Part shown: positions 1-57,982 of the stretch, one piece after another
Position numbering within the stretch: position 1 is the first letter of the stretch
Layout of the letters: each line of letters starts with the position of its first letter
Assembly (NCBI GenBank): GCA_004376295.1
Contig: SOJZ01000001.1
Coordinates: 1 to 57,982 of the forward strand
Origin: Candidatus Bathyarchaeota archaeon
Lineage (GTDB): Archaea; Thermoproteota; Bathyarchaeia; Bathyarchaeales; Bathyarchaeaceae
Length of the DNA stretch: 57,982 nucleotides
Direction: 5' to 3'
Translations under genes and position numbers: made by a program
The notes under the pieces: model-generated
The model's database searches: none
Seen by the model: only the letters and a program-made list of their open reading frames with translations
Told to the model about the DNA's origin: nothing

Positions 1-108
1 AGGGCAGAGAGAAAGAAAAGGCGCAAAGAGAAACATTCGAAGTAGCGGCACGCAAATGCAAGAGAGCGCAATTGTAGATTGAAAATTTCGTCAGTGATTC
101 TTTAGGGA

Positions 109-543
109 TCAAGTCATCTCTTTCTCAATCATCGTTGCTATTTTGACAGCAACTTCAATATTTTTCTTAAGCTCATCCATCTCTGGCGAGGCATTCTTGT
201 AGAACTCTATCGCTCCTCGGTCTACAGTTCTTAGCAGAATTAGATTGGTAGGGTAGAAATAGTGGCCTAATACATCTTTGCTTCGAAGAGATTCTTCTTG
301 CGATCCCGAAGGTTGCCTAATGTGTATTCTAGTAAAGACCACTTTATCTCCGTGTTTCTCTTCTATGGTTTGTGCTAACTCGTTCAGTTTTGGCTTCTGT
401 TTTTCGCACGCTGAGCATCCGTCTCGGGTGATAGCAACAACATAGGCTTTCCCAATATTAGGAGCCAAGTAATCTAAGTGGGATTTACCTGTTTCCGCGA
501 TCTCCTTCTCAAGCTTGTTGAACTCTATTTTGTTAGCTTTCAT
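109..543 (-). CDS. Thioredoxin-fold protein
   Basis: 144 residues with a thioredoxin-like redox site CSAC (C43 to C46) after a beta strand (YVVAITRDG), followed by a helix and a second strand (KVVFTRIHI). This is the layout of thioredoxin or glutaredoxin-like proteins. The protein has no signal peptide, so it probably acts in the cytoplasm as a thiol-disulfide reductant or peroxiredoxin partner. The usual cis-proline region is not obvious, so it is a divergent member. It lies upstream of nothing co-directional except the flavodoxin gene at 629-1072, 85 bp away on the same strand. The fold is well supported; the substrate is unknown. Confidence 0.75.
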   Translation of the reverse strand: MKANKIEFNKLEKEIAETGKSHLDYLAPNIGKAYVVAITRDGCSACEKQKPKLNELAQTIEEKHGDKVVFTRIHIRQPSGSQEESLRSKDVLGHYFYPTNLILLRTVDRGAIEFYKNASPEMDELKKNIEVAVKIATMIEKEMT

Positions 544-579
544 AGAATCTCATCAGGAAGAAAGAATATTTAAGCAATC

Positions 580-587
580 TGCATGCA
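580..587. repeat. TGCATGCA palindrome, intergenic
   Basis: A copy of the TGCATGCA motif lies in the 85-bp gap between the thioredoxin-like and flavodoxin genes. It is followed 17-25 bp later by the half-site GCGTGCAT, so the gap holds a loose dyad. Confidence 0.6.
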
Positions 588-628
588 CGCTAACAATGTT
601 TTGTGCGTGCATAAGACCACAGAATAAC

Positions 629-1072
629 TTAGGAGGATTTTAGGATTTGTTCAGCAATATTCTTTCCTAACTTGCGGCATTCTTCTAAACCCTTTTCATC
701 AGGCGTATACTTGATAAGTAATGGGGGTTTTAGGACTGCCATTTCAAATTTGTTTTCCATTATTTCAAGAACCAATCTTGGTGCTTCGCCGCTCCAGCCA
801 TAGGATCCAAACGCTGCTCCAATCTTGTCCTTTAAGTTGACTTTGTGAAAAGCGACTTGCTCGAGAAAATTCTTAGTGTTACTAGTCATGTTATGGTGAT
901 AGGTTGGGGCTCCAATCAATACTGCATCGAAATTAACTAAGCTCCAAGGTGATTCGTAACGTTTCAATTCTACTTCGACTTCTTGAACCGTTCTAGCTCC
1001 TTCTGCTATGGCTTTAGCCATCTTCTCAGTGTTTTCAGTGTGGCTATAATAGACAATTAGAATTTTGGGCAT
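629..1072 (-). CDS. Flavodoxin-like protein
   Basis: 147 residues. The N-terminal strand and FMN phosphate loop are visible (YYSHTENT, residues 8-15), followed by a GAPTYHHN loop and the FGSYGWSGEAP loop that would contact the isoalloxazine ring. The length equals a short-chain flavodoxin domain. It should be a soluble one- or two-electron carrier; the C-terminal domains of FprA-type flavoproteins share this fold, but no diiron domain is present here. It is co-directional with the thioredoxin-like gene, which suggests a small redox pair. Confidence 0.85.
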   Translation of the reverse strand: MPKILIVYYSHTENTEKMAKAIAEGARTVQEVEVELKRYESPWSLVNFDAVLIGAPTYHHNMTSNTKNFLEQVAFHKVNLKDKIGAAFGSYGWSGEAPRLVLEIMENKFEMAVLKPPLLIKYTPDEKGLEECRKLGKNIAEQILKSS

Positions 1073-1196
1073 GGCTCTCCCCTTGTGTTAATCTTCTACC
1101 AAGGAATTTATTAGCTTTTACACTTTCTGTATTCTCGCTTCTGCTTCTCTGTTCCCTCCAGTCGCTCTATATAGGGATGGCATACTCTAAATTAGC

Positions 1197-1415
1197 CTAC
1201 ACATGCTTACTCAGTGTTTCTTTCAGCTCAGAAACGAAGCTTTCTTCATCCTCTGCTATTCTCTTCTTCACTCCTTTCCAAGCAGCTGGACAATTTTTAT
1301 ACTCTACACCCACAAGATCGTGAATGACGCTGTCTATTTCTCGCCTGTTTTCCTTTGTAACTTCTATTCCGGCTTTCTTGAAAATGTGTTGAATATGCCT
1401 AAAATAGCAAGTCAT
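1197..1415 (-). CDS. Small conserved hypothetical protein
   Basis: 72 residues, largely helical and charged, with a CPAAW segment in the middle. No known domain is recognised. Codon use and the clean start make it look like a real small gene: MTCYFRH begins just downstream of an AT-rich stretch at 1420-1460 that could hold a promoter. An overlapping open frame on the other strand is less protein-like. Function unknown. Confidence 0.5.
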   Translation of the reverse strand: MTCYFRHIQHIFKKAGIEVTKENRREIDSVIHDLVGVEYKNCPAAWKGVKKRIAEDEESFVSELKETLSKHV

Positions 1416-1533
1416 AACAAACTACCTCAACATGTAAATTAACTCTCTAAGTTTATAAAATCTCAACCTTATTATAAAGTATAAACTCAGAAACTCATAA
1501 AACCGAAGCATCAGACACAATGAAGGACGTGAT

Positions 1534-1818
1534 ATGAAAAGAAAACATGTTTTGATTGTTCTTATAATTCTTTCAATTGGTTCCGTTGCTACGTTAATTT
1601 CAGGATTTTATAAACAAGATTTGTCTCTACCAGGACAATCCATAACCGATTACGGTTTCCCGTTGAGTTGGTATAGAGAATCATATATAGTCTATCCAGG
1701 CAGCCCTACAACTTATTCTTTCTCTTGGGAATCTTTTGCATTAGACACTGCATTTTGGTCTCTGATCATCGCTGTTCCAGTTGCATTTAGACGGCCCAAA
1801 ACAAGAAAACAAGCATAG
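1534..1818 (+). CDS. Small membrane protein, two transmembrane segments
   Basis: 94 residues. An N-terminal hydrophobic helix (about residues 5-24, after MKRKH) and a second near the C-terminus (about 70-86) flank a polar, aromatic-rich extracytoplasmic stretch; the tail is basic (RRPKTRKQA). A GTG/GAT-rich leader (ggacgtgat) precedes the ATG. No family recognised; probably a membrane-anchored protein with a short external domain. Confidence 0.55.
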   Translation: MKRKHVLIVLIILSIGSVATLISGFYKQDLSLPGQSITDYGFPLSWYRESYIVYPGSPTTYSFSWESFALDTAFWSLIIAVPVAFRRPKTRKQA

Positions 1819-1895
1819 ACATTACCCGCAGTTCCAGAGTTTCTAATTTAAAGTCGGAACATTGTGTAATTTCAGTCTTTTGCCCTCTTGCCTGT

Positions 1896-3164
1896 TTAAG
1901 GAATCATCGTTAACACTAGCCCAGCAGCGATAGGTATTGTTAAGTTGTCATCAACCGGCAAGGGCAGACACCCCACCAACATTCCCGTGGCTGCGCCTAT
2001 GAATGCTTTAACCGGGCTTACGAAGAACAGAGCGCCAATAAAGGCAAACAGGAAGCCGAAAACTGTGCCTTCCACATGTTGTCCTTTGTTAAAAGGAAAC
2101 ACGGTTCTTCCAAATTTTTTGCCAAAAATGGAGGCAAAGCTGTCGCCTAAAGTTAATATTGCAACAGACGCATAGTTTACGGGTTCAGAGAAGAAAGTAA
2201 GTGAAACCGCTATGCCCATAGCAAATAGGATTGGAGCAGTGGCAAATTCGTAAAACTCGGATTTTCTTGCGGCTGTCCAAGTGATTGTGGAAAATATGGG
2301 GAAACTGACCCCGTTTAGTCTGAGAAGTTCAGACGCCGCGAAAACCAAAGTTGCGAGAAAGATTAAGAAAGAAACTAAATGTGTTCCTAAAAGGTATATG
2401 CAAACAAATGGCACTAAAAATCCACTCACATGAATTGCTTCACGAATAACCTCATTTCTTGAGAATGTCGGACGAGAAGCTTGCGGTGCTTTTTCGTTTA
2501 TAATTGGAATGACGCCAGATAAGTCATCTCTGACGACGTAGTCTGATTTAACGGTTAAAACGAAGTCAGGATTGTAGCCTATCCTTACAGCGCTTAGTGG
2601 AAACATCGGCAAATTGTTTCTGTCGTCTGCAACCACAACGCAATCTTGTGATGATAAACCCTCTTTGTCAAGAATCTTTTCTAAGACGCATGCTTTGCCA
2701 TTTGGCTTTAATACGTCGCCCTTGATTTCGCCTGTCAAACGACCGTTAACTGTTCTTAGCTCTAAGCCGAATGCATAGTCTGCGTTTAGCCTAGTCGCTA
2801 GGTCTTCAACCAAAAGCGTGGGAAGCCCTGAACTTATGAGCGCTGTTTTATACCCAGTTTTACCCAGCATTTTGAAAACATGTTTTGCACCCGGCATCAG
2901 AGGGACCTCTTTAAAAAGTCGAAAAAAGTCGTCCATCAGGAATCCTCGATAAACTGCAAAGATTTTTCTAAGTGCAGATTCAAGCGACAAAAGGCCAGTT
3001 TCGTAGAGAAAACCTATTACGAGAATCTTCAAAAATCCCCAGAAACCCAGCTTCTTCGCTGCATCAAAGAGTAGAAAACGCCTCTTCGGCAATAACACTC
3101 CTTCAACATCGAAAACGATTAACCGGTTACGCTTTGCTTCGCTAGTCTTGGCGGTGACCACCAT
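1896..3164 (-). CDS. HAD-family phosphatase fused to dolichol kinase-like membrane domain
   Basis: About 422 residues from the ATG at 3164, which follows GAGGAG; the frame is open up to 3269, so the start is uncertain. The N-terminal half is a HAD hydrolase of the phosphoserine phosphatase type: motif I VFDVEG (the usual second Asp is Glu), motif II ISSG, a motif III Lys and motif IV ADDRNNLPMF. The C-terminal half has several hydrophobic helices and the motif LGDSFASIFGKKFGR plus KGQHVEGT, typical of the SEC59/DGK1/VTE5 group of CTP-dependent polyprenol, dolichol and phytol kinases. The protein probably phosphorylates a membrane isoprenoid alcohol, and the soluble domain may remove or recycle phosphate from a related substrate. 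It is divergent from the SRP RNA gene. Confidence 0.75.
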   Translation of the reverse strand: MVVTAKTSEAKRNRLIVFDVEGVLLPKRRFLLFDAAKKLGFWGFLKILVIGFLYETGLLSLESALRKIFAVYRGFLMDDFFRLFKEVPLMPGAKHVFKMLGKTGYKTALISSGLPTLLVEDLATRLNADYAFGLELRTVNGRLTGEIKGDVLKPNGKACVLEKILDKEGLSSQDCVVVADDRNNLPMFPLSAVRIGYNPDFVLTVKSDYVVRDDLSGVIPIINEKAPQASRPTFSRNEVIREAIHVSGFLVPFVCIYLLGTHLVSFLIFLATLVFAASELLRLNGVSFPIFSTITWTAARKSEFYEFATAPILFAMGIAVSLTFFSEPVNYASVAILTLGDSFASIFGKKFGRTVFPFNKGQHVEGTVFGFLFAFIGALFFVSPVKAFIGAATGMLVGCLPLPVDDNLTIPIAAGLVLTMIP

Positions 3165-3245
3165 TGTCTCCTCTTCTGACAATATGATCCAATCCTTTGA
3201 ATAACTTTCTGAAAAAGACATTACCGCACTTAATCGTTGACAAAC

Positions 3246-3252
3246 TTTTATA
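3246..3252 (+). promoter_or_regulatory. TATA box of SRP RNA gene copy 1
   Basis: TTTTATA lies 25-31 bp upstream of the 5' end of the SRP RNA terminal helix, the standard archaeal TBP spacing. Copy 2 of the RNA at 4938 has no equivalent element. Confidence 0.55.
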
Positions 3253-3276
3253 CCATTGGAAGTCACCAATTCTCTT

Positions 3277-3592
3277 GGCGGCGGGTCTAGGCGGGGGGCT
3301 AGGGGTCCCCTGAACCGTAAACCCTCTATACGACGGGCTGACTGCTAAGGTGAGGCACCAAAGATCATCAGGAACCTCAGCCTTCTGGCCGTGAGTATCC
3401 GTCCCTTGGGGCTGGCGGTCGTGGGGCAGCCTTCGTAGGGAGGCTGTCAAATACGTTCACCAGGTGAACCTGGCCAGGCCCGGGAGGGAGCAACCTAAGC
3501 TTGGACGTGCAGCGCTCGAGGGGTCACGGGTAGGAGTAAAGAGGTTAGGGGGCTTGGTGAAAACTGGGCGTCGAGCCTCAGTGACCCGCCGC
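3277..3592 (+). ncRNA. ffs: Signal recognition particle RNA (7S RNA), complete copy
   Basis: About 316 nt. The S-domain signature is clear: CACCAGGTGAAC followed by GGCCAGGCCCGGGAGGGAGC (helix 8 with its asymmetric and symmetric loops and the GGAG tetraloop region). The 5' end (3278-3287) and 3' end (3583-3592) pair perfectly over 10 bp (GCGGCGGGTC with GACCCGCCGC), closing the Alu-side terminal helix. The RNA is the scaffold for SRP19 and SRP54 in co-translational membrane targeting. Positions 3299-3592 are repeated at 4938-5231 with only two mismatches. Confidence 0.93.
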
Positions 3593-3866
3593 TTTCTACA
3601 TAATATGAACAGTTCTGAAATGGCTTGAGACAATTATGCACGCTTGGATGGTTGCTTATAAATGCACAGCTTCTATAGAATAAATATAGAGAATATACGG
3701 ATTATTTTCGGGAGTTAAAGATTGAGTAAAACTAAGAAATATGCTTTTAACGATGTCTTAGCTCTGACTCACACATACTTTGGGGAAGAAAAGCTTTTAT
3801 TTTTCTCATTTTACACATTGCTTCTATGCATTAGTCGAGTTAATTTATTTTAGAGGAAAGCTTGAA

Positions 3867-4868
3867 ATGAATCTTCCAATTAAACAAATTAAATATAAAT
3901 TTCTTGAATGTGTCAATACGTGTCGTTTTGTAAATATGTTTATTACAAGCGCGTGTAGTTGCCGTTGTAAAATGTGTCTCTTTTGGCGTATGAAAAAAAG
4001 TTTTATGGACATGAAAATTTTTGAGAAAGCCGTAGACATCTTCAGTTCCATGGGCTTTTATAATTGGAGTTTAACTGGTGGTGAGCCCTTACTCCACCCA
4101 AATTATTTTGATTTTGTAACTTATCTAAAGAAAAAAGGTTATAATGTAAATTCACCAACAAATGGAACCTTGCTCACGGAAAAGACAGTAAAGAAAATGA
4201 AAGACGTTGGTATAGATTCAGTCAATGTTTCAATAGATTCGTTGAACCCAGAAATCGCGGATAACGTGCGTAATCATAAAGGTCAGTTAAAGAAGGCGTT
4301 AAGAGGTCTAAAATTATTAGAAAAGTACAAGATTCCTAGATCGACGATTATTATCCTTGCAAAGCATAACATACATGAATACTGTGAAATGATTAAAAAA
4401 TTCGACGAGGAATTCAATACACCTTCAACTCTATGTTTCCCTGATCCAGGACTTGGACCGCTCGAAGAAATATGGTTCACTAAGCAAGAGTTAGTTAAAG
4501 TTATAGATGAATTGCTAGAACTCAAAAAGGAAGGGTATCGTTTGTTGAACGCTAAAGAGTATTTGCTTGAAGTTAAGCGTGCATATCTGGGTCTTGACCG
4601 ACGCATATCGTGTCAAGCGGGTAATTACATGATAAATATCTATTGGAATGGGAAAGTAAAACCGTGTTTCAATAAAAAACCGATGGGCAACGTAAACGAT
4701 TCTACACCCATTAACTTAATAAACCAAAATTGCGAACTATGTCTTAATCAATGTTTTATAGAATTTTCTTTTATATCAAAGCTTATGAAAGAGAAACGTT
4801 TTTTCCGTGTGTATACAGAGTGGGACAATGTATTCAAACAATTCTTTCGCAATTTTATTGAAGGGTAG
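3867..4868 (+). CDS. Radical SAM protein with C-terminal cysteine cluster
   Basis: 333 residues from the ATG at 3867, preceded by GAGG; the frame is open from 3780. The radical SAM cluster is CSCRCKMC (C-x3-C-x2-C, C30, C34, C37), followed by the SAM-binding LTGGEPLLHP loop. The C-terminal CQAG and CELCLNQC cysteines resemble a SPASM-like auxiliary Fe-S site, as in peptide- or lipid-modifying enzymes. The substrate cannot be told. The gene is clearly more AT-rich than its neighbours and sits exactly between two SRP RNA copies, which suggests acquisition by transfer. No partner peptide or operon is visible. A TATA-like TTATAAA lies near 3655. Confidence 0.85.
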   Translation: MNLPIKQIKYKFLECVNTCRFVNMFITSACSCRCKMCLFWRMKKSFMDMKIFEKAVDIFSSMGFYNWSLTGGEPLLHPNYFDFVTYLKKKGYNVNSPTNGTLLTEKTVKKMKDVGIDSVNVSIDSLNPEIADNVRNHKGQLKKALRGLKLLEKYKIPRSTIIILAKHNIHEYCEMIKKFDEEFNTPSTLCFPDPGLGPLEEIWFTKQELVKVIDELLELKKEGYRLLNAKEYLLEVKRAYLGLDRRISCQAGNYMINIYWNGKVKPCFNKKPMGNVNDSTPINLINQNCELCLNQCFIEFSFISKLMKEKRFFRVYTEWDNVFKQFFRNFIEG

Positions 4869-4925
4869 CGTAGCGAAGAACCTGGTTTATCAACGCTCAC
4901 AATCTTTTTGCTTGATGGGACATTT

Positions 4926-4937
4926 TATGCATGCATA
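4926..4937. repeat. Palindrome TATGCATGCATA at SRP duplication junction
   Basis: A perfect 12-bp palindrome that ends at 4937; sequence identity with SRP RNA copy 1 begins at 4938. The palindrome therefore marks the exact left boundary of the duplicated RNA segment. Confidence 0.75.
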
Positions 4938-5232
4938 CTAGGGGTCCCCTGAACCGTAAACCCTCTATACGACGGGCTGACTGCTAAGGTGAGGCACCAA
5001 AGATCATCAGGAACCTCAGCCTTCTGGCCGTGAGTATCCGTCCCTTGGGGCTGGCGGTCGTGGGGCAGCCTTCGTAGGGAGGCTGTCAAATACGTTCACC
5101 AGGTGAACCTGGCCAGGCCCGGGAGGGAGCAACCTAAGCTTGGACGTGCAGCGCTCGAGGGGTCACGGGTAGGAGTAAAGAGGTTAGGGGGCTTGGTGAA
5201 AACTGGGCGTCGAGCCTCGGTGACTCGCCGCC
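4938..5232 (+). pseudogene. SRP RNA copy 2, lacking the 5' end
   Basis: Identical to 3299-3592 except for two substitutions (5219 and 5225), both in the last 13 nt. The first 22 nt of the RNA and the upstream TATA box are missing, so the terminal helix cannot close and no promoter is seen; it is probably not expressed as SRP RNA. Its 3' terminal GACTCGCCGCC can still pair with the 5' end of copy 1 over 11 bp with one G-U, so this end may be the ancestral 3' end. The dcd gene overlaps it on the other strand. Confidence 0.85.
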
Positions 5233-5697
5233 AAAAGACTGTGTTGCGGCCGTCTGTAGCTGACTTCTCTTGCTTTTTATGATTCCCTTACTATTTTGAT
5301 ATGCTCCACTGTAACCTTTGGTCGCCGTATTTCCAAGCTTGTGGAACACTATCTGAACTATTGGTTCCCCTTTACGTATTATGACAGCATTCTGTCCATC
5401 GTTATGAAAATTGAGTGTAAGTTGCCCACGAAATCCTGGGTCGACAGCCGCGAAACTTCCAATAACACCTTCTCGTGCAAGTGAAGAACGTATATGAAGA
5501 AAAGCTGTTAATTTTAGGCCTAACTCAATCGTTTCCAAAGTGGCTGTTAGTTTATACTGTTTCGGTTTTATTGTCAGTTCATTAGCAGATCTTAAATCAT
5601 AACCGGCGGGGTTAAGGCAAGAAGGTTCAAACGGCACAATATTCATCTCACCGTTTCTAATGTGTTCAAATATTTCCTTGTCGGAAAGAATGGTCAA
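5134..5697 (-). CDS. dcd: dCTP deaminase
   Basis: 187 residues. Family motifs are IRSSLAREGV (phosphate-binding SSxxR with the adjacent catalytic loop), AAVDPGFRGQLTLNF (nucleotide-binding VDPGFxG) and GEPIVQIVF. The enzyme deaminates dCTP to dUTP (or acts as a bifunctional deaminase/dUTPase) for thymidylate supply; it forms a trimer in the cytoplasm. The last 30 or so residues, from about SFGGESPRLD, are encoded by the antisense of SRP RNA copy 2 and have no family resemblance. The stop codon thus lies inside the RNA copy. The gene is divergent from the nucleotidyltransferase gene. Confidence 0.9.
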   Translation of the reverse strand: MTILSDKEIFEHIRNGEMNIVPFEPSCLNPAGYDLRSANELTIKPKQYKLTATLETIELGLKLTAFLHIRSSLAREGVIGSFAAVDPGFRGQLTLNFHNDGQNAVIIRKGEPIVQIVFHKLGNTATKGYSGAYQNSKGIIKSKRSQLQTAATQSFGGESPRLDAQFSPSPLTSLLLPVTPRALHVQA

Positions 5698-5775
5698 GGG
5701 AAATTCCTAGCATTAGTAGAAATACGTGTTCTTACTTAAATTAGTCGAATGCTTTCCTCCAGTCGGTGGATGGTG

Positions 5776-6489
5776 ATGACTAAGAAACCGGTAAGGCGTG
5801 CCGAACGCGTAGAGGTTGTTTACGACAAGAAACATTGGAGCCTGTTGAAGGAACTACGGTCTATGGCAGTTCAGATAATGGAGACTCTTGATCAGTTTCA
5901 TTTGCACTCTATTGCACACGGAAGCATTGCGCGAGGCGACGTTTCAGACAAGAGCGACATCGACGTGTTTCTGCCAGACCCTCCCTCCTCTTTCATCATA
6001 GAAAACGCTCTTCAAAATACTGGTGTCTCCGTTAATCGTCGAATTGTTGTGCAAGCTACGCCACTATATGCCATCAAAGGTTACATCGAGATCGATAAAC
6101 AAAGGTGTATATCATTTCCACTCGTAAAACTTCGCCCTGTAGAGAAAGACTTCTACAGATTTGGCGGCGAAACATCTCTTTCGATGCTTAAAAAAGAAAT
6201 GCGCGTCTCAGGTGTAGACAAAAGACTTATGTTAATTGAACCCACGCCGGAGGGTCACGTTGAAAGCACCATTGTGGGACGAGAAGAAGCAGTTGCTGGT
6301 CTTTTAGGCATTTCTGTCCGCACAGTCCGCGATCGCGTTCGCGCCCTTTTACGTCGCGACAAGATTGGCAGAACAGGAGTCTTCATAGAGAGAGAACTGT
6401 TACCGAATGAAACTTTCGAGATGGTTCTGAAGAAACTTGTCGATCAGAATCCTGCAGTCCGTAGACGTCTCAAGCTTTATGGAAAATAG
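5776..6489 (+). CDS. Nucleotidyltransferase-domain protein with HTH
   Basis: About 237 residues from the ATG at 5776 (ATGs at 5749 and 5770 are alternatives). The polymerase-beta-type active site is present: HGSIARGD followed by SDKSDIDVF, with two metal-binding Asp. The C-terminal half contains a helix-turn-helix-like segment (LLGISVRTVRDRVRALLRR) and a basic end. Proteins of this kind transfer a nucleotide or are DNA-binding relatives of minimal nucleotidyltransferases. It stands alone, with no HEPN partner beside it. Confidence 0.75.
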   Translation: MTKKPVRRAERVEVVYDKKHWSLLKELRSMAVQIMETLDQFHLHSIAHGSIARGDVSDKSDIDVFLPDPPSSFIIENALQNTGVSVNRRIVVQATPLYAIKGYIEIDKQRCISFPLVKLRPVEKDFYRFGGETSLSMLKKEMRVSGVDKRLMLIEPTPEGHVESTIVGREEAVAGLLGISVRTVRDRVRALLRRDKIGRTGVFIERELLPNETFEMVLKKLVDQNPAVRRRLKLYGK

Positions 6490-6555
6490 TCGGCATCTAG
6501 AAATGGAGTATCCAGAGAGAATTTTGTATCTAAACAAGGATGCGATAATACGCGT

Positions 6556-7635
6556 TTAACCCATTTGAAAGCGAAGAAGAGCAGCGATACCGCCTAATCC
6601 GAGCAGTTTTGCTCCTGCTTCATGTTCTGTGCTAATGACGGTGATTTGTCCGCCCCTTTGTTCAACTTCTCTCATGAGCTTTTCTAGAGCCGTTCTCTTT
6701 TCGTCTGGTGCCTCCCTTAACGCTGTATCTGCTAATAGAAGCTTTTCAACGGCGCCAAACAAGCTTGCTTTCTCCACCTCGACGAATCCATACGTTACGT
6801 CTGATCTCCCTTTTCCAAGTCGCTCAAGCACTTCCTCTATGACCTTGGTTTCTTCAGCTACTCGCACATGCTTCAACGCCTTCGTAAAGACTCCTGAACG
6901 CAACGCTTCTTGTATTCCAGCCAAGCCTCCGCTGTTTACGCCCTTTACGTCGATGACAGCACCTGCAACATCTGAAACTTCGCCATTGATATACTTGGCA
7001 AAATTGTTTTTCATAAATCCGGGACCAATTATGACAATTGGGCTACGAAGGGGAATCCACACTTCCTCCAATGATTTTAGAGCGGATTTAAAAAACCCAC
7101 GCACTGCACTTGTCCTTTTTTCAGCCTCCAACTTCCCCGGAAGCCTCGTCTTTTCCTCCACCTTAACGTCGACGCCGTACTGTCTCAAAACAGCTACACA
7201 AAATTCTTCGTCGTCTATAGACATCACAATGAGAGGTGCCCCCTTAGCTCGACTTGCCCTGTGCAGTCGGTCAATTTGATGCTTAGACCACTCGGATTTC
7301 ACAATGGTTATGGGCCTGTTCATAGCTACGTTTAGTGTGTGATGCTCGCCCTTCACGTTTATCTTCTCAGGTGCCTTGCAGACGATTCCATGTATCCTTA
7401 GTCGATTCAAGCTTTTGTCCCAAAGCACTTTTTCAACTTTTACCCCCAAAAAAACCGGTACTCGCTTCCCTCTTTTTGGACGTGCATAACGTTCTTCAAC
7501 CCTTATTTCACGGGTAGTTCGCGCATGCACTTCGTCACCTTTAAGAATTATGTTATACAAGTGCCAGAGATCGTCTAAGCTGTCTGGCGAAACCTTCACA
7601 ACGCCCTTTTTGATGTTCATCTTCAGAGTTTTCAA
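6556..7635 (-). CDS. pelA: mRNA surveillance protein Pelota
   Basis: 359 residues, the normal length for archaeal Pelota (Dom34). The N-terminal Sm-like domain starts MKTLKMNIKKGVVKVSP and carries DDLWHLYN; the central and C-terminal domains resemble eRF1 domains 2 and 3 but lack the GGQ motif. With aEF1A or ABCE1 it recognises empty-A-site ribosomes and releases stalled complexes. It is the promoter-distal co-directional neighbour of dnaG, 103 bp away. Confidence 0.96.
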   Translation of the reverse strand: MKTLKMNIKKGVVKVSPDSLDDLWHLYNIILKGDEVHARTTREIRVEERYARPKRGKRVPVFLGVKVEKVLWDKSLNRLRIHGIVCKAPEKINVKGEHHTLNVAMNRPITIVKSEWSKHQIDRLHRASRAKGAPLIVMSIDDEEFCVAVLRQYGVDVKVEEKTRLPGKLEAEKRTSAVRGFFKSALKSLEEVWIPLRSPIVIIGPGFMKNNFAKYINGEVSDVAGAVIDVKGVNSGGLAGIQEALRSGVFTKALKHVRVAEETKVIEEVLERLGKGRSDVTYGFVEVEKASLFGAVEKLLLADTALREAPDEKRTALEKLMREVEQRGGQITVISTEHEAGAKLLGLGGIAALLRFQMG

Positions 7636-7738
7636 AACGACGCTTCCCTTTCGAGCTATAGTACACTATGCAATAGAAGAGCCATCATTAAAAAGCGTTG
7701 AGAATATAATGGTGCTTTACCCTTTTAGGAGGGAAAGA

Positions 7739-8881
7739 CTAACCTCTCACGTCCGTGAAGGTTAGCAGATGGATGCCTAACGGCTGTTGTACTGCATCTG
7801 AAACACGAGCCGCAACAAGATACTTGATGTTTTTTTCATTCGCCACGTCTACAAGTCTTTGTGTAATTACACCATCAAAGACCACGGTGTCCACATCCTT
7901 GGTCTGTTGAAGTTTTTCCGCAAGTTTACTCACTGGCAGTCGCTCCATTTTTTTCATTTTTACATCAAACAAAACTGCTTCTAATGTTCCATCAAGTTCT
8001 TTGGTAACTTCAACAATTCGTTTTGGAACGAGCATCCTTTGGCGTTCTCGCGGTCTCTTAGCTTTGGGTCTTCCAATAGGTACTCTGTGCTGGAGGGCCG
8101 TCGCAACCTGTTTGGGAGTTAACTCCTCCACTTCCTTGCCTGAAGGAGCTCTAGCCACATATTTGATGTTGGTCACTTGTAGTAACTCTTTGAGTATGAG
8201 GTCTCCTCCTCTGTCTCCGTCTAGGAATGCTGTAGCTTCCTTTTCTTTGGACAGTTTTATGATGCTTTGCGGTATTTTGGCGCCTTCAACGGCTATGACG
8301 TTTTGTATGCCGCATCTTAACAGGTTTATTATGTCGGCTCTTCCCTCGACGATTATTATTTCTTTTGCGCTTTCAATGTCTGGTCCAGCTGTTAGTTTTT
8401 CCGGTCCATATGCTTCAACTCTGGCTAGTCTTAAAGTTTCTGAAACTTCTCTAAAGATTTCCTCGGTACCTGGAATGGCTTCGATGGTCCATTTGTGGAG
8501 GATTTCTTTTGCTCTCTTGATGATTGCCGTCCGCCTTGCGTTGCGTATGTCCTCGATTTTTTCTATGGTGACCTTTGCTGCGCATGGTCCTACTCTATCT
8601 ATGCTCTCAAGGCTTGCTGCAAGAATGACTGTGGAGACTCTGTCTAAGCTAGTGGGGATGAGTAAAGCGCCCGTGGTTTTGTCTTTTTCCGATTTTAGCT
8701 GGATTTCTATTCTTCCGATTCTTCCTGATTTTTGGAGTTCTCGGAGGTCCAGTTCAGGTCCAAACAATCCTTCTGTTTGACCAAAAACAGCTCCGATTGC
8801 ATCCGATTTTTCAACAACGCCCTCTACTTCGAATTTCGCGCGGATCATATACTTTACAGTAATCGACTGTGATGTTCCCAT
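7739..8881 (-). CDS. dnaG: DnaG-type primase, archaeal
   Basis: About 380 residues; the ATG at 8881 or 8884 are both possible. The N-terminal archaeal DnaG domain (FGQTEGLFGPELDLRELQ) is followed by a central Toprim domain with EIIIVEGRADI (catalytic Glu) and FLDGDRGGD (metal-binding Asp). No zinc-binding domain is present, as expected for the archaeal form. The protein can make primers in vitro and in several archaea associates with the exosome and tunes poly(A)-rich RNA decay. The gene precedes a second Toprim gene. Confidence 0.96.
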   Translation of the reverse strand: MGTSQSITVKYMIRAKFEVEGVVEKSDAIGAVFGQTEGLFGPELDLRELQKSGRIGRIEIQLKSEKDKTTGALLIPTSLDRVSTVILAASLESIDRVGPCAAKVTIEKIEDIRNARRTAIIKRAKEILHKWTIEAIPGTEEIFREVSETLRLARVEAYGPEKLTAGPDIESAKEIIIVEGRADIINLLRCGIQNVIAVEGAKIPQSIIKLSKEKEATAFLDGDRGGDLILKELLQVTNIKYVARAPSGKEVEELTPKQVATALQHRVPIGRPKAKRPRERQRMLVPKRIVEVTKELDGTLEAVLFDVKMKKMERLPVSKLAEKLQQTKDVDTVVFDGVITQRLVDVANEKNIKYLVAARVSDAVQQPLGIHLLTFTDVRG

Positions 8882-9010
8882 CAACTTTCACCTCAATCAA
8901 CAGAGTTAACCTCATCAATAAGATGTGTTTAGCCTTTAATTAGCTTGCACTTCTTATACTTTCCGAATCTGCCCTCCACATTCAGCACAACCATTGGAAT
9001 TGCAGAGTCT

Positions 9011-9433
9011 TCAGATCCTATTTCCACATTTTTTCTTCAAGTTTTCCAGGTATGTTGCCAAGCCTTCGATGTCCCTAACGTCTCGTCCCACAAGGCTTAG
9101 GAGTCCTTTCCAGAAAAACAGGTTGGGTTTGATTCTCATTTTTTCAAAATGTTGTGTCAAGTGTTTGGTCCATTCTTTGCCGCGTCGGTCAAAATCCATC
9201 AAAAGGATGACCTCGTGTTTACTTCGCTTTTCTACTTCAACAAGGACATCGAGGAGGGACCTTCCAGAAGTTTTTGCCGAGATGATGTCGCCTTTTATCG
9301 CTAAATCGCGTAGGGTGTTCACGTCTTTTCGTCCTTCTACGATTATTGGAGTACCCTTGGCTGATTCTTTTGCGAGTCTGTCCAGAAGCCTCAAAACTTT
9401 TTCTACTCGTCTCTTTAGGCTAGTTGACAACAC
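9011..9433 (-). CDS. Small Toprim-domain protein (UPF0292 type)
   Basis: 140 residues, almost entirely a Toprim domain: GTPIIVEGRKDVNTL with the conserved Glu near residue 34 and LLMDFDRRGKEW with the DxD pair. It corresponds to the archaeal stand-alone Toprim proteins, whose role is unproven; relation to the RNase M5 group and to DnaG suggests RNA processing or nucleic-acid cleavage. It starts 2 bp after the tyrS stop, so the two are co-transcribed, and it lies directly upstream of dnaG on the same strand. Confidence 0.85.
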   Translation of the reverse strand: MLSTSLKRRVEKVLRLLDRLAKESAKGTPIIVEGRKDVNTLRDLAIKGDIISAKTSGRSLLDVLVEVEKRSKHEVILLMDFDRRGKEWTKHLTQHFEKMRIKPNLFFWKGLLSLVGRDVRDIEGLATYLENLKKKCGNRI

Positions 9434-9435
9434 TT

Positions 9436-10542
9436 TTACCTTGTGACGCCTATTTTCACCATTTTTTCCAACATTTGTGGGTGTTTTTGGAAGTGGTCTC
9501 TAGCTGGCTTCAGGATTTCTATGAGAGCTTCTGCGACGCCATTTTTTAGGTCGAGTGGATGAAGCTTACCTTCAACATATGCTTTCTCCATCTCCTCATA
9601 GCTTTCAAAGATTTCCGGGCCTCCATATTTAGGCGGTCGTGGAATTTCCATAGTTTTCCTTTCCGTGAACACTGCATATTCAGTTAATTCAAGTACTGGG
9701 TTTCCTTGGGCTTGTTTAGGCGGGCAGTAGGCTGCCCTTATTTTTGTTTTAATCTCGTTTGGTGTGTCGTGAATGAATATGCAGCTTCCGGGTATGCTTT
9801 TGGACATTTTTGAGCTGATTTGCAGGTTTATGTTTGCGTTTTCATCGAATTTCCCTTTGGCTTTTTCTGGTTCTTGGAGTCCCATGAGTAGATGCGTATG
9901 GACGCATACGGGTTTTTTTCTGTGAAGTTTGTCTGCGGCTTCTCTTGCTAGCATGTGGGCTTTTCTTTGATCCATTCCTGCACATGCTACGTCGAGGTCT
10001 AGGTGGAAGATATCTGCGGCCTGCATGCAGGGGTAGTACATCCAAGCAGTCTCAACGTCTGTTAAGCTCATTTCTCGACCCATGATGGGTAACGCTCGCC
10101 ACGTTCTTTGAAGCGAGACGCTTTTGGCTATTCTGACAACTTTTTCCCAATATTCTATGTCTTTCGCTATGTCGGAAGCCCAGAGATACTGTACACTATC
10201 TGGCTTGATTCCAAGCGCGGTGAAGCCTTGCTTGAAATATTCGCCGCAGGTGTGGATGTTTTCCATGTTGCCGCCTAGCTTGTTGTTTATCCATGAGTGC
10301 CAATCGGCGAGAAAAATGACGAATTTGAAGCCGGCTTTTATCATGTCTTTAATTTTTGAGCCGCAGGCTAGACCGAAACCGATGTGCATCAGACCGCTTA
10401 GTTCGAAGCCCCAGTAAGCTTTTGGCTTAGTCTTAGTCTCTAATAATACGCGTAGCTCTTCAGGGGTTACAACCTCGTCTGTGTTTCTTGTAACAAGGCT
10501 TGTCCTCTGCTCGACGTCCAAGTTTTTACCGCCTGTTTTCAT
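9436..10542 (-). CDS. tyrS: Tyrosyl-tRNA synthetase
   Basis: 368 residues, class I synthetase of the archaeal type. The tyrosine pocket motif YWGFELSGLMHIG includes the HIGH equivalent, DWHSWINNKLGG follows, and the KMSKS loop is intact (ISSKMSKSIPG). It attaches Tyr to tRNA-Tyr in the cytoplasm. A TTTTAA box on this strand lies 32-37 bp before the ATG, so the mRNA may have a very short leader. First gene of a run with the small Toprim gene and dnaG. Confidence 0.95.
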   Translation of the reverse strand: MKTGGKNLDVEQRTSLVTRNTDEVVTPEELRVLLETKTKPKAYWGFELSGLMHIGFGLACGSKIKDMIKAGFKFVIFLADWHSWINNKLGGNMENIHTCGEYFKQGFTALGIKPDSVQYLWASDIAKDIEYWEKVVRIAKSVSLQRTWRALPIMGREMSLTDVETAWMYYPCMQAADIFHLDLDVACAGMDQRKAHMLAREAADKLHRKKPVCVHTHLLMGLQEPEKAKGKFDENANINLQISSKMSKSIPGSCIFIHDTPNEIKTKIRAAYCPPKQAQGNPVLELTEYAVFTERKTMEIPRPPKYGGPEIFESYEEMEKAYVEGKLHPLDLKNGVAEALIEILKPARDHFQKHPQMLEKMVKIGVTR

Positions 10543-10573
10543 CTTTACTGTTAATGCATCGATGTCGGTTAAC

Positions 10574-10579
10574 TTAAAA
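10574..10579 (-). promoter_or_regulatory. Putative TATA box of tyrS
   Basis: TTTTAA on the minus strand within ATAAGAACTTTTAAG, about 32 bp before the tyrS ATG. It also marks the end of the structured RNA region upstream. Confidence 0.45.
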
Positions 10580-10581
10580 GT

Positions 10582-10825
10582 TCTTATCGCGGGCGCTGTT
10601 TCCCACGTAACCTAACACTCAACCTCACAGCAGAGCATTTTCGCTCCTCTCAGTTGGGCTCTCTCTGACGCGGGTTTAGGGAGCGCCCGCGCCCACCGTG
10701 TCCCATGCCTGGGTAAACCCTATGTCACGGGTAGATGAAGCATCTGCCTCTGTTGGGTCCGTCTGCATGAGCCTTAGGGGGGTATCGGTGGGATTTCTTT
10801 AGGCTCATATCATTGCCAACAATAA
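10582..10825 (-). ncRNA. Putative structured RNA of unknown family between pheT and tyrS
   Basis: A GC-rich, non-coding 346-bp gap. Helices visible: 10588-10597 with 10682-10691 (10 bp perfect), 10767-10774 with 10801-10808 (8 bp perfect), 10696-10700 with 10726-10730 (5 bp) and 10733-10737 with 10741-10745 (5 bp, 3-nt loop). A TATA-like CTTTATT on the minus strand near 10848 would place a start at about 10822. There is no open frame of note. It is not RNase P RNA (found at 48395-48709) or SRP RNA. It could be a tyrS leader or an independent small RNA; the strand is inferred from the flanking genes. Confidence 0.5.
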
Positions 10826-10888
10826 GAATAGAAACGATGGAAATAAAGCTTCTTGAAAGCAGAAAGTAGATGCGCCAATAATGTTGCT

Positions 10889-12544
10889 CTATAAGTTCTC
10901 TTCGAGGTCGATTTCGAATGCGCTGGTTGGGTTTTCTAGTTCAAAGTTGTTGAGAACTTCTGGATGTATTTCTCCTAAAATGCCTATTTTCCTTCGTTTA
11001 ACATGGATTGCTGCTACTCTGCCCTCTAAGAAGCTTGGATGTGTTGCTTCCTTGATCTTCCACCCTGTTAAGCCTAGGTTGGTGAGTAACGCTTCTGTGT
11101 AGGATTTTATTTCGGTGAAGTTTGCGGTTGGGTGTGAGGAGACAGCTGCCACGTGAAGCTTTCTTTCGCTGCGGGTTTCAGCTTTTTCTTTAATCTTTAT
11201 CACGTCGGAAACTTCAAAGATTCGTTGAGGATAGCTTTCATGTCTGTTATCCGCTAGGTTCTTCATCAAACTGGGTAACAAATCCTCTCGGGCTATAGAA
11301 TATTCTGCGGAGACGGGGTTTGCAAGCCTAACCATCTTGCTGATATTCTTTCTCATTTTTTCATAATGAACTACTTCGTTTGTGAGAATGAAGTTCATCA
11401 CTTCTGTGAAGCCTAGTCCAATCATGATTTGCCGAACATGGTTTGCCACTTCTTCTGCCCTATGCTGCTTGCCTGTCGTCACAGTTGTCGGCTTAGTTGG
11501 CTTCAATCTGAAATAACCGTAGCCGATAGCCACCTCTTCAACTAAGTCAACCTCGTGCAATATGTCGGTTCGATAGGCGGGAATTGAAACCTCTAAGACC
11601 CCCTTACCCACTCTCTTCGCATCTAACCTGCACTTCCGGAGGCTTCGTACAGCCTGCGACTCTGAAAGTTTGAGCCCAAGCAGCTTGTTAGCGTAGCTGA
11701 TTCTTAACTTCATTTGTTGAGCTGTTAGATCAGGAGAGACCACGGTGTGATCTGGATATTTAACTTGAACACTTTCAACGGAGCCACCCATATCTGCAAG
11801 AGCGGTGACTAAAACGTTCATGCCCCTAGCTAACGCGTTGATGTCGGGACCAGTTACATCGATGAACAGATTTTGCGTTAGGCTGTCAACCCGTGTCAAT
11901 TCACCGTTGATAATGGGCGGCATGGAGAGAACTCTTCCTTTCCTATCGATGAGTAATGGATATTTGGGAGCCCAATCCACCAAGTGTCGATACCCTTTGC
12001 CCTTCTCATGCTCTTCCAATATTTCCTTCAGACTCATTTCTGTTGTTTTGTCCAGTGGAACGAATTTAGCTGTGTTTGGGTCGCCGGTTGTGTATGTGAA
12101 AGGGGGTTGAACCCTGTCTAGGTTGTGCACGCCGATTGAAGCTTTTTTTCTGTCTCTGCCTATGCCCCAGTGGAGGTCTTCCTGCATTTCCATAAGCTCT
12201 GCTATAGAATCCATGTCAAGCCTTATGTTGCGTATAACCGCACCTAGTATGTGAGGCCTAACGTTGGATACTGTTGAATCCACGTTTACGACGATTTTTC
12301 CTTTTTGTACCTTATATTTGGGTAATCCGGTTTTCCATTCCATAAGTCCGCAAAACGCCCTTGCCACACCAGCATAGCTGGAGAAGTCTATGCGGTTGGG
12401 GTTAAATTCGATTTTTACATAGTCTGGTCCGGTTTCTTCTAAGCTTGTGCCAAGCCAAGGAAGCCATTTAGCCATTTCCTCTGCAGTAATTGATCGGCCA
12501 ATGAATGAGCAGAAGCGATTTTTGTTCAAGGTAATTACCGGCAT
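10889..12544 (-). CDS. pheT: Phenylalanyl-tRNA synthetase beta subunit
   Basis: 551 residues, the archaeal/eukaryotic short beta form without the bacterial N-terminal EMAP-like extension. It begins MPVITLNKNRFCSFIG and contains the B3/B4 editing module (central) and the B5 domain, with a class II-like catalytic-core remnant at the C-terminus (LGEIHPEVLNNFELENP). It forms an alpha2-beta2 enzyme with PheS and edits mischarged Tyr-tRNA-Phe. Its start overlaps the end of pheS by 10 bp, showing translational coupling. Confidence 0.95.
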   Translation of the reverse strand: MPVITLNKNRFCSFIGRSITAEEMAKWLPWLGTSLEETGPDYVKIEFNPNRIDFSSYAGVARAFCGLMEWKTGLPKYKVQKGKIVVNVDSTVSNVRPHILGAVIRNIRLDMDSIAELMEMQEDLHWGIGRDRKKASIGVHNLDRVQPPFTYTTGDPNTAKFVPLDKTTEMSLKEILEEHEKGKGYRHLVDWAPKYPLLIDRKGRVLSMPPIINGELTRVDSLTQNLFIDVTGPDINALARGMNVLVTALADMGGSVESVQVKYPDHTVVSPDLTAQQMKLRISYANKLLGLKLSESQAVRSLRKCRLDAKRVGKGVLEVSIPAYRTDILHEVDLVEEVAIGYGYFRLKPTKPTTVTTGKQHRAEEVANHVRQIMIGLGFTEVMNFILTNEVVHYEKMRKNISKMVRLANPVSAEYSIAREDLLPSLMKNLADNRHESYPQRIFEVSDVIKIKEKAETRSERKLHVAAVSSHPTANFTEIKSYTEALLTNLGLTGWKIKEATHPSFLEGRVAAIHVKRRKIGILGEIHPEVLNNFELENPTSAFEIDLEENL

Positions 12545-14037
12545 ACCGGGCGCCTCCTTATCCAGCCGAGGTCATTTTTATATAAGAATCGAATGTCGTC
12601 TACGCCAAGTTTCAGCATAACTAGACGTTCTAATCCGCCTCCCCAAGCTAACACAGGGTATTTGATGCCGAAGGGTTGCACAACTTCTGGGCGAAATATG
12701 CCCATTCCACAGAGTTCAATCCATGTTTTAAGTTCTGGAACGTAAGCTGTGGCTTGCGCAGACGGTTCCGTATAAGGGAAGTAGCTAGGCCAGAATTCGA
12801 CTCTCTTCAATCCGAGTTTAAGATAAAACTCCTTCAATGTTCCTATCAAGTCTCGTAAGGTTACGTTCTTATCCATGATTATGCCCTCAATTTGATAGAG
12901 TTCTGCAAGATGTTTGTAGTCCAGTCTTTCGTTGCGGTATATGCGGTCTACTGAAAACACCTTTACCGGCGGTTCTCTATGTTCGGCGAGGTAGTGGATC
13001 GTAACTGCAGTTGTGTGTGTCCGCATTATGAGCCTCTTAGCTTCTTCAGGATCCCATTTGTACTGCCAACCTCTTGATCCAGTTATCCATCCGTTTTCAT
13101 GCGTTTTAGCGACCACGTCTACAAAGTTTTTTCTCGGCAATCTGCCTTCTTTTGGTTGTGCCAGATAGAAGGTGTCCATCATCTCTCTGGCTGGATGATC
13201 TTGAGGCTGGAACAAGGCGTCGAAGTTCCAAAAGGCTGTTTGAACAATAGGACCTCTAATCTCAGTGAAGCCCATCTCAAGAAAAGCCTCTCGGACCATC
13301 TGGATTATTTCTTGCATCGGGTGAATCTTTCCAGGATATACGACTGGGCCTGGCGCGGTTACGTCAAACTTTCTGAGTTTTATCTTCTGCCACTTTTTGG
13401 ATAGGATGAGCTCAGGAGTTAGTTGACTGACTTCTTCAACCGTTTTTATTCCACGTTTGACCAGTTCCCACCCGGCTTCAGTTAACTCCAGTTCTCTCAA
13501 GGTTTTTTCGTCTAGTTCTATGAGTTTTCGTTTCTTCAAGACGTAGGCCGCATTTTTCATTTCTTTACTTAGGCGCTCGATAAGTAGCGAACCTTTTTCC
13601 TGTAGAATGCTTAGAAGCTTTTCGTCAACTTCCATCGGAGGTTCTCCAGATGTTTTCAACACGTTTCCTTTCAGGGTCACCCAATTCTTACGGTGCAACC
13701 ACCCTAGCGCTATGGTTGTGAAGTTCCTTTCTAGTGCTGCTTCGTTGATGGTTTCTTCAACGGTGGCTTCACTTCCAAGCTTGATCAATGCACGGATCAG
13801 ACGTCTTTCCGGAAGTTCCTTCTCCGCGTGCTCTCTTCCTTCCTCGCTTAATGCGATAGTCGTCTGCTTTTGTTCATGGACTCGTAATAGCTTCTTTGTG
13901 GAAAGCGAAAGCGCTGCGCGCATTACAGCTGCATGTGCCAAGCCACTGGCTTTGACAATCTGGTCAACATGGCTTCTTCCTCCAAGCTTCTCCAATGTCA
14001 GCAAGGTTTTTTGTTCATTTTCTCTGAGTTCACTCAT
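12535..14037 (-). CDS. pheS: Phenylalanyl-tRNA synthetase alpha subunit
   Basis: 500 residues, archaeal length. The N-terminal 200 residues are tandem winged-helix-like domains (MSELRENEQKTLLTLEKLGG onward) that contact tRNA. The class II core has motif 2 (FSVDRIYRNERLDYKHLAEL) and motif 3 (AWGGGLERLVML). It is the catalytic subunit that activates phenylalanine. First gene of the pheS-pheT operon. Confidence 0.96.
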   Translation of the reverse strand: MSELRENEQKTLLTLEKLGGRSHVDQIVKASGLAHAAVMRAALSLSTKKLLRVHEQKQTTIALSEEGREHAEKELPERRLIRALIKLGSEATVEETINEAALERNFTTIALGWLHRKNWVTLKGNVLKTSGEPPMEVDEKLLSILQEKGSLLIERLSKEMKNAAYVLKKRKLIELDEKTLRELELTEAGWELVKRGIKTVEEVSQLTPELILSKKWQKIKLRKFDVTAPGPVVYPGKIHPMQEIIQMVREAFLEMGFTEIRGPIVQTAFWNFDALFQPQDHPAREMMDTFYLAQPKEGRLPRKNFVDVVAKTHENGWITGSRGWQYKWDPEEAKRLIMRTHTTAVTIHYLAEHREPPVKVFSVDRIYRNERLDYKHLAELYQIEGIIMDKNVTLRDLIGTLKEFYLKLGLKRVEFWPSYFPYTEPSAQATAYVPELKTWIELCGMGIFRPEVVQPFGIKYPVLAWGGGLERLVMLKLGVDDIRFLYKNDLGWIRRRPVCR

Positions 14038-14276
14038 GGTGCGGTTACCATCCAGAACTTGTTGTTTTCTTCTTTACTATGTCGATGAATAAGTGATTTA
14101 ACACAATAAAAAACCCTCTATGGCTTTCAACAATGCCGAGATGACTTTCACTAATCAAAAGCGAGCTTAGAGACCAAATTACGGAAATTGGCAGGGCATC
14201 CCTTCCACCAGCATTACTGCATAATAAAAAGATTATTTATATGTTATGTATTTGTCAAAATTGAAACTACCGTGGT

Positions 14277-15389
14277 CTAGGAGACCTTCAATATCTCCCT
14301 TGCCTTATCAACAAACTTACTGTATCTTCGTTTATGCTCTTTCACAAAGCGCAAGACGATTTCGATTGTCCAATCTTTATGTTCCCCGCATAGGAGTTTA
14401 CCGCTTTTACAGTCATGATACGCTTCAACGATTTCATCGTCATCTTCTACAAACTGGTACATGCACAGCTCATATATTGGGCAAATCTCGGGAATCCCAC
14501 CGAGCTTCTGCTGCTCTTTAACACTTGGTCTTCCACCCGTGAACGCGTTCGAAATCTTTTTCGCAATGGTTTCCGGTTTTTCGTGTAACGTGAAGTAGCC
14601 CATAGGGTCTCGTTTGCTCATTTTTGGTGATCCATCTAACCCTTTCATGATTTTGTGAAGAGTTGAAGAGGGAGGAATAAAATTGTACTTACGGCGGAAC
14701 TTATTCGCAAGATCCCGCGTGAACCGTATATGAGGGTCCTGATCTATTCCAACTGGTACAACTGTTGGTTTCGGACCATCAAAATCTTGAAGTTGTGGCA
14801 TCAAAATATCTCCAGCCTGTACTAGAGCTGACAGGTAAAGTCCAATGTGGCGTTCACCATAAATGGCTTTCATTGTGGCCAAGGTTGCCCCTCTGGCAAA
14901 AACTATGGCCAGATCCTTCACACGCTGTTCTTTATACTGTCGATAGATGCAGCCCTGCTTTGGATCAAACCCTAAAGCGAGTAGGTCTGCAACGTTGCCT
15001 ACCGCAAATTTCTCGCTCTTTTCAAACGGAATTTTATTATCTTCATATGCCTCTACATCTGCGATGCAGTAGAAAGCTGTTGCTCCTTGTTGCTGGAAAT
15101 ATATAACCTCACGTGCAGTCATAAGAGTCCCCAGATGGAACTCTCCAGTTGGTTTAATGCCGCTCATCACGGCGAATGGTTCATTGCTTTTCATAGCGTC
15201 TAGCAATCGTTCGAAATCTCTGTGTCCAAAAACCACATTACGTCTCATGTACATGCTTGGATTGGGTATTCGATCCAGTAGAGGCTTTAACGGTTGAATC
15301 CCGAACTCTTCATAGAGACGCTCATAGTCTTGGACCACTGTTGTTCCAAAAGGGTCAAGCACTGTCTTTCTATTATTTGTCACTGACAT
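14277..15389 (-). CDS. trpS: Tryptophanyl-tRNA synthetase
   Basis: 370 residues, class I, archaeal/eukaryotic type. SGIKPTGEFHLGTL carries the HIGH equivalent and SPKMSKRDP the KMSKS loop; the N-terminal extension (VVQDYERLYEEFGIQPL) is the archaeal-type patch contacting the active site. It charges tRNA-Trp, whose gene with three introns lies 3.7 kb away at 19099-19298. It is 240 bp upstream of pheS on the same strand and divergent from the flavin reductase gene. Confidence 0.95.
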   Translation of the reverse strand: MSVTNNRKTVLDPFGTTVVQDYERLYEEFGIQPLKPLLDRIPNPSMYMRRNVVFGHRDFERLLDAMKSNEPFAVMSGIKPTGEFHLGTLMTAREVIYFQQQGATAFYCIADVEAYEDNKIPFEKSEKFAVGNVADLLALGFDPKQGCIYRQYKEQRVKDLAIVFARGATLATMKAIYGERHIGLYLSALVQAGDILMPQLQDFDGPKPTVVPVGIDQDPHIRFTRDLANKFRRKYNFIPPSSTLHKIMKGLDGSPKMSKRDPMGYFTLHEKPETIAKKISNAFTGGRPSVKEQQKLGGIPEICPIYELCMYQFVEDDDEIVEAYHDCKSGKLLCGEHKDWTIEIVLRFVKEHKRRYSKFVDKAREILKVS

Positions 15390-15619
15390 CTCTTAGAGCC
15401 CTCGCAACTTGCTTTAATTCGACAGAATACAAGGGGTTCTTCATAAAATTTACTGATCAAAACAAAAATGGTAGGTTGCACTCGGGTTAATGCCATTCCA
15501 AGGCGGTCACCTTGTTAAGTTAATGCTATGGAATACTTAAGGTTTCTCGAAACATGTATACTTAAGAAACAGTAGACACAAATAATTTGGACAACGGTTT
15601 GAGTTAAACTTCAGACGAG

Positions 15620-16213
15620 ATGATTAAGTTGGAAATTGGGAAAGCTGATGTTGCTTTGTCTTCAGCGTATAGGTTGTTGCATCCGAAACATGTTGTATTG
15701 GCGAGTTGCGTTGACAGAGTAGGTAAGGCAAATGTAATAACTCTGGCTTGGTGTATGCCTGCATCCATTCACCCTCCATTACTTGTCATAAGCATTGCTC
15801 CAAAAAGATATTCTCATAAGTTGATTGAAGAAACCAAAGAATTTGTAGTTAATGTTCCGACGATGGACATTCTCAAAGAAACTCTGTTTTGCGGTAGAAG
15901 AACAGGAAGAATATATGATAAGTTCAAGGAAACACGGTTAACCCCGTTACCAGCTAAGACGGTTCAGCCGCCTATTATTAAGGAGTGTGTGGCGCACCTA
16001 GAATGCAAATTACATCAACAAATTACCACAGGTGATCACACACTCTTTGTCGGCGAAATCTTAGCTGCCTACGCTGACGAGGGAATCTTTAACGGAAAAT
16101 ACAACCTTCGCAAGGTGAAACCAGTCTACCACATGGGAGGAGACGACTTCACAACGCTTATTCCAGAAATAATCACACCTCGCATACAAACAGACCAAAA
16201 AAGGCGAAAATGA
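15620..16213 (+). CDS. Flavin reductase-like, FMN-binding split-barrel protein
   Basis: 197 residues. The fold signature is an N-terminal LHPKHVVLASCVD strand pair, NVITLAWCMPASIHPPLLVISI and a KEFVVNVPT strand, typical of the flavin reductase/DIM6 family binding FMN as a dimer. The substrate is unknown; relatives reduce flavins or act in flavoprotein complexes. The stop overlaps the start of map by 4 bp (ATGA), so the two are coupled. Confidence 0.85.
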   Translation: MIKLEIGKADVALSSAYRLLHPKHVVLASCVDRVGKANVITLAWCMPASIHPPLLVISIAPKRYSHKLIEETKEFVVNVPTMDILKETLFCGRRTGRIYDKFKETRLTPLPAKTVQPPIIKECVAHLECKLHQQITTGDHTLFVGEILAAYADEGIFNGKYNLRKVKPVYHMGGDDFTTLIPEIITPRIQTDQKRRK

Positions 16214-17118
16214 TGACAGAGCTTTCTGAAGGCGCGCTAAAAAAATATCAACAGGCTGGAAAAATCGCCCACGACGTTCGAGAAACGATGAAGAGAACCG
16301 TTCATGAGGACATGCCGATCATTGATGTATGCGAAAAAGCAGAGTCTTTGATTAAGAAGAAGGGAGGGAAGCCTGCGTTTCCCTGCAACGTGTCTATTAA
16401 CGAAATCGCAGCTCATTACACTTCTGCTCCAGAAGACAAGGGAACAATTCCTGAAAATGGTCTCGTTAAGGTAGATCTCGGCGTTCACGTAGATGGATAC
16501 ATCGCGGATACCGCTGTAACAGTGTGTCTCAATCCCGAATACGAGAATCTTGTAAGCACAGCGGAAGCAGCTCTTAAAAAAGCCGTTGAAACGCTTCGCC
16601 CAGGACTGTTTACATCACGGTTCGGGTCTGTGGTTGAAAAAACAATCAAGTCCCGTGGGTTTAAACCTGTATCGAACCTTACCGGACACATGATTCAGCG
16701 ATACTCATTACATGCAGGGAAATCTTTGCCTAACGTTTTCCACATCTCCACTTCTAGAACAGGTTTGGGGGAGGTTTATGGCGTTGAACCTTTCGTAACA
16801 CTTGCCGATGCCGCTGGCAAAATAAAGAGCGGCTCTGAGGCTTACATTTTTCGGTTTTTGAAGCATAAATCCTTGAAGAATCCTTACGCCAAGCAGCTTC
16901 TCGGTTACATTGAGCAAAACTTTTCTATTCTTCCCTTCGCAGAGCGGTGGCTTCGTGGATGTGTGCCGCATGACCATTTTAAAGCTGCGTTCTCGGAGCT
17001 CCTCTCGTCAAAGAGTTTGATGTCTTATCCGGTATTTATAGAAGCAAGCGGAAAAACAGTGGCACAAGCAGAACACACGGTTTTGATCGTAGAAGACGGA
17101 TGTCTTGTGTTAACCTAG
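16210..17118 (+). CDS. map: Methionine aminopeptidase, type II
   Basis: 302 residues, normal archaeal length. Metal ligands are visible in order: the two Asp of KVDLGVHVDGYIADTAV, His in the GHMIQRYSLHAG segment, Glu near EPFVT and the final Glu in AEHTVLIVEDG. The insert and short form fit type II. It removes initiator Met from nascent chains. Convergent with the gene at 17115-17528, overlapping it by 4 bp. Confidence 0.95.
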   Translation: MMTELSEGALKKYQQAGKIAHDVRETMKRTVHEDMPIIDVCEKAESLIKKKGGKPAFPCNVSINEIAAHYTSAPEDKGTIPENGLVKVDLGVHVDGYIADTAVTVCLNPEYENLVSTAEAALKKAVETLRPGLFTSRFGSVVEKTIKSRGFKPVSNLTGHMIQRYSLHAGKSLPNVFHISTSRTGLGEVYGVEPFVTLADAAGKIKSGSEAYIFRFLKHKSLKNPYAKQLLGYIEQNFSILPFAERWLRGCVPHDHFKAAFSELLSSKSLMSYPVFIEASGKTVAQAEHTVLIVEDGCLVLT

Positions 17119-17528
17119 CCCCATCTTTTCTTCTTTTCTTTAACCTCGCGAATGATGGAAGTAATCTTCGTTTTCTCCTTACATTTCGGGCATTCTTCTG
17201 TTTCTTTGAAGATAAAGTCTCCGCGCTCGAAGTCTCGGATATTCTTGAACCCACATTTTTGGCATAGAATTGTAGTGGCTATTCGTGGGGGTCTAAAGGC
17301 CAGCCTCAAAGCTCTTCTTCTTGTTTGAAACACCACGTATGTTGATAGTGCAAGTCCTGAAACTCCTATTAACACGAAAAAGTATACATTCTCAATTTCT
17401 CCAAGCATATACGCGTCATATGCTTGAAAAAACGCGGCGATTGACAAGGCAAGGGTAATGAAGACTATTGCAAGGAAAAAGAAAGAAAACTTTCTCATCG
17501 AGGGCGCCGTTTCACTCATTTTTTCCAC
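17115..17528 (-). CDS. Membrane protein with C-terminal zinc ribbon
   Basis: 137 residues. Two hydrophobic helices (about residues 13-33 and 47-65) are followed by a basic stretch and a zinc ribbon CQKCGF...CPKCKEK. It is predicted to sit in the membrane with the ribbon inside. It begins directly after the stop of the DUF1512 gene (17529), so both form an operon and probably a membrane complex. No enzyme motif seen. Confidence 0.7.
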   Translation of the reverse strand: MEKMSETAPSMRKFSFFFLAIVFITLALSIAAFFQAYDAYMLGEIENVYFFVLIGVSGLALSTYVVFQTRRRALRLAFRPPRIATTILCQKCGFKNIRDFERGDFIFKETEECPKCKEKTKITSIIREVKEKKKRWG

Positions 17529-18647
17529 CTACTGTCCAATTCCTATGGTGTTCCCTATGCCTGCTATTATAAGTGAGTCACCCTTTTTCGTTCTTTCCAG
17601 GATCAACCGTTTGATTCGTTCAATGGCTGTGTCCGCGGCGTCGAATATTTCTTTTCGCATCGGAGAAACGGCGTCTCCAATATCTTCTTTAATGATAACC
17701 GCGTTTACTGGAATCTTGTATTTAAGCACCGTTTCCTCCACCTTATACTGTTCGACTCCGGGTCCTCCAATTGCCACGCCCACACCTTCAGCTACTTCTC
17801 CAGGTTTCTCTCCCTCAAGCTTTTGAGCAGCGTCTATCACAATTAATGTGGCGATTTTTCCTCCATTTTCTTCAATGATATGTTTCATAGCCTCCCCAGG
17901 CTTGCCAACGTTTCCGCCCGGACCCTCTGCCTTTAAAACGTATGCCGTTCGGCCCTCTAGGGGCACGGTGGCCACGACAACGTCTTTGGCGATTTTTCTT
18001 TTCTTATGTCCCTGCATCAGCTTGGCAGCGACAAGTGCACCAGCTCCGTCGCCTATGGGTTGACCGTTACTGAAGGCTTTTAGGGCGCTGGCGAAAGCTT
18101 CTGCTTCTTTCATTATGAGGGGTAAGATCATTTGAATCTGCATGATGATGTAGAGGCTTAATGTTTTTTTGCCGAGCAGGTAGAAATGTCTTATGACCTT
18201 GTAGATTATGTTTAAAGCGAGAGCGGCCTCCAATGTGTTCTCCAGATTATTTACTTGAGTTTTATCTGCTTCGGGTGCCATAAGCTTCACTTCATCTTTA
18301 AACCGTGTATCTCGAACATCCAGTATGTGTTCTAGCTTCCAGACTATGCCAGAGGGATCCATATTTTGAGGCGCTATAGCTATGTACTCCAAAAATTGAT
18401 CAACTTTCGCGGTTGGATCTTCCTTCGGCTTTCCCAATTCTTTTATAGTGGCTATGGCCGTCTTCCGTCCTTTGTCTCTTATCAATTTGAGGCGGAACAA
18501 GGAGCTTTGAACTTCTCTCAGCATGACATACATTTGAATGCGCTGTCCATAAAACATGAAAACAACAAAGAATGCTAGCCAAACTATCTGAATAATCCAC
18601 CCTAGAATGTTGTCCTGCGGAAACAGCTGTGAAACTTCTGGAATCAT
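17529..18647 (-). CDS. DUF1512 family membrane-anchored protein
   Basis: About 372 residues from the ATG at 18647; the frame continues 10 codons upstream to a TTG at 18677. One N-terminal transmembrane helix (about residues 15-33) is followed by a helical region and a C-terminal alpha/beta domain with repeated glycine-rich loops (GGNVGKPGEA, GVAIGGPGVEQ, GIGNTIGIGQ). This is the archaeal DUF1512 family of unknown function. Because the partner gene follows without a gap, the pair is likely one membrane system. Confidence 0.8.
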   Translation of the reverse strand: MIPEVSQLFPQDNILGWIIQIVWLAFFVVFMFYGQRIQMYVMLREVQSSLFRLKLIRDKGRKTAIATIKELGKPKEDPTAKVDQFLEYIAIAPQNMDPSGIVWKLEHILDVRDTRFKDEVKLMAPEADKTQVNNLENTLEAALALNIIYKVIRHFYLLGKKTLSLYIIMQIQMILPLIMKEAEAFASALKAFSNGQPIGDGAGALVAAKLMQGHKKRKIAKDVVVATVPLEGRTAYVLKAEGPGGNVGKPGEAMKHIIEENGGKIATLIVIDAAQKLEGEKPGEVAEGVGVAIGGPGVEQYKVEETVLKYKIPVNAVIIKEDIGDAVSPMRKEIFDAADTAIERIKRLILERTKKGDSLIIAGIGNTIGIGQ

Positions 18648-18736
18648 GTTATTCGTTTTTCTCCTCAAAGTAGACAATACATAGTCGGTAATAAATTTTG
18701 AGTATTTTCTCTCTATGAATTTGTGAAACTGAAATG

Positions 18737-18863
18737 TGGGGCTGCCAGCTTTCCCGGCTTCGCATGGCCGAAGACCACACTAACACCGGAAACGGAACGC
18801 GGTTTAACTTCTGAGTTCGGAATGGGATCAGGTGGGTCCCGTGCCCTATGGCCGGCATACCCC
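18737..18863 (-). rRNA. rrf: 5S ribosomal RNA
   Basis: About 127 nt. The minus strand carries the universal core GGACCCACCTGATCCC followed by CCGAACTCAGAAGTTAAACC. The ends GGGGTATGCC and GGCAGCCCC pair to form helix I with one bulge. No 16S or 23S gene is adjacent; the 23S gene is 32 kb away, so 5S is an independent unit. An AACTTAATGA element lies about 25 bp upstream of the 5' end and may be its TATA box. Confidence 0.93.
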
Positions 18864-19115
18864 ACTACCTTTGCTGAATATGAGTTCATTAAGTTTTCGC
18901 TACGCTGAACTGCTAAATTGATTTTGATGAAGAATCCTTTTCAAACTCTATTGGAATTCTATAGTGGACGAACGGAGATTATTGTGCTCGTGCATATCTG
19001 AAAAAAAGACTCTTCTATTTCATGGTATCCAAAAAACTGATAGTTACTACTACGGAGTGAGAAATCTATATATTTCAAGCTTGTAAAGTCTGGTTTGTGG
19101 GGTCGTAGTCTAGCT

Positions 19116-19145
19116 ACGGTTTGTCTGAACGATAAGCCGCTAGAA
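19116..19145 (+). other. tRNA-Trp intron 1, D-loop
   Basis: 30 nt. Bulge-helix-bulge motif: central helix CTAG (19110-19113) with CTAG (19140-19143), 3-nt bulges CTA and AAA after each strand, and intron helix CGGTTT/AAGCCG. Cleavage after the second bulge base gives exactly this intron and a normal D loop. Confidence 0.85.
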
Positions 19146-19166
19146 AGGAATGACGACGGGCTCCAG

Positions 19167-19231
19167 AACAGGAAGTTCACGGGTTTGCGGACCACTATGG
19201 TGGAATGAAGAACTTCTGGAGCGGTGAAGAA
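19167..19231 (+). other. tRNA-Trp intron 2, anticodon loop 37/38
   Basis: 65 nt at the canonical position. The predicted 4-bp central helix (CTCC with GAAG) has one mismatch, so the splice motif is relaxed. Inside, TTCTGGAGC (19214-19222) complements the anticodon loop segment 19160-19168 over 9 bp, and ACGGGTTT (19179-19186) complements 19230-19237 over 8 bp. This resembles the box C/D guide intron of other archaeal tRNA-Trp genes, although clear C and D boxes are not seen. Confidence 0.7.
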
Positions 19232-19237
19232 ACCCGT

Positions 19238-19265
19238 AGGGGCAGAGATGAGCTGTTCCGGGTAA
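19238..19265 (+). other. tRNA-Trp intron 3, 43/44
   Basis: 28 nt. Central helix ACCC (19232-19235) with GGGT (19260-19263), bulges GTA and AAA, and a 7-bp intron helix GGGGCAG/CTGTTCC. Splicing restores the 5-nt variable loop. Confidence 0.85.
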
Positions 19266-19337
19266 AGGTCGTCGGTTCAAATCCGGCCGACCCCACCAAT
19301 TTTTTGTTTTGTTTTACACTCATCTACAGAATCTGTG

Positions 19338-20450
19338 TTACTTGTAGGTCATTACCGACTTTCCTAGAATTTCTTTATCAAGTTTGACTATGCCTAAACC
19401 TGGCTTCATTAGGGGTATACGTTTAGAGGCTTTCAGCTTTGCACCGCCTACTAACACTGTTTTGTCTAGGAAGAGAATGTCACTGTCAAGGTCAGCGTAT
19501 TGCACGTTTTTTACTGCAGCGGCAAAATGCACTCCCGCGGTGATTCCTATCGTGGATTCGCCCATACAACCAATCATGCAAGGCACGTTAGCTGCTTCGG
19601 CGACGGCGGCGATTTTTCTCGCTTTCAGTATTCCTCCGCTTTTCATGAGCTTGATGTTGATTAGATCTGTTGCTTCCTTTCTTATGACGTACAAGGCATC
19701 TTCTGGCGAATGAACACTTTCATCAGCCATCACTGGGATAGAAGAGTTTTTCTTCACTTCAGCTAAGCCTTCGATGTCATCTGCCTTTACGGGTTGCTCC
19801 ACAAACTCCACGTTTAAACGTTCAAGCTTTTTCAAAATTTTGACGGCTTGACGCACGGTCCAGCCTTGGTTGGCATCGATTCTAATTGCCACATCAGAGC
19901 CAACTGCCTTCCTTATCTCTTGTATTCTTTCAAAATCTTCTTCGGGGGTTACCCCAACTTTTACTTTCAACACTCTAAAACCCTTTCTGACGACCTTGAC
20001 AGCGTCCTTAGCCATTTCTTCTGGTTCCTTTATACCCAACGTAATGTCAGTTAGAACTTCTCGACGAAATCCTCCGAGCAGTTCGAAGAGGGGTCTCCGC
20101 GCAGTCTTCCCCATAATGTCGTGTAAAGCCATGTCTATAGCCGCCTTGGCGCTTGGATTTTCTACGACTGCCTGATCCATGGTTTCCACGATTTGCTCGA
20201 TTCTTAGCGGCTGCATTCCAATTAGGCGTGGCGCAATTCTATCTAGGGCTTTCAAAACCGTTTGTGGGGTTTCATGTGTTACTCTCTTAGATGGAGAAGC
20301 CGCCCCTACTCCAAAGACTCCGTAGTCTGTGCGAATTTTGACGATTATGTTTTGGCTCTCGATGCTGGTGCCAGACGCTATTCTAAAGGGTTCATGATAG
20401 CGAAGGACAACGGAATAAGCCTCCATCTGTTGTATACTCGTGTCCACCAC
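19338..20450 (-). CDS. Dipeptide epimerase, enolase superfamily
   Basis: 370 residues. Muconate-lactonizing subgroup features in order: N-terminal capping domain, KVKVG (KxK catalytic lysine), RIDANQGW (metal Asp), FVEQPV (Glu), MADESV (Asp-Glu) and NIKLMKSGG (second catalytic Lys). This arrangement fits L-Ala-D/L-Glu-type dipeptide epimerases. In an archaeon without murein, the role is likely catabolism of peptides or a different dipeptide substrate. It stands alone between tRNA genes. Confidence 0.85.
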   Translation of the reverse strand: MVDTSIQQMEAYSVVLRYHEPFRIASGTSIESQNIIVKIRTDYGVFGVGAASPSKRVTHETPQTVLKALDRIAPRLIGMQPLRIEQIVETMDQAVVENPSAKAAIDMALHDIMGKTARRPLFELLGGFRREVLTDITLGIKEPEEMAKDAVKVVRKGFRVLKVKVGVTPEEDFERIQEIRKAVGSDVAIRIDANQGWTVRQAVKILKKLERLNVEFVEQPVKADDIEGLAEVKKNSSIPVMADESVHSPEDALYVIRKEATDLINIKLMKSGGILKARKIAAVAEAANVPCMIGCMGESTIGITAGVHFAAAVKNVQYADLDSDILFLDKTVLVGGAKLKASKRIPLMKPGLGIVKLDKEILGKSVMTYK

Positions 20451-20508
20451 CTTGTATACTATTAATTCACAGTGATGAAAAGATTTGTTATAATCGTGCC
20501 TTAGAAAC

Positions 20509-20586
20509 TGGTGGGGCTGCCCGGATTTGAACCGGGGTCCCGAGAGCCCAAGTCTCAGAGCCTAGACCAAGCTAGCCGACAGCCCC
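20509..20586 (-). tRNA. tRNA-Pro(UGG)
   Basis: 78 nt including an encoded CCA. Acceptor GGGGCTG with CAGCCCC, anticodon stem TGAGA/TCTCG, loop CTTGGGC with anticodon TGG, T arm CCCGG-TTCAAAT-CCGGG. No intron. Confidence 0.93.
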
Positions 20587-20705
20587 TCACTAAGCGGTGT
20601 CAAGTGAGACTCAGACTATGATATTTTATGAACGGCGATTTCTTAATATTTATCTTCCGAACGGTTTAATTTAAACAATCTTAAAGGGTTTAAATGTCTA
20701 TTGTG

Positions 20706-20782
20706 GCCTCCGTTGCCTAGTCGGTTAGGGCGTCAGCCTTGTAAGCTGAAGACCCCGGGTTCGAATCCCGGCGGAGGCTCCA
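20706..20782 (+). tRNA. tRNA-Thr(UGU)
   Basis: 77 nt with encoded CCA. Acceptor GCCTCCG/CGGAGGC, discriminator T, anticodon loop CTTGTAA with TGT, T arm CCGGG-TTCGAAT-CCCGG. No intron. Confidence 0.94.
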
Positions 20783-20869
20783 CTTCTGGTTTTGCAAGTG
20801 TGCGAATGGCATGTTCCAAATTCGTATTGACAGCATGCCTGCACGAGCGAAAAATTGAAATCTTGTTAG

Positions 20870-20972
20870 TGCCGGGGGCGGGATTCGAGCCCGCGACTTC
20901 TGGGCCCCTTAATAAGAGATGTGCTCTCCAGATTATGAGTCTGGCGCCCAAACCAGGCTAGGCTACCCCGGC
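20870..20972 (-). tRNA. Elongator tRNA-Met(CAU) with non-canonical intron
   Basis: 103-nt precursor, no encoded CCA. Acceptor GCCGGGG/CCCCGGC and discriminator A match archaeal elongator tRNA-Met; the anticodon loop is CTCATAA with stem CCAGA/TCTGG. A 28-nt intron interrupts the variable loop; without it the tRNA is 75 nt with variable loop AGGTC. Confidence 0.92.
20898..20925 (-). other. tRNA-Met intron, 45/46
   Basis: Bulge-helix-bulge: central helix CTGG with CCAG, bulges AGA and AAG, short intron stem (GC/GC and CTCTT/AAGGG around an ATT loop). Cleavage between the second and third bulge bases yields a standard variable loop. Confidence 0.75.
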
Positions 20973-21034
20973 TATCCATGTCTTCATCAAAATGCAATTG
21001 GCGTAGCAAAGATTTAACTGTTTATGCATAGCGG

Positions 21035-21745
21035 TTATTTGCTTTCCAGCTTCTGAACTGTTCCGACGCGAGTCCCCACGTAAACAATATCAGCCATCCC
21101 GATGAATAATCCTGTTTCAATTATGCCGGGAATCGATTTCAGCTGTGAATCCAGTTTTTTTGGTGCGTTGATATGTCCGAAGTCGACGTCGACGATGAAG
21201 TTGCCGTTGTCCGTTACAACTGGTCCAACCTTGCCTTTCGCTTCTCGCAAAACGGGTTTCCCGCCCTTCTCTTGCATCTTCAACATAACTGTCGGCAGAG
21301 CAAAGGGTAACACCTCAACAGGTACCGCGCAATTCGCTCCTAGTTTTTCTATCAGTTTTGTTTCATCTGCCACTATTACAAATTGCTTTGTGGCTGAGGC
21401 AACGATTTTTTCTCTTGTTAATGCGCCCCCCATGCCCTTAATTAGGTCTAGGTGTCTATCGATTTGATCTGCACCGTCTATCGTCAGATCCAATTGTGGG
21501 TGTTCATTTAATGTTGTTATGGGAATGCCACAGTGTACCGCCAGCATCATGGCTTGATGAGACGTTGGAACTCCTAAAATGCGCAGTTTTCTTTGTTGAA
21601 TTCTTTTCCCTATCTCTTGAATTGTGTAGGCAACCGTGCTACCACTGCCTAATCCAATCGTGAAGCCGTCTTTGATATGTTTCACCGCTTCTAAGGACGC
21701 TTTTTTCTTAGCCTCTTCTCTCCAGCCCACGTTTTCACGCCTCAA
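21035..21745 (-). CDS. rpiA: Ribose-5-phosphate isomerase A
   Basis: 236 residues. Motifs GLGSGSTVAYTI (phosphate loop), DGADQID (catalytic Asp), KGMGGALTREKIVA (catalytic Glu/Lys) and VADETK are all intact. It interconverts ribose 5-phosphate and ribulose 5-phosphate for nucleotide synthesis. Its start overlaps the end of the upstream coiled-coil gene by 11 bp. Confidence 0.96.
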   Translation of the reverse strand: MRRENVGWREEAKKKASLEAVKHIKDGFTIGLGSGSTVAYTIQEIGKRIQQRKLRILGVPTSHQAMMLAVHCGIPITTLNEHPQLDLTIDGADQIDRHLDLIKGMGGALTREKIVASATKQFVIVADETKLIEKLGANCAVPVEVLPFALPTVMLKMQEKGGKPVLREAKGKVGPVVTDNGNFIVDVDFGHINAPKKLDSQLKSIPGIIETGLFIGMADIVYVGTRVGTVQKLESK

Positions 21746-22403
21746 CCTCGATCTGTCCCAGCCTTTCTAAAACCTTCTCCACCTCGGCTCTAATTTCTTC
21801 AATCCTTTTTTCAGCCTCAGTTTTGCTTGGACGTGAAGGTCGTTTACGTTCTCTTTTCGTCTTTTTTTCCGGTAGTGAGAGGGTTGGAGCTGGAGCGGGA
21901 ATGGGCGCTTCTTCTACCAGTTCTACTCCAAGGTGCAGCCTTACATCCTCAATCTTTTTGTTCAGTTCGTCGAAGCGTTCGTTAAACAGTTTAACGAGGT
22001 CTCCTTGCATCGCTTCTAGTTCATGTAAGGCAACGACTGATTCGTCTCGGGACAACAAGTCTTTGATTTTCATCATTCTATCTTTGTATCCTTGTGCTAA
22101 GAGGTCCCGCTCTTCTTCGCTTATTTTTCCCTCTACTTGAGCCTCGTAAAGACGACGTATGGCATAGCTGAGAATCTCCCTTTCCAGATTCAACATTTTG
22201 AGTTCTTTCTGCGCCTTTTGAGATTCATCCGCTGTCACAGTGTGTTCTAATTTTAATGGCCACCTTTCAGCAACTTCAGGCGTTTCCAGCGGTTCTTTCT
22301 TCTTCTTTTCTCCACTTCTCATTGCGTAAAATGTGATTAAAGCCACTGAAACTGCTGCTACCGCGAGGATTATGTAGGGCCAAAGCCAGAGGTCAAAGGG
22401 CAC
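21735..22403 (-). CDS. Membrane-anchored coiled-coil protein
   Basis: 222 residues from a GTG. One N-terminal transmembrane helix (about 8-28) is followed by a long charged coiled-coil region (about 60-150), a proline-rich linker (EEAPIPAPAPTL), a basic patch and a second short coiled coil at the C-terminus. No enzyme motif. The stop overlaps rpiA, but a functional link to ribose metabolism is not evident. Confidence 0.65.
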   Translation of the reverse strand: MPFDLWLWPYIILAVAAVSVALITFYAMRSGEKKKKEPLETPEVAERWPLKLEHTVTADESQKAQKELKMLNLEREILSYAIRRLYEAQVEGKISEEERDLLAQGYKDRMMKIKDLLSRDESVVALHELEAMQGDLVKLFNERFDELNKKIEDVRLHLGVELVEEAPIPAPAPTLSLPEKKTKRERKRPSRPSKTEAEKRIEEIRAEVEKVLERLGQIEVEA

Positions 22404-22464
22404 AGCGGTTCCCTCTACAACATATCATGATTTTGTCACGTTACGTATATAAAGTGTGTGAGAG

Positions 22465-22551
22465 TGGAGCCTCGGGCGGGATTTGAGCCCGCGACCTCCG
22501 CCTTTTCGGAACTTTACCAAGGCGATGCCCTACCAACTAGGCCACCGAGGC
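22465..22551 (-). tRNA. tRNA-Thr(GGU) with 11-nt intron
   Basis: 87-nt precursor with encoded CCA and discriminator T. Acceptor GCCTCGG/CCGAGGC, anticodon stem TCGCC/GGCGG, mature loop TTGGTAA with anticodon GGT, T arm GCGGG-CTCAAAT-CCCGC. Without the intron it is 76 nt. Confidence 0.93.
22504..22514 (-). other. tRNA-Thr intron, 11 nt, 37/38
   Basis: Central helix TTGG with CCGA (one G-U), bulges TAA and AAA, closing loop AGTT only; there is no separate intron helix. This is near the lower size limit known for archaeal tRNA introns. Confidence 0.82.
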
Positions 22552-22682
22552 TCTGACGAATATTTTAGGGTTTCTCAGGTGTTTAAAGAGTTTTGTGATA
22601 TATGCGCATGCGCGAGGCTCTCTACAAAGAGGAGGAGTTTGGAAATGCTTTATTTTTGGTTCATACCTTAAGAGTAGGTGTG

Positions 22683-22767
22683 GCGGGGGTTTCCAAGCCA
22701 GGTCTAAGGAGCGAGGCTTAGGACCTCGTGGCGAAGGCCTTCGTGGGTTCAAATCCCACCCCCCGCA
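22683..22767 (+). tRNA. tRNA-Leu(UAG)
   Basis: 85 nt, no encoded CCA. Acceptor GCGGGGG/CCCCCGC, anticodon stem CGAGG/CCTCG, loop CTTAGGA with TAG, long class II variable arm (TGGCGAAGGCCTTC region), T arm GTGGG-TTCAAAT-CCCAC. The palindromic GCGCATGCGC lies about 70 bp upstream. Confidence 0.94.
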
Positions 22768-22910
22768 CTTTTCACTCAACCCTACGGACACTGCAAAGCG
22801 TTTTGTAGTTGTTATTCACGTTTTCTTGAGGTTTTCGCCGGCGCGAAAAATCGGGCGCATACATGCGTGCATAGCAAAAGACAAATAGATGAAAAATAAC
22901 TCCGTAGTGA

Positions 22911-23390
22911 ATGGTGATTCTGTCTTTGGTTGACAAAAATCTGGTAGGGAGATGCGGCCTTTACTGTGGAGCGTGTGGAATATATAGAGCATATAAGGAC
23001 GGAGGGGAGTATCGCCAACGATTGGCGGATTTCTTCAAGTGCCCTCCAGAAAAAATGCGTTGTGAAGGCTGTCAAGCTTTAACTCCTGAATGCTGGGGCA
23101 ACGAATGCAAAATCGTCAGATGCCTAAATGCGAAAGGGCTACAATTCTGTTACGAATGTTCAGACTTCGAGAGACACACTTGTGAGAAATTTGAGAAGTT
23201 CTCGGAAGACTACTTGAAAGAGGACGATGTTGACCTAAGAGCTAACTTGGCGAGAATTAAGGCTGGTGATGTTGATGAATGGTTAAAAGAGTCTGAGGAA
23301 AAATTCCGTTGCTCCTATTGTGGTAAACCGTTGCCTACCAAATCATTTGGGAAAAAATGCTATCACTGCGGTAAAGAACTTTCATGTTGA
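22911..23390 (+). CDS. DUF3795 zinc-binding protein
   Basis: 159 residues. The N-terminal CGLYCGACGIYRA motif and the later CEGCQ, CKIVRC and CYECSDF cysteines define DUF3795; the C-terminus adds a zinc ribbon (CSYCGKPL...CYHCGKEL). It is a small metal-binding protein of unknown role. The exact start is uncertain. First gene downstream of tRNA-Leu. Confidence 0.8.
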   Translation: MVILSLVDKNLVGRCGLYCGACGIYRAYKDGGEYRQRLADFFKCPPEKMRCEGCQALTPECWGNECKIVRCLNAKGLQFCYECSDFERHTCEKFEKFSEDYLKEDDVDLRANLARIKAGDVDEWLKESEEKFRCSYCGKPLPTKSFGKKCYHCGKELSC

Positions 23391-23557
23391 ATCGTTTTGT
23401 GCTGGACGAAATAATCGCTAATTTCATTTTTGTTGAAAAACTTTAGGTTTTCCCCATCACGATTTCTTGTAGAATCATAAATAATCGCCCGCAACCCGTT
23501 TTTCTTAGCCACATCCACAATAGATTGGGATATAAAATATGGCCGTTGAAATTGCAT
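23363..23557 (-). pseudogene. RES-domain toxin fragment, C-terminal end only
   Basis: About 60 residues resembling the end of a RES domain (NAD+ phosphorylase toxins): RPYFISQSIVDVAKKNGLRA, IIYDSTRNRDGENLKFF. The N-terminal two thirds, with the catalytic Arg, are missing. The frame begins inside the palindrome TTGCATGCATGCAA, where the homology stops. The end overlaps the DUF3795 gene by 28 bp. It is probably a truncated relic. Confidence 0.5.
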
Positions 23558-23565
23558 GCATGCAA
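23552..23565. repeat. Palindrome TTGCATGCATGCAA
   Basis: Perfect 14-bp palindrome, 27 bp behind the stop of the enoyl-CoA hydratase gene and at the truncated edge of the RES fragment. Confidence 0.75.
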
Positions 23566-23591
23566 GCTCGGATTTTACACTGTTATCAGCT

Positions 23592-24347
23592 CTAGAATTT
23601 CTTGATTGCCTCTTTTAGTTCTTCACGGGCTTCATCAGAATACCAGCACTCTAAGAAGAAATGCTCTTTCTCCACCAAGTGTATTAGAATCTGTGCTTCA
23701 ACCATCTCTACACGATTACTTTTGATCGCCCCGAATGCCTTGTGAGGTAATGCGCCCAACAATCTAGCCTTTTCAATCGACTTCGGCAGCACCTGCTCCA
23801 ACGGCAACACTTGATCTACCATACCTAGTTGAAGTAGCTTTCGAGGATGATAAAACTCACCGGTGCTCATTATCTCTCGCGCATTTCGAGTTCCGACGAC
23901 ATGCCGTAAGATGCAATCACCCGGATATGGAACAGGCACTCCAAGCTTAATCTCGTTAAGTCCCATTAGTTTTCGACCTTCTGCAATGAATCTGTAGTCA
24001 CAACAGAGAGCCAAGATGCACCCACCAGCTATAGCATGTCCAGTTATTGCTGCTATTGCAGGTTTAGGGAATGTGTACAAGTCCATGCAAACTCGATTAA
24101 ATGCTTGATAAAAGACCTTGAAATCCTTCCTAACAAGCTGGAATAGTTCTGGGATATCAAAACCAATGGAAAAGAACTTGTCATTGGAACTTCCAAGCAC
24201 AAGACTATGCACGTCTGAGTCGTCTCTCACTTTCTGTAGATTCTCAGCTAACTGATTGACGAGTTGCAGATTTAGTGCATTCGTGATGCCTCGGTTTAAC
24301 TTCAATATAGCTACTCGATCACGATATTCGAGACGAAACAATTTCAT
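23592..24347 (-). CDS. Enoyl-CoA hydratase/isomerase family protein
   Basis: 251 residues, crotonase fold. The oxyanion-hole segment is ITGHAIAGGCILALCCDYRF, and GLNEIKLGVPVP supplies one expected acidic residue; the first CoA-binding strand has FFSIGFDIPEL. The catalytic pair of true hydratases (two Glu) is not fully kept, so it may be an isomerase or another crotonase. No beta-oxidation genes are adjacent. Confidence 0.85.
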   Translation of the reverse strand: MKLFRLEYRDRVAILKLNRGITNALNLQLVNQLAENLQKVRDDSDVHSLVLGSSNDKFFSIGFDIPELFQLVRKDFKVFYQAFNRVCMDLYTFPKPAIAAITGHAIAGGCILALCCDYRFIAEGRKLMGLNEIKLGVPVPYPGDCILRHVVGTRNAREIMSTGEFYHPRKLLQLGMVDQVLPLEQVLPKSIEKARLLGALPHKAFGAIKSNRVEMVEAQILIHLVEKEHFFLECWYSDEAREELKEAIKKF

Positions 24348-24410
24348 ATTCCTACCTTCACACGTAAGCTACCAATATATGGTGAGATTCTATTGTATGA
24401 GATTTTTCCT

Positions 24411-24420
24411 ATGCATGCAT
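24411..24420. repeat. Palindrome ATGCATGCAT
   Basis: Perfect palindrome in the 181-bp gap between the enoyl-CoA hydratase start and the ABC exporter end. Confidence 0.7.
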
Positions 24421-24502
24421 TACCGAAAGGCACAGTTGTTGTTGAGCGCTACTCCTGTGGCGGACCAACAACAACCGCCAGTCTACGATAATCCCAGACA
24501 AA

Positions 24503-24514
24503 TGCATGCATGCA
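24503..24514. repeat. Palindrome TGCATGCATGCA
   Basis: Perfect 12-bp palindrome, 15 bp behind the stop of the ABC exporter gene. An internal hairpin-like GTTGTTG...CAACAAC lies between this and the copy at 24411. Confidence 0.7.
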
Positions 24515-24528
24515 GCAAGTCGTTTCGG

Positions 24529-26346
24529 CTATGCGTCTTTAAACTGTTTCTTGTAGAGGCGATGATACATTCCTTTCTTTCTCATGAGTTCTGTATGGTT
24601 TCCTTCCTCTACGATTTTTCCTTCGTTGATAACTACGATGTTGTCTGCGTTCCTAACGGTGGAAAGTCTATGGGCAATAACGAGTGATGTTCTATTTTTG
24701 AGGAGAACTGCGAGTGCCTTCTTTATTTTTAGTTCGGTGTATGGATCAACGCTTGATGTTGCCTCATCTAGAATTAAGATTGGAGGATCGCCTAGAAGAG
24801 CTCTTGCAAAAGACACCAGCTGCCTTTGCCCAACGGAGAGTCTGACTCCCCTTTCACCAACTTCGGTCTCGTATCCTCGCGGAAGACTATTTATGAATTC
24901 GTGGATTCCAACAGTCTTTGCAACTTGTTTCACCTCGTCGTCGGATGCGTCGAATTTCCCATATTTTATGTTTTCCACGATTGTTCCGGAAAAGAGGAAA
25001 GGCTCCTGCAGGACAACCCCCATCTGTTTGTGAAGAGAATTCAAGGTTACTTCTTGAATGTCGTGGCCATCAACCGTTATGGTTCCTTTCTGAGGTTCAT
25101 AGAATCGGCTGAGAAGCTTCACAATCGTGCTCTTTCCAGCTCCTGTTGGGCCTACAAGGGCTAGTGTTTTTCCTGATTCAACGTGGATGTCTATATCTTC
25201 TAGTACGGGGCGAGCTGGATTGTACCCGAAAGTTATATGGTTAAAGACGATTTCTCCTTTTACGTGCGAAAGCTCAACTGCATCTGGGGCGTCCACAATT
25301 TCGGGTTTTGTATCAAGAGTGACGAATATTCTTTCTGCGGCAGCCATCGCTGACTGAACAGTGTTGTAGAATATTGTCAAATTCACTATCGGTCCGAAAA
25401 ACTTGGCTATGTAAAGGAGGAAGGCTATAATTATTCCCACAGTCATTCCTTCGCTCATAGTCAACATTCCACTGAACCACAAGACAGCACACGTTCCAAT
25501 AGCTCCAACTATTTGCACCGCTGGCATTAGAAGAGCAAAGAGCTTACCAGCTCGAACGTTAGCTTGAAGGTTTTCCACATTTGCTTGCCTAAAATCTTTC
25601 ATAGCATCTTGCTCTCTTGCAAAAGACTGGATTTCTCTCATACCTGAAATACTCTCCTCAAACCTACTTGTAACAACCGCTATTTTCTTCCGTGTGGCCC
25701 TGTAAGCCCTTCTAAGCCTAGACTGGAAAACAAACAGCAGTAATAAGAGAAGAGGTATAACCAAAAATGCGGCTAAGCTCAGAGGTACGCTCAGCCAAAG
25801 CATTATCGCTACGATGCCTATAAGGGTAAAAACGTCACTGATCAAGGTAACAACTCCTTGAACAAATACTTCGCTCAAAGTGTCTGTGTCATTGGTAACC
25901 CGTGAGATTAGTTCACCAGCTTCAGATCGATCGTAGAAACTGAATGAAAGCTCCTGAAGATGAGAAAACAATTGAGTTCTCATTTCGTTCACCATGTTTT
26001 GTCCCATCCAAGACATCTGATATGTCCGCTGATAGTTAGAGACCCAATTGACGAGATAGATGCCAACTAGAATTACAGATATGAATGTTAGTCCGGCAAG
26101 GTCGCCGTTTGCCATGTAGCTGTCAATGGCAACTTGAAGGAGATAAGGAGACAAAAGCCCCGTTAGAGAGACAGCAACCACGGCGGCTACTGTAATTATG
26201 AATCTCCGCTTATACTTCAGTAGGTAGCTGAAGAGCCTCGTCATTAGCACCCTGTCTGAAATCTTTCTTGTGTACCTTTCTTTTTCGTAATCCAACCCAA
26301 ATCTAGGCCTACGCCTAGGTCCATGCCCCATATGGTATCCTGTCAT
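24529..26346 (-). CDS. ABC exporter, transmembrane plus ATPase, subunit B
   Basis: 605 residues. Six transmembrane helices (about residues 50-330) of the type I exporter fold precede an ATPase domain with Walker A GPTGAGKST, signature LSVGQRQL (second Gly replaced by Val), Walker B ILILDEATSSVD with the catalytic Glu, and the H-loop IAHRLS. It overlaps the next subunit gene by 4 bp. It should pair with the protein encoded at 26343-28196 as a heterodimeric multidrug- or lipid-type exporter in the cell membrane. Confidence 0.93.
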   Translation of the reverse strand: MTGYHMGHGPRRRPRFGLDYEKERYTRKISDRVLMTRLFSYLLKYKRRFIITVAAVVAVSLTGLLSPYLLQVAIDSYMANGDLAGLTFISVILVGIYLVNWVSNYQRTYQMSWMGQNMVNEMRTQLFSHLQELSFSFYDRSEAGELISRVTNDTDTLSEVFVQGVVTLISDVFTLIGIVAIMLWLSVPLSLAAFLVIPLLLLLLFVFQSRLRRAYRATRKKIAVVTSRFEESISGMREIQSFAREQDAMKDFRQANVENLQANVRAGKLFALLMPAVQIVGAIGTCAVLWFSGMLTMSEGMTVGIIIAFLLYIAKFFGPIVNLTIFYNTVQSAMAAAERIFVTLDTKPEIVDAPDAVELSHVKGEIVFNHITFGYNPARPVLEDIDIHVESGKTLALVGPTGAGKSTIVKLLSRFYEPQKGTITVDGHDIQEVTLNSLHKQMGVVLQEPFLFSGTIVENIKYGKFDASDDEVKQVAKTVGIHEFINSLPRGYETEVGERGVRLSVGQRQLVSFARALLGDPPILILDEATSSVDPYTELKIKKALAVLLKNRTSLVIAHRLSTVRNADNIVVINEGKIVEEGNHTELMRKKGMYHRLYKKQFKDA

Positions 26347-28196
26347 TGCTTGGTTTCCTCCTGTTTCGAGGATGGATGCTCAGACAAGGCTTCAACAACT
26401 GGCTTCTGCGTTTCATACAGAGTCTGATAAATCTGATAATAGACGCCCTTCCTCACCATAAGAGCCTCGTGGGTGCCCTCTTCCACAATCTTTCCTTTTT
26501 CGAGAACAATGATTTTATCCGCGTTTCTGATTGTTGAAACTCGCTGAGTAATTACAAAAGCAGTTCTGTTCTTAAGCAAGGCTTGCAAAGCCTGCTGAAT
26601 CTCATATTCAGTTTCCACATCAACGCTTGAAGTTGAATCGTCTAAAATGAGTATCCTTGGATTCGTCAACAGAGCCCTTGCTATAGCTATTCTTTGTCGT
26701 TGACCACCCGAAAGCGTTACTCCTCTCTCCCCAACCTTCGAGTCATAGCCGCGGATCAAAGTTGAAATGAACTCGTGAGCTCTTGCAGCCTTTGCTGCCG
26801 CAACTATTTCGTCCATTCTGGCTTCTGGTCTACCATAGGCTATGTTCTCCCTTATTGTCATGGAAAAAAGGAATGTTTCCTGTGCAACTATGCCTACTTG
26901 TTCTCGAAGAGACTTGAGCTTAACATCTCTAACATGGTATCCGTCGACCGTGATTTTTCCTGAGGATACATCATAAAAACGGGGGATAAGACGGATAATA
27001 GTGCTTTTTCCGGAACCTGTTGCTCCCAAGAGGGCTACGGTTTCTCCAGGCTTTGCTTCAAAGGTTATGTTCTCTAAAATAGGTCTACCTTTTTCATAGC
27101 TAAAAGATACGTTGTCAAACCTCACGTGCCCCTTCAATTCGGGCAGCGTCAAAGCGTCTGGTTTCTCTTTTATCTCCGTCTCCGCATCTACAACCTTGAA
27201 GATTCTGTTGCCGGCGGCCATGGTTAGGTGATAACCTGAAATGAACATACCAAAGAAACGCATAGGCATAACCAGCATCGCTAGATATGCGTTAAACGCA
27301 ACTAAGGCCCCAATAGTCAATGTCCCCATGATCACTTCGAATCCTCCACGCCAAAAGATTATAATTATGCCTAATCCGATGAGAAAACCTACGAGAGGTA
27401 TGTAGAACGCCCTAATCCTGGCTGAGGCTAACGCTGTTTGAAAGTACCTGTCATTCTTAGACACAAACTTGTTTCTTTGAAAGTCTTCTTGTGCAAACGC
27501 TCTTACAACTCTGATTCCTGCAATGGCTTCGTGTAAGACGGAGGTTAAGCTACCGTATTGCTCACGCATCTGTGTAAAGAGTGGCCGTATCTTTTTCCCA
27601 AATGAATAGAAAGTGGCAAATATACAAGGCATTATGGGCAAAAGGAAGATGGTGAGCGTATTGTGGATGGAAAACATTGTGTACAAGGTTACAGAGAGAA
27701 GAATGATGGATTTCATGAGAAAAGTTAGTTGGAAACCTAAAAACCTACGTATTCTATCCATGTCAGTCGTCACTTTCGACAAAAGCTGACCTGTGTGCGT
27801 TTTATCGTAAAACGCAAAGCTCTGGTTTTGCAGAGAAGCAAACACATCGTTCCTGATGTCATAAATCACTTTCTGAGAGAAGTAAGCGTTCGCATAACGC
27901 TGAACGAAAGAAAACAAGCCAACTACTACTGTGAGACCTATTATTTCCAACATTAAAATAAAAAGTACACTTTTGCCTAATTCAACATCTAATTTGCCCT
28001 CGGCAAGAGGAACAATAACGTTGTCAATCGCTGCTCGGGTTACAAGAGGAATCTGCACACTCACAATTGTGCTGATAAGCATGCAAACTACACTGACTAG
28101 GAAAAGCGACCAATTCTTTGAGATATACCGACAGATACGTGTAAAAGTGCCCATTCGTACAGACGCCTTTTTTGCGTTATAGTTCTTTACAGTCAT
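26343..28196 (-). CDS. ABC exporter, transmembrane plus ATPase, subunit A
   Basis: 617 residues. Six N-terminal helices, then Walker A GATGSGKST, intact signature LSGGQRQR, Walker B ILILDDSTSSVD in which the catalytic Glu is Asp, and an H-loop with Gln instead of His (ITQRVS). Together with subunit B this gives one degenerate and one active site, the pattern of heterodimeric exporters such as TM287/288. First gene of the pair. Confidence 0.93.
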   Translation of the reverse strand: MTVKNYNAKKASVRMGTFTRICRYISKNWSLFLVSVVCMLISTIVSVQIPLVTRAAIDNVIVPLAEGKLDVELGKSVLFILMLEIIGLTVVVGLFSFVQRYANAYFSQKVIYDIRNDVFASLQNQSFAFYDKTHTGQLLSKVTTDMDRIRRFLGFQLTFLMKSIILLSVTLYTMFSIHNTLTIFLLPIMPCIFATFYSFGKKIRPLFTQMREQYGSLTSVLHEAIAGIRVVRAFAQEDFQRNKFVSKNDRYFQTALASARIRAFYIPLVGFLIGLGIIIIFWRGGFEVIMGTLTIGALVAFNAYLAMLVMPMRFFGMFISGYHLTMAAGNRIFKVVDAETEIKEKPDALTLPELKGHVRFDNVSFSYEKGRPILENITFEAKPGETVALLGATGSGKSTIIRLIPRFYDVSSGKITVDGYHVRDVKLKSLREQVGIVAQETFLFSMTIRENIAYGRPEARMDEIVAAAKAARAHEFISTLIRGYDSKVGERGVTLSGGQRQRIAIARALLTNPRILILDDSTSSVDVETEYEIQQALQALLKNRTAFVITQRVSTIRNADKIIVLEKGKIVEEGTHEALMVRKGVYYQIYQTLYETQKPVVEALSEHPSSKQEETKQ

Positions 28197-28306
28197 GTTT
28201 CTTTAATGTTTCACTATATTGCGTATTTCTGGACTTAATGATAGTGGGATTGATTAGAACTTTTTGAAGTATGCTCCATATGCTTTCTACCGGTAAATTT
28301 GTGCGG

Positions 28307-28327
28307 AAACCCCACCCCCGCACTTTT
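28307..28327 (+). repeat. Imperfect copy of the tRNA-Leu 3' end
   Basis: 21 nt match the tRNA-Leu 3' end plus the following CTTTT (22751-22772) with one substitution and one missing C. The same segment also forms a GTGCGG/CCGCAC hairpin (28301-28306/28318-28323), so chance is possible. If real, it marks the far edge of a 5.5-kb insertion. Confidence 0.4.
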
Positions 28328-28365
28328 GAATTAGAGTTAAGTATAAAATCACTCAAGTTGCAATT

Positions 28366-29136
28366 GTGAAGGGACGTCGCGGTCTTATGAGGAAATACAA
28401 GAAACCAGCTAAACTAAGGGGCTGGGACTTCTCTCAAGTCAGAGTAGTTGAAGAAGGGCCCAGAATAAACTACTCGAAAGTTGTGGAATCTCATCTAGGA
28501 AGAAACAAAACGCTTCTAGATGTGGGTACTGGGGGAGGAGAAAGACTCGAAGCATTTGCACCCAAGGTGAGAGAAGCTATAGGAATAGATATTGACCGAA
28601 AAATGATCAAGACTGCAGCAGAGAACTTAGGCAAAAGCAGTTTACGTAACGTACATTTGATATTATGCGATTCGAAAAAGATGCCAATCGCTGGAGCCTA
28701 CATCGACATGGTTATAGACAGACACGCTCCTTTCAACGCCAAAGAAGTGTCCCGGCTACTCAAATCTGGCGGGACTTTTATCACTCAGCAGGTTTCAGAA
28801 GGAGACAAATGCAACTTCAAGGAGGTCTTCCAAAGAGGACAGTCATATGGGGAGAAGTCGGGTACATTGAAAAAAAGATACCTAATAGAGCTACGAGAAG
28901 TGGGCATACGAATCATCGAAGAACGAACAGTCAACACCACTGAATACTACGAATCTATAGATGATGTGATCTTTCTTCTCGCAAATACACCCATAATTCC
29001 CGATTTCGACTTTGAGAAAGAACGAGATAAACTAGAAAAAATAGAAGAAAAATTCAAAACTAACAAAGGTATAAGAACAAATTCTGAGAGGTTTCTGATA
29101 GTAGGAAGCAAAAGTATCGATATTTCTGTCCCATAA
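28366..29136 (+). CDS. Class I SAM-dependent methyltransferase
   Basis: 256 residues from a GTG; the ATG at 28387 is an alternative. Motif I LLDVGTGGGERL, the acidic end of strand 2 (IGIDID) and motif IV-like YIDMVIDRH are present; the post-motif region matches the methyltransferase type 11 fold. The substrate is unknown. A single-gene unit downstream of the exporter pair, divergent from it. Confidence 0.85.
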   Translation: MKGRRGLMRKYKKPAKLRGWDFSQVRVVEEGPRINYSKVVESHLGRNKTLLDVGTGGGERLEAFAPKVREAIGIDIDRKMIKTAAENLGKSSLRNVHLILCDSKKMPIAGAYIDMVIDRHAPFNAKEVSRLLKSGGTFITQQVSEGDKCNFKEVFQRGQSYGEKSGTLKKRYLIELREVGIRIIEERTVNTTEYYESIDDVIFLLANTPIIPDFDFEKERDKLEKIEEKFKTNKGIRTNSERFLIVGSKSIDISVP

Positions 29137-29315
29137 TTCTTGGGCTTGAACCCGCGCCTTTAATGGTCACTAGTCGATGCGTGGAATTTAAACGTAGTTT
29201 TAAACGTAACCCCTCGCACCTTGGAATGAACCACTTTATTTCGGTTTTTCAGAAATAAAACAATTTAAATTTCCATTTCAGCCTTAGTAGTGAGCAATGA
29301 CTTGAGGTGGTATAA

Positions 29316-29564
29316 TTGGACGATTTGTTGAACATCTACATACTGAACTTGCTGATTACGCTGGCCATGTTCGTCATCCTAGTGTTTCGGGCATGGATAG
29401 AACTGAAAAACTACAAGCTTATGTGGAAGGAGATAGAGTGGAGAAGAACCTATGAAGTGGTGGGCAACGTGTTAAGAGCGGAAAAGGACCTGTTCACAGG
29501 GGTTGAGGGCGGAAAGGAATTGTACGACATCCTTTGTGAAATGTTCATGGCGACGAAAAGCTAG
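29316..29564 (+). CDS. Small membrane protein
   Basis: 82 residues from a TTG preceded by GAGGTGGT at a good distance. One transmembrane helix (about 6-24), then a charged helical tail containing EIEWRRTYEVVG. No known family. Convergent with tiaS. Confidence 0.5.
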   Translation: MDDLLNIYILNLLITLAMFVILVFRAWIELKNYKLMWKEIEWRRTYEVVGNVLRAEKDLFTGVEGGKELYDILCEMFMATKS

Positions 29565-29582
29565 CAGGTTTCAGATTAACGC

Positions 29583-30902
29583 TTAAGGAAAATGCCAGTT
29601 CACAATCATTTTCTTCGGTGCATTAGCTTTTTCTCGCCCATATCGAAGCATGGGTTTTGTTAGATGTCTCTGAGACCGTTGGGAAGTGATGTAAAGTCCT
29701 TTTTTTAGAACCCGCTTATTTTTGACAGTCACCTTCTTCAGTTTAGAGGAGCGAAAGCCACATTTATCGCATCTAAACCCTTTTTCTTTACCCATAGACT
29801 TCATCCGCTTGCTACAGTGAGGACACTTTGGGTTAAAGAAAGAGATTTTGGGAGCAAGCTTTAGAATTCGTATCTTTTCAAGGTTTATTGTGACTGGATG
29901 CTTTGATGAGACTGGGCGAACACCACCATAAGCTTCGATGAGGTCTCCAGCAATTAGCTTTTTAGCAACCTTTCGAAGAGCCCCCGTCGGTTCATATGCC
30001 GCGCAATCAACCTTTCCGTTTCCATCTTTTATTGTAAAAATGACATGCCCCCCAAGGATAACTTCAGGCTCTTTAGCCAAGTCTCCTTGAACAATTACTG
30101 GATTAAACGGCTGTATTTCGCTGATTGAATTAATTCGTCGTAGGTGAGCGTCGGTTCCATGGTTAGTGCGAAAAATCACCCACCTCTCAATTGGTTCCTG
30201 TGAGTGAACTATCTCATGGGCTTGTTTAACGGCTTTTGGATTCTCCCCTCGGATACCGTAGAGAATCGGGTCTGGGCCTCTTGGTGTTATGAGGATTCGA
30301 TCGGTTTCTGGGTCTACGTTGTTGAAAGTGAGAGATAAGGTTTTCTCGTTCATTTCCCTGATGGACGAGGCTTGTATTCTTCGGGGTGTGCCGCGATTTT
30401 TCGGGGTTCGATACGTTATGACTTCGTACGTGTGATCTTTTTCCAGCGTTTCTCCGATTGCGGCTAATCCTCCGATGATGCCGCGTCCATTCTTAAAACC
30501 CACGGCTTCTGCTCCAAACATTTTGACGAGTTTCAAGGCTTCCTTCATTTTCACAATGCCCTGTATCGTCCTTTTAGCGAAAGTTCTAAGCTCGTCTGGT
30601 ATGTTGTTAAAAAAGAAAACAACTCCGGGGTCAGTACCATTGTAGCTTAGATCCGCGTTTTTTTCAACTGTGTCAATTGTGGTTTCCATGATTTCTTCTA
30701 CGAGTTCTTCGTTGCATCGGATTCGTAGGCAGAGGGCGCCGTTTCCTCGTGTTTTCCATGGAACGTTTGGGTTGAGTCGGATGAGGTTGGGGTAGTCGGT
30801 GAAGGAGGCGCCTATCTGATGTAGTTTCACGACGAGAAGCGCGGCTACATAGGTGGTGCAACCCATTTTCGGCGAATCCGTGTCGTCGAACCCTATGTGC
30901 AT
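29583..30902 (-). CDS. tiaS: tRNA(Ile2) 2-agmatinylcytidine synthetase
   Basis: About 439 residues from the ATG at 30902. The N-terminus MHIGFDDTDSPKMGCTTY is the TiaS signature with catalytic Asp residues; an OB-fold (VIVQGDLAKEPEVILGGHVI) and a C-terminal zinc ribbon (CPHCSKRM...CDKCGFRS) complete the normal architecture. The enzyme adds agmatine to C34 of tRNA-Ile2(CAU) so that it reads AUA. No tRNA-Ile2 is in the window; the CAU tRNA here is elongator Met. Confidence 0.95.
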   Translation of the reverse strand: MHIGFDDTDSPKMGCTTYVAALLVVKLHQIGASFTDYPNLIRLNPNVPWKTRGNGALCLRIRCNEELVEEIMETTIDTVEKNADLSYNGTDPGVVFFFNNIPDELRTFAKRTIQGIVKMKEALKLVKMFGAEAVGFKNGRGIIGGLAAIGETLEKDHTYEVITYRTPKNRGTPRRIQASSIREMNEKTLSLTFNNVDPETDRILITPRGPDPILYGIRGENPKAVKQAHEIVHSQEPIERWVIFRTNHGTDAHLRRINSISEIQPFNPVIVQGDLAKEPEVILGGHVIFTIKDGNGKVDCAAYEPTGALRKVAKKLIAGDLIEAYGGVRPVSSKHPVTINLEKIRILKLAPKISFFNPKCPHCSKRMKSMGKEKGFRCDKCGFRSSKLKKVTVKNKRVLKKGLYITSQRSQRHLTKPMLRYGREKANAPKKMIVNWHFP

Positions 30903-31027
30903 CGTAATCATTGATTTCAACTCAGCATTTACCCTGAAAGAACAATGAGTAATAAGAACTTTAAGCTATGAAAAACCGTTTCTTCGGTCGATTAAGCATA
31001 AAGGAAAAAAGGAAGATGGTGGTGAAA

Positions 31028-31267
31028 CTACGATTTTTCTTCAATCACAATCATCGTCAAGGTAGATCGAACCTTGTCTAGTCGGCGCACGTGCCACGTC
31101 ACCGTCTCTTTGAGTTTATCCATCGTATCAGCTGTAATCTTTGCTACGACGTCGTAGACGCCGTAGACCGCGTTGGCTTCTACTACGCCTTTGACTTTTC
31201 TGAGCGATTTAAGAACCTCGGTTTCCGAGCCTATCTCAGCGTTTATCAACACGAAAGCGGTTGGCAT
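31028..31267 (-). CDS. Lrp/AsnC ligand-binding domain protein
   Basis: 79 residues, a stand-alone RAM domain: TAFVLINAEIGSETEVLKSL, GVVEANAVYGVYDVVAKI and a C-terminal strand. No DNA-binding domain. Such proteins form dimers or decamers and bind amino acids, possibly modulating full-length Lrp regulators. Confidence 0.88.
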   Translation of the reverse strand: MPTAFVLINAEIGSETEVLKSLRKVKGVVEANAVYGVYDVVAKITADTMDKLKETVTWHVRRLDKVRSTLTMIVIEEKS

Positions 31268-31360
31268 ATTTAATCCTCCATGGCTTTATGATTAGTTTAT
31301 GCCCTAAAATATTTTTGCTTACAAAATGGTTATTTCCTTTAGCAAACTATAGAGAAAGTT

Positions 31361-32920
31361 GTGGCAAGGGATATGATAAATGATAGGATGATAACGAACA
31401 GGGAGATGCGCGCCTTGGAACTGAACTCCGAGTATTTTGGAATTTCAATGCTACAACTGATGGAAAACGCTGGACAAAGCATCACCGCTGAAATAGCCTC
31501 TCGGTTCAAACCCGACAAGACAAGAGTCGCCATTTTCTGCGGTTCAGGCGGAAACGGAGGAGACGGCTTTGTTGCGGCACGTCACCTCGCATGCTTAGGT
31601 TTCAAAGTGGACGTAATTCTCGCCGGGAAATCTGAGGATATTATGAATGATGAGGCGCGGAGAAATTGGCTTGCACTACAAGCACTAAAGGATATAATCG
31701 CTTTACATGAAGTTTATGATTCTTCACTTGTCCCAAGCGTGAAAGCTGACGTTGTGGTGGATGCTTTGCTTGGAATAGGTTTGAAAGGGGCTTTGCGCCC
31801 ACCTCTCTTACGGTTAGTAAAAAAAATCAACGAAATGAAGGCATTCCATCTTTCCGTAGACGTGCCCACTGGACTAGACTCGGATTCTGGCAACGTCTTT
31901 GACGAAGCCATTAGAGCTGACTTAACGGTTACGTTTCATAGAGTGAAACCCGGTTTGACGAAGGCAAAGGCGAAAAAATACGTAGGAGAGCTGCTTGTCA
32001 GAGGCATAGGTTTACCCCACGAGTTTGAACAGTTCGCGGGTCCTGGCGACGTTTCGATACTGACTAAGCCCCGTCTCGCCGAGGCTCATAAAGGTGATTT
32101 TGGCAGGCTCTTAGTGGTGGGTGGAAGCGAGGTATTTTCAGGTGCGCCCGCCCTCGTGGCTCTGGCAGCCCTTCGCACAGGAGTGGACTTAACTTACATC
32201 GCAACTCCGCAAAAAACAGCCCACACGATTTCGTCGATGTCTCCTGACTTGATTACGGTGAAGTTGGAAGGTGAACATCTTAACCCTCGCAATGCGTCGG
32301 TCATCAAACGGTATATGGAGATGTCGACTGCAGTTGTCATGGGACCAGGTTTGGGGCTTCACAATGAAACCAGAGATGCTGTGATGAAGATTTTGGAAAT
32401 GATGGAGGAAGAGAAAGCTCCGCTGTTGCTAGATGCTGATGGGCTTAAGGCTTTTGCTGAGTCTAAGCGAAAGGTAGGTTTGCCTCTTGTTTTGACGCCC
32501 CACGCGGGAGAATATCAGTTGTTGACCGGTAAACAACCGTCAAGGGACTTGGAGAAACGAGTTGAGGAGGTGCGGAAAACCGCACGGAAGCTAGGCGCTG
32601 TGGTCTTGTTAAAAGGTCCTGTGGATGTGATTTCAGACGGAAAACGAGTTAAGCTAAACTTTACGGGAAACCCGGGAATGACGGTGGGCGGAACCGGCGA
32701 TGTTCTGTCCGGAATCGTTGGAGCGTTCCTGGCGCAGCAGGTTGACCCATTTGAGGCTACGGTGGCCGGAGCGTTCATCAATGGAGCGGCCGGAGACTTT
32801 GTGCAGAGTGAGAAGGGTGATCACATGGTTCCCACGGACATTATAGACTGGATTCCACGTGTTATGAAGAATCCTATGTCCCACATAAAGGTGCGAAAAA
32901 GTGTCCAAAAAGGGCGTTAA
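31361..32920 (+). CDS. nnr: Bifunctional NAD(P)H-hydrate epimerase/dehydratase
   Basis: 519 residues in the longest reading; the ATG at 31388 (MITNREMRALE) is the start closest to homologues. The N-terminal YjeF domain has CGSGGNGGDGF and the C-terminal kinase-like dehydratase has GGSEVFSGAP, LTPHAGEY and NPGMTVGGTGDVLSG. It repairs hydrated NAD(P)H; both activities are in one chain, as usual in archaea. It overlaps tsr3 by 20 bp. Confidence 0.95.
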   Translation: MARDMINDRMITNREMRALELNSEYFGISMLQLMENAGQSITAEIASRFKPDKTRVAIFCGSGGNGGDGFVAARHLACLGFKVDVILAGKSEDIMNDEARRNWLALQALKDIIALHEVYDSSLVPSVKADVVVDALLGIGLKGALRPPLLRLVKKINEMKAFHLSVDVPTGLDSDSGNVFDEAIRADLTVTFHRVKPGLTKAKAKKYVGELLVRGIGLPHEFEQFAGPGDVSILTKPRLAEAHKGDFGRLLVVGGSEVFSGAPALVALAALRTGVDLTYIATPQKTAHTISSMSPDLITVKLEGEHLNPRNASVIKRYMEMSTAVVMGPGLGLHNETRDAVMKILEMMEEEKAPLLLDADGLKAFAESKRKVGLPLVLTPHAGEYQLLTGKQPSRDLEKRVEEVRKTARKLGAVVLLKGPVDVISDGKRVKLNFTGNPGMTVGGTGDVLSGIVGAFLAQQVDPFEATVAGAFINGAAGDFVQSEKGDHMVPTDIIDWIPRVMKNPMSHIKVRKSVQKGR

Positions 32921-33437
32921 GATATGCGTCTATCATGCGGGGCAGTGTGATCCAAAGAAATGTTCGACTTTGAAGTTGAAGCGTCACAATCTGGTTAGGG
33001 TTGTGCGTCAAGTGGGCCGACTGCCCCGTGGGGCTGTTATCTTAAATCCCTTCTCTGAGAGAGCTTTTTCTCCAGCTGATGGCGAGAGAATGGAAAGGAA
33101 GGGTTTGGCTGGTATAGACTGCAGTTGGGTGTATGCAAATGACGTGCTTAAACTTTTTACGCGTGGGGTTTCACGTTGTCTGCCATACTTGGTTGCGGCG
33201 AATCCGGTGAACTATGGTGTGCCCACTAAGCTTAGCACGGTGGAGGCTTTATCCGCAGCCTTGTACATCGTTGGTTATGAACGGAAGGCTGAGCGGTTGC
33301 TTTCCATTTTTAAATGGGGACTAGGCTTCATAACGTTGAATCAGGAGCTTTTAGAGAGTTACGCTGAAGCAAAGGATAGCGGCGAAATAGTGAAGTTGCA
33401 GAAACAGATCATGTCTCAACGACATGCGTATGGATAA
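32901..33437 (+). CDS. tsr3: rRNA aminocarboxypropyltransferase Tsr3
   Basis: 178 residues. CVYHAGQCDPKKCS at the N-terminus, ILNPFSERAFSPAD, GIDCSW and LVAANPVNYG are the conserved Tsr3 segments that bind SAM. The enzyme transfers the 3-amino-3-carboxypropyl group of SAM to the hypermodified uridine of small-subunit rRNA. Translationally coupled to nnr. Confidence 0.95.
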   Translation: MSKKGVKICVYHAGQCDPKKCSTLKLKRHNLVRVVRQVGRLPRGAVILNPFSERAFSPADGERMERKGLAGIDCSWVYANDVLKLFTRGVSRCLPYLVAANPVNYGVPTKLSTVEALSAALYIVGYERKAERLLSIFKWGLGFITLNQELLESYAEAKDSGEIVKLQKQIMSQRHAYG

Positions 33438-33440
33438 TAA

Positions 33441-34217
33441 TTATAGCTTTCCCTTCACTTGGATGGTATGGAGGGCCCAGAAATAGGTTAAACCTCCTAC
33501 GATTGTGAAAGGAATACTTGTCAGCAGGATGTTCACCATAAACCATGGTTGGATTGGGTCTCCTACAAAGGTGTATTGGCGCATGGCTTCAGCAGCAAGA
33601 CTGAGAGGGTTATGTGACACGATGCTAACTAGGAAAGGCGGCAGGTATTGTCTAACTACATCGATCGGATAGAATACTGTGCTCAAGGTTAGCAATACGA
33701 CTTGTACGATTTGTTGGTAGGCGAAGTAGAATTCTGCGTGGGTTGACGCTAACGCTGCAAGTGCAGCTGCTATGCCTGCTAGTCCCATGGCGAGGACGAA
33801 GAAAAATGGGAGGAGAACGAGAGTGTTCCATATGGCGTGTGCTGGAAGAACGAGAAGCGCGATCAGCAAGAGGGAGCTTGAGTACACTAGAGCGGCAAGT
33901 CCTCCAGCAAGCAGGTAGGCAATAACGACTCCCTTGGTGCTGATAGGTAAGGATAGGTAGTATTGGATTACCCCTTCGCGGATAGCTAACCATATTCGTC
34001 TTCCCGTGTCTAAGGCGGCTACGAAGAGGCCCATAACGACAACCGCGGGAACAAAGAATTGGAAGTAGTTAAAATCCATTAATCTATGATAGACTAAGGC
34101 GACAACAAGCATGTCTGAGAGATTTAAGCTCAGGAGAACCGCCATAAGCCACTTTGTTCTGAAGAAATAGGAGAAATCGTTGCCAGCCAACTGCAATATT
34201 CGCAGCAGCTCTGTCAT
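33441..34217 (-). CDS. ABC-2 type permease
   Basis: 258 residues with six hydrophobic segments in the arrangement of ABC-2 permeases (short amphipathic N-terminus, SHNPLSLAAEAMRQY loop near the C-terminus). Stop-start overlap of 4 bp with the upstream permease gene. It forms a heterodimeric channel with the protein at 34214-34975, driven by the ATPase at 34968-35927. Substrate unknown. Confidence 0.88.
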   Translation of the reverse strand: MTELLRILQLAGNDFSYFFRTKWLMAVLLSLNLSDMLVVALVYHRLMDFNYFQFFVPAVVVMGLFVAALDTGRRIWLAIREGVIQYYLSLPISTKGVVIAYLLAGGLAALVYSSSLLLIALLVLPAHAIWNTLVLLPFFFVLAMGLAGIAAALAALASTHAEFYFAYQQIVQVVLLTLSTVFYPIDVVRQYLPPFLVSIVSHNPLSLAAEAMRQYTFVGDPIQPWFMVNILLTSIPFTIVGGLTYFWALHTIQVKGKL

Positions 34218-34975
34218 GCGCTTTTCACACCTTCCACCAAACGTTGTAAGAGTAGCATACCTAAACCTAGCGTACTGACCGCCAAAGCAGTGAGAACTGC
34301 AACCGCGTAAATCGGATCCAAGAGTATGCTTGGGTCAAATCCTAGTAAAAGGCGTACTAGGTCTGCCCCGTAGGTTAAGGGACTAAGAAGGGCTACTGGC
34401 GCATAACTTGGTGGCAGAAACATAAGTGGATAAAGCACTGTGCTAAACCGAATTATTATGCTGCTTAGGCCGACGGTGATGGCGGTGTATATGTCAGCTG
34501 ATTTGAAAGCTATGAAGGATAAACCCAGCATTAGACCTGCAACACCGAAACCTAAAACGAATAGTGTAACTATTGCGCCTACCACTGAAAGGAATGTGAA
34601 ATTACCTATGAGTGCCAAGGTAATGGCTAATGGAACTGATATCATTAGAGCTAGTTCAATTCCACCTTGTAGAGCCATTGACAAGAACAGTTTTGAGCGG
34701 GAGATTGGAAGGCTGAGTAGATAAGGCAATCGTCCTTCGTGGGCATGTTCAACGAAGTGGCGTCCAGTATGGGAGCCTATGCCGAAGGTCATCATGACTA
34801 TGAAGCCTATTGCATAGAATTGTTGATAGTTGCTTATTCCGGTTACGAGCTGTGATATAAGCGCGCCGTAGATGCCGAGTTGAATCGTGAAAGTTATCCA
34901 TTCCATGATTATCCATACTGGTGGTCTTAGTTCGTGTTTCAGATCGAACCAGACTAGTCGAATGATGTCATGCAT
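34214..34975 (-). CDS. ABC-2 type permease
   Basis: About 253 residues from the ATG at 34975, which lies inside the last codons of the ATPase gene (8-bp overlap); the open frame runs up to 35020 but would need a longer overlap. Six hydrophobic segments and LSPLTYGADLVRLLLG near the end match the family. Confidence 0.86.
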   Translation of the reverse strand: MHDIIRLVWFDLKHELRPPVWIIMEWITFTIQLGIYGALISQLVTGISNYQQFYAIGFIVMMTFGIGSHTGRHFVEHAHEGRLPYLLSLPISRSKLFLSMALQGGIELALMISVPLAITLALIGNFTFLSVVGAIVTLFVLGFGVAGLMLGLSFIAFKSADIYTAITVGLSSIIIRFSTVLYPLMFLPPSYAPVALLSPLTYGADLVRLLLGFDPSILLDPIYAVAVLTALAVSTLGLGMLLLQRLVEGVKSA

Positions 34976-35927
34976 TTGTTGTGGTCTCCAGTACCTTGCC
35001 TGTGAAGTGCAGGAAAACATCGTCTAAGGATGGTTCTGTTACCCTCACTGATAGGAGACGGGCTTTTCTTTCGTAACACAGACTTGTCATTTTAGGCACC
35101 CACGCTTCAGCCATTGAGACATGGACTCGATATTGATTTTCACCTGCTACCACTAGATTGACAGTGCCTTCAATCATGCTTAATTCTTCTCGTAATTCTT
35201 CTGTGTTGTTGGGTCCTGGTTCCAATAGTAGTTCAACTACGTCGCCCCCTGTGATTTTGTCTTTTAAGTTTCTGACAGTGTCACAGACAACACTCTTTCC
35301 TTGGTCCAAAACAGTCACCCTGTCTGCAAGATACTCTGCCTCGCGTACCTCATTTGTTGCGACTAGAATCGTGGAACCTTCATCTCTTAGTTTGTGTATT
35401 TCCCCCCAGATTTTGCGTTTACCTCTTAGGTCTACCTGGCTACTTGGTTCATCGAAAATGGCAAACCGCGGGCGTTGTATCAGAAGTTTGGACACTTCCA
35501 ATCTTTTAGTCTGCCCTCCTGAAAGATGCATGAATAATTTGTTGCGTGCGTCCCACAACTCCAAGCCTTTCATGATTTCCTCTATTTTAGCGTCTCGTTC
35601 ACTTTTAGGTACACCGCAGATAGCCGCATGGAAGTGCAATATTTCCGCTGGTTTGTGTCTCCAGAACCCTCTTGCCTCTTGAAATGATATGCCTAGGATT
35701 TGGCGGATTTTGGTTGGCTGTTTTGTTACGTCAAGACCCATTACTTTGGCTGTCCCTGATGTGAGTTTTAGGATAGTTGCAAGGATAAAGAGAAGGGTGG
35801 TTTTTCCTGAGCCATTTGGTCCTAACAGGACCATAATTTCTTTCGGGTCTACCGTGAAGTCGAGACCCTTAAGTGCATGGGTCTTACCGTATCTTTTTGT
35901 CAGGTTCTGGGTCTCGACCGCGTACAT
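34968..35927 (-). CDS. ABC transporter ATP-binding protein
   Basis: 319 residues. Walker A GPNGSGKTTL, Q-loop (ISFQEARGFW), signature LSGGQTKRLEV and Walker B-like FAIFDEPSSQVDLRG are in order; the last 90 residues form the usual regulatory tail of ABC-2 drug or polysaccharide exporters. First gene of the three-gene operon. Confidence 0.93.
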   Translation of the reverse strand: MYAVETQNLTKRYGKTHALKGLDFTVDPKEIMVLLGPNGSGKTTLLFILATILKLTSGTAKVMGLDVTKQPTKIRQILGISFQEARGFWRHKPAEILHFHAAICGVPKSERDAKIEEIMKGLELWDARNKLFMHLSGGQTKRLEVSKLLIQRPRFAIFDEPSSQVDLRGKRKIWGEIHKLRDEGSTILVATNEVREAEYLADRVTVLDQGKSVVCDTVRNLKDKITGGDVVELLLEPGPNNTEELREELSMIEGTVNLVVAGENQYRVHVSMAEAWVPKMTSLCYERKARLLSVRVTEPSLDDVFLHFTGKVLETTTNA

Positions 35928-36162
35928 GAATTGCAGACTCCTTTCTGTTTGAATTAGCTCTTAAACACCACAGCAAACTAATATAAAAACTTGTACGCAC
36001 GTGAATGAGATGATGAAGTTCTAGGAGCACCCATAAAATTCTATGAATTTGACCTTTCTCATTCATTTTCGATGTTTATTCTGATAAGTGACCCATCTCT
36101 TGGAGTTAGTGTGCCGTCGTAATCGCTTTCTGCTCAGAGACGACATTTAGCCAGTCGGACTG

Positions 36163-37359
36163 TCAAGAGAGTTCTTGAATTGTCCAAAGAGCAGTACTGC
36201 TATTCCATGTCAGTTTGTATTTTTCGTCAATCAACACGTATGATGAAGATTTTCTCATGTCTCTGATCATGTCCCAATGAACGGGGGAATCATTTAACTG
36301 CGATTTGTCTCCCTCGCCTAGAACGTGAAGCTTATAGGCGGAGCCGAAGGCCATGTGAACCGTTCCGCCGATCTTTTCGTCGAAGAGAATTTGTTTGGAA
36401 ATGCGCTGTATTCTAGGGTGAAGACCGAATGCAATCTCTCCTAGATGCTTTGCACGCACATTCTTCGTAAGGAAATTGTCCAGATAATCTTGACCCTCTC
36501 TTGCTTCCCACTCTACAACTTCGCCCTTTTCGAATCTTAACTTGATTCCACTAACTTCTGGGCCACTTCTGTAATATTGAGATAATTTAGGAAAGGTCAC
36601 GACTCCTTCGACGGAGTCTTTTCGAGGGGCATTAAAAATCTCGTCTGAAGGAAAGTTTCGTTTTCCATCACTTTTAATCCATCTGTGGCCTTTAACAGAC
36701 ATGAAGAGGTCTGTCTGATCTTCTTCGTCAACCAGTCTGAAAGTTTCGCATCCATCCAACACTTTTCTTTTCAGTTCATCCTGCTTCTCTGAGACAGATT
36801 GCCAAGCCTTTGCCGGCTCATCATGATCCAGAAACATAGTGCTCCAAACATAATCTCTGTATTCGTCATAAGGCAGACCCATATCCTGTGCGTACGCTTC
36901 CGTTGGAAACAGAGTAACACACCACGAGATCACGAAGCCCCCTTCACTGTCAACCTCGTAAAGTATATCTCTGTAAGGTTTCACAGCGGCAGATCTCATC
37001 GAAATCCTTGATGGGTCAACAGTTGTCATTGACCTAGTATTTGACTCACTCCTTATGAAAAGCCGCGCCGCAATATGATCCACTCTCTTTAACGCGGCAA
37101 GAGGCTTTGAATTCAGTACGGCGTCAGAAGCTTTTGAATAAAACGTGTAACGGTGCCATGAAGGAATCATGTCAAGAAAGACATTGCCCCCTTTCTCTAA
37201 GACCATCTCCGTAACGAGCTTTGCCAATTCATCGGCTGGAGGTTCATAGCTTATGAGTAATCTTTTTTGACCGTTTTTCCATGCTTCAGCAAAGTCAACT
37301 TCGCCCAAGGAATAGTTCACGAGGGTGTCTGCAAGTTTTTTCAAGTATGGATCTGTCAT
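36163..37359 (-). CDS. Aminopeptidase, M29 family
   Basis: About 398 residues from the ATG at 37359 (MTDPYLKKLADTLVNYSL); an upstream ATG at 37404 is less likely. The C-terminal metal-binding part contains HLGEIAFGLHPRI, GTVHMAFGSAY and SPVHWDMI, matching AmpS/AmpT-type leucyl aminopeptidases. Cytoplasmic peptide turnover is the likely role. Confidence 0.9.
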   Translation of the reverse strand: MTDPYLKKLADTLVNYSLGEVDFAEAWKNGQKRLLISYEPPADELAKLVTEMVLEKGGNVFLDMIPSWHRYTFYSKASDAVLNSKPLAALKRVDHIAARLFIRSESNTRSMTTVDPSRISMRSAAVKPYRDILYEVDSEGGFVISWCVTLFPTEAYAQDMGLPYDEYRDYVWSTMFLDHDEPAKAWQSVSEKQDELKRKVLDGCETFRLVDEEDQTDLFMSVKGHRWIKSDGKRNFPSDEIFNAPRKDSVEGVVTFPKLSQYYRSGPEVSGIKLRFEKGEVVEWEAREGQDYLDNFLTKNVRAKHLGEIAFGLHPRIQRISKQILFDEKIGGTVHMAFGSAYKLHVLGEGDKSQLNDSPVHWDMIRDMRKSSSYVLIDEKYKLTWNSSTALWTIQELS

Positions 37360-37448
37360 ACGATTTTCATAGTCTTTCGAACTTTTAAGCTTGTGTGTAT
37401 GCACAGCGTGACCAAAAATCTGTTACAGGTAGGCATCTTGATGACGGA

Positions 37449-40400
37449 TTAAACGTGGGTCCGTTGGTTACGTAACACGGTTGCCATTTTGTCTATGGAT
37501 TCGTATTTCTCATCCCAGAGAAGTACAAAATCTTCAAATTCACAGGTTTCTTTGGGTAACAATAAAACTCTGGAAATGACGAATAATTCCAGCATCGTCT
37601 TTCCTATATCTAACGAGAGTATTGTCGACCTGCCAGTGTTCCCAGCTATCACTCCTAACGATTGTTTCTTATTCCTATTAACCACGACCGCCCACCCTTT
37701 CTCTGGCTCAACGCTGGAAACTGCAAAGCCTTCAGCCCGCTTGAAATGGAAAATCTTGTCTCCTCTCGGAAAGATCACGACGTTCTCTTGGAAGACTCCG
37801 CCAACGTTTGGTGAAATCCAGAGGCAATTGTTGAATTTGAAGCTTGCCGATGTGGGGTTTTCGAATCTACGCTTGACTTTGATAACATTGCTGAAGGGTA
37901 GAGTTAGGAAAGCAACTGATCCCAGTATTCCTTTCATTTCCTCCTGTTTCTCTGTTTTGTAAGTAAATTGGACGCCCTTCCAGAGTCCCTCTTCAATGGG
38001 TTCAGCCTTGAAAGCCTCTTCATGCGTTTTTGACTTTTGGAAGTTGAATTCGTCATCTAAATAGAATGACCTTATTCCGCCTGAATAGTTTTCCAGAAAC
38101 ACTTTTGTCTGTATGTTTGGGAAGCTTGTTCCCAGCTGGTTCAATGTGGAGTCTTTTCCGAGGAAGTATAGACATCCTGCAAAATCAGCGCTGGCCTTGA
38201 ATTGAAGTAGACCATTCGAAATTTTGAAGATGTTTTTGTTCTGTTCTTCCTTGGTGGTAACCTCTGTTGATGCTTGAGCTTGTTTGGAGAGGAGGCAGAA
38301 GTGTAACGGAAAACGGACTTCTTGGTTTGGAGCTGAGAAGCTTAGTGTTCCACTGAACATCCCTAACTCAGCGCCGGATGGAGGAGTAATGGTTATATCT
38401 GTAGCGAAGGTTTTGTTCGCTGTAATTTTCTGGATCTCTATTTCTTTGGGCTGAATTTTCCATCCTTCAGGGGGGATGATGGTCAGCTTGCCTGTGGCAG
38501 GTTTGTTTCTTGTATTGACCGCGGTGAGTTGAGTTTTCAATTTAAGGTTGTCGAACAACACAGTGTCAGCTACTTTCACGTCGAATAGTGGTTTTGCTCT
38601 GATTAGGGGCGTCTCTTTCGGGGAAAACCTCTTGCCTATAAGAGATTCGTATCTTTTTCTAATGGTCTGCCAATTTCCCTTCTCAATCACATAGTAGAAA
38701 GGTGAAGTGGACACTGATTCTCCCGGCTTTATTTCTCCCAGCTTATATTCCGGTAGAAAGTATGAGCCTTCCCGAGCTCTGATTTTAAAAAGTTTATCTT
38801 TGGACCAAACCTGCCCAAAACAGTAATTTTGAACCGGATCTTCGAAGCAAACCCACGATTCAGCATATTTGTTTGGGTCGGTTGGCAGATCTGATTCTGA
38901 AACGGGGAATCCTATTGTTTCATGTTCCAGAATCCCAACGTCCAGCGGAAGAACTAATTTTGAGTACTCACTTCCTATGAAGGCTCTTCCAAAGATTCTC
39001 GCGTTTAGTTCATAGGTTACATCAGGGTTAGTGTTGATGACTTTTATCTGGTCTTTTATCAGCGAAGTTCCAAAGTAGAAGGTCAGCGTCCGTACCATTT
39101 TGACGCCGGGTTTGTCTTGGTGCATCCGGGAAAGAACTAGTTGAAGCCCTTCAGGCCTTTCGACCAACTCATAGTCATGATCAACCGGTCTTATGAAACC
39201 GAAGGGAGGACCAACTCCGAATCCACCACGAGCCCATATCTTTTGGGGCCCTGACGGACCGGCTTTGTGGGTGATTTCAAGGAGTGCACCTCGCAGGCAC
39301 ACTGACGCCATGACATCCTGGTTTTCAATAATTATCGCTCTTCCCCGTTTTGTTTCTCCAACGTAGGAGACCGTGCCACCTGGCGTCAGACATTTGACGT
39401 AAACAGTCTTGATTTTTGTCTCAATTTCTGAGTCTTTGATCTTTCCTTTTGCGAAGAGTCTCAGAGGGATTACAGACGTTGTCTGATCTCTCGATATCTC
39501 TACGTCGGCTTTAAAGCCAGCATAACTCTTCGGTGGTATTTTCATCGGAATTGTGTGTTCTTTTAGAGAAAGTCTTTCTTGTTCGTCGATCAGGCAGATT
39601 TTTCCGATAAAAGCGTTTTTTGAATTGTTGTATATGTTAAACTGGATTGTTCCTTCGGTTCCTGGACAGGTGACTATAGATTTGGGCTGGGTTCTGAATT
39701 CTAACGGAGCAAGAATTCGCATTCCTACTTCAAGCGGGACCAGTTCACCGTTGATGATGAGGTTTGCTTTGATGGTTTTCTGTTTGCGTTCAATGTCTGG
39801 AACTTCGATTTCTGGACTGACTAGAAATCGGCTTTCAAGTTCGAGAGATTCTCCTCGGTTGATCGTGAAGGACTGTTGAGGCTGCTTTGTGAAATTCAGA
39901 CCTTCGAAGCCTGACAAGAACACTGAGCCTTGAATGCTTTTCTCCGTGTTATTCTCGATGCTTACCACGAGGTTTTCTTCGACGCCCGCGATCACTTTGT
40001 GGTCTTTCAGCCTTGCGACGATAGATAAGCGTTCATTATTCATAGTGCGTTCAATTCCCATGATGGATCTGCCGTACCTGTCGATCCATACCTTCAGGTT
40101 GTCTCCATCTTTGAAAAATTCGTAGCGGAAAACGTCCATCTCTTCAAGTTTGATCTCGTCGGGAACAAGTTCCAACTTGCGTTTCTGGGTTGAATACCAA
40201 TCGTACTTGCTTAGGAACTGCTTTGCCAGAGGAAAGTTTCTGATTCCTGGAATGTAATCTTGCATTCTGACACTGGTTTCAGGTATCCAGAACATTCCAG
40301 ATTTCTTGTACAACGGCACAGCTCTCAAGTTTCCCGCCCAAGTGTCGAGGTCAACCCGTCTAAGGTTATTTTGAGCTGCTATCTGGATTGCCTTGAGGAT

Positions 40401-40724
40401 TAGAGCCTTTCCGTGCCCCTTTCCAAGATAGTCTGGGTGAGCACCAAAGACCCCTATGTAGGCAGCTTCCGGATCTTCATAGTGGGGATGAAGGCTACAG
40501 ATTCCAGTAAACTTGTCCTCATGAGTCGAGATTAAGATAGAGATACATTTGACAGAGGCGGGAAAGGAATCAAGCACCCTTTCAGCCGTGTATGGGACGC
40601 CGCCTGTAAACCCTCCGGGCCACAGTCCCTCTTTATCAAACGAGTTGAAGAGATCGGCGAGTTTGGAAGCATCCTCTCTCTTGAACTCGATTATCGTAGG
40701 CTTGACACTTTGTGGGTTGTTCAT
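37449..40724 (-). CDS. GNAT acetyltransferase domain fused to long beta-sandwich region
   Basis: 1091 residues. Residues 1-165 are a GNAT domain with the acetyl-CoA loop DYLGKGHGKAL and the YKKSGM end motif. The remaining 900 or so residues are strand-rich with repeated Ig-like or NEW3-like blocks (for example SIENNTEKSIQGSVFLSG, FNIYNNSKNAFIG, AVNTRNKPATGKL). A middle part resembles the super-sandwich folds of carbohydrate-active proteins. There is no signal peptide or anchor, so a cytoplasmic acetyltransferase acting on a large or glycan substrate is possible. The architecture is unusual and the function unknown. Confidence 0.75.
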   Translation of the reverse strand: MNNPQSVKPTIIEFKREDASKLADLFNSFDKEGLWPGGFTGGVPYTAERVLDSFPASVKCISILISTHEDKFTGICSLHPHYEDPEAAYIGVFGAHPDYLGKGHGKALILKAIQIAAQNNLRRVDLDTWAGNLRAVPLYKKSGMFWIPETSVRMQDYIPGIRNFPLAKQFLSKYDWYSTQKRKLELVPDEIKLEEMDVFRYEFFKDGDNLKVWIDRYGRSIMGIERTMNNERLSIVARLKDHKVIAGVEENLVVSIENNTEKSIQGSVFLSGFEGLNFTKQPQQSFTINRGESLELESRFLVSPEIEVPDIERKQKTIKANLIINGELVPLEVGMRILAPLEFRTQPKSIVTCPGTEGTIQFNIYNNSKNAFIGKICLIDEQERLSLKEHTIPMKIPPKSYAGFKADVEISRDQTTSVIPLRLFAKGKIKDSEIETKIKTVYVKCLTPGGTVSYVGETKRGRAIIIENQDVMASVCLRGALLEITHKAGPSGPQKIWARGGFGVGPPFGFIRPVDHDYELVERPEGLQLVLSRMHQDKPGVKMVRTLTFYFGTSLIKDQIKVINTNPDVTYELNARIFGRAFIGSEYSKLVLPLDVGILEHETIGFPVSESDLPTDPNKYAESWVCFEDPVQNYCFGQVWSKDKLFKIRAREGSYFLPEYKLGEIKPGESVSTSPFYYVIEKGNWQTIRKRYESLIGKRFSPKETPLIRAKPLFDVKVADTVLFDNLKLKTQLTAVNTRNKPATGKLTIIPPEGWKIQPKEIEIQKITANKTFATDITITPPSGAELGMFSGTLSFSAPNQEVRFPLHFCLLSKQAQASTEVTTKEEQNKNIFKISNGLLQFKASADFAGCLYFLGKDSTLNQLGTSFPNIQTKVFLENYSGGIRSFYLDDEFNFQKSKTHEEAFKAEPIEEGLWKGVQFTYKTEKQEEMKGILGSVAFLTLPFSNVIKVKRRFENPTSASFKFNNCLWISPNVGGVFQENVVIFPRGDKIFHFKRAEGFAVSSVEPEKGWAVVVNRNKKQSLGVIAGNTGRSTILSLDIGKTMLELFVISRVLLLPKETCEFEDFVLLWDEKYESIDKMATVLRNQRTHV

Positions 40725-40784
40725 TCAGTAAGCTCTCCTAATCTTATGGCACAATGAAATGCCGAATCTTCCGTCAATAAACCC

Positions 40785-41120
40785 TTAACGAGATTTAAAA
40801 CCTTTCGATGCTTGTGTATTGTCAGGTGTGCCGATCCTAATCCCTACATGGACTAGTATATCGGTTGTATTCAAGCCATGCTCCAGATAAGCATAAATGA
40901 AATAGTCCGGATGTGCCCATCCAGTATCGTATGCGGGCGGACTTATGAATCCTTGTGGTAGTGTCTGGTCTTCTAACGCTTCAGTTCTCGATTCAAGACC
41001 ATAAATCACTTCCCAGATTCTGTCAAAAGGATTACCACCGTCTGAAGCCATGCTTGTTCCAACTAGGAAGCAGGTTAATGCAATGCTTACTGTCACAACA
41101 ACTTGTTTTCTCTTTAACAC
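40785..41120 (-). CDS. Secreted small protein
   Basis: 111 residues from a GTG preceded by GGCGGTGAT. A signal peptide (about 1-26, MLKRKQVVVTVSIALTCFLV) precedes a short coiled segment and an aromatic domain. No family recognised. It lies 65 bp downstream of the dockerin-like gene on the same strand and may be exported with it. Confidence 0.55.
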   Translation of the reverse strand: MLKRKQVVVTVSIALTCFLVGTSMASDGGNPFDRIWEVIYGLESRTEALEDQTLPQGFISPPAYDTGWAHPDYFIYAYLEHGLNTTDILVHVGIRIGTPDNTQASKGFKSR

Positions 41121-41185
41121 AGTATCACCGCCTTAATCCCTATATTTCGATAGATTGGAAGGAATAGGTTTTGATTGATGTTTGG

Positions 41186-41731
41186 TTAGTTGTAGCAGTA
41201 AAGCACTAATGTAAATTCTACACTGCCATTGGGCACAACCACTCTGAAGCGTAGGTTTGGTGCACCTATGACATTATACATGTGACCGTCGGACTTCCAT
41301 CCACTAGAGCTTGGGGTCAAATTTACAGACGCAGCGAATGCCGCCCCAGTCATATTGGAAATGCTTGCTTGTGCATATACCGTTGCAGTGTTTTCGTCTG
41401 GTCTATACCATGCCACAAACATACTGAAATATCGGTATCCTTCCACATCAGCGACAAATGGAAGCATAACATCACAAGATAGGGTGTAGTTTTCGCACAC
41501 GATGATTGTTTTAGGTTCAGGTTGTGTTGGCCAGTTTGTTACGTTTACGTTTTTTGTTGGGTCTCCTGAACTGCCGTATTCGCCTGCCAACAAACATAGG
41601 TCATTAGAATCTACATCACCATCTTCATCTTGGTCAATCCAAGGGTTATATCCTGTACTTACAGCAATGAACAGTGTAAGAGTTAAACAGAAAGCCAAAG
41701 CAAAAACTAACACGTATTTCTTCTTCAACAT
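41186..41731 (-). CDS. Secreted protein with dockerin/EF-hand-like motif
   Basis: About 181 residues from the ATG at 41731, preceded by a strong GGAGGTGAT. Signal peptide (about 1-25), then DQDEDGDVDSNDL, a calcium-binding loop of the dockerin type, and a strand-rich domain. The protein probably sits outside the cell, perhaps docking to a partner through the calcium loop. Confidence 0.65.
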   Translation of the reverse strand: MLKKKYVLVFALAFCLTLTLFIAVSTGYNPWIDQDEDGDVDSNDLCLLAGEYGSSGDPTKNVNVTNWPTQPEPKTIIVCENYTLSCDVMLPFVADVEGYRYFSMFVAWYRPDENTATVYAQASISNMTGAAFAASVNLTPSSSGWKSDGHMYNVIGAPNLRFRVVVPNGSVEFTLVLYCYN

Positions 41732-42043
41732 TATATCACCTCCCTTCTCTTCTCCCATTACCTAATACGTTGTTTCAACTCACAGTAAAGGTTTAAGGAG
41801 AAATGTTCTACCTACGAAAAATCATGGCAAAATGGAGACTGTAACATCTATTTCTATATGCAATATCATGAAATTCGAAGCAATGTTTATGAGACTCTGG
41901 CGTTACTAGTTTTATTAGGCATTGTCGTTGGTTCGCCGAAGAGAAGGACGAAACGGTTAAGCCTTTCTCCTTTCTCTTTTGCTATTATCTGATAGATCGC
42001 TTCAACTTGTGTTAAAGATTTAAGAAAGAGCGTTCTATGAATC

Positions 42044-42277
42044 TTGTATTTGACAAAATGGTACGAGTTGAAGAAGAGAAATTTGAGCATTCTTGGTGAT
42101 TATGTGAAGAGAAGAACCGTCGGATACGCTTTGTTTACCGTCATTATGATTGTAATTCTTACATCGTTGCCTTTCTTTGTAGGAAAAATCGACTCAATCT
42201 ATCTCTTATTAATCATGACTGCTATAGGATTTCTATGGGCTATTCTAGGAATACATATGAGAAAAACCTTAATTTAA
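42044..42277 (+). CDS. Possible small membrane protein
   Basis: 77 residues from a TTG, with two hydrophobic helices (about 28-46 and 52-69). It overlaps the start of the integrase frame by 43 bp. A real gene is possible but weakly supported. Confidence 0.35.
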   Translation: MYLTKWYELKKRNLSILGDYVKRRTVGYALFTVIMIVILTSLPFFVGKIDSIYLLLIMTAIGFLWAILGIHMRKTLI

Positions 42278-43199
42278 GCTCTAAATCAGAAAAGAAGAGG
42301 GCGGGTAGCCTAGCATGGATAGGGCACGAACAACTCGACTATAGTTGGTGTAAGCCTCCTAAGCTCTTTATACATAGAACTGATGTTGATTTCAATGGAT
42401 TCAGAGAGTATGTATTCAAGAAGTATGTTGATGCTTATGCTAAGATGATTCTCAGATATGTACGTACCTACATCAATTACATTGATAATCCTTCTATGTT
42501 GGAGACATTCAACTGTTCTAAGAAAAACAATGTTCTGAAAAGTCTAATTGCATACTCTAAATATCATGGATTCTATGAGGAATTCAGAAAGAGAATTAAA
42601 GCCTATGGTGTTAAATGGAGTCGTTCTAGTTCCATTGATGCTTTCTTTAGAATTATGAGTAACTCTAACAATGATGTATTAAAATGGTACAATAAAGTCA
42701 TTAAAATCTTAGACAATAATACTCTATCATTATATCTTAAATTTGCTTTAATGTCGGGTATTAGAAAATCAGAAGCCATAAACTCTTTCAACGTAATGGT
42801 AGACTTAGGCAACAAGGGGAGAATCAATGATTATTACAATGAAGAAATAGAGACATTGGAACATTTCAAATATCCTAAGCTATTCTTTAGGAATACAAAG
42901 AATGTCTTCATTTCAATGATACCTAAAGATTTGATAATGGAAATTGTAAAGTGTAAGCCTATAACCTATCATGTGATTGGAAAGAGACTACAAGAAGAGG
43001 AGTAAGAATCAACGAACTAAGAGATTTCTATGCTACCTTTATGGTAAGACATGGATTAATCAGAGAAGAAGTAGATTTGTTACAGGGCAGAATCAGTAAG
43101 TCTATCTTTGTTAGACACTATTGGAGTCCTGCAATTAAAGAACTAAGACATAGAGTATTCAAAGCTTTACAAGAACTGAAGCAAACAACTCTCTCCTAA
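42235..43199 (+). pseudogene. SSV-type tyrosine integrase, broken by a frameshift
   Basis: The first frame (42235-43005) holds NGFREYVFKKYVDAYAKMIL and the Arg box MSGIRKSEAINSF. It stops at GKRLQEEE. A shifted frame continues with the C-terminal catalytic part: INELRDFYATFMVRHGL, EVDLLQGRI and SIFVRHYWSP with the nucleophilic Tyr. Adding one base near 42999 restores a single protein (LQERGVRINELRD), so one base was lost. It is related to integrases of archaeal viruses and plasmids (SSV1, Thermococcales elements). Its N-terminal codons overlap a tRNA-Arg-like sequence. Confidence 0.8.
42301..42356 (+). other. tRNA-Arg-like attachment sequence within the integrase frame
   Basis: GGGCGGGTAGCCTAGC, then ATGGATAGGGC, follow the acceptor and D-arm pattern of archaeal tRNA-Arg; a CAAC/GTTG stem follows. 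The anticodon loop is not standard and no T arm is present. It may be attP or attR of the SSV-type element. Confidence 0.45.
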
Positions 43200-43485
43200 T
43201 TCCCCTCTTTTTATTTTCTCAGAGACAAGAACAAACATAGAGTCTACCCATTTTCTAACGTTTTTAGTTTCCTTAAAGACCTCTTTTTCCTTGTGGAACA
43301 CATTTGATAGTTTACTTATTCTCTCTAACAAGCAGAATGGTACATTTAGAGGGAATATCTTGACTATATTTTCCTAGATTGAGAAAAGGAGACTTTGTCT
43401 ACGTTTGATTTTAACAAACTTTAGCTTCTTCATAGACAGCAGAACATTAACAATATCTTGAGTATGGTCGGAGTACAGTTTAAAG

Positions 43486-43510
43486 GGGCTGGTGTGCTGG
43501 ACGTAACCCG
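43486..43510 (+). repeat. Left attachment repeat: fragment of RNase P RNA 3' end
   Basis: 25 nt identical to 48395-48419, the last 25 nt of the RNase P RNA gene, in the same orientation. The match starts exactly at the RNA 3' terminus and stops at 43510. It is the expected displaced end of an integration site. Confidence 0.85.
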
Positions 43511-43577
43511 TCATTAGCCTTAGTAATTATTGTTTTTTTTGTTTTTATTTGTTGTTTATTTTTAGAAATAGGTGGTG

Positions 43578-43715
43578 TCATTTAGATTCTACCTCTCTTC
43601 TTCTGGGTTTGTTCCAGTATGGTGATCTGCATTTAGGGCATTGTATTGGGGTTAGTATTCGTGGTGTCCATTTGTGTTTACATCTAGTGCATGTGTATTT
43701 TGGTAATGTTTTCAT
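43578..43715 (-). CDS. Small zinc-ribbon protein
   Basis: 45 residues from the ATG at 43715 (MKTLPKYTCTRCKHKW). CTRC and CPKC form one zinc site, followed by SPYWNKPRR. Such proteins are common in archaea next to mobile or toxin-antitoxin genes. Confidence 0.6.
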   Translation of the reverse strand: MKTLPKYTCTRCKHKWTPRILTPIQCPKCRSPYWNKPRRREVESK

Positions 43716-43778
43716 TTTGTTTAACCTATGGTTATAATCATATAGTGGTTTATAAACATTTATGGGTTTGGATACTGT

Positions 43779-43786
43779 TGCATGCA
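43779..43786. repeat. TGCATGCA palindrome
   Basis: Within TTGCATGCATGG, 64 bp upstream of the zinc-ribbon gene start. Confidence 0.6.
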
Positions 43787-43932
43787 TGGTCAACAGACTT
43801 AACAGTATCATGGATTTGTGTTCTACAGTTTGTTTTTAGGATTTATTACAAGTGTTTTTCTACTGTGTGGTGCTAATGATGCGCGCGCATAACACTTTTA
43901 GCTCTACCGTACCATGAATCTAGTGAAGAGAA

Positions 43933-44025
43933 TTGCCGCAAAAGGGGAAAGCTAAGAAGCGAGGGCATAAAGAACGTGCACGTCATAGAAGAAGGAAAAT
44001 GAAAAAACGCCCTCCACAACAATAA
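43933..44025 (+). CDS. Possible 30-residue highly basic protein
   Basis: From a TTG: a frame very rich in Lys, Arg and His (PQKGKAKKRGHKERARHRRR, then KMKKRPPQQ), ending in TAA. Only composition supports it; a nucleic-acid-binding peptide is possible. Confidence 0.3.
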   Translation: MPQKGKAKKRGHKERARHRRRKMKKRPPQQ

Positions 44026-44040
44026 CTACACCTAGTGGCA

Positions 44041-44048
44041 TGCATGCA
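44041..44048. repeat. TGCATGCA palindrome
   Basis: Within GCATGCATGCATT, 15 bp behind the stop of the small basic frame. Confidence 0.6.
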
Positions 44049-44200
44049 TTACTTTCATTTTATCTCTTTCCTTTTGTCTACTTTCGATCCCTCAAGAGTT
44101 TTCTTCTTTTGGATTTAGAGTGTTTCTTTCTTTCTTTTCGGGTAAATCCATCTCTGAATATCTTTTTCCATTTCATTATTTTTTCTCCATTATCTTGTTA

Positions 44201-44210
44201 GCATGCATGC
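44201..44210. repeat. GCATGCATGC palindrome
   Basis: Perfect 10-bp palindrome in the T-rich non-coding stretch between 44026 and 44851; one base short of the TGCATGCA octamer. Confidence 0.55.
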
Positions 44211-44480
44211 CTCTTTCTTTTTGGCTCTGTATTTGCGTTGTGCCTCTCGCCAGTGTTTGCGGAGTTCTTCTCCGTGTTTAAATTCTTTGGTCATTTTTTG
44301 TTTGCTCCTGTACTAAACTCTATGTGTCCTATGACACATAAGGAGTATGTATTTGCGTACTACTGTGCTACTGTTGAACAGTTTATTATGAGTGCTTGGT
44401 CTATTTTCCTTTAGCGTTTCTCGTTTATAGCGTTGTTTAGGTGTCGCTCATTGGTTTAGTTTTTCTTTCGTCGCTATCGG

Positions 44481-44519
44481 GGGTAGCTCCTCGCTGTAAG
44501 AGGAGCTATCCTTTTTTTT
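44481..44519 (+). terminator. Strong hairpin followed by T run
   Basis: GGGTAGCTCCT pairs with AGGAGCTATCC over 11 bp (one G-U) around a 9-nt loop and is followed by eight T. It looks like an intrinsic terminator on the plus strand. No gene upstream on that strand explains it, so an unrecognised transcript may end here. Confidence 0.6.
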
Positions 44520-44527
44520 CCAGAGGA

Positions 44528-44569
44528 GAAGATAATAAATTTATACGCTCACGATAAATTTATATCTTC
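44528..44569. promoter_or_regulatory. AT-rich dyad with paired TATA-like boxes
   Basis: GAAGATAATAAATTTAT (44528-44544) and ATAAATTTATATCTTC (44554-44569) are inverted repeats separated by 9 bp. Each arm holds a TTTATA-like box, suggesting divergent promoters or an operator. The region 43716-44851 otherwise shows no convincing gene. Confidence 0.5.
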
Positions 44570-44823
44570 GACGGATTGAGTTTAGTTTTTCTTATCAGAG
44601 CTAGAGGGGTCTCCTCTGGCGTGGTGTTGAAAGTGTTGGTAACAGCTTCTGTCAATGATTGTTTTGGATGCTGTTTCTCACTTTTAGCTTTGCTTTAGAA
44701 ACTTCTCAGTTTTGTTTTAGTTCGTCTTTTCAAGAGGACAGTTCTTAGAGTTGCGTTTTTTGAAGGAACGTCATTTTTGTTTTTTTTGTTGATGCGATAC
44801 TGTTAAGTTTGTTGACCTAGCCA

Positions 44824-44831
44824 TGCATGCA
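44824..44831. repeat. TGCATGCA inside 14-bp palindrome CCATGCATGCATGG
   Basis: Perfect 14-bp palindrome at 44821-44834, 17 bp behind the TBP stop codon. Confidence 0.7.
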
Positions 44832-44851
44832 TGGAGAGAATTCAACTACGT

Positions 44852-45409
44852 CTAGTAGTATATCAGCTGTTTATCTTCAAGTCTCTGATGGAGTATGTTG
44901 ACTGCTTGATAAACGTCTTCTTCATGCTTGGCGCCTGTGCATACCAGTTTTCCGGTTGAAAACAGAAGAATAACGACTTTAGGCTCAGCCATTCGGTAGA
45001 TGAGACCGGGGAATTGTTCAGGCTCGTACATGGTTTTCCCCAGTGAATAGGTTGCTTTTTCAAGGTCAATGGTTCCTCTTAGGCCTGCTGCAGCGACGAT
45101 GTTCTGTACCTTCAGCTTCGGCTTGCCGATGATTAGTATTCCACTCTCCTTCAGTTCTTTGACAACTTTCATTACTGCTCTTCTTGCCTCTTTTTCCGAC
45201 TTGGCTCCTGTGCACACCATCTTTCCCGAATTGAAAATTAGAGTGGCTGTTTTCGGCTTTTTCAAACGAAAAACGAGTCCTGGGAACTGTTCTGGGCGAT
45301 ATTCAACTCCAGGATGACCTTTCACCACAGCGTTCAAGTCAATTCTTTGATCCAATGATGCGGATGCAACCACGTTTTCGATGTTGATTGAAGCTTTAAC
45401 CTCTGGCAC
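44852..45409 (-). CDS. tbp: TATA-binding protein
   Basis: 185 residues with the two saddle-forming direct repeats. Repeat 1 has EYRPEQFPGLVFRL and SGKMVCTGAKSEKEA; repeat 2 has YEPEQFPGLIYRM and TGKLVCTGAKHEEDV. Intron-free and full length, so functional. It directs RNA polymerase with TFB to TATA boxes. It lies between the two rnpB-derived repeats, so it is either cargo of the element or a host gene caught between them. Confidence 0.96.
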   Translation of the reverse strand: MPEVKASINIENVVASASLDQRIDLNAVVKGHPGVEYRPEQFPGLVFRLKKPKTATLIFNSGKMVCTGAKSEKEARRAVMKVVKELKESGILIIGKPKLKVQNIVAAAGLRGTIDLEKATYSLGKTMYEPEQFPGLIYRMAEPKVVILLFSTGKLVCTGAKHEEDVYQAVNILHQRLEDKQLIYY

Positions 45410-45567
45410 TTGAGCACCTCTTTATAAGGATACCCGATATCAGTAGGAGTTATTCATAAAGGCTTGGTTCTAAGCCTCAGCTTCTTTCCTCAGCGAAGGA
45501 CGACGCATGTAAAGCGAGCAAATAACTAACAATATGAGTTTGGTCACTGTTCTACCTACTACAAGAA

Positions 45568-45575
45568 TGCATGCA
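45568..45575. repeat. TGCATGCA palindrome
   Basis: 16 bp behind the stop of the acidic zinc-ribbon gene. Confidence 0.65.
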
Positions 45576-45591
45576 GTCTAGTTTTTTATAT

Positions 45592-45825
45592 TCAACTCTT
45601 TTCATTTATGGAATCTTTTTCATCAGATTTTTCCTCACCAGCAGTTTCTTCATCTTTTTCTTCTAGTACTTGCTTTTCAATGATTTCTTCTTTTTTCTGT
45701 TTTTCAACAGCTTCTTCTTTTATATCTGAGCTTACAGCTTTTTGACTACACCGTTTGCAAAGACCAGCATAATTAAGAAACTTTTCTGATTTACAAAGTT
45801 TGCATTTTCCATAAGTTTTTCCCAC
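45592..45825 (-). CDS. Small zinc-ribbon protein with acidic tail
   Basis: 77 residues from a GTG preceded by AAGGTGAT. CKLC and CKRC form a zinc site near the N-terminus; the remaining 45 residues are almost all Glu, Lys, Asp and Ser. Function unknown. Confidence 0.6.
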   Translation of the reverse strand: MGKTYGKCKLCKSEKFLNYAGLCKRCSQKAVSSDIKEEAVEKQKKEEIIEKQVLEEKDEETAGEEKSDEKDSINEKS

Positions 45826-45875
45826 GATATCACCTTTTCAATTTTGTTCTATAAATTAATTAACCAATATATTTT

Positions 45876-45920
45876 GTGTGTGTGGGGGGTTAAATGTTTA
45901 ATCCCTAAACCCACACACAC
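45876..45920. other. Long hairpin upstream of the acidic zinc-ribbon gene
   Basis: GTGTGTGTGGG pairs with CCCACACACAC (11 bp), with an inner GGGTTAAA/TTTAATCCC stem that has one bulge. It lies just upstream of the AATATATT box of the 45592-45825 gene and about 260 bp behind the ATPase gene, so it may be an operator or terminator. The rest of 45826-46177 shows only TGCATGCA palindromes. Confidence 0.5.
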
Positions 45921-45954
45921 TAGTAGGATATGTGTTGGGTCAAAATTTAATCCA

Positions 45955-45962
45955 TGCATGCA
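45955..45962. repeat. TGCATGCA palindrome
   Basis: Within CCATGCATGCATA, between the acidic zinc-ribbon and ATPase genes. Confidence 0.65.
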
Positions 45963-46083
45963 TAGCGGTGTTGATGTTTGTTGTTGTTTTTGTGCTTGCG
46001 AAAGGAGCGAAGCGACTTTGAGCAAGGGTCTGAATGACTAGATGATACAGAAAAAAAGAGAGGGATGTTATTTGCGTTGTGTG

Positions 46084-46091
46084 TGCATGCA
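46084..46091. repeat. TGCATGCA palindrome
   Basis: 87 bp behind the ATPase stop, next to a copy of GTTATTTGCGTT. Confidence 0.65.
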
Positions 46092-46177
46092 TGTAAAAAA
46101 ACATGAACGTGACTGCCCTAGTTCAATGTACTAAACAAGCCATTTCAAAATATTCGGAACAGGGAAGACATGAGTAA

Positions 46178-47251
46178 TTAGATTTGACCAAGTGTTTTCG
46201 TAATCCATTGGATGTTATCTGTGGCTTTTGCTGTGGCTACTCCAGAGGTGAAATCTCTATCCACTAAGATGCACCTAAATTCTTCCTTTTTTCTTTTAGG
46301 CTCCTTGTAAAGAACTCGACTAAAGGAATTCCAAACGCTGTTGCTATGTGTGGTTATGAATAACTGCAAGTCGTTCTCCCTCGAAATACCAACGAGGTTA
46401 AGGATTAGTTGTTTTAGAGACCCAGAATGTTGATGGTTCTCAATTTCCTCAATGAAAATAGTTGTTCCTCGAAGAGTCATCGCAGTTGCACAAATAGACA
46501 GACCAAAGCGAAATCCATCCCCAAAATCACTGAGGAAATACCGCTTTTCTCCTTCTTTAAAGGCTATTCTCTTTTCTTGCGGAGAGTCAGGATGAGGCAG
46601 AAATTCCCAATATTTGCCCTTTCCGTAGATTTTTCTAAGAATAGCGCCAAATTCTTCGTCTTTCAAATCAAGTTTAATTTGCCCAAGACAGGATTCTACA
46701 GATGATAGTTGCGCCTTTTTTCTGCAATCTATCAAAACAGCATTTCTGAAATGTCTAGTTATGGGGTAACGCAACAAGGGTCTCGTTGTGCGCATTTTGT
46801 CCAGAAGATTAAGCCCAGCTCGAGGGCGCTGATTGACGATTCTAAGGTTATGAATCGAGTATTCTGACCCTCTAGTCCTAGAACTCCAGGGCGTGCGTGA
46901 GGGGGGTAAACTTCTTTCTACTCCAAGAATTGTGTTGATGTTGTCACCTTCCCTATTGAATTTCAGGCTGACACCGAAATTGTCAAAATCGAGGGCAATA
47001 TCTACTGTTTGTTCGGTATCGTAACCAAACCAAAGTTCGCGTCCTCCAGTGAAGACATTGGTTCTGCGTCCCATAATTTCGTGAAGATTGGGGGATATAA
47101 ACTCCTTACAAGTATGAAAGATGGCTTCCAAAATACTGGACTTTCCAGAATCGTTTTTCCCTATGATTAAATTTACTCTTCGTAAATCCTTCACTTCGCA
47201 ACTCTTGAGCCCCTTAAAATTTGAAATCCTAACTTCATTAATCAACAACAA
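46178..47251 (-). CDS. AAA/ABC-type ATPase, OLD/RecF-like
   Basis: 357 residues from a TTG preceded by AAGGTGA. SNFKGLKSCEVKDL and Walker A GKNDSGKSS are N-terminal; TIFIEEIENHQHSGSL (Walker B region) and FITTHSNSVW (switch His) are C-terminal. This is the split ABC ATPase fold of AAA_15/AAA_21 proteins. Unlike OLD nucleases it has no Toprim domain at its end. Such ATPases often serve in phage defence or in mobile-element maintenance; no nuclease partner is adjacent. Confidence 0.85.
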   Translation of the reverse strand: MLLINEVRISNFKGLKSCEVKDLRRVNLIIGKNDSGKSSILEAIFHTCKEFISPNLHEIMGRRTNVFTGGRELWFGYDTEQTVDIALDFDNFGVSLKFNREGDNINTILGVERSLPPSRTPWSSRTRGSEYSIHNLRIVNQRPRAGLNLLDKMRTTRPLLRYPITRHFRNAVLIDCRKKAQLSSVESCLGQIKLDLKDEEFGAILRKIYGKGKYWEFLPHPDSPQEKRIAFKEGEKRYFLSDFGDGFRFGLSICATAMTLRGTTIFIEEIENHQHSGSLKQLILNLVGISRENDLQLFITTHSNSVWNSFSRVLYKEPKRKKEEFRCILVDRDFTSGVATAKATDNIQWITKTLGQI

Positions 47252-47314
47252 TTCACCTTATGAGATATTCTATGTTTCAATTATAAACCTTCGTAAACTT
47301 TGTTTATTGTTAGG

Positions 47315-47322
47315 TGCATGCA
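47315..47322. repeat. TGCATGCA palindrome
   Basis: 64 bp upstream of the ATPase start, in the gap to the recombinase gene. Confidence 0.65.
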
Positions 47323-47501
47323 TGGTTGATGATTATTTTTTGATTGATGTTGTTATGTTTTTTGAAGGTTTTCGTTCTGTGCATGTATTGCATTCTGAGG
47401 TTTATGTTGTTGGATAGGTTGTTTGCCTTTTTGTTGGTATGAGCACGAGCATAGCGAGTGCGAATAATGGCTTGAAGCGATTTAATAGAAAAAAGGGGGT
47501 G

Positions 47502-48440
47502 TTATTTGCGTTTTCGGAATAGCATTAGTGCGTCTGGTGTTGTTGTAACATATTCGAATCCGTTTTCTATTAGTTCTGTTGCTTGTTTTGTGTTGGTTGT
47601 TGCTTTGCATGTCCATTCATCATCTTCGTGTAGGTTTAGAAGCTGTGTGTAGATTAGGGTTGTTTCGATTTTTTTGTGTCCCATTTGTTGCTTAACTAGA
47701 AGTATGTCTCTCGTTTTTGCGTAGAGTCTGCTTGCGAAGTAGTGCCTAAAGTCGTAGAGTCTTATGCTTTTTAGTTCGGGTTTGTTTAGCTTTTCGGCTA
47801 GTTTGTTTCTATATAGTCTAAAGTGTTTTCCGTAGTTGTCTGAGTCGCCTTTGAATAGTTTGTCATTGGGGTTTAGGTTGTGTTCGCTGATATGCCTTTG
47901 GAGCGTGGCTGTTAAGCTGTTGCTTATTTTTAATGCTCTTGGTGCTCCATGTTTGGCGGTTGTTGGGTAAATGATTCTTTGCTCTATGTCAATGTCTTTT
48001 ACTTTTAGGTTGCATAACTCGATTGGTCTTAGTCCTGTTTCTTTGCTGACGGTTAGTTTTGCTGAGTTTATTCTTCCTGCGTTGGCAATTAGCATTTCGA
48101 TTTGTGTTGTTGATGGAATCCTTATCATTTTTGGCTCTTGTTTATAAAATGGTTTGTTCCATTCAATTTGGTAGTAATTACAATATTTGTCGTATGCTAG
48201 ACTTAGGTTTCTTCTGTAACTGTTTGAAGTTTGTTTGTTTGCTATGAATTGTTTGACTTGTTCGGGGTTGTTTAGGTCTGCATGTTTGCTCAAGTACGTT
48301 AAGGCTTTGTCGTAAGTCTTTATTGTGCTGTCGCTTAGTCCGTTGTTTTTCATTTGGATTAGTATGTTTAAAATGGCATGGGTTTTGGGTTTTTGGGCTG
48401 GTGTGCTGGACGTAACCCGCCTTCTGTTCAAAGACGGCAT
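47502..48440 (-). CDS. Tyrosine recombinase of the rnpB element
   Basis: 312 residues. The N-terminal SAM-like core-binding domain (GLSDSTIKTYDKALTYLSKH) is followed by the catalytic domain: Arg I in ETGLRPIELCNL, a Lys at TAKHGAPRA, the DFRHYFASRL box (first His replaced by Tyr), QQMGHKKIETTLIYTQL with the nucleophilic Tyr. The frame opens at ATG 48440, inside the RNase P RNA gene, and the first 15 codons are that gene's 3' end. An internal ATG lies at 48353. It should catalyse integration and excision at the rnpB repeat. Confidence 0.88.
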   Translation of the reverse strand: MPSLNRRRVTSSTPAQKPKTHAILNILIQMKNNGLSDSTIKTYDKALTYLSKHADLNNPEQVKQFIANKQTSNSYRRNLSLAYDKYCNYYQIEWNKPFYKQEPKMIRIPSTTQIEMLIANAGRINSAKLTVSKETGLRPIELCNLKVKDIDIEQRIIYPTTAKHGAPRALKISNSLTATLQRHISEHNLNPNDKLFKGDSDNYGKHFRLYRNKLAEKLNKPELKSIRLYDFRHYFASRLYAKTRDILLVKQQMGHKKIETTLIYTQLLNLHEDDEWTCKATTNTKQATELIENGFEYVTTTPDALMLFRKRK

Positions 48441-48709
48441 TCAGCTAAACGGGCTACCCGCGCCTCCCGCAGAAACTCACAGGCGCCTATTTGCCCTTTC
48501 ACCCTGCAGGTCGGCCGTTTCACCGCTTCCACCCGGCATCCTCAACGACTTAACACGCTTCATCGTCCTCTCACCGAATGGACGTTCCGTTTCTGCTCCG
48601 GAGCCAAGGCTCTCGCCCCACGTCTTTACAGGCGTTGCAGTTCTACATGGTGGGCGGAGTTTCCTCAAACGCGTGAGCGTTCGAAAGCCGTCCGCCAGCT
48701 CACCAGCCC
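48395..48709 (-). ncRNA. rnpB: RNase P RNA
   Basis: About 315 nt. Conserved region I GAGGAAACTCC at 48656-48666, the AGAAACGGAAC segment and conserved region V ACAGAAGGCGGGTTAC at 48413-48428 are present. The ends GGGCTGGTG and CACCAGCCC pair to form P1. It is the catalytic RNA that matures tRNA 5' ends. The 3' 46 nt overlap the tyrosine recombinase frame on the same strand, and the last 25 nt are duplicated at 43486-43510. Confidence 0.92.
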
Positions 48710-48799
48710 ATATAAATGCAGAGTAATCGTGACGAATAAGAATTTTGGAACGAAAATGGTCTGTTATGTAGCGTTTATGCCAGTTTTTACGTTGTGATG

Positions 48800-49852
48800 T
48801 CACGTGTAAGCGTACGTTAAGGCGTCTACATAGTGGTCGTCAATGAAGTAGTAGCCTTTGAAAGCCCCTGTCTTTTTGAAACCGTGTTTTTCAAGCGACT
48901 TCACTATCACTTGGCTTGTTTCTGGAATTTCGCCGAATATTCGGTGGTATCCGTATCTTTCAAAGAACCCTATGAGAGAGGCTATTAGCGAGTCTGTGGT
49001 TGCTGTTGGCTTTGCTTTCATGTCTATCAGTATTTCTTCGACCCACACGTTTGCGAAGGGCAGTCTTCCGCCTGAAAACTGTGTGTATCCTAATAGCTTC
49101 TGGTTTTCAAAGCATCCGCAACAGAAACTGCCTCCGCGTCCGCTGAGCTCTTCGTACCATTTTTTTGTTGCCTCTTTGGTTATCGGCGGGATTTTTGTGG
49201 TGGACTTTGTTGATTCTGGACAGTTTTGAAGTCTATTGACTTCGTCTAGGTCTTTGTCCATCAGTTGTCGAACTGTTAGGTTTTCGCTCTGCAACTGTTT
49301 TGTGAGGATGGAACCTTTTGTCCTCTGTAGCATAGCTGTTTTGGTAATGCGTGGTTCACATGGTGCAAGGTCTAATCCCATTACGTAACTGTCTTTCCAG
49401 CCGCCGTCAAGATACACTAATCCTTTGCTAGTTGTTTCAGTTTTGAATCCAAACTTCTTGTACAGTCCTATCGCTCTTTCGTTGCCTTCAAATGTACCGA
49501 GCATAAATCTTCGTATTCCAAATTCCTTGGCAACCCTTACCGCTTCTTTCATAAGCGCTGTTCCAATTCCTTGTCTCCAACATTTTTTCCTTACGTATAT
49601 TCCAAGCCATGCCGTGTGTCTGGTTCTTCCCTCTCCAGGTGAAACAGTGACGCTACCTGCTGGTTCTCCGCCTTTTTCAGCTATTATCCACTTGTGTTTT
49701 TCCTCTTTAAGCCTCTTCTTCATATAGTCCTTGACTTCGTGTTCGGTGCATGGGTAGACGGTGATTAAATATTTCGCTACCTCTGGACTGTTCACGGCTT
49801 CGGTCATCCACTCTGCATCCTCAACCTCTGCGCTGCGAAACTTTAGTCCCAA
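48800..49852 (-). CDS. Tandem GNAT acetyltransferase
   Basis: 350 residues with two GNAT domains. The first (1-170) has an intact acetyl-CoA loop, KKCWRQGIGTALM, and YKKFGFKTE. The second (about 190-350) has the GNAT strands but a degenerate loop (KAKPTATTDSLIA), so it may only bind substrate. The substrate is unknown. Its promoter faces the left inverted repeat of the 23S locus. Confidence 0.85.
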   Translation of the reverse strand: MGLKFRSAEVEDAEWMTEAVNSPEVAKYLITVYPCTEHEVKDYMKKRLKEEKHKWIIAEKGGEPAGSVTVSPGEGRTRHTAWLGIYVRKKCWRQGIGTALMKEAVRVAKEFGIRRFMLGTFEGNERAIGLYKKFGFKTETTSKGLVYLDGGWKDSYVMGLDLAPCEPRITKTAMLQRTKGSILTKQLQSENLTVRQLMDKDLDEVNRLQNCPESTKSTTKIPPITKEATKKWYEELSGRGGSFCCGCFENQKLLGYTQFSGGRLPFANVWVEEILIDMKAKPTATTDSLIASLIGFFERYGYHRIFGEIPETSQVIVKSLEKHGFKKTGAFKGYYFIDDHYVDALTYAYT

Positions 49853-50040
49853 CAGTCATCACCTTACCTATTAACATGCATACGGTCAGAACTTTTATCA
49901 CTTTTCCATTTTTTCCCATTCTGATTAGATGCGAATGGAACTCCACATGAAATTGGTTACAACAAATATGTGGCCCTATAGAGGAGTGGGCGGAAAAGCC
50001 CCCCTCTCAGAGAACCCGCACAGAAACAACCTAAAACCAA

Positions 50041-50405
50041 AAACAAACCCAAAAACAACTCTGATAAGCCATGACCCCATAGGTAGGGGAACCTGCAGTT
50101 AAGGAGTACATGCACGTTGGCAACACATGAAAACCCGCGTTCTCCGATACAGCCGCTATCTTTCCCCATCTTTTCGTATCTTTTCCTATCTTTCTGCATC
50201 TTTTTCCACCTTTTCCTATCTTTTCCCATCTAATCCTATCGTGGGATAAACCGTTTTCAAGCTTAGCTTCAAAAAACCAACCAGAAACAAGCTTTGTAAA
50301 AAACTAAAAAAAATATAGGGGGGGTCTAAAGAGAGAGACAAACGCAAATAACGTGCCAGAAAATTAACTCTTCAAAAACACACACAAACAACATACGAAA
50401 CATAA
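50041..50405. repeat. Left arm of long inverted repeat around the 23S locus
   Basis: About 350 bp that match 54655-55003 in inverted orientation at an estimated 75-80% identity. The best shared blocks are GAGAGAGACA, CAAGCTTAGCTTC, the phased decamers and the GTTAAGGAGTAC segment. The stretch 49853-50653 has no convincing gene; it also contains the 23S promoter and the processing stem. Confidence 0.8.
50151..50240. repeat. Phased decamer iterons, left
   Basis: Nine consecutive 10-bp units of the form TTTTCNNATC (such as TTTTCGTATC and TTTTCCTATC). A T-tract every 10 bp predicts intrinsically curved DNA. Confidence 0.85.
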
Positions 50406-50436
50406 CGTAACAACCATAAAACCCCACAATACACTA

Positions 50437-50446
50437 AATTTATATG
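50437..50446 (+). promoter_or_regulatory. Putative 23S rRNA promoter
   Basis: AATTTATATG, a good archaeal TATA box, lies about 215 bp before the mature 23S 5' end, leaving room for the processing stem. The 23S gene would thus be transcribed without a 16S gene. Confidence 0.55.
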
Positions 50447-50589
50447 ACACAAAAACAAGAAGTATTAATGCAAAGGTACCTTTGAGGTCAAATTCTACAT
50501 ACAAAAAGACCTCAAAACAGATGCAATCATCGACCTTAAAGGATTGATGATGAAGGGAAGAAGTGAGCAACAACAGTATGCAAGCTCAC

Positions 50590-50645
50590 AATGAACACCA
50601 CGCAAAAAACCCAAACAAACCACACACCAAACAAACACCAAAACA
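50590..50645 (+). other. 23S processing stem, 5' strand
   Basis: Complementary to 53731-53797 with several mismatches (for example AACACCACGCAAA with TTTGCGTGGTGTT). It would close a stem around the 23S rRNA for cleavage by the splicing endonuclease. Confidence 0.7.
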
Positions 50646-50653
50646 ACCAAGTA

Positions 50654-53724
<3,071 letters not shown>

Positions 53725-53730
53725 AAAAGT

Positions 53731-53797
53731 TCTGGTGTTTGGGTGATTTGTGGGTTTGTTTGGTTATGTGTTTGCGTGGTGTTTTCTGTTTTTTTGG
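53731..53797 (+). other. 23S processing stem, 3' strand
   Basis: Pairs with 50590-50645. It lies directly after the mature 3' end; the rest of the 237-bp gap to the DUF4152 frame shows no gene. Confidence 0.7.
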
Positions 53798-53961
53798 TCT
53801 TTTGAGTCTGTCTGCTGTTTAGGCGTTGATCTAGGCTTTGTTTATGCTGTGATTGTCTGGTTCTTAACATATTATGTGAGAACATTGGTGCAAATCGCGG
53901 TATGGTTTTCAACAGTGAAACATAAATTCTTTCAAGACCACGTAAAATGGGTGAAGATGTT

Positions 53962-54654
53962 TTGAGAGTGGTTACGGCGGATTCTGGTGCTGCTATCTTG
54001 GATGAACATTTTAAGCCGTTGTTGATAGTTGCTGCGACTGTGGTGTTGGTGAAGCCTCCTTATAGAAAAGCTAGGCTTTGTTTGTCTGAGCCTATTTTCA
54101 GGAAGGTGGAAGATGGTTCGTTTTTGATAGTTCATTAGCTTGAGCTTTGCCAGAGGCTTTTGAAGGAGGTAGAAGCGGATGTGGTTCATTTGGATATGTC
54201 TTTGGGCGGTTTGAGTTTGGAGGAGCTTTCTGTGGTTCAGCTTTCTAGAATGAGAGTTTCAAGCAAGGGTCGAAGACGGGTTTTGAAGATTTTGCCGAAA
54301 TTGAGGAAGATTGCTTCTGATATTAGGCGGGTTTATGGTCTTGATGTGTTGGCTATAGGGAAAGAGAGTATTCCGGTTAGGGTTGCTGAGTTGACGTGTG
54401 GTGCGTATGCTGTTTTGTATTCTGCGGAGAAAGCGGTTGAAGAAGAATCTAGTGTGAGGTTGGGTTTGCCGACGAAGTGTTATGCTAGGGTTTTTGGGGG
54501 TGGTGTTACGGTGCATTCTTTGTTGCCTGCTGAGCATGATATTGTGGGTTATGTTAAGGATGAAGAAGGTTTTTTGGAAAGGGTTGAGTTTTTGGAGATG
54601 CTTAATCCTTGTGCTCGTGGTTTTAGGGTTTTGGAGTTTATTCCTAAGATTTGA
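53962..54654 (+). pseudogene. DUF4152 family gene interrupted by an in-frame TAG
   Basis: From the TTG at 53962 (preceded by GGTGA) the frame reads RVVTADSGAAIL...FLIVH, then TAG at 54136-54138, and continues in the same frame with LELCQRLLKEVEADVVHLDM to FIPKI at 54654. Both halves are well-kept parts of the archaeal DUF4152 protein. Homologues probably have Glu at the stop, so a single GAG to TAG change explains it. Alternatives are a sequencing error, readthrough, or pyrrolysine, though no pyl genes are in the window. Function of the family is unknown. Confidence 0.75.
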
Positions 54655-55003
54655 CTTTAGTCTATGTTTCGTTTGTGTGATTTTGAAGAGTTAGTTTTCT
54701 GTCACGTCACTTGCGTGTGTCTCTCTCTTTAGACCCCCCCCTATAATTTTTTGGTTCTTCACAAAGCTTGTTTCTGATTGGTTTTTTGAAGCTAAGCTTG
54801 AAAAGGGTTTATCCCACGATGGGAATAGATGGGGAAAGATGCAGAAAGATAGGAAAAGATACGAAAAGATAGCGGAAGATGGCGGCTGTCTTGGACAATA
54901 CTGGTTTTACCGTGTTGCAAACACGCACGTACTCCTTAACCACATGTTCCCCTACCAAGGATGATCTTGGCTTGTGTCAGAGTTGTTTTCGGGTTTGTTT
55001 CCT
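54655..55003. repeat. Right arm of long inverted repeat around the 23S locus
   Basis: Inverted partner of 50041-50405. It starts right after the DUF4152 stop and ends 42 bp before the methyltransferase stop. No gene of its own is seen; a CCAAGGATGATCTTGG hairpin lies at 54955-54970. Confidence 0.8.
54811..54880. repeat. Phased decamer iterons, right
   Basis: Seven 10-bp units ending in GAT with A-tracts (for example AGGAAAAGAT and ACGAAAAGAT), mirror image of those at 50151-50240. Confidence 0.85.
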
Positions 55004-55044
55004 TGCTTGATGAGGACTCTGCTTGTGCTTTGATTGGACGATTT

Positions 55045-55629
55045 TTAACATGGATTATGTGGGAGTTTGGGTGTCGTGGTTTTACACGTGGCTGTGTAGT
55101 CTTTGAGTTTATTGTCTGTTTTTAATGTGTATATTGTTAGTTCCGCGTTTTCGAGTAGTTGCGTGAATGTTTTTTTGGTGAACTTTTTTTTCAGCGCTGT
55201 AACCGCTATGGTGGCGTTGTCTTTGCTTATTCTTTTGATTTCACGGAGTGTTGTTGCTGGGTTTGGCATGTTCTGCAGGAGGGTTATGGCGAAGATGATG
55301 TGGAATGTTTTGTTTTTGAAGGGTGGGTGGTCGGCTTCGGCGCGGATGACGGCTATGTTACGGTATTGTTTTGCTTGTGTTTTTGCTCTTTTAAGTAAGC
55401 CGAGTGAAGTGTCTAGTCCTATGAGGAGTTTTGCTGAGTTTTTGATGTGTTTGAAGAGTATGCCTGTTCCGCATCCCATGTCTAGTATGATGTTTTCTGG
55501 TTGAAGGTTTATTTCATCTAGCACTGCCTTGATTTTGGCTTCTTGTTCTTCAGCATATTGTGTGTCGTAAATGGTTGCTATGTTGTCGTAGTGTTGCATG
55601 ACTTTGGGTTTTTTGCTCCAGTCGGCCAT
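55045..55629 (-). CDS. Class I SAM-dependent methyltransferase
   Basis: 194 residues. Motif I IILDMGCGTGILF, the acidic end of strand 2 (LIGLDTS) and a motif IV-like FHIIFAITLLQNM are present; a methyltransferase type 11 domain fills the protein. Substrate unknown. Confidence 0.88.
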   Translation of the reverse strand: MADWSKKPKVMQHYDNIATIYDTQYAEEQEAKIKAVLDEINLQPENIILDMGCGTGILFKHIKNSAKLLIGLDTSLGLLKRAKTQAKQYRNIAVIRAEADHPPFKNKTFHIIFAITLLQNMPNPATTLREIKRISKDNATIAVTALKKKFTKKTFTQLLENAELTIYTLKTDNKLKDYTATCKTTTPKLPHNPC

Positions 55630-55671
55630 GGCTGTTCAGAAGTTTTATGTGTGTTTGTTTATTTGTAAAGG

Positions 55672-56463
55672 TTGTTGGCGGAGATATTGAGAAGTCAAAA
55701 ACCTGTCGTTACTTTAGAGAATCCAAGTGTGGAAAAAGCAGTGGAATTGGTTAGAAAGGCTCTTTCAGAGCGGAGAGTGCTTGTTATTGTGGGAAATTGT
55801 TGGGTTGACTATCGTGGAAGAGCGAGTTCCAAGCTGGAGCCGGGTGAAAGAATTATCTTAATAAAAGGGGACGGGTCGGTGTTGGTTCATCGTCCGTCAG
55901 GGTATGAGCCGGTGAATTGGCAGCCGCCTGGCTGTTTGTTTCAGACTCATGTAGTGGACGGTGTTTTGCAGATTAGGGCTATTCGAAGGAAGCCGGCGGA
56001 GTCGGTGAAGCTGTTTTTTGATCGTGTGTATTTGGTCTCCGCATTAAGCTTAGTGGACGCTGGAGAGTTTTCGCTTTATGCGAGTGAGGAGGATATGCAG
56101 AAGGCGATACTATTGGAGCCGAGCCTCCTAGAAGCAGGTTTTAAGCCTATTGCGTACGAGAAGAAGGTGGAGCCTGGGTTTATCGACGTATATGGGGTTG
56201 ATGAAGCTGGAAGATTTGTCGTGGTGGAGATTAAGCGTAAGATGGCTGGGCGTGAGGCGGTTTTGCAGTTGTCCAAGTATGTAAAGGCGATTAAGAGCAA
56301 GGTGAATCGTGAGGTGAGAGGTGTTTTGGTGGCTCCTCACTTGGGGAAGGGTGTTCAAAGGTTGTTGGAAACGTTGGGGCTAGATTTTAAGCTTTTAGAT
56401 CCGAGAAAGTGCGCGGAGATTTTAACTCGGTCCAAGACTAAGAAGCTTGAGGAGTTTCTATAG
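55672..56463 (+). CDS. nucS: Endonuclease NucS (EndoMS)
   Basis: 263 residues from a TTG. The N-terminal beta domain and the C-terminal RecB-like nuclease domain are clear: GFIDVYGVD followed by FVVVEIKRKMAGREAVLQL supplies the D-ExK site. It cuts both strands at G-T, G-G or T-T mismatches and serves non-canonical mismatch repair with PCNA. Divergent from the methyltransferase gene, 42 bp apart. Confidence 0.94.
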   Translation: MLAEILRSQKPVVTLENPSVEKAVELVRKALSERRVLVIVGNCWVDYRGRASSKLEPGERIILIKGDGSVLVHRPSGYEPVNWQPPGCLFQTHVVDGVLQIRAIRRKPAESVKLFFDRVYLVSALSLVDAGEFSLYASEEDMQKAILLEPSLLEAGFKPIAYEKKVEPGFIDVYGVDEAGRFVVVEIKRKMAGREAVLQLSKYVKAIKSKVNREVRGVLVAPHLGKGVQRLLETLGLDFKLLDPRKCAEILTRSKTKKLEEFL

Positions 56464-56546
56464 AGAAACCTTCTAGAACAAAATTCTAGTACGCATGTAT
56501 GCTAAGGAGGAATGGAGAGCGGTAGCAGCGTTTGGAGGTTAAGAGG

Positions 56547-56951
56547 TTGGAGAACTGCAGAACGTGTGAACGGTGTCGCAAAGAAGTTAGAGACCTCTAC
56601 ACTTTTTACGAAATCAACAAGCAAGATGAAAGGCGCAAATTTGGAAGTTTCTGTGGCGAATGTGCAAAAGAACTTGTAGATGAATTGAAGGGTAAACTTG
56701 AATGGGTCCGTTTTGAAGGCGGTTGGAGAGGTTATATCCATCCTAAAGCGAGGATGGAACTTGAGAAGTTTGGATTTATCCAAGCAAAACATGACACTCA
56801 ATTCATAGAGATAGCTGGAAGAAAAGGAACCCAGCTGGTGAAAAGGGAAGTCTTAGAAATTTTGAGGCTAGAATACGCTGGCGGTCTTATTTCAAGGGAA
56901 GAGTATGAGAAGCAGTTGATAGAAATTCAGAAGAAATGTATGCATGCATAA
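56547..56951 (+). CDS. Zinc-binding protein with SHOCT-like end
   Basis: About 134 residues from a TTG preceded by GGAGG with 8-bp spacing; an earlier in-frame TTG at 56532 would overlap that site. N-terminal CRTCERC and FCGEC cysteines suggest a zinc site. The C-terminal EILRLEYAGGLISREEYEKQ resembles a SHOCT oligomerisation helix. The last three codons and stop (Met-His-Ala) lie in the palindrome at 56939-56950. Confidence 0.65.
   Translation: MENCRTCERCRKEVRDLYTFYEINKQDERRKFGSFCGECAKELVDELKGKLEWVRFEGGWRGYIHPKARMELEKFGFIQAKHDTQFIEIAGRKGTQLVKREVLEILRLEYAGGLISREEYEKQLIEIQKKCMHA
56939..56950. repeat. Palindrome TATGCATGCATA
   Basis: Perfect 12-bp palindrome, identical to the one at 4926, between two convergent genes and containing the stop codon of the plus-strand gene. 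Confidence 0.75.
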
Positions 56952-56954
56952 TAA

Positions 56955-57455
56955 CTAACCCGATTTCTTCTTTCTTTTCGTTTTCTTAGTTGTGGTTTTC
57001 TTTTTGATTGCTTTGGGCGTTCGCACTTTGACAGTTTTATATCCTATTACGTTACCAAAAATGTCTTTGATAGCAACTCTTTTCGTTTTTTTAGGGGTTT
57101 TCTTGGGTTTTTTGTATCCGACTTTCTTCTTAATGGTCTTATATCCAATAGTGCCCCCTAATATTCCTTTGACTTTTCTCTTCTTAATCACCGTGTGTTT
57201 TCCATGACAAACCTTGCACACCAGATAGCAGTTCGTTTGTCCATTGTTTGCAGGATTGTTGTCTTTATGGTCAAAGTCGTAAGTTCTGTCTCCCCAAGTT
57301 AATGGTCTCTTACATACACGGCATTTTGAAGTTTTAACAAAATCCAACTTTCCAGATGAAGCGTATGGACTTCTACCAGCCGCTATCGCCCATTCGATTT
57401 TCTTTGTTTTTGTTGAGAAGGGCTTTCTCTTCTTTTCTTCTTTTCCCCAAAACAT
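56955..57455 (-). CDS. HNH endonuclease-like protein with basic repeat tail
   Basis: 166 residues. An HNH/zinc domain spans about 43-88: CRVCKRPL, then TYDFDHKDNNPANN (His-Asn) and CYLVCKVCHGKHT. The C-terminus has two repeats (GGTIGYKTIKKK and GNVIGYKTVKVR) and a Lys/Thr-rich tail. It may be a homing-type nuclease. TGCATGCA palindromes flank the gene on both sides. Confidence 0.75.
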   Translation of the reverse strand: MFWGKEEKKRKPFSTKTKKIEWAIAAGRSPYASSGKLDFVKTSKCRVCKRPLTWGDRTYDFDHKDNNPANNGQTNCYLVCKVCHGKHTVIKKRKVKGILGGTIGYKTIKKKVGYKKPKKTPKKTKRVAIKDIFGNVIGYKTVKVRTPKAIKKKTTTKKTKRKKKSG

Positions 57456-57514
57456 TTGCTATTGCACCGTATCAACCATTTCTTATGGTGAACAAATCTT
57501 AATAATTTTGCCAA

Positions 57515-57522
57515 TGCATGCA
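57515..57522. repeat. TGCATGCA palindrome
   Basis: Within ATGCATGCATGG, 60 bp upstream of the HNH gene start. Confidence 0.65.
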
Positions 57523-57665
57523 TGGGAGACATGCACGTCGACTTGGTATGGATAGCCCATCTTATTGCTAGGAGGGAGAAGAAGTTCCGACATGCTCTGT
57601 ACAGATAACTAGGCTCAATAAAATGAGAAAAATAGTACTCACATATTCCCCGAGAATGGTGCATC

Positions 57666-57982
57666 CTACCCCTTAAAATACTGTGTGATTTTTCTCTGAA
57701 AAAGCACGTCTTGCAGAAGTTTGCTCCGGCCTATCCACAGCTCTATGGGAATTTGAAACTGACTGGCAACCCTAGCGAGTGCTTCATCCAACGTATTGTA
57801 CTTGAAAGGCTTCTGCCTCATAGCATTTCTAACATTTTCTCGCACTTGCCATACGCCTACTGGCATGATATAGCCGGGATGCGCCTCTCTAAGTACAATT
57901 ACTGCCGCTTGGCGCCTCTCCTTCGCTAACAACTCGCCCACAGCCAAACGAGCCGCGTAATAGCAACCCCCAATCTTCGCAT
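57666..57982 (-). CDS. Nre family DNA repair protein, C-terminal part (runs off the window)
   Basis: 106 residues of the C-terminus are visible; the frame is open through the window edge (KIGGCYYAARLAVGELL). The AAVIVLREAHPGYIMPVGVW segment and VRENVRNAMR are hallmarks of archaeal NreA/NreB. The extreme C-terminus QRKITQYF is a PCNA-interacting (PIP) motif. The family acts in repair of DNA damage in archaea. Confidence 0.9.
   Translation of the reverse strand, partial: AKIGGCYYAARLAVGELLAKERRQAAVIVLREAHPGYIMPVGVWQVRENVRNAMRQKPFKYNTLDEALARVASQFQIPIELWIGRSKLLQDVLFQRKITQYFKG

Follow-up and report, generated by a model that had tools for sequence, protein, structure and literature searches.

The window analysed here, a stretch of 57,982 nucleotides from a Candidatus Bathyarchaeota archaeon, assigned to the Bathyarchaeia, carries an integrative element of 4.9 kb, inserted at the 3' end of the RNase P RNA gene (rnpB). 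Its tyrosine recombinase is probably a self-split one, in which the circular form of the element supplies the start of the gene and integration removes it, the window copy being out of frame with its own start. In the circle, the element's far (right) end would contribute a start codon and approximately 8-40 codons, read via attP into the recombinase body. Integration would carry this N-terminal part 3-13 kb away and leave the body behind, fused to an RNA gene's 3' end. The integrated body, usually left without a start codon, would thereby be silenced. In the window, the N-terminal piece is present at 43511-43581, but this piece and the body are in different frames because of a 1-nt difference in the linker. 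The att repeats, the N-terminal part, the frame relations and the conservation of the first helix of the body are observed directly, and from them we infer that the gene is translated from the circle and falls silent once integrated.

Structure of the Element and Its Target

The rnpB gene of the window is intact, its 3' end being regenerated at attL, and the 3' strand of its helix P1 reaches 48395 (pair I3). The exact 25-bp repeat that bounds the element occurs in only two copies in the window and in none of 100 shuffles; it is not expected by chance. The two copies enclose genes for a PF00589 recombinase, an AAA_15 ATPase and a TATA-binding protein; the rest consists of two small ORFs, similar to or bordering on zinc ribbons, and further sequence. 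The features are as follows:

48395..48703, minus strand: rnpB, archaeal RNase P RNA (RF00373, 218.4 bits over 48401-48703)
48395..48419, minus strand: attL, exact 25-bp repeat, 3' terminus of rnpB
48380..48394, minus strand: linker AAAAACCCAAAACCC from att to body, 15 nt (16 nt in the G003 counterpart)
47502..48440, minus strand: tyrosine recombinase ORF in the integrated state, 312 aa (PF00589, E=5.7e-20)
46178..47251, minus strand: AAA_15 ATPase gene of the element (PF13175, E=3.1e-21)
44852..45409, minus strand: TATA-binding protein gene inside the element (PF00352, E=9.7e-62)
43578..43811, minus strand: 77-aa zinc-ribbon-like ORF, whose TGA overlaps the ATG of int(N) (ATGA)
43511..43581, minus strand: int(N), detached N-terminal coding piece (MTPPISKNKQQIKTKKTIITKAND...), preceding the recombinase in the circle, one frame off
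43514..43527, minus strand: motif ATTACTAAGGCTAA adjoining the att core, found at the right ends of relatives by inspection
43486..43510, minus strand: attR, other copy of the 25-bp repeat, 4909 bp from attL
43424..43485, minus strand: remnant of the N-terminus of another recombinase (RVTSSTPAPLNCTPTILKILLMF), directly past attR, read by eye

The remnant at 43424..43485 was compared with the relatives L039 and L051, and suggests a tandem array of elements. Just beyond attR, a second recombinase remnant, of the PF16795 (SSV-type) kind, lies at 42235-43199 on the plus strand; its last part matches Phage_integr_3 (E=3e-5) and its frame breaks near 43005. At rnpB, elements or remnants are also arrayed in tandem in L052, L058, L061, L073, and L167, and these arrays include degenerate copies of the rnpB 3' end.

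Several other observations concern the element and its surroundings. The genome of the window holds four copies of the TATA-binding protein (G000:C21, C36, C12), 99-75% identical to the window copy, and that of the counterpart element in G003 is 92% identical to it. The sequence GCATGCAT occurs 26 times against 1.3 by chance, mainly within 43780-47323, clustered between the element genes. Elsewhere in the window, two SRP RNA copies of 294 nt (3299-3592 and 4938-5231, plus strand; 99% identity, 1639 bp apart) enclose a 362-aa ORF which by eye is radical-SAM-like. A scan of viral contigs for relatives found none. A literature search, which was not exhaustive, found no paper that names rnpB as an archaeal integration site.

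Reading Frame of the Window Recombinase

The recombinase ORF begins with an ATG at 48440 inside rnpB and ends with a stop at 47502, and its frame crosses the att repeat. Read from the rnpB start, the protein begins MPSLNRRRVTSS..., and its codons 1 to approximately 15 are rnpB sequence. The initial annotation had described this start and the read-through of the attachment site, and the RF00373 match, the ORF coordinates, and the exact repeat confirm both. Its further claim, that in the circle the repeat is immediately preceded by an in-frame TGA, so that the start at 48440 is lost, is borne out in the reconstructed junction, where the frame reads TGA CGG GTT ACG and the stop abuts the repeat. 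After the repeat, this circle frame contains no canonical start before Met30. In the integrated element of the window, the only in-frame canonical starts before helix 1 are the rnpB ATG and a TTG at codon 4, so that translation supplied by the host is possible.

The protein has the tyrosine recombinase fold, matching XerA, Cre, and IntI, and the R..K..R..H..Y set of catalytic residues: K163, R232, H255, and Y264 are invariant and R138 is nearly so. The HxxR box here begins with Tyr. Its conserved body begins at helix 1, about 48383. Helix 1 spans residues 20-32 (ILNILIQMK), is modelled by AlphaFold2 with a pLDDT of approximately 95, and is kept in frame in all 65 homologues. Residues 1-19, encoded by att, are disordered in the same model. 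The dN/dS of the body is approximately 0.22 against its closest relatives, L051 and the G003 counterpart, which indicates that the body is under purifying selection.

At the opposite end of the element, the ATG of int(N) (43581-43579) overlaps the TGA of the 77-aa ORF and is followed by MTPPISKNKQQIKTKKTIITKAND up to att. A useful comparison is offered by the counterpart element of G003, a genome of the same genus, which is collinear with that of the window, though across a contig gap. Its N-terminal part (MTPPISKNKQQIKTKITKAND) is the same, and there N-part and body are in frame through the 16-nt linker (MTPPISKNKQQIKTKITKANDGLRPAHQP, then NSTVTHAVLNVLIKL). The window int(N) is out of frame with its body because the linker is one base shorter than that of G003. 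This 1-nt difference in a homopolymer-rich linker (tract A5C3A4C3) is most simply read as a mutation, as the product of recombination between tandem elements, or as an assembly error.

The motif ATTACTAAGGCTAA is conserved at the right ends of relatives regardless of reading frame. Its occurrence in all three frames led to the rejection of a conserved peptide as its explanation, and it is probably a DNA site, a candidate for recombinase binding. Similar motifs adjoin the att core at many right ends, namely those of L073 and in L112, L126, L130, L149, L155, and L174.

Circle Junctions across the Family

The homologue set comprised about 65 Bathyarchaeia relatives. They form a family of PF00589 recombinases with an att site within the 5' end of their own gene, and homologues of the window clade mostly adjoin an RNA gene on the same strand (rnpB, tRNA-Thr, tRNA-Ala, and others). 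Circle junctions, consisting of right end, att, and body, were rebuilt for 25 elements with repeats; a circle start was counted when an ATG at least 7 codons before att was open into the body in the frame of the body. At sites other than rnpB, mostly tRNA genes, the circle has such an ATG in 15 of the 17 elements, L100, with its doubtful att pair, being entered as a failure. In two control frames, an ORF of this kind was found in 3/34 cases (Fisher p=3e-8). Counted by 70%-identity clusters, the figures are 10/11 against 3/22 in the control (Fisher p=3e-5). A typical fusion joins MSIDKITKAK to GGFKSRPRLH, the second part beginning with the start of the tRNA-derived att.

The integrated state of the same genes gives the complementary picture. 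Six integrated copies (L062, L064, L066, L068, L070, and L072) have no in-frame ATG, GTG, or TTG before helix 1, and all six have an ATG in the circle. Because of these start-less copies and the 15/17 circles with a start, the sequences place the gene start in this family at the far end of the element, rejoined to the body only in the circle. The same six relatives suggest that integration silences the recombinase. The initial annotation had proposed that integration could switch the N-terminus or expression of the gene by providing the start in rnpB, and had called for a comparison of N-termini among relatives. That integration alters the 5' end of the recombinase holds family-wide; the direction proposed does not, since it is the circle of the relatives that has the start and the integrated copy that loses it. 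The usual direction in the family is thus likely the reverse, integration taking the start codon away.

The rnpB-Targeting Clade

The rnpB-targeting clade consists of 15 tree rows including the window (support 100/99). Of the 8 usable pairs from this group, 3 have the N-part in frame with the body, a rate no higher than chance; the count includes two cross-contig pairings (G003 and G155), inferred from collinearity or shared att variants, and leaves out L053, whose att pair is doubtful. The circle of L073 was built with the rnpB-core att pair and not with the 23-bp repeat of its right end. In L052 and L056, both at rnpB, the circle is also in frame. As N-part and body agree in so few pairs, the rnpB branch may initiate translation of the recombinase in some other way.

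Among 10 rnpB-adjacent genes, 4 have the rnpB ATG in frame (the window, the first integrase of L052, L058, and L061), close to the chance expectation of 1/3; a conserved mechanism based on the rnpB start is not supported by this count. An own ATG just 3' of att is present in the first integrase of L052 and in L056, L057, and L073. No start at all was found in the integrated form of L039, L059, L092, and L096. The bodies of the out-of-frame rnpB members are nevertheless intact and that of the window is under purifying selection; therefore, something expresses them. Since the genes of the clade are intact, a start must be obtained in some way, and a borrowed rnpB start is one option. For the window element, the sequence makes such borrowing possible. 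The coupling of the recombinase to rnpB transcription put forward in the initial annotation is plausible from their co-orientation, though putative, and the opening of the frame up to the rnpB ATG is probably an accidental by-product and not an evolved switch.

Alternative Explanations

If the start were indeed supplied by the host, the recombinase would be translated from the rnpB ATG only when integrated, and the circle could not make it. In both the window and L058, the frame opens at the rnpB ATG (MPSLN[RK]RRVT), a TGA in this frame precedes att in the circle, and no ATG lies between att and helix 1. In L061 the frame likewise agrees with the rnpB ATG despite an rnpB one base shorter, and the purifying selection on the bodies also speaks for this explanation. 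However, just 4/10 rnpB-adjacent recombinases agree in frame, L039, L059, L092, and L096 lack any start when integrated, and the rnpB ATG lies within a highly structured, processed RNA. Moreover, a circle unable to make recombinase would not integrate into a new host without help. This explanation is considered unlikely for the window. The corresponding model for the rnpB branch, in which translation occurs only after integration with a start borrowed from host rnpB, so that integration arms excision instead of silencing the gene, is similarly improbable. It is highly improbable that the recombinase is a conventional one whose translation begins at Met30 (48353) in the circle as well as after integration. 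Met is frequent at position 30 in relatives, but many have Leu there and no start, and the Met30 form would lack approximately 10 of the 13 residues of helix 1, conserved in all homologues. As most of this helix would be removed, such a form is unlikely to be functional, Met30 was rejected as the true start, and the shorter protein from 48353 expected by the initial annotation in the circle is implausible.

There is nearly an even chance that the window gene is a recent frameshift mutant, a recombinant of N-part and body between tandem elements, or an assembly indel in A/C homopolymers, with an ancestor fused in frame in the circle. The 15-nt linker, against 16 nt in the counterpart and within the A5C3A4C3 tract, favours this, as do two right ends in the window's genome (C31 and C36) in frame 0, the same as the window body, and the neighbouring PF16795 remnant, which is likewise frameshifted. 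Conversely, the ORFs of the TATA-binding protein, the ATPase, and the body are intact, and the closest relative, L051, shares the body frame of the window, which therefore may predate the window's genome. It is very unlikely that programmed -1 frameshifting joins int(N) and body in the circle. The linker has a C CCA AAA heptamer (48389-48383) in the correct register for a -1 shift, as checked by hand, and the shifted frame runs on into the body; yet the tract is of low complexity, so that a chance match is likely, other rnpB members would need different shifts, and L058, whose frame offset is equal, lacks the heptamer and has a stop (TAG) within attP. Differing offsets and the L058 stop also led to its rejection as a family feature.

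Origin and Comparison with Known Systems

In the tree, which was midpoint-rooted for drawing only, its polarity being putative, a 43-row group (100/100) contains the window's 15-row clade together with 14 of the 15 recombinases that have a circle start. Among the other 22 rows are all 11 relatives in which a zinc-ribbon N-terminus was detected, ten of which have an upstream in-frame ATG. As the 43-row clade is set apart from the 22-row zinc-ribbon clade, the tree suggests a separate origin of gene splitting here. A distant second recombinase lineage is also found at rnpB (L092, G134:C18, and L096, G128:C143, with L090), so that this targeting seems to have evolved repeatedly.

Suicidal archaeal integrases (SSV1, pTN3, and pT26-2) have attP inside the integrase gene, and integration parts their N-terminal part from the catalytic C-terminal part, which in pTN3 could be transcribed from the host tRNA promoter (PMC8371274). 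They carry PF16795 (Phage_integr_3) and are described as a group stemming from a single event (PMC8371274). The present family resembles them in that the recombination site lies in the integrase gene, with an in-frame circle ORF through attP at most non-rnpB sites; the window has att inside the gene as well, but its two parts are out of frame. Unlike them, all 31 members scanned carry PF00589 and none PF16795, the detached N-terminal part is very short (approximately 8-40 codons before att), and what integration takes away is chiefly the start codon along with a disordered tail.

Integrase genes of type II (pNOB8) are described as staying intact after integration (PMC8371274), and the pNOB8-type recombinase directly adjoins the regenerated RNA gene and shares its strand (PMC3293823). 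The window recombinase is similar in carrying PF00589 and adjoining a regenerated RNA gene on the same strand. It has the rnpB ATG available when integrated, whereas many integrated copies of the family, such as the six start-less ones, have no start codon upstream of helix 1, their start being at the other end of the element.

Archaeal XerA resolves chromosome dimers. It is the nearest solved protein, since the window recombinase has its best solved-sequence match with 4a8e (8.9e-15) and its best fold matches with 5hxy and 4a8e. Unlike XerA, the window recombinase is carried by a 4.9-kb element with att repeats at rnpB.

Significance

Self-splitting integrases had previously been described as one archaeal invention bound to PF16795. 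A PF00589 family with att in its own 5' end would be a second origin of gene splitting, in a minimal form, where integrated copies seem to lose little beyond the start codon. It would also imply that recombinases which look intact beside tRNA or rnpB genes, and are likely to be annotated as ordinary type II integrases, may have no usable start. The many natural cases at tRNA-Thr, tRNA-Ala, rnpB, and other genes allow a direct comparison of the circular and the integrated state.
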